This document shows positions 1 to 64,000 of a DNA stretch of 64,000 nt, piece by piece; the first letter of the stretch is position 1; every line of letters begins with the position of its first letter. The notes beneath the pieces are model-generated. The model was not told the origin of the DNA and made no database searches. It saw only the letters and a program-made list of their open reading frames with translations. Source of the DNA: Leeia oryzae DSM 17879 (lineage in GTDB: Bacteria > Pseudomonadota > Gammaproteobacteria > Burkholderiales > Leeiaceae); the NCBI RefSeq assembly GCF_000376945.1, contig NZ_AQXU01000023.1, positions 62,001-126,000 on the forward strand, read 5' to 3'. Both the position numbers and the translations under genes were made by a program.

Positions 1-254
1 AGGAAGGGCGTAAACGCTCGGTTTCCAGCAAGTTGTCGTTTAATGAAAAGCGTGAACTGGAACTGTTACCACAGGAAATCGAGCAGCTGGAAGAAGAGCA
101 GTCTGCCTTGCAATTTCAGTTGCTGGACCCGGATGTGTATCGCAAAGATCCAAAGGGGTCTGCACGCATGCAACAGCGTGTTGAAGAGATCGAATTGTCG
201 TTATTAGAAAAACTCGCGCGTTGGGAGTCGCTAGAAGCAAAGTCAAACGCGTAA
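1..254 (+). CDS. ABC-F family ATPase (Uup-like), C-terminal end only
   Basis: This is the 3' end of a gene that starts before the window. The open frame runs from base 3 without a start and stops at TAA 252-254. The visible tail begins with a basic stretch (GRKRSVSSKLSFNEKREL) and continues as a charged helix rich in Glu, Gln and Leu. That is the pattern of the C-terminal coiled-coil domain of Uup-type ABC-F ATPases, which act on ribosomes or nucleic acid and lack membrane domains. The ATPase domains lie outside the window, so Uup rather than another ABC-F paralogue is an inference. A TTG at 33 would give a 73-residue protein but is only an internal codon. Confidence 0.75.
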   Translation, partial: EGRKRSVSSKLSFNEKRELELLPQEIEQLEEEQSALQFQLLDPDVYRKDPKGSARMQQRVEEIELSLLEKLARWESLEAKSNA

Positions 255-329
255 ACCTCGTGTTAATATGTCGCTACGTTTCCGCCAACGCTTCCATTTT
301 TGCTAATTTTTGTTCAGGAGTTTTGCAAT

Positions 330-1577
330 ATGTACAGCAAATCCGTTTCTCTTGCTCAGCAAGATCCTACACTGTGGGGTTTTATTCAGCAGGAAGTTCA
401 ACGTCAGGAAGATCACATCGAGTTGATCGCCTCTGAAAACTTCACCAGCCCGGCTGTCATGGAAGCGCAAGGTTCCCAGCTGACCAACAAATATGCTGAG
501 GGCTACCCAGGCAAACGCTTTTACGGTGGTTGCGAATATGTTGACCAGGTTGAGCAACTGGCCATTGACCGCCTGAAACAACTGTTCGGTGCCGAATACG
601 CCAACGTGCAGCCACATTCTGGCTCACAGGCCAACCAGGCTGTGTATTTCTCCATCCTGAAACCGGGTGATACCGTCATGGGTATGAACCTGGCGCACGG
701 TGGTCACCTGACTCACGGCTCTCCTGCTAACCTGTCAGGCAAACTGTTCAATATCGTTGCTTACGGTCTGAATGAAAATGAAGAGATCGATTACGATGAA
801 ATGGAACGCGTTGCGACAGAAACCAAACCAAAACTGATCATTGGCGGTGCTTCTGCATTTGCCTTGCGTTTTGATTTTGCCCGTATGGCAGAAATCGCGA
901 AAAAAGTCGGTGCCTACTTCATGGTCGATATGGCCCACTATGCTGGCCTGATCGCTGCTGGTGTGTATCCTAACCCTGTTCCACACGCTGACTTCGTGAC
1001 GTCTACGACTCACAAGACATTGCGTGGTCCACGCGGTGGTTTGATTCTGGCAAAAGCCGAACACGAAAAGATCCTGAATTCAAACGTGTTCCCAAGCCTG
1101 CAAGGCGGCCCGCTGATGCATGTGATCGCTGCTAAAGCGGTTGCTTTCGGCGAAGCGCTGAAGCCTGAGTTCAAAGCTTACCAAGAACAAGTGCTGAAGA
1201 ATGCTGCTGCAATGGCAGAAGCGCTGGCGGCACGTGGTGTGCGTATTGTTTCTGGCCGAACAGAATCTCACGTGTTCCTGGTTGACCTGCGTGCAAAAGG
1301 TCTGACAGGTAAGGCTGCTGATGCTGCACTGGGTAAAGCGCACATTACCGTTAACAAGAACGCGATCCCTAACGATCCGGAAAGCCCATTCGTGACTTCT
1401 GGTATCCGTATCGGTTCTCCAGCCATTACAACACGCGGCTTCAAAGAAGATGAAGCTCGCATTGTTGCCAATCTGGTGGCTGACGTTCTGGATAACCCGA
1501 ACGATGAAGCTAACCTGGCTACCGTACGTGAAAAAGTAAAAGCATTGACTGCACGCTTCCCTGTTTACGGTGCGTAA
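330..1577 (+). CDS. glyA: Serine hydroxymethyltransferase
   Basis: This PLP enzyme interconverts serine and tetrahydrofolate with glycine and 5,10-methylene-tetrahydrofolate in the cytoplasm and is the main source of one-carbon units. The ATG at 330 is chosen because CAGGAG lies nine bases upstream; it gives 415 residues, the usual family length. A TTG at 300 would add ten unlikely residues. The ELIASENF motif near the N-terminus, the [10 protein letters not shown] segment and the PLP-lysine motif [12 protein letters not shown] are intact, with the Schiff-base lysine at residue 229. The gene stands alone between the ABC-F gene and benE and ends in a strong terminator. It cooperates with folD, also in this window. 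Confidence 0.98.
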
Positions 1578-1603
1578 TCCGGTTTAGTGCATCATGCATG
1601 TAT

Positions 1604-1635
1604 AAAAAACCCTGCCAAACGGCAGGGTTTTTTAT
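1604..1635 (+). terminator. Rho-independent terminator of glyA
   Basis: An 11-bp perfect stem (1606-1616 with 1621-1631) closes a four-base loop AAAC and is followed by a T-rich tail. It sits 28 bases after the glyA stop codon. Confidence 0.92.
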
Positions 1636-1750
1636 TTTGGCGTGTTTCGCGCAGTTTTTTAAGTGTCACGGGTGTTTTTTGGCAACTGTCCATGTCGACA
1701 GGACGATTTTCTTTCTAGAGTAATGGACTGTCTGCTCACAGGGTGTAACG

Positions 1751-2908
1751 ATGAAAATTGATCTGCCGGTTTCCACGGTCATAGCCGGATTAATCACGGT
1801 ACTGGTTGGCTATACCAGCTCTGCTGCCATTGTATTTGAAGCCGCTCATGCCGCAGGTGCTACCTCCGGTCAACTGGCGTCATGGCTCTGGTCTTTGGGG
1901 CTTGCAATGGGGTTGACCTGTATCGGCCTTTCCTTGCGTTACAAGGCTCCGATTGTGACGGCTTGGTCTACGCCAGGGGCTGCATTGCTGGCGACCAGCC
2001 TGCTGGGGCATAGCATGTCTGAAGCAATTGGCATTTTTCTGTTTTCAGCTTCTTTGATCACCATTGCCGGTTTTAGCGGGTTATTCGAAAAGATGGCCGA
2101 CCGAATTCCAGTGAATCTTGCATCTGCCATGCTGGCCGGGGTACTGCTCCATTTTGGGATTCAGGTATTCTCCAATCTGCAAGTGCATGCGGAGCTGGTG
2201 GGCGCCATGTTGCTGACGTATGTGCTGATGAAGCGGTTGGCGCCACGGTACGCCATTCTGCTGGTGTTACTGGTGGGGGTGGGGTATGCCCAATTTACTG
2301 GCGGTATGCAGCTGAGCACGGTTTCATTTGAGCTGACCAAGCCGGAATGGGTGACCCCCACGTGGTCCATTCAGGGGATTGTCGGGGTAGGGATTCCGCT
2401 TTTTCTGGTGACGATGGCTTCGCAAAACTTGCCTGGGGTTGCTGTTTTGCGCGCGAATGGGTACACCACACCCATATCTAACCTGATTGGCTGGACGGGT
2501 ATTACCAATTTTATCCTGGCGCCGTTAGGGTGCTTTGCAGTCAACCTTGCCGCCATTACCGCTGCCATCTGTGCCGGACCAGAAGCGCATGAAGAAACGC
2601 GCCAGCGCTTTAAGGCCAGTATCGCTGCCGGTGCATTCTATGTCTTGCTGGGGCTGTTTGGTGCCACTGTCGGGGCATTGTTCAATGCGTTTCCTAGAGA
2701 ACTGGTGCTTAGCCTCGCCGGCATTGCGCTATTTGGTACTATCGGGCAATCGCTGGCGGTGGCCATGCGCGACGATAGCGAGCGTGAGGCCGCGTTAGTA
2801 ACATTGCTGGTGACCGCATCCGGTCTAAAGATGTTCGGCATTGGCGCCGCTTTCTGGGGTTTGTTGGCCGGGCTGATTGTCCGGTTTGTCATGACCAGCA
2901 GGCGTTAG
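1751..2908 (+). CDS. BenE family benzoate/H+ symporter-like transporter
   Basis: A 385-residue, very hydrophobic inner-membrane protein with about ten to twelve predicted segments. The N-terminal part (VGYTSSAAIVFEAA, TAWSTPGAALL) and the region LNLAAITAAICAGPEAH-like at about residues 265-280 match the BenE family, which imports benzoate or related aromatic acids with protons. The ATG at 1751 starts directly with a membrane segment and no better start is seen. No benzoate catabolic gene lies nearby, so the true substrate is open. The gene is preceded by the glyA terminator and is followed, 110 bases on, by nrdR. Confidence 0.85.
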   Translation: MKIDLPVSTVIAGLITVLVGYTSSAAIVFEAAHAAGATSGQLASWLWSLGLAMGLTCIGLSLRYKAPIVTAWSTPGAALLATSLLGHSMSEAIGIFLFSASLITIAGFSGLFEKMADRIPVNLASAMLAGVLLHFGIQVFSNLQVHAELVGAMLLTYVLMKRLAPRYAILLVLLVGVGYAQFTGGMQLSTVSFELTKPEWVTPTWSIQGIVGVGIPLFLVTMASQNLPGVAVLRANGYTTPISNLIGWTGITNFILAPLGCFAVNLAAITAAICAGPEAHEETRQRFKASIAAGAFYVLLGLFGATVGALFNAFPRELVLSLAGIALFGTIGQSLAVAMRDDSEREAALVTLLVTASGLKMFGIGAAFWGLLAGLIVRFVMTSRR

Positions 2909-3018
2909 ACCATCAAGTAATGGCACGGATGTCCCAACCCACGGTATGATTATGTTTTGCGCTGCAATAACTTGGATTGCGGCCAGCAAACCACTCAAAC
3001 CTGACATAGGGGGCATCG

Positions 3019-3474
3019 GTGAAATGTCCATTTTGCGGGTCACCGGATACACAGGTGATCGATACGAGAATGACCGAAGAGGGCGATACGATTCGCCGTC
3101 GTCGTCGCTGTACGTCATGTGAGAAGCGTTTTAATACCTTTGAAACTGCCGAGGTCCGTTTGCCGCAAGTCGTCAAACAGAACGGCAACCGTGCCGAGTT
3201 TGATCGCGAACGCCTGCGCATGTCATTCATGCGCCCCTTGCACAAGCGTCCGGTGCCCACTGCCCTGGTGGATGAAGCCATCGGGCGCATTACCCAGCGC
3301 ATCCTGAGCCTTGGTTTGCGTGAAATTCCTTCCCGCCAGATTGGCGAAATGGTCATGACCGAACTGAAAAAGCTCGACCATGTTGCCTATATCCGTTTTG
3401 CTTCTGTTTACCGCAGTTTTGAAGACGTGGAAGATTTCCGTGACGTGATCAAGGAAGTCCAGAAAGATGTCTGA
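3019..3474 (+). CDS. nrdR: Transcriptional repressor NrdR
   Basis: NrdR represses ribonucleotide reductase genes in response to the ATP/dATP balance. The 151-residue protein has the N-terminal zinc ribbon with Cys at 3, 6, 31 and 34 and the basic stretch between them, then an ATP-cone domain from about residue 46 ([16 protein letters not shown]). The start is GTG at 3019, which fits the family N-terminus MKCPFC exactly, with a G-rich Shine-Dalgarno (AGGGGG) upstream. Its last eight bases overlap ribD, so the two are almost certainly translationally coupled. nrdR next to ribD is a conserved proteobacterial arrangement. NrdR boxes would be expected at nrd genes, which are outside this window. 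Confidence 0.97.
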
Positions 3475-4579
3475 CGCAGCAAACGATGCGTACTGGATGT
3501 CTTTGGCATTGGCTCAGGCCAGACTAGGTATGTTTATCACCAGTCCTAACCCCAGTGTGGGGTGCGTACTGGTCAAAGACGGACAATTGGTGGGGCAGGG
3601 CCATACGCAGCCGGCAGGTCAGGCACACGCCGAGGTCATGGCTTTGCGCGATGCAGGCGCTGCTGTCAAGGGCGCAACCGCCTATGTTACGCTGGAGCCC
3701 TGCAGCCATTTCGGACGGACCCCCCCCTGTGCCGATGCGTTAATCAACGCAGGCATTGCCAGGCTGGTGATTGCTGCACATGATCCCAATCCGCTCGTGG
3801 CAGGGCAGGGCCTGCAGCGAATCGCAGCCGCCGGGATAGAGATCAAAACGGGCGTGTTAGAGCCGGAAGCGCTGGAGCATCACAAAGGATTCATCAGCCG
3901 GATGACGCGCCATCGCCCCTGGCTGCGCCTGAAGATTGCAACCAGTCTGGATGGTAAAACTGCCTTGGCCAATGGCCAGAGTCAATGGATTACCGGGCCA
4001 GAAGCAAGGCGGGATGTTCAGGCCTTGCGCGCCAGAAGTTGTGCCATGGTAACGGGCATCGGAACGGTCCTTGCAGATAACCCGCGGCTGAATGTGCGTG
4101 AGATCGAAGGACAGCCATGGACGGGGCGCCAACCGGCCAGAGTAATCCTGGATAGCCGCTTAAGAACGCCTATCAATAGCCAGATTCTGGACACGCTAGG
4201 CGTGTCCATCATTACCCTGGAACCGGATACTTCGCTACACCAACCCTATCTGGACAAAGGTGTTGAGATAAAGGTGGCAGAGAGCGATAACGGTAAAATC
4301 AGCCTGCAATCCCTGTCGGATTATTTGCATCATCAAGGCTGGAATGAGGTCACTGTAGAGGCCGGCGCCATTTTGAATGGCAGCCTGATGCGCTCGGGGC
4401 TGGTAGATGAGATTGTGCTCTATCAGGCCCCTGTTTTTCTGGGTCAGGGGGCGCGAGACATGCTGGCAGGACCAGAACTCACCTCGCTGGCACAGGCTTA
4501 CCGGTTTGATATCCATGAACAGCAGATAGTCGGGCAGGATGTCCGTACCGTACTGCGCCCTGTAATGAAAGAACACTGA
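3467..4579 (+). CDS. ribD: Bifunctional riboflavin biosynthesis deaminase/reductase RibD
   Basis: RibD deaminates the GTP-derived pyrimidine and then reduces its ribose side chain, giving the 5-amino-6-ribitylamino-uracil precursor of riboflavin. The N-terminal cytidine-deaminase fold shows the zinc site HAE at residues 54-56 with Cys79 and Cys88 ([11 protein letters not shown]). The C-terminal reductase domain starts near residue 145 ([15 protein letters not shown]) and keeps [12 protein letters not shown] near its end. The length of 370 residues is normal. The ATG overlaps nrdR by eight bases, and the TGA overlaps the next ATG by one base, so the genes form one operon. Confidence 0.97.
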
Positions 4580-5322
4580 TGTCTTTTCATGATCATTTCT
4601 CCGCATTGGCTAATGAGTACGCCAAGTATCGTCCCCAATATCCTGACACCTTGTTTGCTTACCTGGCCGACCAGGTTGCTACGCATGATTTGGCCTGGGA
4701 TTGTGCTACTGGCAATGGTCAGGCCGCCAGCCGGTTGGCCGGATATTTCCGGCAGGTGATTGCCACCGAACCGAGCGCTGCCCAGATTTCTCATGCGCCT
4801 GCCATTAAAAACGTGGAATACCGGGTAGAAACTGCCGAAAACAGCAGCCTGTTAGATGAAAGTGTGGATTTGATTACGGTGGCGCAGGCCATGCACTGGT
4901 TTGATTTTGACGCCTTTGGCAAAGAAGCAACCAGAGTCCTGAAGCCCGGTGGGGTTTTGGCTGCATGGTGTTATGAGGGCATTCGCGGCGTACAGAATGT
5001 TGAAGCAGTCACCCGGCATTTTTATCAGGACATCATCGCTGATTATTGGCCGCCAGAGAGGCGCTGGGTAGATGCGGGCTATGAAGGCATCCCGATGCCT
5101 TATCCAGCGCTGCCGGTTGAGAAATTTGAATTGACCGCAGCATGGTCGTTAGAGGCATTGATGGGCTACCTCTATAGCCTGTCTGCCGTTAAACAGTACC
5201 GAGAGCAGACCGGAGAAGATCCAGTGGCGTTGATCCGGTCAGATCTTCAAAAAGCCTGGGGTGAACAGGAAATCCAGACCATGCGTTGGCCGCTCTCCCT
5301 AAAGTTATGCAGAAAGGAATAA
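4579..5322 (+). CDS. Class I SAM-dependent methyltransferase
   Basis: A 247-residue cytoplasmic methyltransferase. Its start ATGTCT shares one base with the ribD stop (TGATG). Motif I is seen as WDCATGNGQAA near residue 39, the acidic motif as ATEPS, and motif post-I/II as AQAMHWFDFDAFGKEATRVLKPGG. The AQAxHWFD signature is typical of the group that includes trans-aconitate methyltransferases and fungal TMT1/Crg1-like enzymes, but the substrate cannot be read. It lies inside a riboflavin operon, one base before ribE, without an obvious part in that pathway. Codon choice and base composition look like the neighbours, so there is no sign of recent transfer. Confidence 0.85.
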   Translation: MSFHDHFSALANEYAKYRPQYPDTLFAYLADQVATHDLAWDCATGNGQAASRLAGYFRQVIATEPSAAQISHAPAIKNVEYRVETAENSSLLDESVDLITVAQAMHWFDFDAFGKEATRVLKPGGVLAAWCYEGIRGVQNVEAVTRHFYQDIIADYWPPERRWVDAGYEGIPMPYPALPVEKFELTAAWSLEALMGYLYSLSAVKQYREQTGEDPVALIRSDLQKAWGEQEIQTMRWPLSLKLCRKE

Positions 5323-5323
5323 T

Positions 5324-5932
5324 GTGTTTACAGGAATTATCGCCGCAGTTGGCAAAATTACGGCCATTGAGCCAAGAGGGCAGGATGTGCGCCTCACGGT
5401 AGATTCAGACAAGCTGGATTTGTCTGATGTCCAGTTGGGCGACAGTATCGCCCACAATGGGGTGTGCCTGACCGTGATAGACAAGCTCCCACAAGGATAT
5501 CTGCTGGACGTCTCTGCCGAGACTTTGCGTGTAACGGTGGGTCTGGAGAAGGTAGGTAATCTGGTAAATCTGGAGAAAGCCTTGCGGCTATCCGATCGGC
5601 TGGGCGGACACCTGGTTTCCGGGCATGTAGATGGCGTCGGTGAAGTGGTTCGTTTTGAAACCCCAGAAGGGGAAACCGACAGCGACTGCATGGAGCTGGT
5701 CATTGATGCACCGGTCAATATTGCCAAATATATCGCTCATAAAGGGTCGGTCACCGTCAATGGCGTCAGCCTTACGGTCAACAAAGTGGATGGAACCAAA
5801 TTCTCCATCAATCTGATTCCGCATACGCTGCAAGAAACCAACCTGCATCAGCTCAACGCAGGAAGCAAGGTCAATCTGGAGATTGACCTGATTGCACGTT
5901 ATGTTGAGCGTATGAATTCATTTAATGCATAA
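5324..5932 (+). CDS. ribE: Riboflavin synthase (alpha subunit type)
   Basis: This enzyme dismutates two molecules of 6,7-dimethyl-8-ribityllumazine into riboflavin and the RibD product. The 202-residue protein is two copies of a lumazine-binding beta-barrel: the first starts MFTGII and contains NGVCLTV, the second contains GHLVSGHVDG, VNGVSLTV and FSINLIPHT. The start is GTG at 5324; an ATG at 5322 is out of frame. AGAAAGGA lies five bases upstream. Only one base separates it from the methyltransferase stop. It closes the operon before a bidirectional terminator. Its substrate is made by RibH, encoded 29 kb away in this window. Confidence 0.97.
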   Translation: MFTGIIAAVGKITAIEPRGQDVRLTVDSDKLDLSDVQLGDSIAHNGVCLTVIDKLPQGYLLDVSAETLRVTVGLEKVGNLVNLEKALRLSDRLGGHLVSGHVDGVGEVVRFETPEGETDSDCMELVIDAPVNIAKYIAHKGSVTVNGVSLTVNKVDGTKFSINLIPHTLQETNLHQLNAGSKVNLEIDLIARYVERMNSFNA

Positions 5933-5953
5933 GTTGTAGTTGTCTGCCTCACA

Positions 5954-5990
5954 AAACAAACAGGCCAGAACATCTGGCCTGTTTGTTTTT
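5954..5990. terminator. Bidirectional terminator between ribE and rnr
   Basis: A stem of about 15 bp (5954-5968 with 5974-5988), GC-rich near the loop (CAGGCCAG/CTGGCCTG) and flanked by A7 on the left and T-rich sequence on the right, lies between the converging ribE and rnr genes. It can serve both strands. Confidence 0.93.
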
Positions 5991-6002
5991 ACCTGCCCGG
6001 GT

Positions 6003-8543
6003 TTACGCAGGTTTACGTCTTTTTGGCTTTGCTGCCGGCTTTGTCGCAGGTGCGGCGACTGTTTTGGCTGCCGGAGTTTTCAGCGTAGCTGGCTTGCTGG
6101 TTGACCGGTTACGCTGTGGCTTGGACGTTGCCGTTGCCGTTGGTTTGTTAGCCTTCGGCTTGGTGGTCTTTGCGTCTTTAGGCTCGTCTGTGGTTTCCTT
6201 GTTCAGCTCGCTGGCGTCAACCAGCACGAAATCAATCTTCGAGCTTTCCATGTCAACACGGACGACCTTGATGGTGACCCGTCCCCCTAGCTGGAAACTG
6301 GTACCTGTTTTTTCACCATTCAGCTGGTGTCTAACTGCGTCAAAATGGTAGTAATCTCGGCCAAGTTCAGAGATATGAACCAGTCCCTCAACATAAACAT
6401 CATCCAGTACCACAAAGATGCCAAACGGCGTGGCTGCTGAAATGGTGCCGGAATAAACCTCACCCACTTTATCCTGCATGAAGTAGCATTTCAGCCAGTT
6501 TTCCACATCGCGCGAAGCTTCATCTGCACGACGCTCAGTCATCGAGCAATGCTCGCCTAACTGGACCCAGTCACCTGCCTTGTATTTCTTGCCAGCCAGA
6601 ATTGCTTTGATGGTTCGGTGAACCAGCAAGTCCGGATAGCGACGAATAGGGGAGGTAAAGTGGGTGTAAGCGTCGTATCCAAGCCCGAAGTGTCCCACGT
6701 TTTCTGGCCCGTATTGCGCCTGCATCAGAGACCTTAACAATACGGTCTGCATCAGGCCGGCATCCGGCCGAATGCGAATCTGATCCATCAGGGTGGCGTA
6801 ATCTTTTGCCGATGGCGATTCGCCGCCCGCCAGAGACAAACCAAAATCTTTCAGGAATGCACGCAGCTTTTCCAGTTTGTCCAGTGAAGGGGTTTCATGG
6901 TTACGGAACAGGCAAGGGTGCTTGTGTTTGAGAATAATCTCGGCGGCACACACGTTGGCCGCCAGCATGCATTCTTCGATCAGGCGGTGTGCATCGTTGC
7001 GCACCACGGGGACAATAGTCTCGATCTTGCCATGCTCATCAAAGATCATGCGGGTTTCTGTGGTATCAAAATCAATCGCACCACGATGATCCCTGGCAGT
7101 TTTCAGTGCCTCAAATACCTGATTCAAATGAACCAGATGCGGCAGTACCTTTTTGCCGGTTTCATCCGTAACTTCATCCGGTTTTGCAAGCCATTCAGCA
7201 ACTTGCGTGTAAGTCAGACGGGCCTGGGAGAACATCACCGCTTCATAAAACTCATAGCTTTTGATTTCGCCTTTACGGTTGATTTGCATGTCGCAAACCA
7301 TACACAGACGTTCAACGCTCGGGTTGAGTGAACAAATCCCGTTAGATAGTCCTTCCGGCAGCATTGGAATCACGCGACGCGGGAAGTACACCGAATTACC
7401 GCGAGCCTTGGCTTCATCATCCAGCGCAGTGCCAGTCGTAACGTAATAGCTAACATCAGCAATGGCGACCAGCAGGCGCCAGCCTTTTCCTTTGGTTTCA
7501 CAAAAAACGGCGTCATCAAAGTCTTTTGCCGTTTCGCCATCAATGGTGACCAATGGCAGACCCGTGATGTCTACGCGTCCTTCTTTATCTTTTTTCCGGA
7601 CCTTTTCCGGAATCTTGCTGGCCAGCACCGCTTCAGAGAACTGATGTGGCAGGTTGTGCTTACGCAAGGCAATTTCGACTTCCATGCCAGGGTCAGCATA
7701 GTTCCCCAGTACCTCCAGTACACGCCCGATTGGTTTTGCATACTTGCTAGGCTGCTGAACCAAAGACACCATGACGATCTGGCCAGGTTTCAGTGGCTCG
7801 GTCAGGTGCGTGTTTTCGCTTTTTGGCAGCAGGATTTCATGCGGAATCCGCTTGTCTTCTGCGAGCGCAAACGGAATGCCGCGCTCAACAATGATGCGCC
7901 CCACCAGCGTTTGCTGGGCGCGCTCAAGGACTTCGATAATGATGCCTTCACGCTTGCCGGTGCGATTCCCGCCACGGCGGTCGCTCTGGGTTTCACGAAC
8001 CAGAACCCGGTCACCATGCATGACCTTTAGCATCTCGCGGGCAGAAATAAACAGGTCCGGACTGCCATCTTCTGGTATGCAGAAACCAAAGCCATCTGGA
8101 TGTCCCTGGATTTTGCCGCGGATCAAGTCAATCTTTTCGGCGATGCAGATGGCACCCTTGCGGTTGAAGATGATCTCACCTTCGCGTTCCATGGCCCGCA
8201 GGCGCTTGGCAAACAGGGTTTCTTCATCGGTATGGATATCAAGCAGGTTCATCAGCTCGACAGGCCACATCGGGACGCCTTGTTCCGTCAGGATCTGGCG
8301 AATGTATTCCCGGCTTGGTAACGGGGAGGCGTAGTTGGTTTGCTCACGCTTTAACCATGGGTCCTGCATGCGTATGCTATCTGAGGACATTTTCTTTGGC
8401 CTTGGTTTTTCTGTGGCTTGAATAGTAGGGGTTGAAGGCGTCTGAACTGAGGTGTCAGTTCGCTTTCTGGTACCGGTGCGGGGGGTTGAACGAGGGGTAG
8501 AAGTACTGGTGTGTCTCTTTTTTTGCATTCTGGTAGTTGACAT
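6003..8543 (-). CDS. rnr: Ribonuclease R
   Basis: RNase R is a processive 3'-5' exoribonuclease that digests structured RNA. The 846-residue reading has an N-terminal extension rich in Ser, Thr, Arg and Pro (about residues 1-60), a winged-helix region from about 75, two cold-shock domains, the RNB catalytic domain with the Asp cluster DGETAKDFDDAV, an S1 domain (SGTISAATPFGIFVVL) and a Lys/Ala/Pro-rich tail of about 60 residues. ATG at 8543 was chosen as the first plausible start; an ATG at 8390 (MSSDSIR) would remove the low-complexity extension and is possible. No strong Shine-Dalgarno decides the matter. The start codon overlaps the -35 box of the tRNA-Leu promoter on the other strand. Confidence 0.95.
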   Translation of the reverse strand: MSTTRMQKKRHTSTSTPRSTPRTGTRKRTDTSVQTPSTPTIQATEKPRPKKMSSDSIRMQDPWLKREQTNYASPLPSREYIRQILTEQGVPMWPVELMNLLDIHTDEETLFAKRLRAMEREGEIIFNRKGAICIAEKIDLIRGKIQGHPDGFGFCIPEDGSPDLFISAREMLKVMHGDRVLVRETQSDRRGGNRTGKREGIIIEVLERAQQTLVGRIIVERGIPFALAEDKRIPHEILLPKSENTHLTEPLKPGQIVMVSLVQQPSKYAKPIGRVLEVLGNYADPGMEVEIALRKHNLPHQFSEAVLASKIPEKVRKKDKEGRVDITGLPLVTIDGETAKDFDDAVFCETKGKGWRLLVAIADVSYYVTTGTALDDEAKARGNSVYFPRRVIPMLPEGLSNGICSLNPSVERLCMVCDMQINRKGEIKSYEFYEAVMFSQARLTYTQVAEWLAKPDEVTDETGKKVLPHLVHLNQVFEALKTARDHRGAIDFDTTETRMIFDEHGKIETIVPVVRNDAHRLIEECMLAANVCAAEIILKHKHPCLFRNHETPSLDKLEKLRAFLKDFGLSLAGGESPSAKDYATLMDQIRIRPDAGLMQTVLLRSLMQAQYGPENVGHFGLGYDAYTHFTSPIRRYPDLLVHRTIKAILAGKKYKAGDWVQLGEHCSMTERRADEASRDVENWLKCYFMQDKVGEVYSGTISAATPFGIFVVLDDVYVEGLVHISELGRDYYHFDAVRHQLNGEKTGTSFQLGGRVTIKVVRVDMESSKIDFVLVDASELNKETTDEPKDAKTTKPKANKPTATATSKPQRNRSTSKPATLKTPAAKTVAAPATKPAAKPKRRKPA

Positions 8544-8564
8544 AGAGTCGGAAAGCCTTATAAT
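8537..8564 (+). promoter_or_regulatory. Full-consensus sigma-70 promoter for the tRNA-Leu pair
   Basis: TTGACA at 8537-8542 and TATAAT at 8559-8564 are separated by 16 bases. The sequence after the -10 box begins GCGTGC, a GC-rich discriminator as expected for a stringently controlled stable-RNA promoter. Transcription would start near 8571, about 70 bases before the first tRNA. The -35 box covers the rnr start codon region on the opposite strand. Confidence 0.88.
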
Positions 8565-8643
8565 GCGTGCTTCTTCGCAAGGATGCAACAGAAAACGAAA
8601 TTAAATTTTCTGTTGTTGATTGTCAGGAATGCAGAAAATTACT

Positions 8644-8730
8644 GCCCAGGTGGCGGAATTGGTAGACGCACTAGGTTCAGGTCCTAGCGGTGGCAACACT
8701 GTGGAAGTTCGAGTCTTCTCCTGGGCACCA
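8644..8730 (+). tRNA. tRNA-Leu (anticodon CAG), copy 1
   Basis: An 87-base class II tRNA with a seven-base acceptor stem (GCCCAGG/CCTGGGC), anticodon CAG at 8678-8680 in a seven-base loop, a long variable arm (CGGTGGCAACACTG), a T-arm with GTTCGAGTC and an encoded 3' CCA. It reads CUG codons. Confidence 0.97.
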
Positions 8731-8787
8731 GTAAGTTTCTGTATGAATGATGATTTATCCTTGATCATGTGTCATGATTGAGCACAT

Positions 8788-8874
8788 GCCCAGGTGGCGG
8801 AATTGGTAGACGCACTAGGTTCAGGTCCTAGCGGTGGCAACACTGTGGAAGTTCGAGTCTTCTCCTGGGCACCA
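8788..8874 (+). tRNA. tRNA-Leu (anticodon CAG), copy 2
   Basis: An exact copy of the preceding tRNA gene, 57 bases downstream, with anticodon CAG at 8822-8824 and encoded CCA. No separate promoter is evident, so both are probably cut from one transcript. A run of six T residues follows within a few bases and may help termination. Confidence 0.97.
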
Positions 8875-9176
8875 GCTTTTTTGGTTCCTTTCTGGTTTTA
8901 AATCCCAAGTTTCACTTTAGATGTCTTTATCATCGGCCCTCGGTTGATTTGACCTCTATCTCTTAGTCTTAAATTTCCCCAAGTAGTGACCTTCTTCAGA
9001 TTAAAAATCTGCAAAAACGTTAAAATTTTGACTTCAGACTTGTCTAGATGTCGCGTTTTATGAAATAGTTAACGCTTTTTTGAATCTTTAATCCTTGTCG
9101 CGTGGCAAGGTGGTAAGATTATGCGTCATGCAGTTGACGCATTTTTCTGGGTTTTAATTTAGGTAACGAGGGAAAC
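8875..9176. other. Intergenic region between tRNA-Leu and argF
   Basis: These 302 bases are AT-rich and hold no convincing gene on either strand. Two inverted repeats are visible: CAGATT/AATCTG with a three-base loop at 8997-9011, and the longer one at 9121-9142 listed separately. A weak promoter-like pair (TTGTCG 9095-9100, GATTAT 9117-9122, spacing 16) would place the argF start site close to that second repeat. No clear ArgR box was recognised. Confidence 0.5.
9121..9146 (+). promoter_or_regulatory. Inverted repeat plus T-run in the argF leader
   Basis: A perfect 8-bp inverted repeat (ATGCGTCA at 9121-9128, TGACGCAT at 9135-9142) with a six-base loop is followed by a T-run and ends about 30 bases before the argF start. 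It could be an operator half-site pair or a small terminator/attenuator; the sequence alone does not decide. Confidence 0.5.
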
Positions 9177-10097
9177 ATGGCAGTTAAGCACTTTTTGCAA
9201 TTTAGCGACTTTACTCTGGCCGAATATGAGTACCTGATCCGACGTACTGCAGAGTTGAAGCGACGCTGGAAAGCGGGCGAAGTGTATCAGCCTTTAAAAG
9301 GTAAAGTGCTAACCATGATTTTCGAAAAAAACTCTACCCGTACCCGGGTAGCGTTTGAAGCCGGTATGGCCCAGTTGGGTGGCCACGCAGTCTTTTTGTC
9401 AAATAATGACTCCCAATTAGGTCGTGGCGAGCCGATTGAGGATGTCTCCCGTGTTGTCTCCCGCATGACCGATATTGTCATGGTTCGTACCTTTGAGCAT
9501 CGTATTGTTGAACGGTTTGCTTCCGTATCCCGCGTACCGGTCATTAATGCGCTGACGAACGAACTGCACCCATGCCAGACATTGGCTGATATTTTCACGT
9601 TCATTGAGCACCGCGGCTCTATCAAGGGTAAAACTGTTGCCTGGGTCGGGGATGCCAATAATATTTCCTATACTTGGCGGCAGGCAGCCAAGCTATTTGA
9701 TTTCCAGCTTCGTGCCGCAACACCTAAGGGTTATGAATTCAAGGATGTGGATGGTGTGAAATACGACGAGCGTCATTTCCTCCAACTGACAGATCCTAAA
9801 GACGCCATTTCTGGCGCTGATATCGTGACAACCGATGTGTGTGTCTCCATGGGCTTTGAGCGCGAGTCATTGCAGCGCAAGATGGACTTTGAGCCTTATG
9901 AAGTAACTAACAACCTGATGTCTTTGGCAAAACCTGATGCAGTCTTCATGCATTGCTTGCCAGCACATCGAGGCGAGGAAGTGGCAGCCGAAGTCATTGA
10001 CGGGCCGCAAAGCGTAGTCTGGGACGAAGCAGAAAACCGTATGCACACCCAGAAAGCACTGCTTGAATACTTGTTGCTGGGTGAAGTAAATGACTGA
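9177..10097 (+). CDS. argF: Ornithine carbamoyltransferase
   Basis: This enzyme condenses ornithine and carbamoyl phosphate to citrulline in arginine biosynthesis. The 306-residue protein has the carbamoyl-phosphate motif STRTR at residues 53-57, HPCQ at 131-134, the ornithine loop SMG at 224-226 and the catalytic HCLP with Cys260. These exclude aspartate carbamoyltransferase. The ATG at 9177 follows GAGGGAA at a good distance. The gene is monocistronic: a long AT-rich leader with an inverted repeat precedes it and a strong terminator follows. At 306 residues it belongs to the shorter anabolic class rather than the catabolic ArcB class. Confidence 0.97.
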   Translation: MAVKHFLQFSDFTLAEYEYLIRRTAELKRRWKAGEVYQPLKGKVLTMIFEKNSTRTRVAFEAGMAQLGGHAVFLSNNDSQLGRGEPIEDVSRVVSRMTDIVMVRTFEHRIVERFASVSRVPVINALTNELHPCQTLADIFTFIEHRGSIKGKTVAWVGDANNISYTWRQAAKLFDFQLRAATPKGYEFKDVDGVKYDERHFLQLTDPKDAISGADIVTTDVCVSMGFERESLQRKMDFEPYEVTNNLMSLAKPDAVFMHCLPAHRGEEVAAEVIDGPQSVVWDEAENRMHTQKALLEYLLLGEVND

Positions 10098-10176
10098 GTT
10101 GTGACAGACTGTCTGATCTGTCGATAGGCCATGGAGGCAGCAGTGTCTGGCTTACGGCAAATGCAGCGTTGATACA

Positions 10177-10215
10177 ACAAAAAAACCGTGGAATTTTCTT
10201 CTGCGGTTTTTTTGT
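10177..10215 (+). terminator. Rho-independent terminator of argF
   Basis: A long hairpin: 10177-10188 pairs with 10204-10215, and the stem continues inward with two G-U pairs to a five-base loop TTTTC. The 3' arm carries T7 and the 5' arm A7, so it could work in both directions. Confidence 0.9.
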
Positions 10216-10294
10216 GCTTGTTTTGGCAAGGCAGGGTCAGACTTGGGCGTATAATTTTGGTCTGGTAAAAATGCTGTGTGAACTGGGGTTCTAA

Positions 10295-10498
10295 ATGCAG
10301 TTAAATGAAGAAGTGATCTCGACCTTGGGTATGGAAATCGGGGTAACCGGGTTGATTTTGTACATGGGTTTCATTGTCTATGATCTGGCAAAGGAATCAA
10401 AAGCTGGCAAGTATGGTTCGATGGTGTTGTTTGGTACGTTGGGCCTTGGCGTATTCGGATTTGTATTAAAAACGGTCTTAACACAAGTATTGACTTGA
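10295..10498 (+). CDS. DUF2788 family small membrane protein
   Basis: A 67-residue protein with two hydrophobic segments (about residues 12-30 and 42-63) separated by a charged loop with AKESKAGKYG. This pattern matches the DUF2788 family of small inner-membrane proteins found in beta- and gammaproteobacteria, whose role is unknown. The ATG at 10295 is preceded by a GGGG stretch at a usable distance. It lies between the argF terminator and ppnP, 14 bases before the latter, so the two are likely co-transcribed. I infer no function from that link. Confidence 0.8.
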   Translation: MQLNEEVISTLGMEIGVTGLILYMGFIVYDLAKESKAGKYGSMVLFGTLGLGVFGFVLKTVLTQVLT

Positions 10499-10512
10499 AA
10501 AGGTAACTTGAA

Positions 10513-10830
10513 ATGAGCAATTTGGTATTTGATCAGGTAAGCGTCAATAAAAAAGCCAGTGTGTACTTTGACGGCAAATGCATCAGCCATGGTATTATTT
10601 TCCCTGACGGCACAAAAAAGTCTGTCGGTGTTATTTTGCCTGCGTCCCTGACGTTCAATACTGGTGCCCCTGAGATCATGGAAATTATCGAAGGTGCCTG
10701 CAAGGTGAAGCTTAACGGTCAGGATACCTGGGTTAGCTATACGGCCGGTTCGCAATTCAACGTGCCTGGCAACTCCAGTTTTGAGATTGAAGTGACAGAT
10801 ACCGTACATTATGTTTGCCACTTTGGCTAA
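10513..10830 (+). CDS. ppnP: Pyrimidine/purine nucleoside phosphorylase PpnP
   Basis: PpnP (formerly YaiE, DUF1255) is a small cupin-fold enzyme that phosphorolyses many nucleosides to base and ribose-1-phosphate. The 105-residue protein shows the family's typical length and landmarks: VSVNKKASVYFDGKC at the N-terminus, ISHGIIFPDGTKKSVGV in the middle, and FNVPGNSSFEIEV with YVCHFG at the end. The ATG at 10513 lies 14 bases after the DUF2788 stop, with AAAAGG upstream. A hairpin follows the stop codon. The assignment rests on overall sequence likeness; no catalytic triad is defined for this fold. Confidence 0.92.
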   Translation: MSNLVFDQVSVNKKASVYFDGKCISHGIIFPDGTKKSVGVILPASLTFNTGAPEIMEIIEGACKVKLNGQDTWVSYTAGSQFNVPGNSSFEIEVTDTVHYVCHFG

Positions 10831-10852
10831 GCTAGCATAGTCGCTGTAATTT

Positions 10853-10885
10853 GACCGCCACTTGCACAATCTTGAAGTGGCGGTC
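10853..10885 (+). terminator. Terminator-like hairpin after ppnP
   Basis: An 11-bp perfect stem GACCGCCACTT/AAGTGGCGGTC (10853-10863 with 10875-10885) with an 11-base loop, followed by a weak T-rich tail (TTGTTGTTG). It starts 23 bases after the ppnP stop. Confidence 0.75.
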
Positions 10886-11042
10886 TTGTTGTTGTCATAA
10901 AATTATTGCATCATTCTCTAAGGTTTATGGCTTGCACCCAAGTCATGAGCGTGCTCTCTGCCAAGTCCGTAGCTGGCTTGATATCACTCGATTCTCGTAT
11001 TGCAGTGCCATTTGGAAGTTGAATATCAACGATGGGGTCTAG

Positions 11043-11954
11043 ATGCTGAATAATGATCAATTGACGGATATTCTTTCTGCATTTCCTGATCCCGTATTCA
11101 TCCTGTCACAAAGCGGCAAGTATGTTGCCATCCTTGGGGGGACTGATCACCGTTATTACCATGATGGCAGCTCGCTGATTGGCAAATCGATCCTGGATGT
11201 GATTCCGGAGGATAAGGCACGTTGGTTTATTGAGCAGATCAGCCTGGCCATCCAGCATCAGGGCTTGCATATCGTTGAGTATAGCCTCGGAGGTGAGGAG
11301 GTTGCCGGTCTTGAAGAAGACGGTCCCATAGGGGCCATCTGGTTTGAAGGTCGAATTCAGCTTTTACCGGGGCTGTATGAGGGGGAGCAGGCAGTACTGT
11401 GGGTTGCCAGCAATATTACCGAGCGCCATGAGCTGGAAATCAAGCTTCGTCAATTAACGGAGATTGATGAGCTGACAGGTATTTTTAACCGGCGAAAGCT
11501 CATGAGTACGCTACAGGACGAGTTCGAACAATTTACTCGCTACCAGGCTGCTACTTCATTGTTTATCTTTGATATCGACAACTTCAAACACATCAATGAC
11601 AGTCTTGGGCACCATGCGGGGGATGAAGTTCTGCGCGTAGTGGCTGATGTTTGCAAGCATCACCTGCGTAAGACAGACCTTGCCGCCAGGTTGGGAGGAG
11701 ATGAGTTCGTTGTCTTGATGCCACACACCCATCCCGAACAAGCCCTTCAACTGGCAGAGCGCATCAGAAGCCATTTACCAGAAGCAATTGCGACCATGTT
11801 GCAACTGGGGCCGATAAGCCAGTTAGGGACCATCAGTGGAGGTATCAGCGAGATGCGCACGGAGGATGCGTCCATGGCCGATGTGTTGCGGCGCGCAGAT
11901 GCAGCCCTTTACCAGGCCAAGGGTGAAGGCCGAAATTGCCTGAAATTTCTGTAA
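11043..11954 (+). CDS. PAS-GGDEF diguanylate cyclase
   Basis: A 303-residue soluble protein with an N-terminal PAS domain (about residues 5-128, ending WVASNITERHELE) and a C-terminal GGDEF domain from about 138. The active-site motif GGDEF is intact at 218-222, and RKTD at 209-212 is a canonical RxxD inhibitory site five residues before it. It should therefore make cyclic di-GMP from GTP with product inhibition. No membrane segment or receiver domain is present, so it senses an internal signal through PAS. The ATG at 11043 was taken because it opens the frame; the Shine-Dalgarno is weak (GGGG). It stands alone and converges on ung. Confidence 0.94.
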   Translation: MLNNDQLTDILSAFPDPVFILSQSGKYVAILGGTDHRYYHDGSSLIGKSILDVIPEDKARWFIEQISLAIQHQGLHIVEYSLGGEEVAGLEEDGPIGAIWFEGRIQLLPGLYEGEQAVLWVASNITERHELEIKLRQLTEIDELTGIFNRRKLMSTLQDEFEQFTRYQAATSLFIFDIDNFKHINDSLGHHAGDEVLRVVADVCKHHLRKTDLAARLGGDEFVVLMPHTHPEQALQLAERIRSHLPEAIATMLQLGPISQLGTISGGISEMRTEDASMADVLRRADAALYQAKGEGRNCLKFL

Positions 11955-11986
11955 GTACCTGGCACAGGATTCTCCTGCCAGCCAAG

Positions 11987-11996
11987 CCCCCCCCCC
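11987..11996. repeat. Ten-base poly-C tract
   Basis: Ten consecutive C residues followed by five T residues lie in the 58-base gap between the converging GGDEF and ung genes. A short hairpin (CTGG-CAGGA / TCCTG-CCAG with a two-base bulge) precedes it at 11959-11981 and may act as a terminator. Confidence 0.8.
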
Positions 11997-12012
11997 TTTT
12001 TGATGGTACGGA

Positions 12013-12744
12013 CTAGAGAAAGCGATCCCACTCAATGGGTGAACGCCCCATTGCCTGAAGCCATTCATTTGCGGTTTTGAAATGACCACATCCTATGAAC
12101 CCTCTGTGTGCTGACAGCGGGGAGGGGTGAGGTGCTTCAAGGATCAAGTGTGATGCAGTATCCAGGAGCGGCTTTTTCTTCTGTGCATCACTTCCCCATA
12201 GCATGAAAACCATTGGTTGTTCTGATGCCGCCAACGCATGAATCAGATGGTCGGTAATGATCTCCCAGCCACGTTTTCTGTGGCTTCCTGCTTCTCCGGC
12301 TCTAACCGTCATGACGGTATTCAGCAGCAAAACTCCTTGATCAGCCCATCCTGATAGATGGCCATGCGCAGGCATGCTGGAGATTTGTCCGGAGTGTTGT
12401 AGTTCCTTGAAGATATTCTTGAGGGATGGAGGGGCTTTGACACCTGGCAGGACAGAAAATGACAATCCGTGGGCCTGCCCCTCTCCGTGATAGGGATCTT
12501 GTCCGAGAATGACGACTTTGACCGCCTCCAGCGGGGTGTGCTGCAATGCCGTAAAGGGGGTGGACGGATAAATCTGATGGCCGGCCTGACGCTCTTGCTC
12601 CAGAAAGTCTTGCAATGCTTGCCAGGTAGCCGTCAGTTGAGGCGTCTGTAGCATGTGTTTCCAGCTTGCGGGCAGGGAGTCAAGCTGATCCGCCAGTGGT
12701 GTCATTGCCTGTGCTTGTGGGGGCGCAAAAAGATCTGATTGCAT
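12013..12744 (-). CDS. ung: Uracil-DNA glycosylase, family 1
   Basis: Ung removes uracil from DNA to start base-excision repair. The 243-residue protein has the water-activating motif GQDPYH at residues 81-86 (catalytic Asp83), the uracil-binding region around MLWGSDAQKK and the leucine-loop motif HPSPLSAHRGF near the end. The ATG at 12744 lies three bases after the tex stop, so ung is the second gene of a tex-ung operon. A second, unrelated family 4 uracil-DNA glycosylase is encoded at 47550-48488. The gene ends tail to tail with the PAS-GGDEF gene. Confidence 0.97.
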   Translation of the reverse strand: MQSDLFAPPQAQAMTPLADQLDSLPASWKHMLQTPQLTATWQALQDFLEQERQAGHQIYPSTPFTALQHTPLEAVKVVILGQDPYHGEGQAHGLSFSVLPGVKAPPSLKNIFKELQHSGQISSMPAHGHLSGWADQGVLLLNTVMTVRAGEAGSHRKRGWEIITDHLIHALAASEQPMVFMLWGSDAQKKKPLLDTASHLILEAPHPSPLSAHRGFIGCGHFKTANEWLQAMGRSPIEWDRFL

Positions 12745-12747
12745 GCG

Positions 12748-15063
12748 TTATCGTTTCAGTTTGGCAAAGGCTGCAGAAAAAGCAGTTTCTTGCTGGGCTG
12801 GTTGATGTTTGCCAGCCGCTTTGGCTGCAGGCGTACGTGGTTGTGCCGTTTGTGGCGCCTGCTGCGGTCTTGCCGGTTTAGCTGCTTCATCCTTCAGACG
12901 CATTGTCAGTGCGATACGCTGCCTTGGAATATCAACTTCCACGACTTTGACTTTGACGATATCACCCGCTTTAACCACCTGACGCGGGTCTTGCACAAAT
13001 TTGTCGGCCAGTGCCGAGATATGGACCAGCCCATCCTGATGCACGCCAATATCCACGAAAGCCCCGAAATTGGTGACGTTGGAAATAACGCCATTCATGA
13101 TCTGGCCGGGGATAAGGTCTTTAATCGTTTCAATACCTTCCGTAAAGACAACCGCCTTGAATTCCGGGCGCGGGTCGCGGCCTGGCTTCTCAAGCTCGCT
13201 CATGATGTCTTTGACGGTAGGCAAACCCACCTGCTCATCAATAAAGTCTGCCGGTTTTAATTGCCTTAACAGCTCGATCTGCCCCATCACTTCTTTGATG
13301 GACTTATCCAGTGTCTTTAGCATTTTATGCACGACTGGATAACTTTCCGGGTGCACAGCTGATGCGTCCAGCGGGTTTTCCCCGTTGTTGACCCTTAAAA
13401 ATCCTGCTGCCTGTTCAAACGTTTTTTCGCCAAGGCGAGGCACTTTCTTCAGCTGTTGCCGGCTGTCAAAACGACCCGTTTCATTGCGGTACTTAACGAT
13501 ATTCTGTGCCAAGGTGGTGCTAAGGCCAGAAACGCGTGCCAGCAGGGCCACTGAAGCGGTATTGAGGTCTACCCCTACGGCATTCACGCAATCCTCTACA
13601 ACGGCGTCCAGCGCACGTGCAAGCTGTGTCTGGTTGACGTCATGCTGGTACTGGCCAACCCCGATGGATTTGGGTGTGATCTTGACCAGCTCTGCAAGCG
13701 GGTCCTGCAAGCGCCGGGCAATCGAAACTGCACCCCGCAGGCTGACGTCAAGATCTGGAAACTCTTTGGCAGCCAGTTCCGAAGCTGAATATACAGAGGC
13801 TCCGGCTTCAGAAACAACCAGTTTTTGCATGCCCAGAGAGGCATTCTGCTTGATCAGGTCGGCTGCCAATTTGTCGGTCTCCCGGCTAGCAGTACCGTTG
13901 CCGATGGCAATCAGCGCGACTTGATGTTTTTCGGCCAGTTTGGACAATTGGTGCAGGCTACCATTCCAGTCATTCCGAGGTGCATGCGGATAGATGGTTG
14001 CTGTTTCAAGCAGCTTGCCTGTCGCATCGACAACGGCTACCTTGACGCCGGTACGCAACCCTGGGTCGAGGCCCATGGTTGCCTTCATGCCAGCTGGCGC
14101 TGCCAGCAATAGATCGCGCAAGTTACTGGCGAAGACCCGAATGGCCTCGGACTCGGCCTGTTCTCGCAACTGGTTGATCAGCTCCAGCTCCAGGCTGGTA
14201 CCAATCTTTGCACGCCATGCAAGGCGGACCGTATCGAGCAGCCATTTGTCTGTCGGTGTGCCTTGGTCGCGGATGGCGAAGGCTTGTGCGATGCGTTGCT
14301 CGGCACGATGAAAGGGCGGCGGGGTATCCTCAAGCTGCTCTGGCAGCAAAAGAGAGACATTGAGTACACCTTCATTTCGCCCCCTTAGCAGTGCCAGCGC
14401 ACGGTGTGAGGGGACTTGCCGTATGGCTTCCGTATAGTCAAAGTAATCCGAGAATTTGGTGCCTGCATCTTTTTGCCCATCAATCAGGGTTGATTTCAGT
14501 ACCCCATCCTGCCACAGCAGTTCACGCAGTTGTCCGAGAAGCGGGGCATGCTCAGAGAAAGTTTCGATCAGGATATGGCGTGCACCATCCAGTACGGATT
14601 TGGTATCTGCAAAGCCCGTTTCAGGGTTCAGGAATGGCGTTGCCAACGCTTCAAGCTGTGCATCCGGTGATGTCAGCAACTGATCTGCCAAAGGCTGTAG
14701 ACCAGCCTCTCTCGCAATCTGGGCTTTGGTTCTGCGCTTGGGTTTGAACGGGAGATAAAGGTCTTCCAGGGCCTGTTTGGTTTCTGCCCGCAGGATCAGG
14801 TTCTGCAATGGGGTATCCAGTTTGCCCTGTTCTTCGATGCTCTGGATGATGGCTTGGCGCCGGTCTTCCAGTTCACGCAGGTAGGATAGCCGCTCTTCCA
14901 GAAGACGTAACTGTGTGTCGTCCAGACCGCCGGTGACCTCTTTGCGATAACGTGCAATGAAGGGCACTGTTGCACCTTCATCAAGCAAGTTCACGGCAGC
15001 AGCAACCTGTGACTCTCTTGCATGAAGTTCGTTGGCTAATCTGGAAAAAATCGAAGGAAGCAT
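12748..15063 (-). CDS. tex: RNA-binding transcription accessory protein Tex
   Basis: Tex is a cytoplasmic nucleic-acid-binding protein linked to transcription and stress fitness. The 771-residue protein contains the N-terminal Tex region ([16 protein letters not shown] near residue 35), a YqgF/RNase H-like domain with [16 protein letters not shown], paired helix-hairpin-helix segments ([26 protein letters not shown]) and an S1 domain ([21 protein letters not shown]). After it comes a low-complexity tail rich in Ala, Pro, Gln and Lys. The ATG at 15063 begins [10 protein letters not shown] and is the only plausible start. It is followed by ung after three bases. Confidence 0.96.
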
Positions 15064-15118
15064 GTGGCGATCCTGCTAGATAACAAGTTCGCCACTTTGG
15101 GGAAGTTTAACCAGAAAA

Positions 15119-17908
15119 TCAAGTATTAGTTGATCTTTGCATGTAAGCCGTCATGTCCTCTGAAGACAATGGCTTGCTGTAGTGGAAGCCTTGGGCGTAC
15201 TCACAGCCCAACTGGCGCAGGAATTTGGCTTGTTCCTCTGTTTCTACGCCTTCCGCAACCACTTGCAGCTTCAGGTTGTGTGCCATCGCGATAATCGCCG
15301 ACGTGATGGATGCATCGTCCGGGTCATTGATCACATCACGCACAAATGACCTGTCTACTTTCAGATGGTCAATCGGGAAGCGTTTCAGGTATGACAGGCT
15401 TGAGTAACCTGTCCCAAAATCATCAATTGCCAGAGATACCCCAAGCTCATGAAGCTCGGATAGCAGCTGAATGGTGTCTTCCACTTCATACATCAGCAGA
15501 GATTCTGTAATTTCGAGTTCCAGATAATCCGGGTCCAGCCGGCTTTCTGCCAAAGCACCAGATACGGTCTCAACCAGAGAGCCTTTCAGGAATTGTCTTG
15601 CAGAAAGGTTGACGGCGACTGGAATCTTGATCAGCCCGGCATCCTGCCAGATTTTTGACTGACGGCATGCTTCTCTCAGCACCCATTCACCAATCGGAAC
15701 GATCAAACCGGTTTCTTCGGCAATCGGAATAAAGCGCAGCGGAGAAACCAGGCCATGCTCAGGATGGCGCCAGCGAATCAGGGCTTCCATACCGACCAGT
15801 TCACCAGTGTTCAGATCGACCTGCGGTTGGTAATGCAATTCAAACTGATTCTGCTTGATGGCAATCCGTAACTGACGTTCCATATCCAGTCGCTCTGTCG
15901 CCGCAGTATTCATGCTTTGCTTGAAGAACTGGTAGTTGTTACGGCCACTGTCTTTGGCAAAATACATGGCTGTATCGGCATTACGCATCAGCCCATCAAC
16001 GGTGGAGCCGTCATCCGGGCAGATTGCAATACCGATTGACGGCGTGATGTGCAGATCCATATTGTCAATGACAAACGTGCTGGTCAGCGCTTCCATGATC
16101 TTCAGGGCGCTGGTTTCGGCGCCGCTGGCATCATCCAGGCTGGACAATACAATCACGAACTCGTCACCGCCAATCCGCGCTACTGTATCTGCATGCCGCA
16201 CACAACCAATCAGCCGATCCGCCACATGCTTTAGCAACCGGTCACCAAAGCTGTGCCCCAGGGTATCGTTGATGTTCTTGAATCGGTCCAGATCGATAAA
16301 TAGCAGGGCACTCTTCTTGTGGTTGCGCTCTGCCTGCAAGATGGACTGCATCAACCGGTCTTGCAGCAGGTTTCTGTTTGGCAGACCTGTCACCGTGTCG
16401 TGATGTGCCAAATGCCAGATGTGGTCCGCATGCTGTTTTTGCTCGGTAATATCAGACGTGATGCAGACAAAGTTACGGATACCGCCATCATCCATGCGGA
16501 TAGGGGACAGCGTGACCAGTTCCAGGAACATTTCGCCGTTCTCTTTGCGCGTCCAGATCTCACCTTCCCAATAGGTGTGGGTTGTCAGGTGCAGCTGTAT
16601 GGTGTCCAGCAGGTTCTGGTAATGGTCCTTGCCTTTCAGCATGGGTGCAATAGAGCCGATCAAATGATCTTCAGTGGTGGCCAGCATCTGGCAGAATGCC
16701 GGGTTGGCCGAAATGATCTTGAAGTCACGGTCCAGAATCAGAATACCGTCCCGGCTTTGCTGAATGGCTCTTGACGCCAGTTGCAGGCCTTCTTCAATCA
16801 TCTTCCGCTGCGTGACATCTACAATGGTGGCGCGAACATAGTTTCCAGACAGGGATGGCATCCTTGAAAGACGGATTTCCACCTGCAAATTAGGGTTTCT
16901 GGTGGTGGTATGCAACCACTCAAATACTTGGGGCTTACCAGAGAAGGTGGCCTCAAGAATGCGATGCCCACGCTCTTTGGAGGGTTGCCCATCCAGTTGC
17001 AGTGCCGGGGTGATGAGTGCATCCCACAGTGACAGGGTCAGCAGGCGTTCGCGGGTCAGGTTGTACAGGTCGCAGGCAAACGGGTTCGCATCGGTAAAGA
17101 TGCCGGTATCGACATCAATCACCACAATGGCTTCAGGTGCATTCTCAATCAGAGAACGGTAACGCTCTTCGCTCATGGCCAGGGCCTGAGCCGAACGTTT
17201 ACGGCCTTCAAGATCTTCTTCCAGCTTGAGATTGGTTTCTTCAAGTTCGATAAAAAGCGTATTGAGCGAACGGCGCGTGGTTTCCAATGATTGTCCCAGC
17301 ATGCCCAATTCGTCCGTACGATCCCAGATGAATGGGGTTTCCAGCTCTTTTCGGGCCAGGCTTGTTGATTCTGAGATCAGTTTTCGGAGCGGGTCCAGCA
17401 AGCGCTTTTGTAGCAGGACCAGAATCATGATCATGCTGAGTAATAACTGACCCAGTAGAATGTTCAGGAAGGTGCGCTGGTAAATCGCGAGTTGCTCTTG
17501 CAGCAGGCCATCATGCATCACAATTTGCACGTCACCAATGGCCGTTCCTTTGCGCATGATCGGGCGTGTCACGCTGTAAGCCGTTCCAATGGCATTCTCT
17601 GTGTGTGACAGGGACAGGAAAGTACCTACGTTTTCGGCCTGGACTTTGATGCTGGCAATACGGTGGTCGCTGGCCAGTGCCTCCAGAATCGGTTTGGCCG
17701 ATTCCGGGCTCAAGTTCCAGACAGGCTCTTGCATCCCTAGCGCCAGAATTTCTGCCAGCCGCTTTTGATCAAGATTAAAAGACTCATAAAGCTCTGCACG
17801 TCGTTTTTTGATGGCGTACAAACCCGTGCCTACTGCTGGCACGAGCAAGGCCAAAACCACTGTTACGATTAGAGCGCTACGAAGTGTTAGTCGAAAATTC
17901 AATCTCAT
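15119..17908 (-). CDS. Membrane sensor with HAMP, two PAS, GGDEF and EAL domains
   Basis: A 929-residue cyclic-di-GMP signalling protein. One membrane segment lies at about residues 11-33, a periplasmic domain at about 34-145, a second membrane segment at about 147-168, then HAMP, two PAS domains (about 245-365 and 375-490), GGDEF and EAL. IGGDEF is intact and preceded by RHAD, an RxxD inhibitory site. The EAL domain keeps [32 protein letters not shown] and EGVETE, so it looks able to hydrolyse cyclic di-GMP. Which activity dominates cannot be told. The ATG at 17908 sits divergent from the YajR-like gene, in the place where some relatives carry uvrA. Confidence 0.93.
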
Positions 17909-18253
17909 GCAGTTGCCCGTCTAGCGACTGATAACCCGTTTTCGTTATAAAATTCTGTGTTCATTGTGTTGCTTCTTATTATTAGAGCATAACAGATGTT
18001 TGCTGCAATTGTTGTATAGAAAAAAGCATTATGCGTAAAGGGTTCACTGTACAATGTGCATCAGAAATTAAACGGCGCTATGCTGTCAATCGTTTATTGC
18101 ACGTCAATTACGTAATCTCAATCCTATGTGAGCGTGTGCATTATACGCATTTAACACATATTCAATATGAGTTATTGTCAACCTTTTACTGTACCCGAGC
18201 GTTATTTTCCGGATGCTTTTCGAGTTTAATCAAACAATATAATTGAGTGTCAA
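17909..18253. other. Divergent AT-rich intergenic region
   Basis: These 345 bases separate two divergent genes and are AT-rich. No convincing gene is present; the 71-codon frame at 18031-18246 lacks a Shine-Dalgarno and family-like sequence. A perfect TATAAT lies at 18238-18243 but only ten bases before the downstream ATG, without a good -35 box. No LexA-type operator was found. Confidence 0.5.
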
Positions 18254-19633
18254 ATGAGTATCGAATCCTCGCGCATGTCATCTCTTGAGTTACGGGCCGG
18301 TTTGGGCCTGGCTGGCATCTATGCCCTCAGAATGTTGGGGATTTTTTTGTTTCTGCCGGTGTTTATGCCTTACGCCTCACATTTGCCTGGTAGTGATCCG
18401 GCGCTGGGCGGTATGGCGTTTGGCATTTTTGCATTGGTTCAGGCATGTCTGTTAATCCCGTTTGGCATGTGGTCAGATCGGGTGGGGCGAAAAAGAGTTA
18501 TCTATATTGGCCTTGCCTTGCTGGCCATTGGTAGTTTTATAGCAGGTTCTGCTACTGATATCTACACGTTAATTGCTGCGAGAGCATTACAAGGGACAGG
18601 GGCAATCTCTGCCGCGCTAACCGCACTGCTGGCTGACTTGACCCGTGAAGAGCATCGAACCAAAGCCATGGCGATGATTGGTGGCAGTATCGGCGTGACA
18701 TTTGCCGTTTCTCTGGTGGTCGCAGCCAAAATCGAGCACTGGATTGGGGTGCCCGGCATGTTCCGCCTGATCGGTTGTCTGGCAATTGCGGCCGCGCTTG
18801 GTGTGAAGTTCGTCGTGCCTGATCCCGTGATTTCCAGATTCCATTCAGATGCAGAAACCAAAGCCAACAGGCTGCCTGACATATTACGCAACCCGGATTT
18901 GCTGCGTCTTAACTTTGGGGTGTTTGCACTGCATGCTGCGCAGGCCGCCATGTTTGCCGTGATTCCGTTTGTACTGACAAAAGTATTGCAGCTGGACAAA
19001 TCGGTGCAGTGGCATATTTACTTGCCGGTTGCCGCACTCGGATTTGTCCTGATGGTGCCTGCCATTATCTATGGCGAAAAGAAAGGCAAGCTGAAACCGG
19101 TGTTTTTAGGCGCGATCATACTCATGTTGATTGCCCAGGCAGGTATGGCATTCGGTCTGGTTTCGTTTACCAACATTTTTGCGTTGCTGGCCATCTACTT
19201 TGTCGCTTTTAACGTGCTGGAAGCGACACTACCTTCCTTGATTTCAAAGATGGCGCCCGCCGATGCCAAAGGGACGGCGATGGGCGTTCAAAATACGGCG
19301 CAATCCATCGGTTTTGCGGTGGGTGGTGGCTTGGGAGGGGTTATCTACAAGCATCAAGGTACCATGCCAACCTTTCTGTTCTGTGCTTTTCTGATGCTTG
19401 TCTGGTTTGTGATTGGCCTTGGCATGCGGCCTCCAATGAAGGTATCCAGCAAGATGTTTCATCTTGGAGATGACTGGCGTGGAGATGCCAATGCCCTCAG
19501 ACAAAAACTGGCGGCATGTGATGGCGTACTGGAAGTAGCCGTGATTCCTGAAGAGTCTGCTGCTTATCTGAAGGTTGCACAAGCTGGCTGGGATGAGATG
19601 GCGGTCAAACAGTTGATTGACTCCACGCTGTAA
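18254..19633 (+). CDS. YajR-like MFS transporter with C-terminal YAM-type domain
   Basis: A 459-residue inner-membrane transporter of the major facilitator superfamily. Twelve hydrophobic segments fill residues 15-395. Motif A is clear as GMWSDRVGRKRVI after the second segment, and AARALQGTGAI matches motif B. The last 65 residues form a soluble ferredoxin-like tail (GDDWRGDANALRQKL ... VAVIPEESAAYLKV), as in E. coli YajR, whose YAM domain has a similar place and size. The substrate is unknown; drug or metabolite efflux is likely. The ATG at 18254 follows GAG at a short distance. ssb lies downstream, a pairing common in proteobacteria. Confidence 0.88.
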   Translation: MSIESSRMSSLELRAGLGLAGIYALRMLGIFLFLPVFMPYASHLPGSDPALGGMAFGIFALVQACLLIPFGMWSDRVGRKRVIYIGLALLAIGSFIAGSATDIYTLIAARALQGTGAISAALTALLADLTREEHRTKAMAMIGGSIGVTFAVSLVVAAKIEHWIGVPGMFRLIGCLAIAAALGVKFVVPDPVISRFHSDAETKANRLPDILRNPDLLRLNFGVFALHAAQAAMFAVIPFVLTKVLQLDKSVQWHIYLPVAALGFVLMVPAIIYGEKKGKLKPVFLGAIILMLIAQAGMAFGLVSFTNIFALLAIYFVAFNVLEATLPSLISKMAPADAKGTAMGVQNTAQSIGFAVGGGLGGVIYKHQGTMPTFLFCAFLMLVWFVIGLGMRPPMKVSSKMFHLGDDWRGDANALRQKLAACDGVLEVAVIPEESAAYLKVAQAGWDEMAVKQLIDSTL

Positions 19634-19800
19634 ACTGACCCCGCGGCAATTTTTTATGTGTTTGACATAAATATTTTTGACGTTGATCTGTTTGTGATGT
19701 GTTTTGCCTGTGATTTATAGGCTAGAATGCAGGTGATTAACGATGAGTATCGTTGCGTAGGTTTATTGCCTGTTTAGTTTACGAATGGATGATGTGTGTT

Positions 19801-20304
19801 ATGGCTTCCTTAAATAAAGTGTTGTTGATTGGTAATCTTGGTCGTGATCCGGAAGTGCGTTACATGCCAAACGGTGAGGCTGTTGCCAATTTCAGTATCG
19901 CAACAACTGATAACTGGAAAGACAAGAGTGGTCAGAAGCAAGAGCGTACAGAATGGCATAACATTGTCATGTACCGTCGCTTGGCCGAGATTGCCGGGCA
20001 ATATCTGAAAAAGGGCAGTTCTGTCTATCTGGAAGGGCGTTTGCAAACGCGCAAATGGCAAGATAAACAGACTGGTGCAGACCGTTACACAACCGAGATT
20101 GTGGCTGACCAGATGCAAATGCTGGGTGGCCGTACCGGCGCAGGTGGTAGTGCCGATTTTGGAGCGTCTGATGATGGCGGTTTCTCTGCACCTCCAGCTT
20201 CTGCTCCGTCTCAGCAGTCTTATGCCCCACCCGCTGCCAGTGCGCCGCGTCCGGCCCAGCGTCCGGTTATGGATGATTTTGCTGATGATGACATTCCATT
20301 CTGA
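19801..20304 (+). CDS. ssb: Single-stranded DNA-binding protein
   Basis: SSB coats single-stranded DNA during replication, repair and recombination and recruits partners through its acidic tip. The 167-residue protein has an N-terminal OB-fold ([18 protein letters not shown] to about residue 110), a flexible linker rich in Gly, Ala, Ser and Pro, and the conserved C-terminal tip DDDIPF. The ATG at 19801 matches the family N-terminus MASLNKV; an upstream TTG at 19753 would add a poor extension. A TAGAAT -10-like element lies at 19723-19728 but has no good -35. A terminator follows the stop. Confidence 0.97.
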
Positions 20305-20340
20305 TACTGTGCTAAAAATATAGCCGTGAGAATGACAGGA

Positions 20341-20365
20341 CAAGACCCGCTTAGTGCGGGTTTTG
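20341..20365 (+). terminator. Rho-independent terminator of ssb
   Basis: The stem CAAGACCCGC/GCGGGTTTTG with a five-base loop TTAGT includes one G-T mismatch pair and ends in T4 within the 3' arm. It lies about 36 bases after the ssb stop. Confidence 0.85.
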
Positions 20366-20512
20366 TCGTTTATTGACAAGCAAAACTGGCCGGTTCGGTT
20401 ATGCTTTTGCACTAATTTGACCGGTTGTTTCAAGATACTTGGAACAACTGATTTACCCGACGACATACAGCAAGTATTCACATTTAAAATTTTCACTCTT
20501 CTGGAGATGCTC

Positions 20513-21622
20513 ATGGATGTTCGCGCAGCAGTTGCCCATAAAGCGGGTGCCCCACTGACAATTGAAACCGTACAGCTGGAAGGCCCAAGATTTGGTGAAG
20601 TTCTGGTGGAGATCAAAGCGACCGGGATTTGCCATACGGACGAATTTACCCGTTCGGGTGATGATCCTGAAGGTATCTTCCCTGCCATTCTCGGCCATGA
20701 AGGGGCTGGTATTGTGGTGGATGTCGGACCAGGTGTGACTTCTCTCAAGAAGGGGGATCACGTCATTCCGTTGTATACACCTGAATGTCGTCAATGCAAA
20801 TTTTGTCTGAGCCAGAAAACCAACCTGTGCCAGGCGATCCGGACGACTCAGGGTCAAGGTCTGATGCCGGATGGCTCCAGCCGCTTCTCATTGAATGGCG
20901 AGAAGGTTTTTCATTACATGGGGACGTCTACATTTGCAAACTACACGGTCGTGCCGGAAATCGCCCTGGCAAAAATTCGCGAAGACGCGCCTTTTGACAA
21001 GGTCTGCTACATTGGTTGTGGTGTGACGACCGGCATTGGTGCCGTGATCAATACCGCCAAGGTAGAACCTGGTGCCAATGTCGTCGTATTTGGCTTGGGG
21101 GGCATTGGCCTGAACGTGATTCAGGGGGCTCGCCTGGCCGGTGCCAACAAGATCATCGGGGTGGATATCAACCCGGCCAGACGTGCACTGGCAGAGAAAT
21201 TCGGGATGACTCACTTTGTAAACCCGAAAGAGGTTGAGGGGGATCTGGTTCCGTATCTGGTGCATCTGACCGATGGCGGTGCCGACTATAGTTTTGAATG
21301 CATCGGCAATGTGGATGTTATGCGCCAGGCACTGGAGTGCTGTCACAAGGGCTGGGGTGAAAGTATCATCATCGGGGTTGCCGGTGCGGGTAAAGAAATC
21401 AAGACCCGGCCATTCCAGCTGGTGACCGGTCGAGTCTGGAAAGGGTCTGCATTCGGTGGCGCCCGTGGACGTACGGATGTACCCAAGATCGTGGACTGGT
21501 ACATGGACGGCAAGATCAATATTGATGACTTGATCACGCATGTCATGCCGCTGGAAGACATCAATAAAGGGTTTGACCTGATGCATTCCGGTGAATCCAT
21601 TCGCAGTGTGGTGGTATTTTGA
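20513..21622 (+). CDS. frmA: S-(hydroxymethyl)glutathione dehydrogenase (class III alcohol dehydrogenase)
   Basis: This NAD-dependent zinc enzyme oxidises S-hydroxymethylglutathione, formed from formaldehyde and glutathione, to S-formylglutathione; it can also reduce S-nitrosoglutathione. The catalytic zinc ligands are Cys40 (GICHTDEF) and His62 (GHEGAG), with a later Cys in GCGVTTG. The structural zinc ligands are Cys92, 95, 98 and 106. The nucleotide-binding loop is [15 protein letters not shown] at 20513 is chosen because GGAG lies six bases upstream; it gives 369 residues, the normal length. The stop overlaps fghA by one base, so the two detoxification steps are translationally coupled. 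No FrmR-type repressor gene is adjacent. Confidence 0.97.
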
Positions 21623-22476
21623 TGAAAGCAAATGCGATTGACACTATTTCTGCCCACAAGGCTTTTGATGGAGTTCAGGGCTTTTACAGCCATGAATCCG
21701 AATCTTGCCGGGGACAGATGAAGTTTTCTGTCTATCAGCCACCTCAGGCAACTTCTGGCAAAGTACCCGTGTTGGTGTATCTGGCCGGGCTGACATGTAC
21801 AGAAGAAACCTTCATGATCAAGGCCGGCGCGCAGCGTCTGGCCAGCGAACTGGGGATGATGCTGGTAGCGCCGGATACCAGCCCGAGACATGCGGCTGTT
21901 GCAGGGGAGTCTGATAGCTGGGATTTTGGTGTGGGTGCCGGTTTCTATGTAGATGCAACCGGACACCCATGGTCTGCCGCATATAATATGTACAGTTATG
22001 TGGTAAAAGAATTGCCTGCCATCCTGGCTGAGCATTTTCCTGCGGCGGATCTATCCCGTATGGGGATTTTTGGCCATTCGATGGGCGGGCATGGTGCACT
22101 GACCATCGGGTTGAAGCATCCTGAACTTTTCCGGTCGTTGTCTGCATTTGCACCGATTGTGGCGCCGATGACGTGTCCTTGGGGTCAAAAAGCCTTTACC
22201 GGATATCTAGGTACGGATCAGGCACAGTGGAAGGCCTATGATGCCTGCCAGTTAGTCCAGCAATCATGCTTCCCGGGCGAGATTCTGATTGATCAGGGAA
22301 CTGCAGATAAATTTCTGGTTGAGCAGCTTAAGCCTGAGCTTTTTGTAGCAGCTTGCAAAACGGCCGGGCAGTCACTCAATCTGCGTATGCACGATGGTTA
22401 TGATCATGGGTATTACTTTATTAGTACCTTTATGGAAGACCATCTAAGGCATCATGCCAAAGCACTAGGTAAATAA
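21622..22476 (+). CDS. fghA: S-formylglutathione hydrolase
   Basis: This esterase hydrolyses S-formylglutathione to formate and glutathione, finishing the formaldehyde pathway begun by frmA. The 284-residue alpha/beta hydrolase has its nucleophile in GHSMGG (Ser153), an acid in DQGTADKFL and the base in YDHGYYF, plus the family signatures YLAGLTCTEE and SPRHA. The start ATG shares one base with the frmA stop (TGATG). A strong terminator follows, so frmA-fghA form a two-gene operon. The gene symbol follows common usage; frmB is the E. coli name for the same function. Confidence 0.96.
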   Translation: MKANAIDTISAHKAFDGVQGFYSHESESCRGQMKFSVYQPPQATSGKVPVLVYLAGLTCTEETFMIKAGAQRLASELGMMLVAPDTSPRHAAVAGESDSWDFGVGAGFYVDATGHPWSAAYNMYSYVVKELPAILAEHFPAADLSRMGIFGHSMGGHGALTIGLKHPELFRSLSAFAPIVAPMTCPWGQKAFTGYLGTDQAQWKAYDACQLVQQSCFPGEILIDQGTADKFLVEQLKPELFVAACKTAGQSLNLRMHDGYDHGYYFISTFMEDHLRHHAKALGK

Positions 22477-22489
22477 GTGTATTACCCTT

Positions 22490-22520
22490 AAAATGGGCTG
22501 CCTGAAGGCAGCCCATTTTT
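22490..22520 (+). terminator. Rho-independent terminator of frmA-fghA
   Basis: A perfect 13-bp stem (22490-22502 with 22507-22519) with the loop TGAA and a terminal T-run lies 13 bases after the fghA stop. Confidence 0.93.
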
Positions 22521-22595
22521 TATGGGGCTGATTACAAAATGTACCTGGTCAATGCTTGCAAATTGACCGGTTGAGGTTTGCGCTGGAGCCAATTG

Positions 22596-23480
22596 GTGAT
22601 TTATCTGAAACTCATTTTAACGACCCTGTTCTGGGGTGGTTCGTTTATTGCGGCGCATGTTGCCGTTGGCTCATTGCCACCCATGGTGGCTGCCTGGTTA
22701 AGATTTCTGATTGCATGCATTTGCCTGTTTGGTTTGATGTACCGTAAAGAAGGCCTGCCATCCCTGAGTAAACAGCAGTTATTGGCTGTGTTTGGCCTAG
22801 GGGTTACCGGAATCCTTGCGTACAACTATTTCTTCTTCAAGGGCTTGTCCCTGATTCCTGCCAGCCGGGCGGCGTTACTGGTGGCGTTAAACCCCATTTT
22901 GACAGTTGTGGCCGATGCGCTTATCTTCCGGCGCCGTTTGGCGCTTAGCAGGCTGGTTGGGGTGGTTTTGTCTCTGGTGGGGACAGTATGGGTCGTTAGT
23001 CAGGGGAACCCGGATTTTCTGTTGCAGATGCATGGTGGAATGGGGGAGCTGATCATTCTGGGAGCCTGTCTTTCCTGGGTGGCTTATACCATGATCAGCA
23101 AGCTGGCTGTTACCGGGCTTTCTCCGCTGACCAGCACAACGTTATCCAGCCTGATCGGCTTTGTGCTGATAACTCCGTTTGCCCTGAATGAAGGGTTGAT
23201 CGGTTTTCTTCCCGGTTTGCACATGAAAGACTGGTATCTGGCGGCTTATCTGGCCATTCCTGGTACAGTGCTTGCATTTAGCTGGTATGCCGAAGGTATC
23301 AAGGCAGTTGGCGCCCAGCGAACCATCATTTTTACCAACCTTGTTCCAGTATTTGGGGTGCTCTTGTCTGTCATTTTGTTGGGCGAACACCTCAGCATGG
23401 CTACCTTGCTGGGTGGGTGTTTAACGGTGGTTGGCGTTTTCCTGACCAATCGTCCTCAACCTGTAAAAGCTGTCGGGTAA
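22596..23480 (+). CDS. EamA/DMT family transporter
   Basis: An inner-membrane protein of about 294 residues with ten hydrophobic segments in two homologous halves, the drug/metabolite transporter (EamA, RhaT-type) fold. Landmarks are LFWGGSFIAAH at the N-terminus, LNPILTVV near the end of the first half, and FTNLVPVFGVLLSVILLGE in the second. No ATG opens the frame. GTG at 22596 is preferred because GGAG ends seven bases upstream; TTG at 22593 or 22578 is possible. The substrate is unknown, with amino acid or metabolite export usual for the family. The next gene starts three bases after its stop. Confidence 0.85.
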   Translation: MIYLKLILTTLFWGGSFIAAHVAVGSLPPMVAAWLRFLIACICLFGLMYRKEGLPSLSKQQLLAVFGLGVTGILAYNYFFFKGLSLIPASRAALLVALNPILTVVADALIFRRRLALSRLVGVVLSLVGTVWVVSQGNPDFLLQMHGGMGELIILGACLSWVAYTMISKLAVTGLSPLTSTTLSSLIGFVLITPFALNEGLIGFLPGLHMKDWYLAAYLAIPGTVLAFSWYAEGIKAVGAQRTIIFTNLVPVFGVLLSVILLGEHLSMATLLGGCLTVVGVFLTNRPQPVKAVG

Positions 23481-23483
23481 TTT

Positions 23484-24257
23484 ATGATTCCTGTTCTTGT
23501 TTTTGATATTGAAACCATCCCGGATGCTAACGGATTGCGGCAGTTGCAGGAGTTTCCGGATAACGCAAGTGATGAAGAAGTCATCAAGCTGGCCATGGAA
23601 CGACGGCGTGAATCGCATGGTCATGACTTTATGCCATTACATGTACAAAGAGTCGTCGCCATATCGTGCGTATTAAGGTCTGATGCTGGATTCAAGGTAT
23701 GGTCACTGGGAGAGCCAGACGAGCCTGAAGCAGCCCTGATTCAGCGTTTTTTTGATGGTATCGCACGTTACACACCGCAATTGGTTTCCTGGAATGGCGG
23801 CGGTTTTGATCTGCCCGTGCTGCATTATCGGGGCATGATCAATGGCGTAGTAGCACCACGTTACTGGGATCTGGGGGAGGATGACAGAGAGTTCAAGTGG
23901 AACAACTATATCAGTCGCTACCATACCCGCCATATGGACCTGATGGATCTGCTTGCCTTGTATCAACCGCGTGCAAATGCACCGCTGGATGATCTGGCCA
24001 AATTGTGTGGTTTTCCGGGCAAATTGGGGATGGATGGCAGCAAGGTATGGCAGGCTTTTCTGGACGGGAAAATCGGTGAGATCCGTGACTATTGCGAAAC
24101 CGATGTCGTTAACACCTATCTTGTGTATGTGCGCTTTCAATTGATGCGTGGAACCCTAAGCCCCGAGGCTTATGCCAATGAAGTTGCTTTCGTAAGAGAA
24201 CACCTTACCAGATTGCCGGGTGCGCATTGGCAAGCCTATCTTGAGGCCTGGAAGTAA
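23484..24257 (+). CDS. PolB-like 3'-5' exonuclease
   Basis: A 257-residue protein related to the proofreading exonuclease domain of family B DNA polymerases, here as a free-standing protein. The three DEDD-type motifs are present: FDIET with Asp8 and Glu10 (Exo I), LVSWNGGGFDLPVL (Exo II) and YCETDVVNTYLVY (Exo III). It should degrade DNA or RNA from the 3' end; its biological role is not defined. The ATG at 23484 follows the transporter stop by three bases, so the two genes share an operon without an evident functional link. Confidence 0.88.
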   Translation: MIPVLVFDIETIPDANGLRQLQEFPDNASDEEVIKLAMERRRESHGHDFMPLHVQRVVAISCVLRSDAGFKVWSLGEPDEPEAALIQRFFDGIARYTPQLVSWNGGGFDLPVLHYRGMINGVVAPRYWDLGEDDREFKWNNYISRYHTRHMDLMDLLALYQPRANAPLDDLAKLCGFPGKLGMDGSKVWQAFLDGKIGEIRDYCETDVVNTYLVYVRFQLMRGTLSPEAYANEVAFVREHLTRLPGAHWQAYLEAWK

Positions 24258-24311
24258 CACAAACAGGCTTAACAAAATTTATCATCCATTTAATACACTT
24301 GCAGAACAGAC

Positions 24312-24794
24312 ATGAAAGACGACAAGTATCCGGTAACCACAGCGGTAAGGGCACTGCGTGCAGCCAATGTGCAGTTCACGCCTTTTTTATATGAATACGT
24401 GGAAAAGGGCGGAACACGTGCCAGTAGTGAGGCGCTTGGGGTTGCAGAACATTTGGTCATCAAGACCATTGTGTTTGAAGATGAAAGCAAGCAGCCCCTG
24501 ATTGTCTTGATGCACGGGGATATGGATGTTTCTGCCCAGGCACTGGCCAGACTTATTGGCAAAAAGAAGATTACCCCTTGCCAGCCTGAGACTGCCAACA
24601 AGCACACAGGCTATCTGGTGGGGGGGACTTCCCCGTTCGGCACACGCAAGTCCATGCCTGTTTATGCTGAAGCAAGCATTCAGGCACTCGACACATTCTG
24701 GATCAATGGGGGGAAACGTGGTTTTCTGGTCAAGATGAGCCCTCGGGATCTATTGCAAGTACTGGATATCCAGTTTGTTACGGTTGGCGTCTGA
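24312..24794 (+). CDS. ybaK: Cys-tRNA(Pro)/Cys-tRNA(Cys) deacylase YbaK
   Basis: YbaK hydrolyses cysteine wrongly attached to tRNA-Pro, a trans-editing factor for prolyl-tRNA synthetase. The 160-residue protein has the usual family length and fold landmarks: TPFLYEYVEKGGTRASSEALGV at the start is the substrate-cradle region, followed by VIKTIVFEDE, a conserved Lys around KKKI and GGTSPFGTRKSMPVY near residue 105. The ATG at 24312 is the natural start. A short inverted repeat overlaps the stop codon (24789-24809) but has no T-run. Fittingly, a tRNA-Pro gene is in this window, though unlinked. Confidence 0.92.
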   Translation: MKDDKYPVTTAVRALRAANVQFTPFLYEYVEKGGTRASSEALGVAEHLVIKTIVFEDESKQPLIVLMHGDMDVSAQALARLIGKKKITPCQPETANKHTGYLVGGTSPFGTRKSMPVYAEASIQALDTFWINGGKRGFLVKMSPRDLLQVLDIQFVTVGV

Positions 24795-24911
24795 TTTTTC
24801 GTCTCAGACCATCAAAATGGCAAAGTATTGCTAGGCATCGCGAATCTAATTGTTCTATGATAAATGGATTGTTGGTGTGCTTAAAGTTAGATTTCAAAAG
24901 GCGATGTCGTG

Positions 24912-26954
24912 ATGGGGGTTGTGACCAGATTACCTGATAGCCTGGGCCTGTTGAGTAATAGCTTCAGCGTCTTGAATGCACTCACCAGCCCGGTATGGAT
25001 TTTTGATATTGATGAGTCGCGGATTTATTGGGCAAATCCGCCGGCACTTGATATCTGGAATGCCGAATCCTTGACTGCACTGCAAGACCGCGACATGGCG
25101 GCAGACATGTCTCATGCCGTCACCCGCCGGTTGCAACAATACCAGCAAGACTTTGAGCGCAATCAGGCGCGTTTTACCGAGATCTGGACCCTGTACCCGA
25201 AGGGGGTCGCCAAGACGTTCAAGGTTTTCTTTAGTGGTATCCGTCTGGAAGATGGCCGTGTGGCCATGCTGTGCGAAGTTGAGAGTGAATATCGGGGAGA
25301 CCCGGAGACCTTGCGCAGTGTTGAGGCATTACTGCATACCAATACCATGATCTCCCTCTATTCGCCTGATGGGGATGTGCTGTATCAAAACCCTGCTGCC
25401 AGAGCGTCATTTCCCCTGAATCTGATTCCTTATCCTTACGGGTTTGCCGCACAAGAAGATTATTTGCGTCTGAAAAGTACAATGGATCTGCATGGCTTTT
25501 GCCAGCAGACGGCGCTGATGATGACCAACCACGGAAAGCGCTGGCATGAAATTTCTGCCCGTGTTTGTCATGATCCGGTCACTGGAGAGCAGGCCATTCT
25601 GGTCAGCGAACTGGATGTCAGTGATCTGAAAATGGCCGAGGGCAAGGCGAGTTATCTGGCAGAACACGACATTCTGACAGGGTTGCCTAACCGTAACTAT
25701 GTGCTGCAGCACTTTGAAAAACAGTTACAGGTACTGTTATCACACGGTCAGGAAGCTGCACTGATCTTCATCGATCTGGATCACTTCAAGCAAGTCAATG
25801 ATTCGCTGGGGCACACGGTTGGGGACATGTTGCTTGTACAGATGGCCAGCCGGTTGACCGATCTGATGAACCCAGGCGACATGCTGGCCAGACTGGGTGG
25901 GGATGAGTTCGTCGTATTGAGTACGGCGCGGCATATCGAAACCCATGCAAAATCATTATGTGAGACCTTGCTGGAGCGATTAAGTGACCCGCTTGTTGTT
26001 TCTGGCTCTCTCATTCACCCCACCTTATCGATAGGGGTTAGCCTTGCCCCGAAAGATGCAAAAGACATTAACCACTTGATGCGAAATGCAGACTTGGCCA
26101 TGTATCGGGCCAAGGATGAGGGGCGAAACCGTTACGCATTTTTTACCCGGGATCTGACAGAGGCAATCCAAAGCCGGCATGTGCTTGAAAACGAGTTGAA
26201 ACATGCGCTGGTGAATGATCAGTTCGAGGTGTTCTTTCAGCCCCGGATCAATGCAAAAAATGGTTGTATTACCGGGGCAGAGGCTCTTGTCAGATGGCGT
26301 CACCCTGAAAGAGGGATTATTGCCCCCGGTGTGTTTATCACGTTATGTGAGGACTGCGGGATTATTGACCAGCTGGACATGTTCGTATTGCACGAAGCTA
26401 TCCGCTACCAAAAAATCTGGTTGTCGCAAGGCTGGCATCTCAAAATATCCGTCAATTTGTCGCCACGCCAATTTGCGAACCCTGAGTTAGCGGAGGACAT
26501 ATGTGCCATGTTCACCGAGTTATCAGCCAACCCTGCAGATTTTGAACTGGAAATTACCGAGTCTGCGCTGCTCGGGAATGATCACAAAACCATACAGATG
26601 CTGACCCGGCTTCAGGATTCCGGCTTCAGTATTGCAATTGACGATTTTGGTACCGGGTATTCAAATCTTGCCTATCTACGTCGTTATCCGATTGACTGCA
26701 TGAAGATAGACAAATCGTTTGTGCAGAAACTGGATGAGTTTGAAGCTATTACGGGTCTGATTGTTGCGCTCGCAAAAGTCATGAACCTGAAAATTGTCGT
26801 GGAAGGGGTTGAGACGGAAGCGCAACTGGCATGGCTGAAGGAGCAGGGATGTCACGAGTATCAAGGTTATCTGTTTAGCCCGCCAGTGCCACCAGAGCTA
26901 TTTGCATCCTACAGAGACAGGCAAGAATTCAGGTCAATGGATAGGACCGAATAA
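24912..26954 (+). CDS. PAS-like/GGDEF/EAL cyclic di-GMP signalling protein
   Basis: A soluble 680-residue protein: an N-terminal PAS-like sensor region (about residues 10-245, with WIFDIDESRIYWANPPAL), then GGDEF and EAL domains. LGGDEFVVLS is intact, but the position of the inhibitory RxxD site reads NPGD, so product inhibition is probably lost. The EAL domain keeps [32 protein letters not shown] and EGVETE and looks active. GTG at 24909 and ATG at 24912 are equally possible starts, with AAGG upstream. The stop codon lies inside a 17-bp terminator stem shared with folD. Confidence 0.93.
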   Translation: MGVVTRLPDSLGLLSNSFSVLNALTSPVWIFDIDESRIYWANPPALDIWNAESLTALQDRDMAADMSHAVTRRLQQYQQDFERNQARFTEIWTLYPKGVAKTFKVFFSGIRLEDGRVAMLCEVESEYRGDPETLRSVEALLHTNTMISLYSPDGDVLYQNPAARASFPLNLIPYPYGFAAQEDYLRLKSTMDLHGFCQQTALMMTNHGKRWHEISARVCHDPVTGEQAILVSELDVSDLKMAEGKASYLAEHDILTGLPNRNYVLQHFEKQLQVLLSHGQEAALIFIDLDHFKQVNDSLGHTVGDMLLVQMASRLTDLMNPGDMLARLGGDEFVVLSTARHIETHAKSLCETLLERLSDPLVVSGSLIHPTLSIGVSLAPKDAKDINHLMRNADLAMYRAKDEGRNRYAFFTRDLTEAIQSRHVLENELKHALVNDQFEVFFQPRINAKNGCITGAEALVRWRHPERGIIAPGVFITLCEDCGIIDQLDMFVLHEAIRYQKIWLSQGWHLKISVNLSPRQFANPELAEDICAMFTELSANPADFELEITESALLGNDHKTIQMLTRLQDSGFSIAIDDFGTGYSNLAYLRRYPIDCMKIDKSFVQKLDEFEAITGLIVALAKVMNLKIVVEGVETEAQLAWLKEQGCHEYQGYLFSPPVPPELFASYRDRQEFRSMDRTE

Positions 26955-26990
26955 ACACAAAGGCCTGCATTTAGCAGGCCTTTGTGTTTA
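26952..26990. terminator. Bidirectional terminator between the GGDEF/EAL gene and folD
   Basis: A perfect 17-bp stem (26952-26968 with 26974-26990) closes a five-base loop ATTTA. The left arm begins with the stop codon TAA of the GGDEF/EAL gene. Both ends are A/T-rich, so it can serve the converging folD gene as well. Confidence 0.93.
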
Positions 26991-27023
26991 TTGTGTAGCA
27001 TGGGGAACTGGGCGACAGGGAGA

Positions 27024-27878
27024 TCAGTCTTCCAGCAAGCCTGCTGCAATAAATGTATTTTCCATCAGTGAAGCAACCGTCATCGGGCCGACACCACCTG
27101 GCACAGGGGTAATCCAGCTTGCTTTTTGTTTGGCAACTTCATACTCAACATCGCCCGTAATCCGGTCATCATCCAGCCGGTTAATACCCACATCCAGAAC
27201 AATGGCACCCGGCTTGATCCAGTCACCTTTAACGAACTGTGGACGACCTACGGCAGCGACAACAATATCGGCACGCGATACATGCTCAGCGAGTTCCTTG
27301 GTGGCACTGTGGCAAACCGTAATCGTACAGCGCGCCATCAAGAGTTCCAGCGCCATCGGGCGGCCGACAATATTGGATGCGCCGACAACAACCGCATTTT
27401 TACCCACCAGGTCTTCGCCGGTTTCTTCCAGTAGGGTCATCATGCCTTTGGGTGTACAAGGTCTCAGGAGAGGCATCTTCTGTGCCAGGCGGCCGATATT
27501 ATAGGAGTGGAAACCATCCACATCCTTCTTGGGGTCAATAGCGGCAGTGACTGCATCTGCATCAATGTGTGCAGGCAATGGCAACTGGACAAGAATGCCA
27601 TCCACTTCCGCATCATTATTCAGCTTGTTAACCAATGTCAGCAAATCAGTCTGAGTTGTCGATGCTGGCAACTCATGGGAAATGGAGCGAATACCGGATT
27701 TTTCGCAGGCATTTTTCTTGTTTCTGACATAGATTGCGGAGGCAGCGTTGTCGCCCACCAGCACAACGGCCAGTGTCGGGCTGCGTTTTCCCTGTGCAAT
27801 CAAAACCTTGGTGCGTTCGGCCAGCTGATTAATAATCCGTTGAGAAATGGATTTACCATCAAGAATGCGTGCAGTCAT
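27024..27878 (-). CDS. folD: Bifunctional methylene-THF dehydrogenase/methenyl-THF cyclohydrolase
   Basis: FolD interconverts 5,10-methylene- and 10-formyl-tetrahydrofolate with NADP, linking the GlyA product to purine and formyl-Met synthesis. The 284-residue protein has the catalytic lysine region [14 protein letters not shown], the QLPLP motif, the nucleotide loop [14 protein letters not shown] and [14 protein letters not shown] at the end. ATG at 27878 matches the family start (MTARILDG) and length. An upstream extension to 27926 is unlikely. The leader just before the ATG is pyrimidine-rich (CCTCCCC) and shows no Shine-Dalgarno, which is unusual. Confidence 0.96.
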
Positions 27879-27954
27879 GGGGAGGCTATATTCATTATGT
27901 TGTGAAAGCCGAATTATCTCACCCAATAGCCGCCTGACTCAAGCAAGAAAAAAT

Positions 27955-27983
27955 TTGACACTCCCTTATGATCTAGGTATAGT
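27955..27983 (+). promoter_or_regulatory. Sigma-70 promoter of tRNA-Pro
   Basis: TTGACA at 27955-27960 and TATAGT at 27978-27983 with a 17-base spacer. The sequence after the -10 box is C/G-rich (CACGTCC), as in stringently controlled tRNA promoters. The start site would be near 27990, about eight bases before the tRNA. Confidence 0.88.
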
Positions 27984-27997
27984 CACGTCCTCCGGTT

Positions 27998-28074
<77 letters not shown>

Positions 28075-28078
28075 AATT

Positions 28079-28112
28079 AAAAAAGCGCAATGTGCAAACA
28101 TTGCGCTTTTTT
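28079..28112 (+). terminator. Rho-independent terminator of tRNA-Pro
   Basis: A perfect 15-bp stem (28079-28093 with 28098-28112) with loop GCAA, A6 on the 5' side and T6 on the 3' side. It follows the tRNA CCA end by four bases and separates this gene from tRNA-Arg. Confidence 0.94.
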
Positions 28113-28156
28113 AATTTTCAGGCCTTGTCATTGCATCACGCGATGAAGGCCAGGAT

Positions 28157-28184
28157 TTGACATGCATTTAGAGTGTGTTATATT
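28157..28184 (+). promoter_or_regulatory. Sigma-70 promoter of tRNA-Arg
   Basis: TTGACA at 28157-28162 and TATATT at 28179-28184 with a 16-base spacer. The start site would be near 28191, leaving a 5' leader of about 75 bases before the tRNA, long compared with tRNA-Pro. Confidence 0.82.
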
Positions 28185-28265
28185 CGCAGTCCCTTGAAAC
28201 ATGAACATTGTTCGGTTCTATTGTAGAATGTCTCGTGATTCTGGTTGTAGCAGTTGTTTTTCAAA

Positions 28266-28339
28266 GCGGCAGTAGCTCAGTTGGATAGAGCAGTGACCTT
28301 CTAAGTCACCGGTCGGGGGTTCGACTCCCTCCTGTCGCG
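28266..28339 (+). tRNA. tRNA-Arg (anticodon TCT), no encoded CCA
   Basis: A 74-base tRNA with acceptor stem GCGGCAG/CTGTCGC (one G-T pair), anticodon TCT at 28300-28302 in the loop CTTCTAA, T-loop TTCGACT and discriminator G at 28339. The bases after the discriminator are CTC, so CCA is not encoded, unlike the three other tRNA genes here. Nucleotidyltransferase would have to add it. It reads AGA/AGG. Confidence 0.95.
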
Positions 28340-28506
28340 CTCTGATGTTCTCTAGGTAATACCCCTTTTTTCCCGATATTGCATGCGAATACGCCAACGG
28401 TGTTGTTATACTCCGTCCAAAGCATTGATGAATTGAATCCAGGATTTGATTTCGTCTTGCCTTGTGTATTGATGGTGTTTCTTACGTTTTCCATTAAGGG
28501 TGTGAA

Positions 28507-29187
28507 ATGTCTCATCTTTGGTCTTTTCTGATTCAGAATACGCTCTTGATTGCAGCAGCATTGCTGCCAATTATCAATCCGGTTGGCCAGGTACCGATAT
28601 TTTTGTCGCAAACCAAGCAAGATACTGCGGCAACCCGGAATATCCTTGCCCGAAAAACAGCCATTTATGGCTTCTTTGTCATTCTGGTGTCGCTGGAAAT
28701 CGGGTCTTATGTCCTGAATTTCTTTGGTATTTCGATTCCGATCGTGAAGGTGGGGGGCGGGTTGCTGGTGACATCGATTGGCTGGAGTCTATTGAATCCG
28801 GATGAAACACCAAAATCCGCTGTTGAACTTAACAAACCCAGATATGGCACGGCACTGAAAAAGGCATTCTATCCGCTGACATTCCCGCTAACGGTTGGGC
28901 CCGGGTCTATCTCTATTTCCATTACGCTGGGCGCATCTGTGCCTGATAGCCGTATTGAAGACTTATACTGGTTGCCAGCCGGTGTGGCCGGTGCTGCCAT
29001 CATCGGGGTGTGTATTTTCATCAGTTATCGCTTTGCCGATAAGGTCAGCAAGTTGCTGGGGGAAACCGGGACTCATATCTTCTTGCAGCTTTCTGCCTTT
29101 ATCGCTTTGTGCGTCGGCTTGCAGATTACCTGGGGTGGGGTGCTGGAGCTTGCGCACCTGTTGCAAAAGTCTCTGGCTGCCGGCTAA
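28507..29187 (+). CDS. MarC family integral membrane protein
   Basis: A 226-residue inner-membrane protein with six predicted segments, typical of the MarC/UPF0056 family. The landmark LLPIINPVGQVPIFLS near residue 20 is the family signature, repeated loosely in the second half as FPLTVGPGSISISI. MarC was once tied to multiple antibiotic resistance, but no transport substrate or role is established. The ATG at 28507 follows a weak purine stretch. The 167 bases between tRNA-Arg and this gene hold a TATACT -10-like element but no gene. Confidence 0.9.
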   Translation: MSHLWSFLIQNTLLIAAALLPIINPVGQVPIFLSQTKQDTAATRNILARKTAIYGFFVILVSLEIGSYVLNFFGISIPIVKVGGGLLVTSIGWSLLNPDETPKSAVELNKPRYGTALKKAFYPLTFPLTVGPGSISISITLGASVPDSRIEDLYWLPAGVAGAAIIGVCIFISYRFADKVSKLLGETGTHIFLQLSAFIALCVGLQITWGGVLELAHLLQKSLAAG

Positions 29188-29230
29188 TGCTGGCAAATTG
29201 ATGAAATCCGATGTTTTGGTACGTTCGTTC

Positions 29231-29259
29231 TTTATCAATTTTTTAAAGCATGGTATAAC
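29231..29259 (+). promoter_or_regulatory. Candidate promoter of parE
   Basis: TTTATC at 29231-29236 and TATAAC at 29254-29259 with a 17-base spacer; TG one base before the -10 box makes it an extended -10 promoter. The start site would be about 30 bases before the parE ATG. Confidence 0.5.
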
Positions 29260-29297
29260 GACGCCAACCTATATTTGCCGTACTGGAATTTCCGCTT

Positions 29298-31274
29298 ATG
29301 TCAAAGCTATACGATGAATCGTCCGTCAGGGTATTAAAAGGCCTGGAGCCCGTAAAGGAGCGTCCCGGGATGTATACCCGGACCACGGACCCTACTCATA
29401 TTTGCCAGGAAGTAATCGATAACGCGGCAGATGAGGCATTGGCTGGTTTTGCCAAGAAAATTGAAGTCACGTTGCATCATGATGGTTCTTTGACCGTTGC
29501 AGATGACGGCCGCGGCATACCGGTCGGTTTGCATCCGGATGAACACGTACCTGTTGTCGAATTGGTATTTACCCGTTTGCATGCCGGGGGCAAGTTCAAT
29601 AAAAAGGATGGCGGCGCGTATAGCTTTTCTGGCGGCTTGCATGGGGTCGGTGTGTCAGTCACCAACGCCTTGTCAACCCGGCTGGAGGTTGAGGTCATGC
29701 GCGAAGCCAAAGTGCACCGGCTGGTGTTCTCTGGCGGTGACGTGATTGAGCCGCTGGCGGAGATTGGCACTTGCGGGCAAAAACGTAGCGGGACCAAAGT
29801 CAGGGTTTGGCCAGACGCAAAGTATTTCGAGTCTGCCAAGGTCAGCATCCATGAGCTTGAGCGCTTGCTGCGTGCCAAGGCGGTACTGCTGCCCGGCACG
29901 ACTGTAACGCTGAATCAGGAAAAGGCAGACGGCACGATAGAGGCCAAAAACTGGACCTATCCGGAGGGTTTGAAAGGCTATCTGGCAGAGCTGTGCATGG
30001 ATAGTGAGCTGATTGTCCCGATTTTTGCCGATGAACGCTTCTGTGGAAGACCAGCGGAGGGCGACGCATTTGCCGAGGGGGAAGGTGCTTCCTGGGCGGT
30101 GGCCTGGACCAATGAGTCTGGGGGCGGTGAGTCTTACGTGAACCTGATTCCTACGGCGCTTGGCGGTACACACGAAGCTGGACTGCGTACCGGCTTGTTT
30201 GAAGCATTACGTGATTTTATCGATCACCATAATCTGCTGCCCCGAAACGTCAAATTGCAGGCGGAAGATGTCTGGTCACGAGTGCGGTATGTATTGTCGG
30301 CCAAAGTTCTGGACCCTCAGTTTCAGGGTCAGACTAAAGAGAAGCTCAACAGCCGTGAAGCACTGAAACTGGTCGCCAGCGTGGTGCGGTTGCCATTTGA
30401 AGTATGGCTGAACCAGCACGTTGAAGAAGGCAAGAAACTTGCGGAACTGGCCATTGCACAGGCCATGAGTCGTTTGCGCTCAGTCAAGAAGGTGGAGCGT
30501 CGCAAGAGTTCTGGTATCGCCGTACTGCCCGGGAAACTGACGGATTGCGGATCAGAAGATACTGAGCGGAACGAATTGTTTCTGGTAGAGGGTGATTCTG
30601 CCGGTGGGTCTGCCAAACTGGCGCGAGATAAAGAATACCAGGCCATTTTGCCATTACGCGGCAAGGTGCTGAACTCTCTTGAAACACCACGGGAGCAGCT
30701 GTTTGCCAATCGCGAGATTGCCGATATTTCTGCATCCATCGGGGTGGATCCGCATGATGTCACTGAGCCGGATAGCGTTTTGTCCGGTTTGCGGTATGGA
30801 AAAATCATTATCCTGTCGGATGCGGATGTGGATGGTTCGCACATTCAGGTCCTGCTGCTGACCCTGTTTTACCGGCATTTCCCGAAGTTGATCGCAGCCG
30901 GACACATCTATATTGCCAAACCCCCACTGTACCGGATTGATACTGCGAGCCAGGGTAAAGGACGTCCTGCACGCAAGTTCTATGCGCTGGATGAAGCCGA
31001 GCGCGAGCATATTCTGGAGCGCCTGACAGACGAAGGTGTTCGTGAAGATCATATCAGTGTTGGTCGTTTCAAAGGTCTGGGTGAAATGAATGCAGACCAG
31101 TTAAAGGAAACGACCATGTCCACAGATACCCGGCGTTTGTACAAGGTCAGTATTGTGGATGGTGCCGAACATGATACCCGGCAATTAATGTCCATGCTGA
31201 TGGGTAAAGGCGAAGCCTCCGGTCGGCGTGAATGGATGGAACGACGCGGCAATGAGGTTGAAGCAGATATTTGA
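29298..31274 (+). CDS. parE: DNA topoisomerase IV subunit B
   Basis: ParE is the ATPase subunit of topoisomerase IV, which unlinks daughter chromosomes. The 658-residue protein has the GHKL ATPase motifs (NAADEALAGFA, DDGRGIPVG, GGLHGVGVSVTNALS), the transducer domain, and the Toprim domain with EGDSAGGSAK, LPLRGKVLN and the metal-binding DADVDGSHI. Its length and the lack of the long insert found in many proteobacterial GyrB proteins favour ParE, as does the linked parC. The ATG at 29298 starts MSKLYDESSVRVLKGLEP, typical of ParE. parC follows after 70 bases. Confidence 0.96.
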   Translation: MSKLYDESSVRVLKGLEPVKERPGMYTRTTDPTHICQEVIDNAADEALAGFAKKIEVTLHHDGSLTVADDGRGIPVGLHPDEHVPVVELVFTRLHAGGKFNKKDGGAYSFSGGLHGVGVSVTNALSTRLEVEVMREAKVHRLVFSGGDVIEPLAEIGTCGQKRSGTKVRVWPDAKYFESAKVSIHELERLLRAKAVLLPGTTVTLNQEKADGTIEAKNWTYPEGLKGYLAELCMDSELIVPIFADERFCGRPAEGDAFAEGEGASWAVAWTNESGGGESYVNLIPTALGGTHEAGLRTGLFEALRDFIDHHNLLPRNVKLQAEDVWSRVRYVLSAKVLDPQFQGQTKEKLNSREALKLVASVVRLPFEVWLNQHVEEGKKLAELAIAQAMSRLRSVKKVERRKSSGIAVLPGKLTDCGSEDTERNELFLVEGDSAGGSAKLARDKEYQAILPLRGKVLNSLETPREQLFANREIADISASIGVDPHDVTEPDSVLSGLRYGKIIILSDADVDGSHIQVLLLTLFYRHFPKLIAAGHIYIAKPPLYRIDTASQGKGRPARKFYALDEAEREHILERLTDEGVREDHISVGRFKGLGEMNADQLKETTMSTDTRRLYKVSIVDGAEHDTRQLMSMLMGKGEASGRREWMERRGNEVEADI

Positions 31275-31344
31275 CCTTGGGTTGCCATAACCAGAAGTGC
31301 GATCTGGATCCTTGAATTTATAAATCCCTTTTAATTGGCCAGTC

Positions 31345-33642
31345 ATGACCGAACAAGTGATAACAACCGAGCTACCTGATGATGCATTGGCATTAGGCGA
31401 TTATGCCGAGCGTGCCTATCTTGAATACGCCATGAGTGTTGTGAAGGGGCGTGCTTTGCCTGACGTGGCAGACGGACAGAAACCCGTCCAGCGCCGTATT
31501 CTCTATGCCATGCGCCGAATGGGGTTGACCTCGACAGCCAAGCATGTGAAAAGTGCCAAGGTTGTGGGTGAAGTACTGGGTAATTACCATCCTCATGGTG
31601 ACAGCGCTGCTTACGAGGCGATGGTCCGCCTGGCCCAGGATTTTGTGATGCGCTATCCGCTGGTGGACGGGCAGGGGAACTTTGGTAGCCGCGATGGTGA
31701 TGGTGCAGCTGCCATGCGATATACCGAAGCCCGCCTGACCCCGCTGGCGGAACTGTTGCTTTCTGAACTCGATCAGGGGACCGTTGATTTCATTCCGAAC
31801 TACGATGGTACCAATCAAGAGCCTCTATTGTTACCTGCACGCCTTCCCATGGTGTTGCTCAATGGTGCATCCGGTATTGCAGTGGGGATGGCCACAGAGA
31901 TTCCGCCACACAACTTGAGAGAGGTAGCGGCTGCGGCGATTGCGACGCTGGAAAACCCGGATATCGATATCGCCGAGTTGCGGACTTTCATGCCTGCACC
32001 GGACTTCCCCGGGGGCGGGCAGATCATCAGTAGTGATCAGGAGCTGCAGAACGCTTATGAAAGCGGGCGTGGCAGTTTGCGTGTCCGGGCGCGTTGGGAA
32101 GTCGAGCAATTGGCCCGTGGTCAGTGGCGGGTCATTGTGACAGAGTTGCCGCCGGGCACGTCTACCCAAAAAGTGTTGCTGGAAATCGAAGAAGCAACCA
32201 ATCCACAGATCAAATCCGGCAAAAAGGCTCTTACGCCTGAGCAGCAGACCATCAAAACCCTGATGGTGGGTTTGCTGGATAAAGTACGTGATGACTCGGA
32301 CCAGAACAGCCCGGTGCGTCTGGTGCTTGAACCCAAATCCCGGACGATTGATCCGAATGAGTTCATGGCCGCCTTGCTGACGCATACCAGCCTGGAAACC
32401 TCCGCTTCATTGAACCTGGTTATGCTGGGGTTGGACGGACGGCCACAACAGAAGAATTTGAAGCAAATCCTGCAGGAGTGGGGACAGTTCCGTTTTGCAA
32501 CGGTAACCCGTCGCTTGCAGCACCGCCTGAGTCAGGTTGAAAAGCGTATCCATATTCTTGATGGTCGCATGATCGCCTTCTTGCACATTGAAGAAGTGAT
32601 TCGTGTGATTCGTGAGTCGGATGAGCCAAAGCCGGCACTGATGGCGCGTTTTGGTCTGTCTGACATTCAGGCGGAAGACATTCTCGAGATCCGGTTACGC
32701 CAGCTGGCAAGACTGGAAGGGTTCAAAATTGAATCCGAGCTGAAAGGGCTGAAAGAAGAGCGCGATCAGCTCAACCATTTGCTGTCGAATGAAGATGCTC
32801 GCCGCAAGTTGGTTATTGATGAAATCCGTGCCGATGCGGAAAAATTTGGTGATGACCGCAGAACCGTGATTGAAGAGGCCGTCCGTGCCGGTGCTGCTCG
32901 GGTAGTGGCAAATGAACCAGTGACCATTGTGCTCTCCAAAAATGGCTGGATCAGAGCCAGAAACGGGCATGGTGTTGACTTGGGCAGTTTGGGCTTCAAA
33001 GACGGTGATGGCCTGCTGGCAGCTCTGGAAACCAGAACGATCCATCCTGTGATTGTGCTCGATAGCAACGGACGCAGTTATCAGATTGATCCGACTGATG
33101 TCCCGACAGGCCGTGGTGATGGCGTGCCGGTGGCCACACTGATCGAGCTGCAGGACAAGGCAAAAATTGTTCAGGTCTTTTCTGCGCCAGCCGATCAGAC
33201 CGTGTTGGTCGCCAATACCGGTGGCTATGGGTTTGTCTGCAAGGTGTCTGACATGTTGACCCGCCAGCGTGCCGGTAAGGTTTTCATGTCGCTAGAAGCA
33301 GGTGAAAAACCGCTACCACCACTTCTGGTGCCGGATGAGCGTGCAACCGGTTATTTTGCGTTCTTGTCTGATGCCGGGAAATTGCTGCTAGTAACTGCGC
33401 CGGAAATCAAAATACTGCCTAAAGGCCGTGGCGTTATTCTGATGGGTCTGGATAATGGAGACCCGCTTGCCAGCCTTGCCTGGTGTGAAACCGAGCGTTT
33501 TGAAAGCAATATCACCCTGAGAACAGGGCGGGTTGAGAATGTGGCGCTGGAAGGGGAGCGTTTTGCCGAGTACCTGGGTAAGCGTGCCCGTAAAGGCAAG
33601 GCATTCCTGAAGCGTGGTCAGTCGATGGGCAGTTTGTTTTAA
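31345..33642 (+). CDS. parC: DNA topoisomerase IV subunit A
   Basis: ParC is the DNA-cleaving subunit. The 765-residue protein shows the winged-helix core with the catalytic tyrosine at residue 126 ([10 protein letters not shown]), the tower and coiled-coil regions, and a short C-terminal beta-pinwheel, the size expected for ParC rather than GyrA. In the quinolone-resistance region the key positions are Ser87 and Glu91 ([12 protein letters not shown]), the wild-type susceptible residues. The ATG at 31345 gives a normal N-terminus. It is co-oriented with parE, 70 bases upstream, and probably shares its transcript. No terminator was recognised after it. Confidence 0.97.
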
Positions 33643-33731
33643 ACACAGGAATAAATCGGATCGTCACGAGTCGCCCTGATCCAGATGCATGGCGACTTAT
33701 GACGCGCTAGGGTGTTCTGTGCCGAGTACAG

Positions 33732-33737
33732 TATAAT
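33732..33737 (+). promoter_or_regulatory. Perfect -10 box upstream of ribBA
   Basis: TATAAT lies 80 bases before the ribBA start codon. No matching -35 hexamer is present at normal spacing, so an activator may be needed or the element may be fortuitous. The leader contains none of the conserved FMN-riboswitch blocks. Confidence 0.4.
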
Positions 33738-33817
33738 CGTCGATATGGTCAGCCATGGGCCATGTACCAGGTCTGTTGATTTGCGCCGGACGGCTTCATA
33801 TTTAAAAGGATTCCGCA

Positions 33818-34912
33818 GTGTCTTCTATTGCTTCAGTACAAGAAATTATCCAGGAAATTCGTGCAGGACGCATGGTCGTACTGGTTGATGAAGAAGATCG
33901 GGAGAATGAAGGTGATCTGGTGATGGCGGCTGAGTTCGTCACGCCAGAAGCCATTAACTTCATGGCCAAATACGGGCGTGGCCTGATTTGCCTGACCCTG
34001 ACGGAAGAGCGGGTCAATCATCTGGATCTGGCCATGATGGCTGCAAGAAACGGTACTCAGTTTGGGACTGCTTTCACTGTATCCATCGAGGCGGCAGAAG
34101 GTGTGACAACAGGTATTTCTGCAGCTGACCGGGCGCATACCATCAAGACAGCGGTTGCCAGAAATGCCAAAGCATCTGACATTGTGCAGCCAGGACATGT
34201 CTTTCCCCTGAAAGCCCAGAATGGTGGCGTGCTGGTACGTGCTGGCCATACGGAGGCTGGTTGTGATCTGGGCAAACTGGCTGGTGTTGAGCCTGCTGCG
34301 GTTATTTGTGAAATCATGAATGATGATGGCACGATGGCTCGCTTGCCCGAGTTGCTGGTGTTTGCTGAAACCCATGGTCTGAAGATCGGTACGATTGCCG
34401 ATTTGATTCATTACCGGCACCAGACAGAAACCCTGGTTGAGCGCGTCGCCGAGAGAACCGTGCAAACACCTGCCGGGGAGTTCCAGCTGCTGGCATTCCG
34501 CGACAAATTATCCCGTCAGGTCCATCTGGCGCTTGTGAAAGGTGACATTGCACCCGAAGACGACGTGCTGGTCCGTGTGCACGAGCCGATTTCCTTGATC
34601 GACGCGCTGGATACTGGTGAGTCACGCCATTCATGGAGCCTGTATAAGGCGTTGGAAAAGATTCAGCAAGAAGGCAAGGGCGTTGCCTTGCTGTTGCATC
34701 GCCCTGAATCCGGGGATGATTTGCTGGCCAAGATTGTGCCTCCGGCAGAGCCGCGCAGCGGCAAATGGGATGCCAAGACATTCGGTATTGGCGCTCAAAT
34801 TCTGTCCGAGATTGGGGTAAAGAAAATGCGTGTAATGGCGGCACCGATGAGACTGGCCAGCATGACCGGTTTTAACCTTGAGATTACCGGTTTTGTCTCC
34901 CATACGGAGTAA
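33818..34912 (+). CDS. ribBA: 3,4-dihydroxy-2-butanone-4-phosphate synthase with degenerate GTP cyclohydrolase II-like domain
   Basis: The N-terminal domain (about residues 1-200) is a complete Rib[16 protein letters not shown] carries the metal-binding acids, and [17 protein letters not shown] and CEIMNDDG are intact. It makes the four-carbon unit of lumazine from ribulose-5-phosphate. The C-terminal domain (about 205-364) has the cyclohydrolase II fold pattern, but the zinc-binding Cys motif expected after VRVHE is replaced by a segment without cysteine ([17 protein letters not shown]). It is therefore unlikely to open GTP, and a separate ribA should exist elsewhere. GTG at 33818 follows AAAAGGA by seven bases. 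ribH lies downstream. Confidence 0.93.
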
Positions 34913-34964
34913 GCCGGGGTAAAATCGGGTATTGTGATTGAATTTTCAGGTGAATTTGGCTACA

Positions 34965-34973
34965 TGCTATAAT
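34965..34973 (+). promoter_or_regulatory. Extended -10 promoter of ribH
   Basis: TGCTATAAT at 34965-34973 is a full-consensus -10 box with the TGn extension, 38 bases before the ribH start codon. No good -35 is seen, as is usual for extended -10 promoters. It lets ribH be transcribed apart from ribBA. Confidence 0.6.
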
Positions 34974-35010
34974 CACGAATTGGCGAATAAAATACGTTAA
35001 GGTTTGGATA

Positions 35011-35481
35011 ATGACTCAATATGCTGGCTTGGTTGAAATTGCTAACGAACTGAATGGCGCCGGACTGAAAATCGGTGTAGTGATGAGCCGTTTCAATACC
35101 CCTGTGTGTGAGGGTCTGCTGTCTGCATGCCTGAAAGAACTGTTTGCCCTTGGTGTTAAAGCAGAAGATGTTACCTTGGCCACGGTTGCCGGTGCACTGG
35201 AGATTCCGCTGGTACTGCAAAAAATGGCTGCAACGGGTAAATTTGATGCCATGGTGGCATTGGGTGCCGTGATTCGTGGCGAAACCTACCACTTTGAACT
35301 GGTTTCCAACGAGTCAGGCTCCGCCATTACTCGTGTTGGTCTGGATGCGGGTATCCCGATCGCCAATGCAGTATTGACCACAGAAAATGATGAACAGGCA
35401 GAAGTTCGCATGCACGAAAAGGGTACCGATGCTGCCCGCGTTGCTGTCGAAATGGCATGCCTGCTGAAGAAAATAGCTTGA
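35011..35481 (+). CDS. ribH: 6,7-dimethyl-8-ribityllumazine synthase
   Basis: RibH condenses the RibB product with the RibD product to lumazine, the substrate of RibE. The 156-residue protein shows the active-site segments [11 protein letters not shown] (aromatic and substrate contacts), [12 protein letters not shown] and [14 protein letters not shown], the last holding the catalytic His. These proteins assemble into decamers or hollow 60-subunit shells. The ATG at 35011 fits the family start. ribBA lies 98 bases upstream and nusB 72 bases downstream, the standard ribBA-ribH-nusB-thiL proteobacterial order. Confidence 0.97.
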
Positions 35482-35553
35482 GTCTTAGCCTTTGGCTTTG
35501 AGATATCGAGTTTCCTGAACAATTGTTGTAATAGATAGTATTGGTTGTCTTAC

Positions 35554-36000
35554 ATGAGTCAAGTGCAAAAGAAAAGCGCGCGTCGTCGCAGCCGTGAACT
35601 GGTGGTTCAGGGTTTATACCAGTGGCAGTTTACAGACCACGATACGCTGAATATCGAATTGAACCTGCGTGATGAAGTTGAAGACTTCAATAAATGCGAT
35701 ATTCCAATGTTCAAAAGCTTGCTGTCTGGCTGTATTTCGAATGCTGAAACTCTGAAAGAAGAAATCGCTGCTTTTCTGGACCGTCCTTATGAAGAGATCA
35801 GCCCGGTAGAGCGTTCTGTATTATTATTGGCGACTTTCGAGTTTTCTCACCTGCTGGATGTGCCTTATCGTGTCGTGATTAACGAAGCGATTGAACTGGC
35901 CAAGACATTTGGCGGCACCGATGGGCACAAGTATGTCAATGGCGTGCTGGACAAACTGGCTGCCAAGTTGCGTGCCAATGAAGTGGGCGCACCTCGCTGA
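35554..36000 (+). CDS. nusB: Transcription antitermination factor NusB
   Basis: NusB binds boxA RNA with NusE (S10) and takes part in antitermination of rRNA operons. The 148-residue all-helical protein starts MSQVQKKSARRRSRELVVQG, whose Arg-rich segment is the RNA-contacting arm, and ends with the conserved NEAIELAKTFGGTDGHKYVNG. ATG at 35554 is preferred to TTG at 35545 on family length, although no clear Shine-Dalgarno is visible for either. It follows ribH and precedes thiL in a conserved cluster. Confidence 0.96.
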   Translation: MSQVQKKSARRRSRELVVQGLYQWQFTDHDTLNIELNLRDEVEDFNKCDIPMFKSLLSGCISNAETLKEEIAAFLDRPYEEISPVERSVLLLATFEFSHLLDVPYRVVINEAIELAKTFGGTDGHKYVNGVLDKLAAKLRANEVGAPR

Positions 36001-36105
36001 GCAAAAAGCAGGTTCCATTGTTCTTTGTATATCCGGACGACGATTGCTTTTTGTCTGTAAGCCAAGAGGCAAGTATGTTTTCCTTTCTCAGGATGTGCTA
36101 ATCCT

Positions 36106-37089
36106 GTGTCTGAATTTGACTTAATCCGTCAATATTTTCACCGTTCGTCCCCTTCCGCTGATTTGGGGGTTGGGGACGACGCGGCCATTATTTCCGTTGG
36201 TGCAGGCAAACAACTGGTTGTATCAACCGATATGCTGGTTGAAGGCAGGCATTTCTTTGCTGATGTTGATCCATTTCTGCTGGGGCATAAATCGCTCGCG
36301 GTCAATTTGTCAGATATCGCTGCCATGGGTGCGACACCAAAATGGGCGACGCTGGCCATTGCACTTCCCAATGTCAATCATGACTGGCTGGCACGTTTTT
36401 CTGCTGGTTTTTTCGCGCTGGCGCAGCAGCATGGCGTAGACCTGGTTGGGGGGGACACAACAGGTGGACCGCTGACGATTTCTATCCAGATCATGGGGGA
36501 GGTCGACACGGGTTTGGCCATTTGTCGCCATACGGCCCAACCCATGGATGATATCTGGGTCAGCGGGTGTCTTGGGGATGCTGCTCTTGGTTTGCATGCA
36601 TTGCAGGGCAAACTGGTGCTCAAAGATACGGAGCACCTTACCTTTTTGCGTGACCGGCTAGAAAGGCCTGTGCCGCGTTGTGAGCTGGGGCTGGCTTTGG
36701 TGGGTAAGGCAAATGCCATGCTGGATATTTCGGACGGTTTGGCGGGGGATCTGGGGCATATTGCCCAAAAATCCCATCTGACCGCCGAAGTAGATGTCAG
36801 CCTGGTTCCTGTATCGGATGTTGCTGCTGCCTATGAGGACTATGCGGGTTTCTGGCCGTGCATACTGGCCGGCGGGGATGATTATGAGCTATGTTTTACG
36901 GCGCCCTGCGAGCAGCGTGATGCGCTGCTTGAGGTGTCAGAACGGCTTAACATACGGCTAACCCGCATTGGTCGCATGCAGGCAGAGCCTGCGTCCCGTC
37001 CGGTTATCTGGACCCGGCATCATCAGCCAGTCCATATTGAGTTGCAAGCATTTGACCATTTTAGTCCGGCTGACAAAGCCGAAAGCTGA
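36106..37089 (+). CDS. thiL: Thiamine-monophosphate kinase
   Basis: ThiL phosphorylates thiamine phosphate to the cofactor thiamine diphosphate. The 327-residue protein has the PurM-like motifs LGVGDDAAI, STDMLVEGRHFF, VNLSDIAAMGA, VGGDTTGG and DISDGLAGDL plus GGDDYELCF near the C-terminus. The frame opens with GTG at 36106 (MSEFDLI), which fits the family; AGGA lies upstream at a rather long distance. It is 105 bases after nusB and 20 bases before pgpA. thiL-pgpA is a conserved pair with no metabolic connection. Confidence 0.96.
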   Translation: MSEFDLIRQYFHRSSPSADLGVGDDAAIISVGAGKQLVVSTDMLVEGRHFFADVDPFLLGHKSLAVNLSDIAAMGATPKWATLAIALPNVNHDWLARFSAGFFALAQQHGVDLVGGDTTGGPLTISIQIMGEVDTGLAICRHTAQPMDDIWVSGCLGDAALGLHALQGKLVLKDTEHLTFLRDRLERPVPRCELGLALVGKANAMLDISDGLAGDLGHIAQKSHLTAEVDVSLVPVSDVAAAYEDYAGFWPCILAGGDDYELCFTAPCEQRDALLEVSERLNIRLTRIGRMQAEPASRPVIWTRHHQPVHIELQAFDHFSPADKAES

Positions 37090-37109
37090 AACGCAAACGA
37101 GGTAACCGT

Positions 37110-37607
37110 ATGACAAAGCCCAATCTTGCTTTTCTTTTACAACATCCCGCCCATTTTCTGGCCTTGGGGTTTGGTAGCGGCCTGGCACCTAAGGCACCTG
37201 GTACTTTTGGCTCGATCGCGGCTTGGCCATTTTATCTGCTGTTGATGATGTTCTTGTCACCCTTGCAGATTCTTGTGCTTTCCCTTCCTCTGTTTCTTCT
37301 AGGGGTCTACGTTTGTGGCAAAGCGGGCAAGGCCTTGGGTGTGGTCGACCATGGGGCCATTGTCTGGGATGAAATTGTCGCATGCGTATTGCTGTTTTCG
37401 GTCATCCCTCAAACCCTTGCTTCCCAATTGGCTGGCTTACTGCTATTCCGGTTTTTTGACATTCTCAAGCCGTGGCCTATTCGCTGGTTTGATCGTCACC
37501 TGAAAAGCGGTTTTGGCGTGATGTGGGATGATATTGTTGCTGCGATCATGGCTTGGGTTGTTTTCCTGATCGGGCATATGGTGTTTGTGCGCCAGTTTAC
37601 AGTTTAA
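37110..37607 (+). CDS. pgpA: Phosphatidylglycerophosphatase A
   Basis: PgpA removes phosphate from phosphatidylglycerophosphate to give phosphatidylglycerol at the inner membrane. The 165-residue protein begins with the family signature HFLALGFGSGLAPKAPGTFGS, followed by about four membrane segments and the acidic motif VVDHGAIVWDEIVA, then DILKPWPIRWFDRHLKSGFG, and ends with DDIVAAI in the last helix. The length and motif order are those of the family. The ATG at 37110 follows GAGGTAA. It sits between thiL and zapE with a gap of 17 bases to the latter. Confidence 0.95.
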   Translation: MTKPNLAFLLQHPAHFLALGFGSGLAPKAPGTFGSIAAWPFYLLLMMFLSPLQILVLSLPLFLLGVYVCGKAGKALGVVDHGAIVWDEIVACVLLFSVIPQTLASQLAGLLLFRFFDILKPWPIRWFDRHLKSGFGVMWDDIVAAIMAWVVFLIGHMVFVRQFTV

Positions 37608-37624
37608 GAATGAATTAGGTCATC

Positions 37625-38743
37625 ATGTCTCAACACGCGTTTTCTCCTGATAAAAATACCCACCTTTCACCGGCAGCCTGGTATGGCGCTACATTGCAGC
37701 AGCGCGGGTTTCATGCAGATGAAGCACAGGCCACCGCCATTGCCCAGCTGGAAGCGCTCTATCAGGAATTGCTGGTGTTCCGGCAGAAGCGTCATCGCAC
37801 ATTTGCCGCCATTCTGCCTTCGCCAAAACTGCCCAAAGGGCTGTATATGTGGGGTGGTGTTGGCAGGGGCAAGAGTTTCCTGATGGATGCCTTCTTTACC
37901 TGTCTGCCTTACAAGCGCAAAGTCCGGTTGCATTTCCACCATTTCATGTTCGATATCCATGCCGAGCTGAAAGCGTTAAAAGGCGAGGCAGATCCGCTGA
38001 TTACGGTTGCGGATAAACTGGCCAAAAAATATCGGGTCATCTGTTTTGATGAGTTTCATGTATCTGACATTGCTGATGCCATGATTCTGGGGCGTCTGAT
38101 GTCTGCCTTGTTTGAGCGTGGCGTGATTTTTGTCATGACATCAAATTACCCGCCTGATCAGCTGTACCCTAATGGATTGAAGCGTGAGAATTTTCTTCCG
38201 ACCATTGATCTGCTGAACCGGGAATTAAACGTGCTGAATGTGGATGGTGGACAGGATTACCGGCTACGGTCCCTGACCAAGATCCCGGTGTATTTGCCGA
38301 CTCAGGCCAGCGAGACCCAACAGCAGCTGGAAGAGATTTTTTCATCTGTCGCCACGGGTAAAGCACTAAAACCGGTGCTGCATATTGAAGGACGGACATT
38401 ACACCCGCTCAAGCTAGCACCCGGGGTTGTCTGGTTTGATTTTGCAACATTGTGTAAAAGTGCCAGATCGCAGGTGGATTATCTGGAATTGGCGCGGTCT
38501 AACCATACAATCATCTTGTCTTCTGTTCCACGCATGACATCGTCCATGTCTTCAGAAGCCCGGCGTTTTACCTGGCTTGTGGATGTTTGCTACGACCAGC
38601 GTGTAAAACTCTTTATTTCTGCCGATGTACCCGCCAGCGAGCTCTATACTGAAGGTAGTTTTGCTAATGAGTTCTTCCGCACGATTAGCCGGCTGGAAGA
38701 AATGCAAAGCAAAGAATATCTGGCATTGGCTCATCTGGGTTAA
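37625..38743 (+). CDS. zapE: Cell division protein ZapE (AFG1-like ATPase)
   Basis: ZapE is a cytoplasmic P-loop ATPase that joins the Z ring late in division and belongs to the AFG1/LACE1 family. The 372-residue protein has Walker A in GGVGRGKS (about residue 81), Walker B in VICFDEFHVSDI and a sensor segment MTSNYPP. The downstream region GVVWFDFATLC and SSEARRFTWLVDVCYD is typical. The ATG at 37625 lies 17 bases after pgpA, probably in the same operon. No terminator is recognised after it. Confidence 0.94.
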   Translation: MSQHAFSPDKNTHLSPAAWYGATLQQRGFHADEAQATAIAQLEALYQELLVFRQKRHRTFAAILPSPKLPKGLYMWGGVGRGKSFLMDAFFTCLPYKRKVRLHFHHFMFDIHAELKALKGEADPLITVADKLAKKYRVICFDEFHVSDIADAMILGRLMSALFERGVIFVMTSNYPPDQLYPNGLKRENFLPTIDLLNRELNVLNVDGGQDYRLRSLTKIPVYLPTQASETQQQLEEIFSSVATGKALKPVLHIEGRTLHPLKLAPGVVWFDFATLCKSARSQVDYLELARSNHTIILSSVPRMTSSMSSEARRFTWLVDVCYDQRVKLFISADVPASELYTEGSFANEFFRTISRLEEMQSKEYLALAHLG

Positions 38744-38845
38744 GTAGTGTGTAGCAGCACCCGGTTTATGAAGTGTTTGCAATGCGGCCTATCCGGTATG
38801 GCCTGGTATGAATAGGGATGCAGCGTCAAAGCTTGAGGAATGGCT

Positions 38846-40060
38846 ATGTTAACGAATGATAATCTACTCGTGGAACGCCCAAGATTGTTGATCGTGGATG
38901 ATTCGCGCATGGTCCGGGCATCTCTGAAAAAACATCTTGCAGATACATATGACCTGCTGGAAGAGGCGGACGGTGAGGCAGGGTGGGCACGCTTGACGCT
39001 GGATAACATGATTCAGCTGGTGATCAGTGATGTATCCATGCCCAAACTGGATGGCCATGCCTTGTTACAGCGCATCCGCTCATCTGAAGACCAGAGAATC
39101 CGCCGGGTACCTGTCATCATCATTTCCGGAGATGACGATGATGATGCAAAAAGTCATGCCGTATCGCTTGGGGCGAGTGATTTCATTACCAAATCTACAG
39201 ATCAGGTTGAGCTCCTGGCTCGCATCCAGTCGAATCTTGCCCGTTCAACCGCAGAAAAAGAATTGGTCGAGGCGCAGAAAACCATTGCGGAAGATGCGAC
39301 GACGGATGCTGTAACAGGGCTTTTTACAAGAAACAGCCTGATCAAGCAAGGCGACAAGCTGCTTGCCTATACTCGCAGGCATGATCAGGCCATGTCTGTT
39401 CTCTCGTTGACAATAGACCGGTTTGACGAGCTTTTAAACCGTTACCCGGAAGCCGTCTGTAACAAGATACTGCAACTGGTGGGCAAAATGCTGACTGGCA
39501 AGCTGCGTGGTGAAGACGTGGTGGCCCGTTGTGAGGATCAGCACTTTGTCATCGTGTTGCCGGTTGCGTCTTTGAATCAGGCACTGATTGCGGCTGACCG
39601 GATTTGCCAGTCTACCAGTGCCGCCAAAATCACCTTTAAAGGCGATACCATCAAATTGTCCTGTAGCATTGGTGTGGCTAGCCGGGATCAGATCGAGAAA
39701 GAACATGATTTCTTAAGTTTGTTATCGCTGGCGGTCGCCAGACGTAAACATGCACAAGATCAGGGGGGTAACTGGATTGAGGCAAATCTGGCAGTTGAAG
39801 TGGCCTCCACGGAGCCAGCTCCACTGCTGCCAATGTCTGCTGAGAACACAGTCAGTCCGGATGCGGGCCAGATCGAGTCTGACAATATCAAAATCCAGCA
39901 AGCCATTGACTGGCTAACGGCAGGCAGGCATGAAGAGGTTATTGCACACATGCCAGCACTCTTCCACGAGCTGCTGCCACTCTTGGAGCTCATGAATGCA
40001 TATTATGGTTTGGGTTTGCCGCTCGATGCGGCCAGACAGAAAATGCAAAACAACAGTTGA
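38846..40060 (+). CDS. Response regulator with degenerate GGDEF domain
   Basis: A 404-residue cytoplasmic protein. The receiver domain (about residues 11-130) has acidic residues Asp18 and Asp19, the phosphoacceptor Asp62 (SDVSMP) and Lys116. The second domain has the length and flanking pattern of GGDEF, but the signature reads EDQHF at 230-234, so cyclase activity is not expected. The RxxD inhibitory motif is kept as RGED at 221-224 with exact spacing, suggesting a cyclic-di-GMP receptor. About 90 residues of unknown helical sequence follow. ATG at 38846 is chosen because GAGGA lies six bases upstream; ATG at 38840 would abut it. Confidence 0.88.
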   Translation: MLTNDNLLVERPRLLIVDDSRMVRASLKKHLADTYDLLEEADGEAGWARLTLDNMIQLVISDVSMPKLDGHALLQRIRSSEDQRIRRVPVIIISGDDDDDAKSHAVSLGASDFITKSTDQVELLARIQSNLARSTAEKELVEAQKTIAEDATTDAVTGLFTRNSLIKQGDKLLAYTRRHDQAMSVLSLTIDRFDELLNRYPEAVCNKILQLVGKMLTGKLRGEDVVARCEDQHFVIVLPVASLNQALIAADRICQSTSAAKITFKGDTIKLSCSIGVASRDQIEKEHDFLSLLSLAVARRKHAQDQGGNWIEANLAVEVASTEPAPLLPMSAENTVSPDAGQIESDNIKIQQAIDWLTAGRHEEVIAHMPALFHELLPLLELMNAYYGLGLPLDAARQKMQNNS

Positions 40061-40080
40061 TGTGTGTGACGTCTGGTTGA

Positions 40081-40120
40081 AAAAAATACCCCGGAGAATC
40101 ATGTCTACCGGGGTATTTTT
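40081..40120. terminator. Bidirectional terminator after the receiver-GGDEF gene and DUF3106 gene
   Basis: TACCCCGG (40087-40094) pairs with CCGGGGTA (40108-40115); A6 precedes and T5 follows. The 13-base loop is AT-rich. It overlaps the stop codon of the converging DUF3106 gene, so both genes can end here. Confidence 0.9.
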
Positions 40121-40553
40121 ATGGTGCTGTACTGGCAGCGACAGGCTTGGGTGGTATTAACTTCTTTGCTGGTTTAGCTGAAGCCGCACTTTCTTTCTGC
40201 TGCTTACTAATTGTTTTTTGCTGCTGTACTGGCAAGGCTTTGTATTTCAGGTATTGTTCCCGGGCTTTTTTGCGTTGCTCGGGGGTCATGGCTACCCATT
40301 GCTTTAGCCTCTTTTGCAGTCTTTCTTGCTGTTCTTTCGGCAGAGAGTCATATCGCGAAGCAATACCCAGCATGCTGTTGCGTTGATGCTCTCCCAGTTT
40401 TCCCCAGTCATTGGCCAGCGGTGCTAGCACCGATTTTTGCTTACTGGTCAGTTGGGACCAGGATGCCGGCGCTTCTGGCGTGACGGCCACAGCTAAGCCA
40501 GACCACAAGCCAAGCACCAATATCAGGAAGGATTGCGTGTATCTTCTAGCCAT
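40119..40553 (-). CDS. DUF3106 periplasmic protein
   Basis: A 144-residue protein with a signal peptide (basic start, hydrophobic core, cleavage near residue 23 after AVA) and a charged, helical mature part. Two segments, QLTSKQKSVLAPL and AMTPEQRKKAREQ, resemble the LTxxQ repeats of the Spy/CpxP periplasmic proteins, and a Lys/Pro/Ala-rich tail follows. It belongs to DUF3106, usually found with a sigma factor and a DUF3619 gene, as here. The start overlaps the DUF3619 gene by 31 bases. A role as periplasmic sensor or chaperone-like part of the sigma system is my inference. Confidence 0.82.
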   Translation of the reverse strand: MARRYTQSFLILVLGLWSGLAVAVTPEAPASWSQLTSKQKSVLAPLANDWGKLGEHQRNSMLGIASRYDSLPKEQQERLQKRLKQWVAMTPEQRKKAREQYLKYKALPVQQQKTISKQQKESAASAKPAKKLIPPKPVAASTAP

Positions 40554-40900
40554 TTGGAAAACTGTTCATCCAGATATGCGTGAGGTGGAAGCTCATCAGT
40601 TAATAATTGAGTATCGACGTCAACTTGGTCTTGGGTGTCCTGAGCGGTCATCCACCAGCCCGCCCCAATCGCCAGTGTGAGCAGACAAGCGCTCGCAGAA
40701 TAGGCAAACGGGTGTTGTGCCAGATGCAGGACGTGGGAAACTTTCCACCATGTACTGCGTTCTTCTGCCGGTTTGTATTGGCTGAGGGCGGATTGTCTTG
40801 CTGTGGCCAGACGCAATTGCAAGCGCTCGGATTCATTCTCAAGGCGATGATCCAGCGCGGCTTTTACTAGCCGGGCTGTGTGCTGATGCGAATCAGTCAT
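40523..40900 (-). CDS. DUF3619 membrane protein, putative anti-sigma factor
   Basis: A 125-residue protein with a cytoplasmic N-terminal part of about 65 residues, one membrane segment (about residues 70-92, ASACLLTLAIGAGWWM) and a short acidic periplasmic tail. This single-pass layout and the location directly after a sigma factor gene suggest an anti-sigma factor, though it has no recognisable zinc-binding HxxxCxxC motif. ATG at 40900 is well supported by AAGGAG seven bases upstream. It overlaps the sigma gene stop by eight bases, so the two are translationally coupled. A longer frame reaching 40921 lacks a good signal. Confidence 0.82.
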   Translation of the reverse strand: MTDSHQHTARLVKAALDHRLENESERLQLRLATARQSALSQYKPAEERSTWWKVSHVLHLAQHPFAYSASACLLTLAIGAGWWMTAQDTQDQVDVDTQLLTDELPPHAYLDEQFSKWLEDTRNPS

Positions 40901-41465
40901 GATCTGTCTCCTTGATGCCATGTTCCGATAGCCATTGTGTCAGACTGGCATTGGCCCTGGCACAGTGTGTTTTTACGCTGCCTTCCGAGCACCCCATCAG
41001 GGCGGCCGTGGTGGCAACATCGTGTTCTTCCCAGTAACGGAGCAGGAATGCTTCTCGCTGTCGTGCTGGCAGCCGGGCTAAGCCGGCTTCAATAATGTTG
41101 ATGGTTTGCTGGTTACCCAGCATCTTGCGCGGATCTTGCCCGTAGGAAGACTCACTTTCAACGGTGGATAGCAGGTCCACTTCATCATCATCGTCTTCTT
41201 TGGTGAAGAGACTGAACGGCAGTACCCAGAAATTCCGGACCTTTTGCCGACGATGGTGATCGGTAATCACGTTTTGCAATATACGATGAAAAAGCATGGG
41301 TAGCTCTTCCACCGGTTTGTCCTGGTATTTGTCTACCAGCTTCAGCATGGCATCCTGAACCAGGTCTAGCGCAGTATCTTCATGCTGTACGGCTAATCGT
41401 GCGTGTCTGTAGGCGCGTTTTTCTATATCAACAAGAAATTGCGACAGTTCTGCTCTACTAGCCAT
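40893..41465 (-). CDS. ECF-type sigma-70 family RNA polymerase sigma factor
   Basis: A 190-residue alternative sigma factor with region 2 (ALDLVQDAMLKLVDKY, LPMLFHRILQNVITDHHRR) and region 4 (LARLPARQREAFLLRYWEEHDVATTAALMGCSEGSVKTH), joined by an acidic linker with EDDDDE. It lacks regions 1.1 and 3, as expected for the ECF group. It is the first gene of a three-gene unit with DUF3619 and DUF3106 products that probably hold it at the membrane until a signal arrives. The start at 41465 has only a weak Shine-Dalgarno. ECF promoters cannot be predicted with confidence here. Confidence 0.93.
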   Translation of the reverse strand: MASRAELSQFLVDIEKRAYRHARLAVQHEDTALDLVQDAMLKLVDKYQDKPVEELPMLFHRILQNVITDHHRRQKVRNFWVLPFSLFTKEDDDDEVDLLSTVESESSYGQDPRKMLGNQQTINIIEAGLARLPARQREAFLLRYWEEHDVATTAALMGCSEGSVKTHCARANASLTQWLSEHGIKETDHD

Positions 41466-41792
41466 TTGGCAAGGCCTTCTGGCAACAATCTGATGTTTCT
41501 TTGTCTTTTAAACGTAACACAATAAATCCGGTTGACATGAAATTAAGATAATAGTGATTTACATAAACTTTTCAAGAGGCCGAATAGTATGAGCTTTGCC
41601 GGTTTTTGGCTATCAAAACATAATAGGCCATGCGGGTGTTGTTGTCAGGGGCAACAAGGTAAAATGTCATACTTAATGTCATGTATGGACCCAAGTCCAT
41701 TCGTGTGTAGTAGAGGCCAAAAAGATGAGGTGCACCAGCCGCAGGGGCGGCCATGGTGTGACCACATCATACAGACAAGTTAGGTAGAGCGG
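41466..41792. other. Divergent intergenic region between the sigma factor and rnhA
   Basis: These 327 bases hold no supported gene; two frames of about 60 codons on opposite strands have no family-like sequence or Shine-Dalgarno. TTGACA occurs at 41532-41537 on the plus strand without a convincing -10 box, and a TTGTTG/CAACAA hairpin lies near 41640-41660. The region should contain the promoters of both flanking genes. Confidence 0.5.
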
Positions 41793-42233
41793 GTGTCAGA
41801 TACAATCGTCAATATTTATACCGATGGGGCCTGTAAGGGCAATCCGGGCCCTGGCGGGTGGGGCGCCATTTTGTGCTACGGCGCTTCCCGAAAAGAGATT
41901 TTTGGCGGAGAGCCGGAAACGACCAACAACCGGATGGAAATGACAGCGGTCATCGAGTCGTTAAGCTTGCTAAAACGCCCTTGCACGATTCATATCCACA
42001 CTGACTCGCAATATGTCTTGAAAGGCATGAGTGAATGGTTGAAGGGCTGGAAAGCCAGGGGCTGGAAAACAGCGTCCAAAGAACCGGTGAAGAATGTGGA
42101 TCTCTGGCAAAAACTGGATGCGCTGGTACAAACGCATGATGTGACCTGGCATTGGGTCAAGGGCCATGCGGGCCATCCCATGAATGAAAGAGCAGATGAA
42201 CTGGCTAATCAGGGCGTCGCCTCCCTCGGCTGA
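41793..42233 (+). CDS. rnhA: Ribonuclease HI
   Basis: RNase HI cuts RNA in RNA-DNA hybrids, removing primers and R-loops. The 146-residue protein carries the catalytic acids Asp11 ([16 protein letters not shown]), Glu49 (NNRMEMTA) and Asp71 (HTDSQYV), plus the His/Asp region near the end ([15 protein letters not shown]). The frame opens with GTG at 41793, which gives the family start [20 protein letters not shown] is upstream. dnaQ follows 78 bases downstream, the very common rnhA-dnaQ pair, here in the same orientation. Confidence 0.97.
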
Positions 42234-42311
42234 TATCAAAACGGGTGCGGGACGAGGTAACGGTCCGCACTTGGGTTCACTGGATAATAATTTACGTAAA
42301 GAGCACCAAAC

Positions 42312-43040
42312 ATGCGTCAAATTGTACTGGATACAGAAACAACCGGCCTGGACCATAAGCAAGGCAACCGGATTCTTGAACTGGCCTGTGTAGAGCTTTC
42401 TGATCGCAGGCTAACGAACCGGCATTTGCACTTGTACATCAATCCGGAACGGGAATCGGAAGAGGGGGCATTGCGTGTCCACGGCATTACCAGCGAGTTT
42501 CTGGCTGACAAACCCAAATTTGCAGAGATTGTGGATGATTTTATCCGCTTTGTAGAGGGTGCCGAGTTAGTGATTCACAATGCACCGTTTGACATTGGCT
42601 TCCTGAATGCAGAGCTGTCGCGCCTGGGCAAACCATTGATTGCGGATATCTGTCCATCAGTATTGGATACATTGGCCATGGCGAAGGATCTGCGTCCTGG
42701 CAAGCGAAACAATCTGGATGCGTTGTGTCGGGATTACGGCATTGATAACTCTAACCGTACTTTGCACGGCGCGTTACTGGATGCGGAGCTGCTGGCGGAT
42801 GTATATCTGCAAATGACGCGTGGCCAGGATAGCCTGGTGATGGACCTGGAGGGTGAAAAAACCGTTCAGCTAACGGGGGACATGGTCATTGATCTGAAAG
42901 CACGACCCAAGGTCAGGCAGATCCGTGAAGACGAGATCCAGGCTCATCAGGAATACCTTGAAGGGCTGGAAAAAGCCAATAAAGCACCTTCTGTATGGGT
43001 GCAACTGTTGACGCCTCCTGCCGCAGAAGCCGAGGCATGA
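42312..43040 (+). CDS. dnaQ: DNA polymerase III epsilon subunit
   Basis: DnaQ is the 3'-5' proofreading exonuclease of the replicative polymerase. The 242-residue protein has the DEDD motifs: LDTETTG (Asp7, Glu9), HNAPFDIGFL and HGALLDAELLADVY. A C-terminal tail of about 60 residues would contact the alpha subunit. The ATG at 42312 is the family start MRQIVLDTETTG. The stop overlaps the ispD start as ATGA, so ispD is translationally coupled. The gene is close to gloB and the methyltransferase gene that usually accompany rnhA-dnaQ. Confidence 0.97.
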   Translation: MRQIVLDTETTGLDHKQGNRILELACVELSDRRLTNRHLHLYINPERESEEGALRVHGITSEFLADKPKFAEIVDDFIRFVEGAELVIHNAPFDIGFLNAELSRLGKPLIADICPSVLDTLAMAKDLRPGKRNNLDALCRDYGIDNSNRTLHGALLDAELLADVYLQMTRGQDSLVMDLEGEKTVQLTGDMVIDLKARPKVRQIREDEIQAHQEYLEGLEKANKAPSVWVQLLTPPAAEAEA

Positions 43041-43723
43041 AGACTGGCACGCGATTTGTCGGCCTTGTACCTGCAGCCGGTGTGGGTAGCCGGATGAATG
43101 CGGACAGACCCAAGCAATATTTGCTGGTGAAACAGCATCCGGTGTTATGGCATACGGTCAATGCATTGCTGGCGGATCGTCGTATAGAACAAGTCGTGGT
43201 AGTGATCGCCCCGGATGACCCTTGGTTTGACCGGTTTGACTGGTCTGGCCTGCCCGGCATGCAGGTGGTTCGATGTGGTGGGGCCAGCAGGGCTGAGAGT
43301 GTTCGTAATGGTTTGCGGTACCTTGCGAATGACTACGCGTCATCGGACTGGGTGCTGGTTCACGATGCAGCCCGTCCATGTCTGGGGTACGATCATCTTA
43401 AATCTCTGATGGATACGCTGCACCAGCACGATGTGGGCGGGATTCTGGCGGTGCCGGTGCCGGATACAGTCAAGCAGAGCAGGGATGGTGTACTGATTTC
43501 TGCCACGGTACCAAGAGCTGACTTGTGGCTGGCACAGACGCCGCAAATGTTCCACTTGGGTATGCTGTCTGCCGCACATGCTGGTGATTTGTCTGCCATT
43601 ACCGATGAAGCCTCCGCGATGGAGCAGGCCGGTTTTGTGCCGGCGCTGGTTCTTGGGAGCCGTAACAACCTGAAAGTGACTTTCCCTGAAGATTTGCAAG
43701 TGGTTGAAGCACTCTTAACGTAA
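43037..43723 (+). CDS. ispD: 2-C-methyl-D-erythritol 4-phosphate cytidylyltransferase
   Basis: IspD couples CTP to methylerythritol phosphate in the non-mevalonate isoprenoid pathway. The 228-residue protein has the nucleotide-binding loop VPAAGVGSRMNADRPKQY, the GGASRAESVRNGL segment, VHDAARPC with the metal-binding Asp, and DEASAMEQAG and KVTFPEDLQ near the end. ATG at 43037 is chosen on the family start and its four-base overlap with dnaQ; an upstream ATG would run through the dnaQ end. ispF, which often follows ispD, is not next to it: the neighbour is a ypfJ-type protease gene. Confidence 0.96.
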   Translation: MKTGTRFVGLVPAAGVGSRMNADRPKQYLLVKQHPVLWHTVNALLADRRIEQVVVVIAPDDPWFDRFDWSGLPGMQVVRCGGASRAESVRNGLRYLANDYASSDWVLVHDAARPCLGYDHLKSLMDTLHQHDVGGILAVPVPDTVKQSRDGVLISATVPRADLWLAQTPQMFHLGMLSAAHAGDLSAITDEASAMEQAGFVPALVLGSRNNLKVTFPEDLQVVEALLT

Positions 43724-43742
43724 AACGCACAGGAGTAACCCC

Positions 43743-44642
43743 ATGAAATGGGATGAAATGCGTCGCAGTGACGAAGTGGAAGACCGTCGGGACGAGCGCG
43801 GTGGTTTTGGCCTTGGGGGTGGCGGCGGGTTTTCCGGCTTTGGCGGGTTTCGCTTGAGCGGTACAGCCATCATTATTGTCATTGTGGTGAGCGTGTTGCT
43901 TGGCAAGAACCCGTTAGTGATTCTTTCATATTTGCAGGGCGGTAGCCCGGTTCAGGTTACTCAGCATGCGGCACCGACACAGGCTAAAGCGCCTCCAGTA
44001 GAGGATCAGACCGCGCAGATGGTACGCGCAGTACTGGGCGATACCGAGGATGTCTGGGGAAAACTGTTTGCGGAGGCGGGCAAAACCTATACGCGCCCCC
44101 GATTGGTATTATTTCGCGGCGCTGTTCAGTCTGCTTGCGGGCGTGCGACCTCTGCGGTGGGGCCCTTTTATTGTTCCGGAGATCAAAAGGTTTTTATTGA
44201 TCTCGAATTCTTTGATGAATTGCATCAGCGTTTTGGTGCGCCGGGGGATTTTGCGCAAGCGTATGTCATTGCACATGAAGTAGGTCACCACGTACAGAAT
44301 CTGATAGGCGTGACTCAGCAAGTGGCCGAAAAAGGCGATGGTGCCTCTGAGAAAGTCCGCAATGCGCTTTCTGTAAGACAAGAGCTGCAAGCAGATTGCT
44401 TTGCCGGAGTATGGGGGCATTCTGCCCAGTCCAGAAACCTGCTGGAAGCGGGTGATCTCGATGAGGCACTACGGGCTGCCAACGCAATTGGTGATGATCG
44501 GCTGCAGCAAGAGGCTCAAGGACACGTATCACCGGACTCGTTTACCCATGGAACCTCTGCACAGCGGATTCATTGGTTTAAGGTCGGGTTTGAATCCGGT
44601 CAGATCAGTCAGTGCAACACGTTCAAGGTTGCACATTTATAA
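43743..44642 (+). CDS. ypfJ: YpfJ-type neutral zinc metallopeptidase
   Basis: A 299-residue protein of the YpfJ/KPN_02809 family. The N-terminal part is acidic and then Gly/Phe-rich (about residues 20-37), followed by one membrane segment (about 41-54). The bulk probably faces the periplasm. It includes PFYCSGDQKVFIDLEFF, the zinc motif HEVGH at 178-182, and QELQADCFAGVW as the likely third-ligand region, with HGTSAQRIHWFKVGF near the end. AGGAG lies seven bases before the ATG at 43743. Its targets are unknown. It follows ispD by 19 bases and converges on gloB. Confidence 0.9.
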   Translation: MKWDEMRRSDEVEDRRDERGGFGLGGGGGFSGFGGFRLSGTAIIIVIVVSVLLGKNPLVILSYLQGGSPVQVTQHAAPTQAKAPPVEDQTAQMVRAVLGDTEDVWGKLFAEAGKTYTRPRLVLFRGAVQSACGRATSAVGPFYCSGDQKVFIDLEFFDELHQRFGAPGDFAQAYVIAHEVGHHVQNLIGVTQQVAEKGDGASEKVRNALSVRQELQADCFAGVWGHSAQSRNLLEAGDLDEALRAANAIGDDRLQQEAQGHVSPDSFTHGTSAQRIHWFKVGFESGQISQCNTFKVAHL

Positions 44643-44658
44643 GTGAATCCAGTGCAGG

Positions 44659-45423
44659 CTAAAACGTGTCTTTCCACTGACGTAGCAGGGTAAAGACGTC
44701 TGTGGCATCTTGAGGCGATTGATAGGAATGCTGACTGACTGCGTATTCAACCTCTGGGGTGTGGCATCGCAGGAATGGATTGGTCGCTTTTTCCAGAGAG
44801 AGTAACGATGGAATCGTGGGTTGCAGTTGCTCGCGTTTGTGGGAATCGGCAGCGATCCGCTGCTTTAGCTGCTGATTATCCGGCATGACCGCAAGTGCAA
44901 ACTTCAAATTGGCCAGCGTGTATTCATGAGCACAGCAGATCTGGGTGTCATCCGGCAATTGGCTGATTTTCTGCAAAGACTGATAAAAAGAACGCGCATC
45001 CCCATCAAAAATACGGCCGCAGCCAGCACCAAACAGCGTGTCGCCGCAAAATAACCAGGGACTCAGGTGATAGGCGATATGATCACCGGTATGTCCTGGA
45101 ACATTCAGGACGCGGCAAGGATGTCCCAGAATCTCCAGGTGGTCTGGCTCTGTGACCGCTATGGTCCTAAAACCGGTAAATCGTTCGCTACCCGGTGCGT
45201 AGACCTGTGCAGATGGATACTCTTCTCGCAATTTCATGATGCCGGCAGTATGATCACCATGATGGTGTGTGCAAAGAATGGCATCCAGACTCAAGTGATG
45301 CGCTTGCAAGAAATGAAGTACCTGCGCTGTTTCACCGGGGTCGACGACAACTGCGTGCACATTATCATGAACAAGCCAGATATAATTATCATTCAAGGCA
45401 GGTAAGGTAACGAGAGTCAACAT
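44659..45423 (-). CDS. gloB: Hydroxyacylglutathione hydrolase (glyoxalase II)
   Basis: GloB hydrolyses S-D-lactoylglutathione to lactate and glutathione, the second step of methylglyoxal detoxification. The 254-residue metallo-beta-lactamase-fold protein has the metal motif THHHGDH at 52-58, further ligands in VPGHTGDHIAY and FCGDTLFGAGCGR, and CAHEYT. The ATG at 45423 gives the family start MLTLVTLPALNDNYIW. That codon overlaps the start of the divergent methyltransferase gene by two bases; a start at 45459 is possible but adds residues foreign to the family. No Shine-Dalgarno is seen for either. Confidence 0.95.
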   Translation of the reverse strand: MLTLVTLPALNDNYIWLVHDNVHAVVVDPGETAQVLHFLQAHHLSLDAILCTHHHGDHTAGIMKLREEYPSAQVYAPGSERFTGFRTIAVTEPDHLEILGHPCRVLNVPGHTGDHIAYHLSPWLFCGDTLFGAGCGRIFDGDARSFYQSLQKISQLPDDTQICCAHEYTLANLKFALAVMPDNQQLKQRIAADSHKREQLQPTIPSLLSLEKATNPFLRCHTPEVEYAVSQHSYQSPQDATDVFTLLRQWKDTF

Positions 45424-46228
45424 GGCGGAATGGTCTGGAAAAAGTTCATCGTTATCCATGCAGCAGTGGGCAGACTGGCTTGCCAGTCCCTTGGGCCAAT
45501 ATCTGCTGTCAGTAGAAGCTCACTGGTTTTGCAATACCATGGAAAACCAGTACGGGTACACCGCAATTCAATTGGGTACCACACAGGTCAATTTACTCGC
45601 TACCTGTAAAATCCGTCAACGAATATTAGCGGGGCAAGGGCAGGGCGTGCATGTGGTTGCAGACCCGCTGAACATGCCGTTTGCCAGCAGCAGCGTGGAT
45701 GTGCTGGTCTTGCCGCATGTACTGGATTTTAGTGCTGATCCGCATCAGGTCCTGAGAGAGGCGCAGCGTGTTCTGGTGCCGGAAGGACGCATCCTGATTT
45801 CCGGTTTTAACCCGTTCAGTCTCTGGGGTGCGCGGCGCTGGCTCGGAAAACGCAACATTCCCTGGGCAGGCAATTTTATCCGTTTACCCAGGGTCAAAGA
45901 CTGGTTATCGCTGCTGAATTTCCGCATTCGGACCAGTGCGATGGGGGCTTACATTCCACCTTCAAAACAGCGTCAATGGCAAAAGCGGTTTATGCGGCTG
46001 GAATCGGCCGGAGACCGCTGGTGGCCGGGTCTGGGCGCCATTTATTTTCTGGAAGCGACCAAGCAGGTGTATGGCATGCGGCTAACCGGCTTGCTAGAGC
46101 GCCAAGGTATTCGGCAGACCAGACCTTCCAGATTAAAGCTGGTGACCGGAAAACATGAATTACCCGTTTCCAGACTGATTTCCGAGCAGTTTTCACCGCA
46201 GGATACAACCCTCAGTCCGGATGAATAG
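45422..46228 (+). CDS. SAM-dependent methyltransferase next to gloB
   Basis: A 268-residue protein with a methyltransferase core of reduced form: the acidic loop VVADPLNMPFASSSVDVLVLPHVLDFSADPHQVLREAQRVL-like region spans about residues 75-118, followed by EGRILISGFNPFSLWG. The FNPFSLWG segment is typical of the uncharacterised methyltransferases encoded between gloB and rnhA in many proteobacteria. Motif I is weak. ATG at 45422 has GAGAG upstream; ATG at 45458 is an alternative that would remove the overlap with gloB. The substrate is unknown. It converges on the MFS gene, 17 bases away. Confidence 0.85.
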   Translation: MAEWSGKSSSLSMQQWADWLASPLGQYLLSVEAHWFCNTMENQYGYTAIQLGTTQVNLLATCKIRQRILAGQGQGVHVVADPLNMPFASSSVDVLVLPHVLDFSADPHQVLREAQRVLVPEGRILISGFNPFSLWGARRWLGKRNIPWAGNFIRLPRVKDWLSLLNFRIRTSAMGAYIPPSKQRQWQKRFMRLESAGDRWWPGLGAIYFLEATKQVYGMRLTGLLERQGIRQTRPSRLKLVTGKHELPVSRLISEQFSPQDTTLSPDE

Positions 46229-46245
46229 AGCTTCCGCCCGTTTAT

Positions 46246-47475
46246 CTATGCGGCTTCTGTGGTTTCCCTGATCAGTTTGTCCCGGTTTCTAAGGGCAGGG
46301 AACAAATACATCCAGGTACTCACAATCAGCAATGTTCCGATTCCGCCCAATACAACCGCCGGTATGGGGCCAAACCAGGCTGCTGTCAATCCGGACTCAA
46401 ACTCACCCAGTTCATTGGATGTACCGATAAAAATGGCATTGACCGCGCTGACACGGCCACGCATTTCGTCCGGTGTTTCCAGTTGCACCAACGTGGTACG
46501 GACCACCACGCTGATCATGTCGGACGCGCCAAGCCCAACCAGTGCCAGGTAAGAAACCGGGAACCAGCTGGAAAGACCGAACGCGATGGTACAAAGCCCA
46601 AATACAGCCACGGCGTAGAACATCTTCTTACCAACCCGTTTTTGCAGTGGATGCTTGGCCAGATACAGTGACATCAGCAACGCGCCAACGGCAGGTGCCG
46701 ACCTTAGCAGACCTAGCCCCCATGGTCCTGTGTGCAGGATATCCTTGGCAAAAATGGGGAGCAGGGCCGTTGCACCACCCAGCAAAACCGAAAACAGATC
46801 CAGCGAGATAGCCCCCAGAATGACTGGTCGCTGACGGATAAAGGCAATCCCGCCCAGAATGGCTTCTACGGTCACTTTACGGGTGGCATGCACAATCGCC
46901 GTCATGGTCTGCATGCGGAAGATCAGGAACGAGGCACTCAGGTAACAAAAGGCGCTCAATCCGTACACCCAGTCTGCACCGATTGCATATAGGAAACCAC
47001 CCATGGCTGGACCGCCAATCACGGCGACTTCGCGCCCGGCACTACTGAGCGCCATGGCCTGGGGGTAATGCTCCGGGGTGACCAGGTTTGGCAACATGGA
47101 TTGGGTTGCAGGAAATTCAAACGCTCTTGCCGTACCAAGCAAGCTAGCGGCGGCATATAGCCAATATTCATTTAGCGAATTGCTGTGGGTGCCGATCGCA
47201 ATCAGTGCAATGGCCAAGCCTTCAATCAACTGGCAGATGAACACAATCCGTTTGCGATCAAAATGATCGACAAAGAAACCGGCTGGTAACGTAAACACCA
47301 GTTGTGGCAGAAATTGCGCAAGCCCCATGAGGCCGAGGCTCATCGGACTACCGGTAAGATAATAAATCTGCCAACCCATGGCGACGACCACCATTTGGCG
47401 GGCGATAGTCGACAGGATTTGTGCAGACCAGAATTTGCGATAATTGGTGTATTGCTTGAGTAAGTGCAACAGCAT
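46246..47475 (-). CDS. MFS transporter (MFS_3/EntS-like)
   Basis: A 409-residue inner-membrane protein with about twelve hydrophobic segments. The first loop carries GFFVDHFDRKRIVF, a motif A variant typical of the EntS-like MFS group, and RGRVSAVNAIFIGTSNELGEFESG in the second half is highly characteristic of it. Some members export siderophores or drugs, but many are uncharacterised, and no siderophore gene is nearby. ATG at 47475 is preferred; TTG at 47493 would add six residues. Neither has a clear Shine-Dalgarno. It is 74 bases downstream of the UDG gene on the same strand. Confidence 0.88.
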   Translation of the reverse strand: MLLHLLKQYTNYRKFWSAQILSTIARQMVVVAMGWQIYYLTGSPMSLGLMGLAQFLPQLVFTLPAGFFVDHFDRKRIVFICQLIEGLAIALIAIGTHSNSLNEYWLYAAASLLGTARAFEFPATQSMLPNLVTPEHYPQAMALSSAGREVAVIGGPAMGGFLYAIGADWVYGLSAFCYLSASFLIFRMQTMTAIVHATRKVTVEAILGGIAFIRQRPVILGAISLDLFSVLLGGATALLPIFAKDILHTGPWGLGLLRSAPAVGALLMSLYLAKHPLQKRVGKKMFYAVAVFGLCTIAFGLSSWFPVSYLALVGLGASDMISVVVRTTLVQLETPDEMRGRVSAVNAIFIGTSNELGEFESGLTAAWFGPIPAVVLGGIGTLLIVSTWMYLFPALRNRDKLIRETTEAA

Positions 47476-47549
47476 GGGCGGGAAATCCGTCAATGGGTTT
47501 GGAGATAAGCGATATCTCGATCAGGAAGTCAGGGTAATCACAGCCATGA

Positions 47550-48488
47550 TTAGTGCTTGGTTTGCTGTAATGTTTTCATGGCCAGACACAGGTCTTGCCA
47601 TGCTTTGGCTTTGTCCGGCAGGTTACGTAGCAAATACGCCGGATGGTAAGTGACAATCAAAGGGATGCCTTCAACATGATGCACAGTGCCTCGCAGGCTG
47701 GCAAGCGTACTGTCAGTGTTCAGTAGCGTATTGGCAGCAAAACGTCCCAAGGCCACCAGAATCTTTGGTTGTACCAAGGCTATTTGCCGGGTCAGGAAAT
47801 GCCTGCATGCGGCGACTTCAGCAGGCTGCGGGTCCCGGTTGCCTGGTGGGCGGCATTTTAAAACATTGCCGATATAGACATTGTCGCCGCGTTTTAGCTG
47901 CATGGCTGCCAGCATGTTATCCAGCAACTTGCCGGCGGTACCCACAAACGGTTCGCCAAGGCGATCTTCTTCTGCTCCCGGCGCTTCGCCAATAAACATC
48001 CATTCGGCTTGTACATCACCAATACCCGGGACCGCCTGTGTTCTGCTGTCACACAATGTACAAGCCCGGCACTGGTGGATTTCTCGCGTCAGGTCATCCC
48101 AATTGTCATTGGCGGGAGTAACAGGCTTTGTCACCAAAGAAACTGGGGCAGGCGCTTCCGCCTGGACCGGTGGCTGTTGCGCTTCCGGTAGTGCTACATG
48201 GGTAGCGGGTTTTTCAGGTGCATGCCGCAACGAAGAACTGCCGCCTCTGGCTGCTGCCAATGCAGCCGCCAGGCCAGCTTTGGCACTGGCACTGATGACC
48301 GGTTTGGCCGCGGGCGTTTCAACATCTGGCGTGCTTTCTGTAAAGCCAAATGGACTGGCGACATGTACTGATGCTATGGATGGTTCATGGCTCGCAGCAG
48401 GTTCGCTCAGTGTCACCACCTCGGTTTCCTGATCCTTGGGAACCCATAGCGGCCATAATCCCATGGCCTTCAGCAATTGCTCATCCAT
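47550..48488 (-). CDS. Uracil-DNA glycosylase, family 4 (Fe-S type)
   Basis: A 312-residue protein whose C-terminal 190 residues form a family 4 uracil-DNA glycosylase: GEAPGAEED is the active-site motif, and the iron-sulphur cysteines are in CRACTLC and in CRPPGNRDPQPAEVAAC. TYHPAYLLR is the conserved C-terminal loop. The first about 115 residues are a low-complexity Ala/Pro/Ser-rich region, probably disordered, except for the start MDEQLLKAMGLWPLWV, a short conserved helix. The gene overlaps rimI by eight bases and closes the tsaB-rimI-UDG operon. It is unrelated in motif to ung. Confidence 0.92.
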   Translation of the reverse strand: MDEQLLKAMGLWPLWVPKDQETEVVTLSEPAASHEPSIASVHVASPFGFTESTPDVETPAAKPVISASAKAGLAAALAAARGGSSSLRHAPEKPATHVALPEAQQPPVQAEAPAPVSLVTKPVTPANDNWDDLTREIHQCRACTLCDSRTQAVPGIGDVQAEWMFIGEAPGAEEDRLGEPFVGTAGKLLDNMLAAMQLKRGDNVYIGNVLKCRPPGNRDPQPAEVAACRHFLTRQIALVQPKILVALGRFAANTLLNTDSTLASLRGTVHHVEGIPLIVTYHPAYLLRNLPDKAKAWQDLCLAMKTLQQTKH

Positions 48489-48957
48489 GAGCAGGCTCCA
48501 ACGTCACAAGGTTGTCAGACATAATCAGAGACATGCAAATAGCGTCTTCACGCCCGTTCCGGGCAGGGTAATAGGCTTTTCTCAAACCGGTTTGAACAAA
48601 GCCGCTACGGGTATACAGCTTGATGGCGGCCGCATTGCCTGCCCGAACTTCCAGAAACATGGTCTGGCTTGCATGCTTATCCCGTGCTTCCTGAATGACG
48701 CATTGCATCCAGTGTTTGCCAAATCCCTGGCCTTGGTATTCCGCTGCAATGGCAAAATTCAGCAGATTGGCCTCGTCCAGAACATACTGGACAACGGCAA
48801 GGCCACAGAGCGTATCTCTATCAACCCAGCCATAGACGGCATCATGGTGTTCAAAAGAGCCCAGATACTGAGTGCGCAGCCAAGGCCACTCACTGGCTGC
48901 CGCATCCAGTTCAATCAGGTTATCCAGCCAGCGATCGGTAAGCTTTTGCAGTTTCAT
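48481..48957 (-). CDS. rimI: Ribosomal protein S18-alanine N-acetyltransferase RimI
   Basis: A 158-residue GNAT acetyltransferase. The acetyl-CoA loop is seen as EYQGQGFGKHWM and the C-terminal segment as LEVRAGNAAAIKLYTRSGF followed by YYPARNGREDAICM, which is diagnostic for RimI. It acetylates the N-terminal alanine of ribosomal protein S18. It lies between tsaB (four-base ATGA overlap) and the family 4 UDG gene (eight-base overlap), a conserved arrangement. The ATG at 48957 is set by the overlap. Confidence 0.94.
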   Translation of the reverse strand: MKLQKLTDRWLDNLIELDAAASEWPWLRTQYLGSFEHHDAVYGWVDRDTLCGLAVVQYVLDEANLLNFAIAAEYQGQGFGKHWMQCVIQEARDKHASQTMFLEVRAGNAAAIKLYTRSGFVQTGLRKAYYPARNGREDAICMSLIMSDNLVTLEPAHG

Positions 48958-49652
48958 GAGCCGGTTCGCTCTTTGGTCGTCAGGGCCACTTTGTCTCTCA
49001 GGTAAACTAGCCCCGCTTCATGGGGCAGACAGGTGCGACCTGCTTCATAGGCCTCTACTGCAAGCTCTGCCTGATGGTGCGCATCTGGCAGACGAGCATC
49101 GTCTACTACGTGGCATCGTTCTGTCAGTGGCTCTGGAAACTGCCCTTGGTAGGCTTTGAATCCATTACCAACGGCTTGAATAACGGCTTGAATATTCGTG
49201 AATTCGGCAGAGATGTCCAACATATCCGGATTGGTAAGATGGTCGGCCACCAGATTGGTCAGCTTTCCGTCAATCCGCTGATACAAGCCAGCATAAACCT
49301 GCCCCATCCTGGCATCCAGACACGCCAGAATCGGCTGCTCGCCAGCCACTGATTGCGCCAGGGTTGCCAGCGTAGAGATACCGATCAATGGGCGCTGCAA
49401 GGCAAACCCCAGGCCTTGCGCGATACCGCATCCAATCCGCAGGCCCGTGAATGCGCCAGGCCCAACCGGGTACGAAATGGCGTCCAGCGCAGTTGGCGTC
49501 AGTTGAGCATCTGCAAGGAGCTTTTCGATCAGCGGGATTGTCATTGAGGAATGCTGCTGACCCGCAGTTTCAGTCAAACCGGTCTGAATGCCGTCATTCC
49601 ATAATGAGATGGAGAGTTGTTCTGTAGAGGTATCTATGGCTAGGATTCGCAT
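48954..49652 (-). CDS. tsaB: tRNA threonylcarbamoyladenosine biosynthesis protein TsaB
   Basis: TsaB partners TsaD and TsaE in making the N6-threonylcarbamoyladenosine modification at tRNA position 37. The 232-residue ASKHA-fold protein begins MRILAIDTSTEQLSISLW and has the family motifs QQHSSMTIPLIEKLL, PVGPGAFTGLRIG and GLGFAL, then ACLDARMGQVYAGLY. ATG at 49652 is chosen because it matches the family; a longer in-frame reading to 49955 has no homology-like sequence. It is the first gene of the tsaB-rimI-UDG operon. Confidence 0.95.
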   Translation of the reverse strand: MRILAIDTSTEQLSISLWNDGIQTGLTETAGQQHSSMTIPLIEKLLADAQLTPTALDAISYPVGPGAFTGLRIGCGIAQGLGFALQRPLIGISTLATLAQSVAGEQPILACLDARMGQVYAGLYQRIDGKLTNLVADHLTNPDMLDISAEFTNIQAVIQAVGNGFKAYQGQFPEPLTERCHVVDDARLPDAHHQAELAVEAYEAGRTCLPHEAGLVYLRDKVALTTKERTGS

Positions 49653-49985
49653 GCCGGCATTATACGGGATACTGGCGCACCCCGTAACTGTATGATCTGC
49701 CATTTGTTCAGAGTGAAAAGCCTGGATGGGTTCGTCGCACTTTCCCATACGGAAGACGGCAGATCCACAGGTCGGTAAACAAATCCATGCCGACTTGGGG
49801 CAGGCGAGAGGGGATGTGTTAGCATATTTGATGAATACCAAGTGTGTTGATGACGCAGGCTCTGGCGCAATTTTCAAGAGACCGGTCTGATATGCTATTG
49901 TGCTGAATAATGCATGAGAAACAATGAAAAGATGTAAACGTGTTAATGATCGCACCAGGCGTGTTAACCGTTAAACAGAGAAAAC
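49653..49985. other. Divergent intergenic region between tsaB and radA
   Basis: These 333 bases contain no supported gene. Seen near the radA side are a 10-bp perfect palindrome AGACCGGTCT at 49879-49888 and an extended -10-like element TGCTATTGT at 49892-49900. The tsaB promoter could not be placed. Confidence 0.45.
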
Positions 49986-51338
49986 ATGGCAAAAGCAAAA
50001 TCCATTTATGTATGTACAGAGTGTGGCGGTACCTTGCCAAAATGGCAGGGCCAATGCCCGCACTGCCAGGCCTGGAATACGCTGCAAGAAACCGTGCCGG
50101 AAAGCTCAAGCAGCCGTTTCAAGAGTTTGGCGGCTTCCAGTACCTTGCAATTGCTTGAAGACGTAGAAGCACAGGATGTACCACGGAATCCGACCGGAAT
50201 CAGCGAATTTGACCGCGTACTGGGTGGCGGCTTGGTGGAAGGGGCGGTCATCCTGCTGGGCGGAGACCCGGGTATTGGCAAATCAACCCTGCTGCTGCAG
50301 ACATTGTGCGCTGTGGCAGACAGGATGAAAGTGGTATACGTCAGTGGTGAAGAATCTGCGCAGCAGATTGCCCTGCGCGCCAAACGCCTCACGGTCGCGT
50401 CCAGAGGGGTACAGCTTCTGGCGGAAATTCAGCTGGAAAAAATCATTTCAACGCTGGATGCCCATAAGCCGCAACTCGCGGTCATCGATTCGATTCAGAC
50501 CGTGTATTCTGAAGCCTTGAATTCGGCACCCGGTAGCGTTGCGCAGGTCAGAGAGTGTTCGGCGCAGCTGACCCGTTTTGCCAAGCAGAGCGGTACGACC
50601 CTGATTCTGGTCGGGCATGTGACCAAAGAAGGCGCACTGGCCGGGCCGCGCGTGCTGGAACATATTGTTGATACCGTTCTGTATTTTGAGGGGGATACCC
50701 ACTCGAGTTTCCGCTTGGTACGCGCGTTCAAGAACCGCTTTGGTGCCGTGAATGAACTGGGTGTCTTTGCCATGACCGAAAAGGGGTTAAGAGGGGTGAC
50801 CAACCCTTCTGCCTTGTTTCTTTCCGGGCATGATGAGCCTGTGGCAGGCAGTTGCGTACTGGTAACCCAGGAAGGGACGCGTCCCTTGCTGGTCGAGGTG
50901 CAAGCGCTAGTCGAAGATGCTCACGGGTTTAATCCCAAGCGTCTGGCCAACGGCATGGAACAAAACCGCCTGGCATTGCTGCTGGCGGTATTGCACCGTT
51001 TTACCGGGCTTGGCCTCTTTGATCAGGATATCTTTCTCAATGCGGTGGGCGGGGTAAAAATCAATGAGCCTGCGGCGGATCTTGCGATCCTTGCTGCCAT
51101 TATTTCATCCTTTAAAAACAAACCATTACGGGATAAACTTGTTGTATTTGGCGAGGTTGGCCTTGCGGGTGAAATTCGCCCGATCCAGCGCGGACAAGAG
51201 CGCCTGAAAGAAGCGGCCAAGCTGGGGTTTACCTCTGCCATCGTGCCTGCAGCCAATGCACCAAAGCAGGACATTGCTGGTATTCAGGTCTTTCCGATTT
51301 CGCGGCTTGAGCAAGCATTGGATTATCTGTTTGAATAA
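49986..51338 (+). CDS. radA: DNA repair protein RadA
   Basis: RadA (Sms) is a RecA-like ATPase and branch-migration helicase in recombination. The 450-residue protein has the N-terminal C4 zinc finger (Cys10, 13, 24, 27), Walker A GGDPGIGKST at residues 92-101, the RadA signature FKNRFGAVNELGVF, and a C-terminal Lon-protease-like domain ending LGFTSAIVPAANAPK and FPISRLEQALDYL. The ATG at 49986 starts MAKAKSIYVCTECG, the normal family start. It is divergent from tsaB and 27 bases upstream of the receiver-Hpt gene. Confidence 0.97.
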   Translation: MAKAKSIYVCTECGGTLPKWQGQCPHCQAWNTLQETVPESSSSRFKSLAASSTLQLLEDVEAQDVPRNPTGISEFDRVLGGGLVEGAVILLGGDPGIGKSTLLLQTLCAVADRMKVVYVSGEESAQQIALRAKRLTVASRGVQLLAEIQLEKIISTLDAHKPQLAVIDSIQTVYSEALNSAPGSVAQVRECSAQLTRFAKQSGTTLILVGHVTKEGALAGPRVLEHIVDTVLYFEGDTHSSFRLVRAFKNRFGAVNELGVFAMTEKGLRGVTNPSALFLSGHDEPVAGSCVLVTQEGTRPLLVEVQALVEDAHGFNPKRLANGMEQNRLALLLAVLHRFTGLGLFDQDIFLNAVGGVKINEPAADLAILAAIISSFKNKPLRDKLVVFGEVGLAGEIRPIQRGQERLKEAAKLGFTSAIVPAANAPKQDIAGIQVFPISRLEQALDYLFE

Positions 51339-51365
51339 GTCGAATCAACCCGGAGCCACAATAAA

Positions 51366-52181
51366 ATGAGCGATAAACTGAAGGTATTGGTAGTGGATGA
51401 CAATCCTACCAACCGACAGGTGCTGCTTTTTTTGCTTAAACAGTATCCTTGCGAGACGACCATGGCCGCCAATGGTGCAGAGGCAATAGCGCTTGCAGCC
51501 AAGTCGGCTTTTGATCTGATCATCATGGATTGCCACATGCCTGTGCTTGATGGGCTGGAGGCCAGCAAGGTGATCCGTCAGCATGAAAATGAATCGGGGC
51601 ATCGCAGCCGGATTATTGCACTGACAGCGTATGGCAGTCCGGAAAACCGGGAAGCATGCATGGTTGCCGGTATGGACGATTTCTTTGTCAAACCGGTTAG
51701 CCGGGGCATGGTGCAGCAATGGTTGGACCCCAAGGCCTCAGAGCCTGTTAACCCGCGTCCTGTTCCTGATCAGGAAAATACGCCACATCATCCCGGGGAC
51801 CTGAAAGGTATCGAGCACGCGATACGCCAGCAACTCAAAATCCTGGGGCTGGATTTTCGGACAATCTCAATCGCTGCAACATTATTGGTAGAGCAACTGC
51901 CGGATACATGTGCCCAGTTGCATGGTGCATTTGCGGTACAAGACCGCGAATCGGTACAGAAGATTGCCCATAAATTGAAAGGGACGATCGGTACTTTCAC
52001 TGCGCACCAGCCATTTCAGGCATGCCTTGCGCTGGAAATGTTATCCAAACGTCCGGAAACCGGCTGGTCAGAGCTATCTGTACAATTGGCCGAAATCGAG
52101 CGCTGGCGCGCGGGTTTTATCACGGTACTTGAAAAGATGCTGCAAGAAGCTACTGGGCAGTCTGGTGTTGAAGGCCAATAG
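51366..52181 (+). CDS. Receiver-Hpt phosphotransfer protein
   Basis: A 271-residue cytoplasmic protein with a receiver domain (about residues 5-120; Asp11/Asp12, phosphoacceptor Asp55 in IIMDCHMP, Lys109 in FVKPVS), a Pro-rich linker, and an Hpt domain whose phosphorylatable histidine is His202 (IAHKLKGTIGTF). It has neither a kinase nor an output domain and should relay phosphate between a hybrid kinase and a response regulator. A hybrid kinase without its own Hpt is encoded at 53868-56171. The 3' end overlaps the convergent gluQ gene by 32 bases. Confidence 0.92.
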   Translation: MSDKLKVLVVDDNPTNRQVLLFLLKQYPCETTMAANGAEAIALAAKSAFDLIIMDCHMPVLDGLEASKVIRQHENESGHRSRIIALTAYGSPENREACMVAGMDDFFVKPVSRGMVQQWLDPKASEPVNPRPVPDQENTPHHPGDLKGIEHAIRQQLKILGLDFRTISIAATLLVEQLPDTCAQLHGAFAVQDRESVQKIAHKLKGTIGTFTAHQPFQACLALEMLSKRPETGWSELSVQLAEIERWRAGFITVLEKMLQEATGQSGVEGQ

Positions 52182-53058
52182 TCGCGGACGCTGGAATACG
52201 TGATCTATCCCATCGCGGGATTGCCCAGTTGATGATGTCTTGTAGTGGCCAACGGGCCAATTCTTCCGGCGGTTGCTGTCCAAGCAAATCCAGGGTGAGG
52301 TGCCAGTTTTCTGCGGCTGCCGTCATTTGAATGGGCGCGGCCATGTTTTGTTTGCTTAATTTCTGGCCGTTTTCATTCACAATAACAGGCAAATGACCAT
52401 AGACCGGGTGTGGATAGTCTAAAGCGTCCTGCAATTTTACTTGTCTTGGTGTCGAATGCACCAGATCCATACCTCTGATGACATGGGTTACCCCTGCTAC
52501 AGCATCATCAACCACTACCGCCAACTGATAAGCGAACAGACCATCGGCACGCTGGACAATAAAGTCGCCCAGATCCTGGTTTAAATCATAAGTCTGCTTA
52601 CCCTGAATGAGATCTTCAAACGAGAACGCCTGGTCTGGCAATTGAAAGCGCCATGCACGCACATCTCCGTGCTGGCGGTGACGACAGGTGCCAGGATAAA
52701 CCGGGCCTTCAACGCCTGCATGGGCGATATCCGAAATTTCTTTTCTTGAACAGCTGCAAGGGTAAATTGCACCCAGATTCTTCAGTTGGGTAATGACTTC
52801 GCGATAGTGTTCATATTGCGTGCTCTGATAGACCAGATGACGATCCCACCACAAACCGTAATGTTCCAGCACCCGTAAAATCTCGTCTGTAGCGCCAGGC
52901 ATGATTCTTGGCGGGTCGATGTCTTCGATGCGCACCAGCCATTCACCGCCCAGTTTTTTGGCATCCAGAAAACTGGCGACGGCCGTGAGCAGCGACCCTA
53001 AATGTAGGGGGCCGGTGGGGGATGGCGCAAATCTGCCTACGTAGTTCTGTCTATTCAT
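52150..53058 (-). CDS. gluQ: Glutamyl-Q tRNA(Asp) synthetase
   Basis: GluQRS attaches glutamate to the queuosine base in tRNA-Asp. The 302-residue protein is a truncated glutamyl-tRNA synthetase catalytic core: RFAPSPTGPLHLGSL holds the HIGH-like motif, the zinc-binding set is CSCSRKE with YPGTCRH, and KLSKQN is the KMSKS-like loop. The anticodon-binding domain is absent, as expected. ATG at 53058 gives the family start MNRQNYVGRFAPSPTG; a longer frame to 53139 adds an unlikely Pro-rich segment. Its C-terminal codons overlap the end of the receiver-Hpt gene. Confidence 0.94.
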   Translation of the reverse strand: MNRQNYVGRFAPSPTGPLHLGSLLTAVASFLDAKKLGGEWLVRIEDIDPPRIMPGATDEILRVLEHYGLWWDRHLVYQSTQYEHYREVITQLKNLGAIYPCSCSRKEISDIAHAGVEGPVYPGTCRHRQHGDVRAWRFQLPDQAFSFEDLIQGKQTYDLNQDLGDFIVQRADGLFAYQLAVVVDDAVAGVTHVIRGMDLVHSTPRQVKLQDALDYPHPVYGHLPVIVNENGQKLSKQNMAAPIQMTAAAENWHLTLDLLGQQPPEELARWPLQDIINWAIPRWDRSRIPASATIGLQHQTAQ

Positions 53059-53359
53059 TGCAAGGCCCGTATTTTTTGTACTTAGGGGTGGAGGCTGAAT
53101 AAGAGCGGGTATGGAATGGCGTTTTGGCACACATGCCATTTCAAAGAAGACGAATACTCATGTTTTTTGTTCATATGACGTGAATGCTGGGGCAAATTGC
53201 GTTTTGTATCCAATTTATCCGTGTTTTCCAAATTCGAATGTTGCTAAAATGCGCCTTGACGTCTATGACTAGTACAGGCTGATCAAAATTGGTTTATATG
53301 CTATTACAAATCAATGTATCTGGCACATTAGTTTAGACTTTCACGAGGGAGATTGAGAT
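53059..53359. other. Divergent intergenic region before the SUOX-fold gene
   Basis: These 301 bases hold no supported gene. An extended -10 element TGCTAAAAT at 53242-53250 without a good -35 box may belong to the downstream SUOX-fold/kinase operon, about 110 bases before its start codon. The long leader shows no further structure I can recognise. Confidence 0.45.
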
Positions 53360-53878
53360 ATGCGTACGTTGCTACGCCCGCTTGCAGGCCTGTTCATGAT
53401 GGGTGCCTTATGCACCATGACATCCGCCTTGGCCGACGGATTGGCAAAGCCGACCGGACCTGTTGTCCTGACCATTAGTGGTAAACTGACAAAAACCAAC
53501 ACCGACAAGCAAACGGCAGTATTCGATATGGCCATGCTGAAATCCATCGGCATGAAAACCGTCCAGACCTCAACTACCTGGACCAAAGGCAAGCCAAAGT
53601 TTGAAGGCCCGCTGGCAAGAGATGTGCTGAAGGCCGTGGGTGCTACAGGCAGCAAAACAATTGCTATTGCCCTGAATGATTACAAGGTGGAGATTCCGAC
53701 TGCCGACTTTACTAAGTATGATGTCATTCTGGCCATTACCATGGATGGCAAAACAATGTCTCGGCGTGAGAAGGGTCCGCTATGGATTATCTATCCGCGT
53801 GACCAGTTCCCTGAACTGGTAACACCGGAGGCAGATGCCAAGTTTTTATGGCAGTTAAAAGGGCTGGATGTCAAATAA
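53360..53878 (+). CDS. Periplasmic SUOX-fold (molybdopterin-binding-like) protein without cysteine
   Basis: A 172-residue exported protein: a signal peptide ends near residue 25 (TSALA-DG), and the mature part ([55 protein letters not shown]) matches the small proteins annotated as oxidoreductase molybdopterin-binding. The mature chain has no cysteine, so the thiolate that binds molybdenum in sulphite oxidase is missing and a redox role is doubtful. Its stop overlaps the start of a hybrid histidine kinase by 11 bases, pointing to a sensory or ligand-binding job. GAGGGAGA precedes the ATG. Confidence 0.82.
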
Positions 53879-56171
53879 CGTGACGATGGCAAAATCCGGC
53901 AAGAGTCGGCAGTACTTGCTGCTGACTATTTTTGTATCTGTTGTCATCTCTTTGGCCATCGGGTTATGGAGTTTTTACGTCCGTATCCCGATGGAGAATG
54001 CCGCGCGCCTGTCTGCCCGGTTTGACAGCCCGTTCTGGGCATCTGCCCAGCTGGAAATCGAATACGAAAGATTTTTGCTTTCTCTGACAAGGTATGAGAG
54101 CAAAGCGCCGGACGTTACCTACGACAACATGGCAGAACGCCTTGATATTCTCTGGAGCCGTTTGCAACTGTTCCAGGAAGAGGGCGTACATGGCCAAGAG
54201 TTGCGTGGTGTGAGTGGAGCTGTCACTACTACCCAAAAGTTAAAATCCGTTCTGGAGGATATCGATCCGGTTGTGCAGGACTTTCATGCGGGTGACGAAG
54301 CTACTTATCAGAAGCTCATGGCGCAGTTGCTGCCTCTCCGTCCCTTGTTACACGATCTGACAGTCAATGCAAACCACGATGAGACCACCGTCCGTACGGA
54401 TACGGTTTTGCGACAAAAGCAAGCCTATAACTGGATGGGCTGGGCTTTTATCTCCGTATTCATTGTCGGTTTGGCTGTACTTGTAAGCCTGTATCTCAAC
54501 TTAAGAAAAAACCAGCGTTTGCTGGAGGCTGTCAGTCAGAAGAATGATGCCTTGAAGTTGGCCAAAGAAAATGCCGATATTGCCAACCGGGCAAAATCGC
54601 AATTTCTGGCCACGATGAGTCATGAAATCCGTACGCCGATGAATGGCGTCATCGGGATGGCCGAGTTGCTGAGTTACACCCCGCTAAACGAAGAGCAGGC
54701 ACACTTTGTCTCGACTATCAGAGAATCCGGGCAGGCACTGATCTCTGTGATCAACGATGTGCTGGATTACTCCAAAATGGAGGCAGAAAAGCTGGTTCTG
54801 CATCCGCATGATTTTGATCTGAAAGACCTTGTGGAAGGGGTGGTTGAAGTCCTGGCCCCCAAAGCCAATGACAAGTCACTTGATGTGATTCTGGATTATC
54901 CTGCCAACTTCCCTGGTCAATGGCATGCTGACAGCGGGCGTCTGCGCCAGATTATGCTGAACCTGATTGGCAATGCCATCAAATTTACCGAACATGGTGC
55001 CGTCACGATCAAAATGGCGGTCAAGCCTACGAGTGATGAGCAACAGTTCCTGCTGCAGTTTGAGGTGATCGATACTGGCATTGGTATCAGTGCGCAGGAT
55101 CAGGAAAGCCTGTTTACCCCATTTACCCAAGCAGATGCATCGCTCTCAAGACGTTTTGAAGGGACGGGGCTCGGTTTGGCCATTTGCAAGCGGCTTGCCG
55201 AACTGATGGGTGGGGAAATAGGGGTGCACAGTCAGCAGGGCAAAGGGAGTACCTTCTGGTTACGGGTACCTGTGGCCCCGGCCATGGCTCCGGTCGAAAT
55301 GATGCCGATGGTTGCATCCGGTGCAGAAGGCAATACTGTCGTTCATGTCATCGGATTAGCGCCCGGACTTCGAAACTGGTTTGAAGCACGTCTGCAGGAA
55401 AAAGGCCTGACTTGCGAGTTGTACCACGATGTAGATGAATGCCTGGTAGCCAGTCAGTCATTTACGGATGCTTTCAGGCATGTCATCGTGGTAAATCATT
55501 ACTCGGATGAAAGTCTGCTGGCTTCTGCTGCCTTGCAAAAGCTGGCAGAAAACAAGTTTACGCACGATCTGCCGGTCATCATGCTAAATGGTTCTCATAG
55601 TGCAGATACCATGGAGCGTGAATACAACCCGTTGATCATGCTCAGGAAGCCGATCACCCATCGTGCACTGGATATTGCGTTGCGCCGTGCCACGCAAGAC
55701 AGTGTATCGCGTCGCTCCATGATCGTTCAGCCACAGAGTAAAGCACCAGACTCTGCTCCTGCCAAGGAAATTGGCGTCAAGGTGCTGCTGGTTGAGGATA
55801 ATCTGGTCAATCAGAAAGTAGCTGCAGCATTGCTTGGTAAATATGGTTATTCAGTGACGATTGCCAATAACGGCATCGAAGCCATTCGGGCAATTCAGGA
55901 TGCACCGCCAAGCCTTATACTAATGGATATTCATATGCCGGAGATGGACGGTATAGCCGCCACGGCGGCGATTCGCGCCATGCCGGAACCACTTTGCCGT
56001 CTACCCATCATTGCGATGACAGCGAATGCCATGCCGGAAGATCGTGAACGGTTTTTGTCCGCGGGTATGGATGACTATCTGGCCAAACCGATCAATGCTC
56101 AGGCTTTCCGGCTAACACTGGAACAGTGGGTAGCATATTCCCGCAAAAACATCTCCTTACCGATTCAGTGA
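53868..56171 (+). CDS. Hybrid sensor histidine kinase with C-terminal receiver
   Basis: A 767-residue inner-membrane kinase. Segments at about residues 15-38 and 190-212 bracket a helical periplasmic domain of about 150 residues. HisKA carries His252 ([12 protein letters not shown]), followed by the ATPase domain ([34 protein letters not shown]). A degenerate receiver-like region (about 490-610) lacks the phosphoacceptor pattern; the final receiver is complete with Asp687 ([11 protein letters not shown]). It has no Hpt domain. The ATG at 53868 lies in the upstream gene (11-base overlap) with AAGGG before it. The SUOX-fold protein probably feeds its periplasmic sensor. Confidence 0.93.
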
Positions 56172-56388
56172 CACCCTATATCCTTGGGGTTCACTGGATC
56201 ATCACACAAAGAAATCTGTAAAGTGCAACATCATGCACTTCTTGTCAGTGGCGCATCGCGAATATCCCGGAAAATGCAGTTTTTTTGAATTTTCCGGTTA
56301 TTTTCATAGAGATATGCTCCCCCAGCTGCTTTAGTTTGAAGTAAAATATTTCCTCATTTTTTTATTGATTCAAATATCGGAATAGGCA
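56172..56388. other. Region between the hybrid kinase and lysC
   Basis: No gene is seen in these 217 bases. Two inverted repeats occur: AAGTGCA/TGCACTT at 56221-56240 with a six-base loop, and CCGGAAAAT/ATTTTCCGG at 56267-56297 with a 13-base T-rich loop. Either may end the kinase transcript or regulate lysC. The conserved blocks of a lysine riboswitch were not found. TAAAAT at 56342-56347 is a weak -10 candidate. Confidence 0.5.
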
Positions 56389-57630
56389 ATGGCGCTCATC
56401 GTTCAGAAATACGGCGGCACCTCCGTGGGGAGCCCCGAACGCATTAAGAATGTCGCCAAGCGGGTGGCTCGTTTTAAAGACGCAGGTCATCAGCTGGTGG
56501 TTGTAGTCTCTGCTATGAGCGGAGAAACCAACCGCCTGATTGCCCTTGCAAAGGAAATCCAGAGTTCGCCTGATCCGCGCGAACTGGATGTTCTGGCCTC
56601 TACTGGCGAACAGGTGACGATTGCCCTGTTGTCCATGGCCTTGCAAGAACTCGGTTACAAAGCCAAAAGCTATACCGGTGGGCAGGTGCGCGTTCACACA
56701 GACAACGCATTTACCAAAGCACGTATCGAACACATTGATACCGAACGCATGCGTGCTGACCTGGACAACGATACCATTCTGATCGTTGCCGGTTTCCAGG
56801 GTATGGACCCTGAGGGTAACATCACTACGCTAGGCCGTGGCGGTTCTGACACTTCTGGTGTTGCATTGGCTGCGGCGCTGCAGGCAGATGAATGTCAGAT
56901 TTATACCGATGTGGACGGTGTGTATACCACCGACCCTCGTATCGTGCCAGAAGCACGCCGTCTGGACACCATTACCTTTGAAGAAATGCTGGAACTGGCT
57001 AGCCAGGGCTCCAAGATTCTTCAGATTCGCTCGGTCGAATTTGCAGGTAAATACAAAGTCAAATTGCGCGTGCTTTCCAGCTTCCTGGATGAACCAGGCG
57101 CAGGTACCCTGATTACTTTTGAGGAAGAAGATAATATGGAAAAGCCAGTCATCTCCGGTATTGCATTTAACCGCGATGAAGCAAAAATTACCGTTCGCGG
57201 TGTGCCTGACAAGCCAGGTATTGCATACCAGATTCTGGGGCCGGTTGCAGAGGCGAATGTGGATGTGGACATGATCATCCAGAACATCAGCACTGACGGC
57301 ACCACAGACTTCTCTTTCACCACGCACCGCAATGACTTTGCACGTGCAAAGCAGATTCTGGAAGACAGCCTGTCTCACATTGGCGGCGCCAGCGTGACCG
57401 GTTCTTCAGACATTGCCAAAGTATCCATTGTTGGTATCGGCATGAAGTCTCACGCGGGTGTAGCAAGTACCATGTTCCGTGCACTGGCTGAAGAAGGTAT
57501 TAACATCCAGATTATCACCACCTCTGAAATCAAGATTTCTGTTGGTATTGATGAGAAGTACATGGAATTGGCCGTGCGCGTTCTGCACAAAGCCTTTGAA
57601 CTGGACAAAGAGCCAACACCGTTGGCTTGA
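56389..57630 (+). CDS. lysC: Aspartate kinase
   Basis: Aspartate kinase starts the pathway to lysine, threonine, methionine and diaminopimelate. The 413-residue protein has the kinase signature VQKYGGTSVGSPERI, GRGGSDTSGVALAAAL and the YTDVDGVYTTDPR segment, then two ACT domains (RGVPDKPGIAYQILG and KVSIVGIGMKSHAGVASTMF) for feedback control. Length and sequence fit the monofunctional alpha-type enzyme. An in-frame ATG at codon 250 (57136), eight bases after GAGGAAG, could produce a separate regulatory beta subunit, as known for aspartokinase II-type genes. A strong terminator follows. Confidence 0.97.
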   Translation: MALIVQKYGGTSVGSPERIKNVAKRVARFKDAGHQLVVVVSAMSGETNRLIALAKEIQSSPDPRELDVLASTGEQVTIALLSMALQELGYKAKSYTGGQVRVHTDNAFTKARIEHIDTERMRADLDNDTILIVAGFQGMDPEGNITTLGRGGSDTSGVALAAALQADECQIYTDVDGVYTTDPRIVPEARRLDTITFEEMLELASQGSKILQIRSVEFAGKYKVKLRVLSSFLDEPGAGTLITFEEEDNMEKPVISGIAFNRDEAKITVRGVPDKPGIAYQILGPVAEANVDVDMIIQNISTDGTTDFSFTTHRNDFARAKQILEDSLSHIGGASVTGSSDIAKVSIVGIGMKSHAGVASTMFRALAEEGINIQIITTSEIKISVGIDEKYMELAVRVLHKAFELDKEPTPLA

Positions 57631-57646
57631 TTTTCAGTAAAAGCAT

Positions 57647-57680
57647 AACAACAAAGGCAGCGAAAGCTGCCTTTGTTGTT
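57647..57680 (+). terminator. Rho-independent terminator of lysC
   Basis: A perfect 15-bp stem (57647-57661 with 57666-57680) with a GAAA tetraloop and a T-rich 3' arm, 16 bases after the lysC stop. Confidence 0.92.
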
Positions 57681-57818
57681 TGTATGGCTGGTTTTTTATT
57701 AGCTGCCATTTCTACTGGGCTAAAATGAACAACAGACACAGGCATGAAGCTGCGCTGATGGCGTCTATCTGATGTTTACGCGCGATTTCACCCAATGGCC
57801 GGGTGGGGTAGTGTCAGG

Positions 57819-58253
57819 CTAAAGCTCGCCAAGTTTTAAGATGGCCTCCCGGTTACTGGGAGAGAACACAAGATCAGCGGCGATTTTCCAGTCCAGCCAG
57901 CGATAGCTGATGTGTTCTTTAGGTGCTAACTTGACTGGCACTATGGATCGGGTGCAAAAACTGAAAACATGTTCGCGATTATGGGTGACGCCAGGTGCAT
58001 AACGGTGCCGCCAGGTTTCATAAATCTCATAATCTGTATGTGTTTGCCAGTCCGTCAATACACCATCTGCCGGTGTCAGGCCAGTTTCTTCTTGCAACTC
58101 TCTTAGTGCCGTCTCGATCAGCGGTTCTTCGTTTTCCTGGCTGCCGGTAACAGACTGCCAATATCCTGGATGATCTGCTCTTTCGAGCAAAAGTATTTGC
58201 TTTTCTGTCGTATGAACAACGATCAACGTTGAAACAGGGCGCTTGTATGGCAT
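57819..58253 (-). CDS. nudB: Dihydroneopterin triphosphate diphosphatase (NUDIX)
   Basis: NudB removes pyrophosphate from dihydroneopterin triphosphate in folate synthesis. The 144-residue NUDIX protein has the box GX5EX7REUXEEXGU, seen as GSQENEE ... LRELQEETGL at about residues 37-59, and the NudB-type surroundings PVSTLIVVHT, GYWQSVTGSQE and THNREHVFSF. ATG at 58253 starts MPYKRPVSTLIVV. It is single, between lysC and maeB, on the opposite strand. NudB rather than another NUDIX enzyme is suggested by WQSVTGS and NREHVF. Confidence 0.88.
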   Translation of the reverse strand: MPYKRPVSTLIVVHTTEKQILLLERADHPGYWQSVTGSQENEEPLIETALRELQEETGLTPADGVLTDWQTHTDYEIYETWRHRYAPGVTHNREHVFSFCTRSIVPVKLAPKEHISYRWLDWKIAADLVFSPSNREAILKLGEL

Positions 58254-58358
58254 AAGTCGAGTACTTGATTCCGGAAAATAATGAACAAGACAGGCAGACC
58301 CGCATTCTAGCGCGAACCGGGGGGGATTTCAGGCAAATTTGAGGTAATGCTTGCAATC

Positions 58359-58389
58359 GACAGGTTTTGAAAGGTAAATGACAGGTTTT
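58359..58389 (+). promoter_or_regulatory. Pair of direct repeats upstream of the maeB promoter
   Basis: The 10-base sequence GACAGGTTTT occurs at 58359-58368 and again at 58380-58389. The period of 21 bases puts both copies on the same face of the DNA, two turns apart, and they end about 40 bases before the putative -35 region. This is the layout of a binding site for a dimeric or tandem regulator. Confidence 0.5.
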
Positions 58390-58426
58390 CCCGTAGAAAA
58401 TAGCTGAACGAAATTATCGAGAATTA

Positions 58427-58455
58427 CTGAGCAATTTAACCGAGTCAGTTATAAT
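58427..58455 (+). promoter_or_regulatory. Candidate promoter of maeB
   Basis: A perfect TATAAT at 58450-58455 is preceded, 17 bases upstream, by CTGAGC (58427-58432), which matches the -35 consensus at three positions. The start site would be near 58462, giving an 80-base leader. The weak -35 box fits activation from the upstream direct repeats. Confidence 0.55.
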
Positions 58456-58541
58456 GCAAGGCTAGAACAAAAAAAGTACCGATGGCAGCCTCGGTAGGTG
58501 GCTGTCATTCCCCCCACGACAATCGGAATGCAGGAGCTAGC

Positions 58542-60815
58542 ATGGATGAAGAGTTGCGCAAAAGCGCACTGGAATATCACCGTTATCCCACAGGCGGTAA
58601 AATCCAGATTTCCCCAACCAAACCACTGACAACCCAGCGTGATCTGGCTCTGGCGTACTCGCCAGGCGTAGCAGCCGCATGTGACGCCATTGTCGAAGAC
58701 CCGAATGAAGCCATGAACCTGACGGCTCGCGGCAATCTGGTTGCCGTGATTTCCAACGGCACTGCCGTACTGGGCCTGGGGAATATCGGGCCATTGGCAG
58801 GCAAGCCTGTAATGGAAGGTAAAGGGGTTTTGTTCAAGAAGTTTGCCGGTATCGATGTATTTGACATCGAAGTGGATGAAAATGATCCGGACAAACTGGT
58901 CGATATCATCGCTGCGCTAGAACCCACATTTGGCGGGATTAACCTTGAAGATATCAAGGCGCCAGAATGTTTCTATGTAGAGCAAAAACTGCGTGAGCGG
59001 ATGAAGATTCCGGTCTTCCATGATGACCAGCATGGTACCGCCATCATTACTGCTGCAGCTGTCCTGAACGGTCTGCGCGTGGTGGGTAAAGAAATCTCCA
59101 AGGTTAAACTGGTAACTTCCGGCGCCGGCGCTGCTGCAACAGCGTGTATGGATTTGCTGGTTGCGCTGGGTGTCAAACACGAAAACATCTTGGTGTGTGA
59201 CTCCAAAGGCGTGATTTACAAAGGCCGTGACGAAAAGCTGGATGCCTCCAAAGCCCGCTATTGTCGCGAGACTGATGCCCGTACGCTGAAAGACGCGATT
59301 AACGGCGCCGACATTTTCCTGGGCTTGTCTGGCCCTAAACTGGTCACCCAGGACATGGTTCGCAGCATGGCTGACAAACCGTTGATTTTGGCGTTGGCCA
59401 ACCCGGAACCGGAAATTCTGCCGCCTTTGGCAAAAGAAGCACGTCCGGATGCCATTATCTGTACCGGTCGTTCTGACTTCCCGAATCAGGTTAACAACGT
59501 ACTTTGTTTCCCGTTCATCTTCCGTGGTGCGCTGGATGTTGGCGCAACGACCATTAACGAAGAAATGAAACTTGCTTGTGTTCGTGCGATTGCCGATCTG
59601 GCCATGGCCGAGCAAAGTGATGTGGTTGCGTCTGCATATGCAGACCAGAGCCTGTCATTTGGCCCGGAATACCTGATTCCAAAACCGTTTGACCCTCGTC
59701 TGATCGTCAAGATTGCGCCAGCAGTGGCAAAAGCGGCGATGGAGTCTGGCGTGGCCAAGCGTCCGATCGAGGACTTTGATGCATATGTCGACAAACTGAC
59801 CCAGTTTGTTTACCGCACCAATATCTTCATGAAGCCGGTATTTGCCGGTGCCAAGAAAGCACCAAAACGTGTTGTATATGCCGAAGGTGAAGACCAGCGT
59901 GTATTGCATGCCGTTCAAGCTGTGGTGGATGAAGGTCTGGCGAAACCGATCCTGATCGGTCGTCCTGCTGTAATCCAGCAACGTATCGAAAAGCTGGGGC
60001 TGCGTATCCGTCCGGGCGAGCATTTCGAACTGGTGAATCCGGAATATGACCCACGCTACCGTGAGTACTGGTCTTTGTACTATGACATCATGCAGCGCAG
60101 GGGGGTTACCGTTGCCGATGCCAAGCGGGAAGTCCGTCGTCGCGTGACCATGATTGCAGCGCTGATGATCAAGCGTGGTGATGCAGATGCAATGATTTGC
60201 GGCATGATGAGCCATCATCACAACCACTTGCAGACCATCAAGGATATTCTGGGTTATGCACCTGGTGCCAAGACCATGGCGGCCATGAATGCCCTGATCT
60301 TGCCTTCTGGCAACATCTTCATTGCCGATACCTATGTAAACCATGATCCATCTGCAGAGCAACTGGCAGAAATTACCTTGATGGCTGCAGAGAGCATCCG
60401 TCGCTTTGGTATTGTGCCGAAAGTAGCGCTGTGCTCGCATTCCAGCTTTGGCAGCATTGATACACCAACATCGGTGAAAATGCGCAAAGTGCTGGAGTTG
60501 GTGAACCAGATGGCACCTGAGCTGGAAATTGACGGCGAAATGCATGGTGACGCAGCGCTGAGCGCAGAAGTTCGTCAGATGACCTTCCCGAACTCACGGC
60601 TCAAAGGCCCTGCCAACCTGTTGATCATGCCAACGCTGGATGCTGCCAATATTGCATTCAACCTGCTGAAAACAAGTGTGGATGGCGTGACCATTGGACC
60701 TATCTTGCTGGGCGTGGGTAACCCTGTTCATATCCTGACACCGACATCGTCTGTACGCCGGATTGTGAACATGACTGCTCTTGCCGTGGTAGATGCAGCA
60801 GCAACATCTGCGTAA
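58542..60815 (+). CDS. maeB: NADP-dependent malic enzyme (malic enzyme-PTA fusion)
   Basis: This enzyme decarboxylates malate to pyruvate with reduction of NADP. The 757-residue protein has a malic enzyme part (about residues 1-430; [22 protein letters not shown] with metal and base residues, [11 protein letters not shown] nucleotide loop, NPEPEI) and a C-terminal phosphotransacetylase-like domain ([43 protein letters not shown]) believed to be regulatory. The MaeB-type size fits. ATG at 58542 is chosen because CAGGAG lies just upstream and [13 protein letters not shown] is the family start; the upstream extension from 58482 is not. Confidence 0.97.
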
Positions 60816-60827
60816 GGTAGCAATCTG

Positions 60828-60857
60828 AAAAAAGCCCCGGTTAGCCGGGGCTTTTTT
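60828..60857 (+). terminator. Rho-independent terminator of maeB
   Basis: A perfect 13-bp stem (60828-60840 with 60845-60857), loop TTAG, with A6 and T6 at its base, starting 13 bases after the stop codon. Confidence 0.94.
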
Positions 60858-60976
60858 CATGTGCGGATTTTATTATTATCTACACATGATGGCCTATATA
60901 AGCGTCTGAAGACTTAGGCTATACTGAATTCAGCTAAACTACCGGCTGGCTCAAATCCCTATATCAGGAGGTTTCC

Positions 60977-61231
60977 ATGGCAGATGACATGAATGATCCG
61001 TTTAAACTGTTCCGGGACATGTGGAAACCGATGGAAATGCCGGCGACTTCCATGCCGCCCATGTTTTCGCTGGAAGAGATAGAAAAGAAAATCAACGAGC
61101 TTCGTGTGATTGAGGGCTGGTTGACGGTGAACCTGAACATGCTCCAGATGACGATCAAAACGCTGGATGTTCAGCGCAGTGCGTTGCAGACCCTGCAGCA
61201 GGCTGCGAAACAGAATGATTCAAAACCTTGA
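60977..61231 (+). CDS. Short PhaM-like polyhydroxyalkanoate granule protein
   Basis: An 84-residue protein resembling the N-terminal part of PhaM: DPFKLFRDMWKPME, then FSLEEIEKKINELRVIEGWLTVNLNMLQMTIKTLDVQR, a predicted coiled coil. PhaM from Ralstonia binds PHB synthase and tethers granules to the nucleoid through a Lys/Ala/Pro tail; that tail is absent here, so a DNA link is unlikely. AGGAGG precedes the ATG at 60977 at good spacing. A thioesterase gene follows after 26 bases. It suggests the organism stores polyhydroxyalkanoates, though no pha gene is in the window. Confidence 0.8.
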   Translation: MADDMNDPFKLFRDMWKPMEMPATSMPPMFSLEEIEKKINELRVIEGWLTVNLNMLQMTIKTLDVQRSALQTLQQAAKQNDSKP

Positions 61232-61257
61232 TGTAACGACAAGATGGACGTTTAACT

Positions 61258-61668
61258 ATGTGCCCTTATGAGCTGATCGAGCTGCCAGCTAACCGTATTC
61301 CTGCACTGCGGGTTTTGACCATGCCCAAGGATGCCAATGCATATGGCTCCATTTTTGGTGGCTGGATGATGTCGCAAGTGGATATTGCCGGCGCGGCAGA
61401 GGCCATGACACTGGCCAGAGGCGCCGTAGTGACCGTGGCCGTCAACGCATTCCAGTTCAAGGAGCCGGTACATGTGGGGGATATGGTGAGTTTTTATGCT
61501 GCACCGCTGCGTGTTGGCAGAACATCCGTCACCATCAAGGTTGAGGTGTTTGCAGAGCGGAATCCGGTTGACCCGGAGGTGGTTAAGGTGACAGAGGCTA
61601 CGCTGACCTATGTGGCGGTTGATGCTGCCGGCAAGCCTCGCCAGATTGTAAAAGCAGACAAAGCCTGA
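61258..61668 (+). CDS. YciA-type acyl-CoA thioesterase
   Basis: A 136-residue hotdog-fold enzyme that hydrolyses acyl-CoA thioesters. The family pattern is clear: ALRVLTMPKDANAYGSIFGGWMMSQVDIAG near the start contains the catalytic Asp of the hotdog helix (DANAYGSIFGGW), followed by VAVNAFQFKEPVHVGD and VTEATLTYVAVD. The start is ATG at 61258. It is 26 bases after the PhaM-like gene and 15 bases before oxyR, so the three may be co-transcribed. The physiological acyl-CoA is not known. Confidence 0.9.
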   Translation: MCPYELIELPANRIPALRVLTMPKDANAYGSIFGGWMMSQVDIAGAAEAMTLARGAVVTVAVNAFQFKEPVHVGDMVSFYAAPLRVGRTSVTIKVEVFAERNPVDPEVVKVTEATLTYVAVDAAGKPRQIVKADKA

Positions 61669-61683
61669 CGAACGGAAAGTTTC

Positions 61684-62622
61684 ATGACGTTAACCGAGTT
61701 ACGATACATTCTGGCCGTGGCGACAACCCGCCATTTTGGCCGTGCAGCAGATGCATGCTATGTCAGTCAGCCTACGCTGTCTGTGGCAGTCAAAAAACTG
61801 GAAGAAGAACTCGGTGTCCAGATTTTTGAACGCAACGGGGATATTACGTTAACCCCGCTGGGTGAGCAGATTGTGTCACAAGCACAACGGGTGCTTGAAG
61901 AAGCGGATGCACTGAAGCAAATGGCCAGGGCAGGGCAGGATCAACTCTCCGTTCCATTGCGTTTGGGCGTGATCTATACCGTCGCGCCCGGTTTGTTGCC
62001 GCACCTGATCCCGCGTTTGCAGCCGCTTGCGCCTCACATGCCTTTGCTGATCGAAGAAAACTACACCAGCCGACTTTGCGAACTATTACGTCAGGGCAAG
62101 CTGGATGCGATGATTCTGGCCCTGCCGTTTAACGATACCGGTTTTGAAATGGCGCCTTTGTATGATGAGTCGTTTGTGGTTGCCATGCCCAAAACTCACC
62201 GCTGGGTGCAGGAAGTAGATCGTCTGCCACCTGCACGTCTTGTAGAAGATGATGTGCTGCTATTGGGGCAGGGTAACTGTTTCAGGGATCAGGTGTTGCA
62301 GGTTTGTCCTGCGCTCAACAGGGGCGGACAAGCCGGATTGCAAAGAACACTGGAAGGCTCTTCTTTAGCGACCATTCGCCAGATGGTGGCATCCGGCTTG
62401 GGCGTGACCGTGTTACCGGCGACAGAAGTCGCCGAAACCGAACCTAGTCATAGTTTGGTCAGCATCATGCGTTTTGAAGCGCCAGAACCTACGCGGCGGA
62501 TTGTATTGGCCTGGCGCCGGCGTTTCCCGCGCCCGGATGCCATCGATGTGCTACAACAAGCGATTCGCAATTGCCCGCTGCACGGGGTGACCTGGGTGCC
62601 GGAAACAACGATTGCGGCCTGA
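61684..62622 (+). CDS. oxyR: Hydrogen peroxide sensor regulator OxyR
   Basis: OxyR is a LysR-type activator switched on by disulphide formation with peroxide. The 312-residue protein has the N-terminal winged helix (RYILAVATTRHFGRAADACYVSQPTLS) and the ligand domain with the redox pair Cys199 and Cys208 (GNCFRDQVLQVC), exactly the E. coli numbering. It would induce catalase and peroxiredoxin genes; none is in the window. The ATG at 61684 follows GGAAAG. It is the last gene of a possible three-gene unit and converges on the carbonic anhydrase gene. Confidence 0.96.
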   Translation: MTLTELRYILAVATTRHFGRAADACYVSQPTLSVAVKKLEEELGVQIFERNGDITLTPLGEQIVSQAQRVLEEADALKQMARAGQDQLSVPLRLGVIYTVAPGLLPHLIPRLQPLAPHMPLLIEENYTSRLCELLRQGKLDAMILALPFNDTGFEMAPLYDESFVVAMPKTHRWVQEVDRLPPARLVEDDVLLLGQGNCFRDQVLQVCPALNRGGQAGLQRTLEGSSLATIRQMVASGLGVTVLPATEVAETEPSHSLVSIMRFEAPEPTRRIVLAWRRRFPRPDAIDVLQQAIRNCPLHGVTWVPETTIAA

Positions 62623-62639
62623 AGGGTCCATCTAGGACA

Positions 62640-62682
62640 CAGCCCCGCAAACCGGTTCGAAAACAGCGATTTGTCGGGGCTG
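62640..62682. terminator. Hairpin between oxyR and the carbonic anhydrase gene
   Basis: CAGCCCCG (62640-62647) pairs with CGGGGCTG (62675-62682) across a 27-base loop. It lies between converging genes 18 bases after the oxyR stop. No real T-run follows on either side, so termination is only a guess. Confidence 0.5.
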
Positions 62683-62700
62683 GCTTCTGTTTCCGGTGTT

Positions 62701-63351
62701 TCAGGTAGGCAGACTGTTGATGGCTTCCTGATAACGTTCCATCAGTTCTTCCTGACTGGAAATGGATATTTTCAGGTCATTCAATAAACCGTTATTCAGT
62801 CGATATACCCATCCATGAACAGTCAGTGGCTGACCGCGTTGCCAGGCATCTTGCACGACAGTGGTCTGGCATGCATTAAGTACCTGTTCAATCACGTTCA
62901 GTTCGCAAAGCCTGTCACTCTGCATGTTGATATCCTGCTGGGCTTTCATCAGGGTATCGTGCTTCTGGTTGATGTCATGGATATGCCTCAGCCAGTTATC
63001 CACCAGTCCGACACGCTTGCCTTTCAGGGCGGCGTTAACACCACCACAGCCGTAGTGGCCGCATACGATGATGTGTTTGACGGCCAGTACATCAACGGCA
63101 AACTGGATGGTAGACAGACAATTCAGGTCACTATGGACGATGAGGTTGGCAATGTTGCGGTGAACAAACACTTCACCAGGCAAAAGGCCGATCAGCTCGT
63201 TGGCAGGAACACGGCTATCAGAGCAGCCGATCCACAAATATTCAGGTGCCTGCTGGTGGGACAGTTTTTCAAAGAAGGTTGGATCTTTTTCTTTGACTTT
63301 CTCAGCCCATTGGCGGTTGTTCGCGAAGAGGTTATTCAGGTGATCTGGCAT
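62701..63351 (-). CDS. can: Beta-class carbonic anhydrase
   Basis: This zinc enzyme interconverts carbon dioxide and bicarbonate. The 216-residue protein has the zinc ligands Cys43 (IGCSDSRVPA), His99 and Cys102 (HYGCGG) and the Asp45/Arg47 dyad, typical of the E. coli Can type. The start at 63351 is supported by GGAGG seven bases upstream; the longer reading to 63381 is less likely. It is a single gene converging on oxyR and divergent from the YbbP-like gene. Confidence 0.96.
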   Translation of the reverse strand: MPDHLNNLFANNRQWAEKVKEKDPTFFEKLSHQQAPEYLWIGCSDSRVPANELIGLLPGEVFVHRNIANLIVHSDLNCLSTIQFAVDVLAVKHIIVCGHYGCGGVNAALKGKRVGLVDNWLRHIHDINQKHDTLMKAQQDINMQSDRLCELNVIEQVLNACQTTVVQDAWQRGQPLTVHGWVYRLNNGLLNDLKISISSQEELMERYQEAINSLPT

Positions 63352-63587
63352 GCATTTTCCTCCATCAGGGAACATTGGCAAGATTTTAAAGCCTATGCTT
63401 GAAGGCTGTCGTCTATCGTCAGGTGCGGGTTTGGGTAGTGGCGCACCTTACTGTGGGGAGATCGCGGGGCAGATGTTAGGCGACATTCGGGTTTATGGCA
63501 ACCCTAACAGTAGCATGGATTTTGCTTCATACTGCATTAATGGGCTTTTGAGAAAATTCCGGTCGTTTCCGGACAGAAAGTGAACTT

Positions 63588-64000
63588 ATGTTTGGCTGGT
63601 ATTTGTTCTGGCGGGATATCCGGCAAAACTGGATGATGCTGGTTGCGTTGATCATTGCCATCAGTGCGCTTTCCACCGTGCAGTTAGCATCCAGCCGCTT
63701 GACTGGCGTGGTGGAAAGCCAGGGCGCTGTGCTGCTGGCGGGGGATGCTTTGTATTCGGCAGACCATCCTGTACCAACGGCACTGATAGATGATGCCAGA
63801 CGGTACGGATTGCAGACAGCCAGAGCGTACAGTTTTCCCAGTATGGCACAAACGCCAAAGGATGCGTTGTTAGTGAGTGTCAAGGCAGTGGAATCTGCCT
63901 ATCCATTGAGGGGGAGGCTGACCGTGGCACTGCCTGCCGGTACGCAGGCAAACACTGTCGCACCGGCAGCAGGGCGCGTCTGGGTAGATCAGAGTGTACT
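63588..64000 (+). CDS. YbbP-like ABC transporter permease, N-terminal part
   Basis: The frame opens at ATG 63588 and runs off the window end after 137 codons. The visible part starts MFGWYLFWRDIRQNWMMLV, has one membrane segment (about residues 15-32), then a periplasmic domain with LLAGDALYSADHPVP, TARAYSFPSMAQ and VKAVESAYPLRGRLTV. This matches the first portion of YbbP, a large FtsX-like permease, probably for lipid or toxic hydrophobic substrates. Its usual ATPase partner YbbA is not encoded upstream; it may lie downstream. The upstream 236 bases hold no gene. Confidence 0.8.
   Translation, partial: MFGWYLFWRDIRQNWMMLVALIIAISALSTVQLASSRLTGVVESQGAVLLAGDALYSADHPVPTALIDDARRYGLQTARAYSFPSMAQTPKDALLVSVKAVESAYPLRGRLTVALPAGTQANTVAPAAGRVWVDQSV

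Follow-up and report, generated by a model that had tools for sequence, protein, structure and literature searches.

The window, the whole 64,000-nucleotide stretch of Leeia oryzae DSM 17879 DNA that was analyzed, carries three small adjoining genes on its minus strand, encoding an ECF sigma factor and proteins of the families DUF3619 and DUF3106. The question raised by this locus is whether they constitute a single line of signaling from the periplasm to transcription, as an earlier note made from the sequence had proposed under the heading of a possible envelope-stress switch. We consider the cassette to be a self-contained transmembrane ECF switch, with DUF3619 as the anti-sigma factor, DUF3106 as the periplasmic regulator, and a sigma factor that transcribes its own genes, and we assign this reading a probability of roughly three in four. 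The computational observations on which it draws are the gene set and its order, the charge topology of DUF3619, the repeat in DUF3106, a motif upstream of the sigma gene, natural fusions, and exchanges of the anti-sigma head. As we envisage the switch, the head of DUF3619 would clamp the sigma factor in the cytoplasm, with its first helix seated on region 4 and its second on region 2; a single helix would span the inner membrane and present a short acidic tail bearing D..F..WL to the periplasm; there the exported DUF3106, a row of 18-residue helical repeats, would bind this tail or report on the periplasm and, passing on a periplasmic signal, would set whether DUF3619 keeps or frees the sigma factor, which, once freed, would transcribe its own operon from GTCAACC-N15-CGTT. 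The terms DUF3619, DUF3106, PF12279, PF11304, and PRK09047 were not found in open-licence full texts, the part of the printed literature that was covered.

Organization of the cassette

The sigma factor gene (minus strand, 40893..41465) specifies 190 amino acids with regions 2 and 4 only; the product scored 247.6 bits against NF006550 (PRK09047), well over the curated cutoff of 173, and exceeded the cutoffs of both Sigma70_r2 and r4_2. A profile search of solved chains with the sigma factor alone returned nothing at an E value of 0.001. The gene for the proposed transmembrane anti-sigma factor follows (minus strand, 40523..40900, with its ATG at 40900; 125 amino acids; PF12279, 67.1 bits against a gathering cutoff of 22.2), and that for DUF3106, an exported, basic protein, comes last (minus strand, 40119..40553; 144 amino acids; PF11304, 87.7 bits against a gathering cutoff of 24.3). 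The first two genes overlap by 8 nucleotides with the ATG at 40900, or by 29 if the longer open reading frame from 40921 is used, and the second and third overlap by 31 nucleotides. The three genes put forward in the earlier note, their overlaps of 8 and 31 bases, and their family assignments were all borne out, on the minus strand, when open reading frames and profiles were checked.

A perfect 13-bp inverted repeat with runs of A and T (40082..40120), read directly in the sequence and probably serving as a two-way terminator, separates DUF3106 from a convergent response-regulator/GGDEF gene; a terminator scan with a loop limit of 8, which the repeat exceeds, did not return it. An RDD-family gene stands after DUF3106 in 57 of the 73 named loci with room for one, the window having the convergent gene in that place. 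The gene opposite the start of the cassette reads, by eye, as rnhA.

Distribution and conservation of the triad

Among 300 genomes of the same taxonomic order, 210 possessed all three families, 74 possessed none, and 16 were mixed, with the individual families present in 218 (sigma factor over cutoff), 217 (DUF3619), and 219 (DUF3106). The triad kept the same gene order and strand in 449 of 486 stretches, most of which were fetched for the presence of one cassette gene and some of which duplicate one place. This partition of the genomes, together with the constant order and strand, argues that the arrangement is not due to chance. The stretches yielded 404 unique sigma-DUF3619 pairs, 401 of them with DUF3106. 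In named loci, which span Gallionella, Nitrosomonas, Methylophilus, Zoogloea, Massilia, Paraburkholderia, and others, the triad was present in 77 of the best 80 found via the sigma factor; within these 80, neither partner was found near the sigma gene in L145 and L172, and L151 stops at a contig end without DUF3106.

The sigma stop and the DUF3619 start overlapped in 354 of the 385 cassettes in which a start was found, 299 of them by 4 nucleotides, and these figures favor short overlaps since the start was taken as the ATG nearest the sigma stop. In wider samples, DUF3106 exceeded its cutoff in 92 of 339 class genomes, in 13 of 200 genomes sampled from the phylum, and in 99 of 170 genomes from the order to which genome G012 belongs. 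The Pfam model of DUF3619 found matches in 31 of 369 class genomes, and of the 30 loci then fetched, 28 had a sigma gene beside the match; the model itself looks narrow, since the class search with DUF3106 gave three times as many genomes.

Topology of DUF3619

The earlier note had described DUF3619 as a single-pass membrane protein with a cytoplasmic head, and this description was upheld by the charge bias of the family and a predicted two-helix head, with the membrane segment of the window protein being weak. That segment (about residues 64 to 85; minus strand, 40646..40711) was located by hydropathy scan and has a Kyte-Doolittle mean of 1.26 over 19 residues; the strongest hydrophobic stretch in 299 relatives had a median value of 1.94 and reached at least 1.6 in 83% of them. 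Lysine and arginine residues averaged 3.37 in the 25 residues before this stretch and 0.62 in the 25 after it (n = 299), and because this bias precedes the stretch the protein would be oriented with its N terminus in and its C terminus out.

AlphaFold2 placed helices at residues 3 to 21, 25 to 41, 55 to 62, 64 to 101 (which contains the membrane segment), 106 to 110, and 112 to 122, with a pLDDT of 76 and a pTM of 0.31, from an alignment of the window protein with 74 of 78 named-locus proteins. The proposed sigma-binding head (residues 1 to 45; minus strand, 40766..40900) was delimited from this model and from the coupling pattern described below; the prediction contains a short two-helix head before the membrane helix, as in class II anti-sigma factors. 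Comparison of the model with the PDB (Foldseek) gave nothing at an E value of ≤0.001, an absence of matches that is no proof of a new fold, and the best E value in a profile search of solved chains was 0.29. The tail (residues 90 to 125; minus strand, 40526..40633), which we propose to be periplasmic, is acidic and carries the conserved D..F..WL: over 397 relatives, F, W, and L were conserved at 0.91, 0.86, and 0.87, the mean net charge was −6.4, and the charge was negative in 99.5%.

Natural fusions of the cassette proteins

Sixteen chains in which parts of the cassette are fused were examined with profiles built without these loci, E values being calculated for the set of 16 proteins. In L453, a full sigma factor (111.5 bits, profile positions 2 to 171 of 171) is followed in the same frame by a DUF3619 head (36 bits), the hydrophobic stretch, and the tail, with DUF3106 coming next as a separate open reading frame; the Pfam model of DUF3619 scored 20.0 bits there, below its cutoff of 22.2. 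L470, L477, and L481 unite a degenerate sigma factor, DUF3619 (E values of 1.2e-8, 3.5e-6, and 2.9e-8), and DUF3106 (E < 1e-20) in one chain; L491 combines a sigma-like part with DUF3106 and gave no DUF3619 match. With Pfam, DUF3106 was over the cutoff in all four of these proteins, and DUF3619 was unmatched in L470, L477, and L481. In eleven more proteins (L245, L246, L482, L484 to L487, L489, L490, L492, and L493), a degenerate sigma-like part shares the chain with a hydrophobic stretch (1.77 to 2.68), DUF3106 occupies a separate open reading frame, and the DUF3619 matches range from an E value of 5e-6 to none.

All 16 fused chains come from the order of G012. The sigma part is degenerate in 15 of them, L453 being the exception, and the same 15 are second copies, the other DUF3106 place in the genome being a normal triad. 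That these parts have been fused in nature speaks for their working together in a single line.

DUF3106 as a proposed regulator or a possible output

The exported nature and the LTxxQ-like segments attributed to DUF3106 in the earlier note found support in a signal-peptide-like start and in an exact periodicity within the window protein. The N terminus was strongly hydrophobic in 279 of 299 relatives. Helical repeats of 18 residues occupy residues 32 to 125 (minus strand, 40179..40460), as judged from motif spacing and predicted helices: W or Y recurs at positions 32, 50, 68, 86, and 104, and the L/M-x-x-x-Q motif begins at L35, L53, L71, M89, and L107. Two to five LTxxQ-like motifs were present in 266 of the 299 proteins, successive motifs being 18 residues apart in 327 instances, 36 in 164, 54 in 73, 33 in 54, and 15 in 43. 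The AlphaFold2 model, built from 62 of 77 named-locus proteins plus the window protein, has helices at residues 37 to 42, 55 to 66, 73 to 88, 91 to 106, and 109 to 125, and its core is confident, with 94 of 144 residues at a pLDDT of ≥90. The core is basic, with a mean charge of +7.1 and a positive value in 95.7% of 397 proteins.

An acidic DUF3619 tail and a basic DUF3106 core would suit binding, and from co-occurrence, fusion, and charge we infer that DUF3106 acts on the tail. Tail charge and core charge showed no correlation across cassettes (r = 0.007, n = 397), and couplings between DUF3619 and DUF3106 had no clear preference for the tail, which accounted for 4 of the top 10, 6 of the top 20, and 23 of the top 50 and makes up 30 of 108 columns.

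An alternative that we regard as rather unlikely, and yet the most probable of those considered, is that DUF3106 is an output induced by the sigma factor, a periplasmic chaperone or envelope protein of the Spy/CpxP kind that would provide feedback at most. The DUF3106 gene comes third in the cassette; its product, like Spy and CpxP, is exported and has LTxxQ-like motifs, and its profile scored 12.8 bits on CpxP and 10.4 bits on Spy, above the best of 200 shuffles of each (5.4 and 5.8). What it has in common with Spy/CpxP is a motif, any kinship being conjectural; no match of fold accompanied the profile scores, and no LTxxQ family profile of Pfam matched DUF3106 at an E value of ≤1. Comparison of the DUF3106 model with the PDB by Foldseek gave nothing at an E value of ≤0.001 (again no proof of a new fold), hhalign against Spy, CpxP, and ZraP gave probabilities below 2%, and a further comparison by VIA-align, which covered 82 of 84 chains, produced a best Z score of 3.3, to an unrelated chain. 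The profile was not above the best shuffle for ZraP (7.4 versus 7.6 bits) or CnrX (1.0 versus 5.5 bits). Spy and CpxP differ from DUF3106 in having two LTxxQ motifs 73 residues apart, those of DUF3106 lying mostly at multiples of 18, and the CpxP gene lies beside the two-component genes cpxAR, whereas that of DUF3106 lies beside an ECF sigma gene. Against an output role stand the tracking of the sigma-DUF3619 pair by DUF3106 across the 300 genomes and the presence of DUF3106 in one chain with a membrane part in L470, L477, L481, and L491; because of this co-occurrence and these shared chains, a regulator tied to the tail fits better than a free chaperone. The best solved-chain match of DUF3106 (E value of 0.018) covered a short segment in a Dyp-type peroxidase and was taken as chance.

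The DUF3619 head and its proposed contact with the sigma factor

That DUF3619 holds the sigma factor is the most likely role for this protein, and it is supported by topology, couplings, zinc-bearing heads, and fusion. When mean-field couplings were computed for 397 sigma-DUF3619 pairs (effective number, 286), sigma W145-DUF3619 L16 and sigma Q48-DUF3619 Y42 came out highest. Of the top 20 couplings between the head helices and sigma regions 2 and 4, 18 joined helix 1 to sigma region 4 or helix 2 to region 2, compared with 10 expected (permutation P = 0.0002), and the pattern was seen in 9 of 10 (P = 0.015) and 29 of 40 (P = 0.003); under a second weighting the counts were 9 of 10, 16 of 20, and 27 of 40 (P = 0.013, 0.0026, and 0.010). 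Sigma residues 138, 141, and 145 coupled to DUF3619 residues 12, 15, 16, and 17, as one would see if the face of one helix lay on the face of another. The arrangement so predicted would seat the first helix of the head against sigma region 4 and the second against region 2.

The 397-pair run is not a blind test, because the pattern was first noticed in a run of 293 pairs, of which the larger set is an extension by 104 sequences; coverage filtering had reduced the rows from 299 to 293 in the first run and from 401 to 397 and then 393 in the second. In a run of 393 triples of all three proteins, the head fitted the pattern in 25 of 30 and 32 of 40 couplings, compared with at most 22 and 29 for 54 control windows in DUF3106 and at most 18 and 24 for 26 windows in the membrane and tail parts of DUF3619, the control windows overlapping one another and being allowed either orientation. 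In the shorter lists the head was not above the best control window (16 versus 16 of 20 and 8 versus 9 of 10).

Three other measures were set aside. Coupling strength could not serve as proof of contact, in that pairs unable to meet reached z scores of 7.4 (sigma-DUF3106) and 8.3 (DUF3619 head-DUF3106, first run), and couplings with z > 4 were no commoner for sigma-DUF3619 (10 of 18,036) than for sigma-DUF3106 (14 of 15,698). When partners were shuffled within sigma clusters, nearly every sub-block, impossible ones included, beat the null, because one cluster held 197 of the 293 rows. Pairwise distance correlations did not single out the sigma-DUF3619 pair (0.70 versus 0.73 and 0.71).

In five of 404 cassettes (L356, L357, L358, L363, and L364) the middle protein carries an Hx3Cx2C head. 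These proteins also have a hydrophobic stretch, their tails contain DFYxW or EFYxW, and they sit between a sigma factor of the same profile (162 to 215 bits) and DUF3106. The zf-HC2 model scored 22.8 bits in L357 against a cutoff of 22.2, fell below it in L356 (18.5) and L363 (18.1), and was not found in L358 and L364. A sixth match, in L167, lies before the likely start and was dropped. These variants point to exchangeable anti-sigma heads on a tail that stays constant. They would also suit a different account, to which we give a small chance, in which DUF3619 is a class I anti-sigma factor diverged beyond the reach of profiles and not a two-helix protein of the CnrY kind: the zinc-type head occurs on the same kind of tail, and the conserved RLxxARxxAL in helix 2 may be the counterpart of the final helix in class I domains. 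That account is opposed by the roughly 45 residues and two predicted helices that precede the linker in DUF3619, and by the absence of Hx3Cx2C from the window protein.

A putative promoter upstream of the sigma gene

ECF promoters have AAC in the −35 element and GT in the −10 element. A putative autoregulatory promoter of this type, GTCAACC-N15-CGTT, lies 71 nucleotides upstream of the sigma start codon (minus strand, 41511..41536), a location that the search of the whole genome confirmed. The pattern GTCAA-N16..18-CGTT was present upstream of 44 of 298 sigma genes, that of the window included, compared with a mean of 0.82 and a maximum of 3 in Markov shuffles and 2 occurrences of the reversed pattern; 39 of these belonged to the 77 cassettes from outside the order and 5 to the 221 from within it. 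Another form, TANNG-N13..15-GGTCAAG, stood upstream of 93 of the 221 inside the order and none of the 77 outside, with an expectation of 0.06 over all 298 regions. The shuffles overstate both enrichments, because the patterns were picked from the same regions and relatives share descent, and 164 of the 298 regions have neither pattern as written. Since both forms resemble ECF promoters, the operon is probably self-driven.

In the genome of the window itself, GTCAACC-N14-16-CGTT was not enriched (7 sites, versus 14 for the backward control), and by our reading no genes other than the sigma gene and an MFS-like one stand in a suitable position behind a site; a search with the putative promoter pattern found no regulon there. 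The line from an exported partner through a transmembrane anti-sigma factor to a sigma factor, as first proposed, is well supported in its architecture by the triad, topology, couplings, zinc heads, and fusions; the envelope-stress signal attached to it received no such backing from the motif count, and it would be conjecture to name envelope stress, because no inducer or regulon was found. The mode of release of the sigma factor, its autoregulation, and the nature of the signal are likewise points that we infer.

Relation to known systems

A sigma factor with a single-pass anti-sigma factor and a periplasmic partner is a known kind of system. In Escherichia coli, RpoE is accompanied by the single-pass anti-sigma factor RseA and by RseB, which acts on the tail of RseA from the periplasm; the kinds of part are the same three, and DUF3619 and DUF3106 match neither the RseA nor the RseB family in Pfam at an E value of ≤1. 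The CnrYXH system of Cupriavidus metallidurans resembles the cassette in its three small adjoining genes, an ECF sigma factor (CnrH), an anti-sigma factor (CnrY), and a periplasmic sensor (CnrX), but its gene order is Y-X-H, in contrast to sigma, DUF3619, DUF3106, and the window sigma factor is 27% identical to CnrH over 150 columns. According to one report, CnrY is a class II anti-sigma factor whose helix 1 binds sigma region 4 and whose helix 2 binds region 2 (PMC7406223); the predicted two-helix sigma-binding part of DUF3619 is like it. A metal-sensing system homologous to CnrYXH is very improbable: it has in its favor the same cast of proteins and a weak match of DUF3106 to the CnrX/Metal_resist model PF13801 (15.7 bits, below the cutoff of 29.2; E = 0.018), the only Pfam match at an E value of ≤1 besides PF11304, whereas comparison of sequences detected no homology of DUF3619 with CnrY (hhalign, 0.2%; profile, 2.7 bits versus 9.9 for the best shuffle) or of DUF3106 with CnrX, and DUF3106, in contrast to a CnrX-like metal sensor, has no conserved His or Cys (highest column, 0.08 and 0.00 in 397 sequences).

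What we take to be new in the transmembrane switch that we favor is the placing of unassigned DUF families in both regulatory positions, an exported partner of the repeat type, the exchange of heads, and the single-chain forms. We would tentatively go further and suppose that such cassettes form a class of transmembrane ECF switch not described before, with a basic protein of 18-residue LTxxQ repeats, akin to the Spy/CpxP idea in repeat form but tied to a sigma factor, reading the acidic tail of the anti-sigma factor. In the order of G012 this class would have produced single-chain receptors that extend from a sigma-like domain across the membrane into a periplasmic DUF3106 repeat. The analysis gives two DUF families a testable role and opens to experiment an ECF system that occurs in 210 of the 300 genomes sampled from one order, with the DUF3619 tail and the DUF3106 repeat as the probable entry point of the signal.

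Structural work could draw on the natural fusions as ready-made single-chain constructs. A sigma factor and an anti-sigma factor are also joined in IutY of Pseudomonas putida, a protein of cell-surface signaling with an outer-membrane receptor (PMC5411451), and in this respect it is like L453; it differs in that L453 and its relatives carry DUF3619 and adjoin or include DUF3106.

Gene neighborhood and composition of related cassettes

An RDD-family membrane protein gene lies downstream of DUF3106 in 57 of 73 named loci (for example, at 1885-2319 on the plus strand of locus L063), but not in the window, where the cassette converges on a plus-strand gene for a response-regulator/GGDEF protein (38840-40060) and the two share a probable bidirectional terminator.

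In cassettes from outside the order to which this genome belongs, the gap between DUF3619 and DUF3106 is the place of an extra small ORF of 81 to 93 amino acids, which lies directly ahead of DUF3106 on the plus strand at two loci from related genomes (L342:1729-2007 and L366:2414-2656). Its product combines a hydrophobic stretch with an EFLGEWQ/EFIADWE motif, and a Pfam search returned no match at an E value of ≤1. This gap reached at least 120 nt in 55% of cassettes outside the order versus 14% of those inside it, figures that rest on estimated start positions and in which one locus, L234, was assigned to the wrong group.

Second cassettes were found in genomes of the order to which G012 belongs (loci L245, L246, L482, L484-L487, L489, L490, L492, and L493); they encode membrane-anchored proteins whose sigma-like domain is degenerate, possibly receptors that no longer bind promoters. 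Two further loci, L344 and L352, carry DUF3106 relatives with extreme arginine content (L344:1910-2482, plus strand; L352, minus strand), and the middle protein of the cassette is also of unusual sequence in both.

Promoter-like pattern and DUF3106 model matches elsewhere

A second copy of the putative promoter pattern, GTCAACC-N-CGTT, occurs on the plus strand of the window at 18177-18203, 77 nt upstream of an ORF (L371) that, judged by eye, resembles an MFS transporter. Since the pattern is not enriched across the organism's own genome, this placing may be due to chance. The Pfam DUF3106 model also gave a sub-cutoff match in the E. coli control genome, for which CpxP and Spy are, by their scores against the DUF3106 profile, candidate sources.
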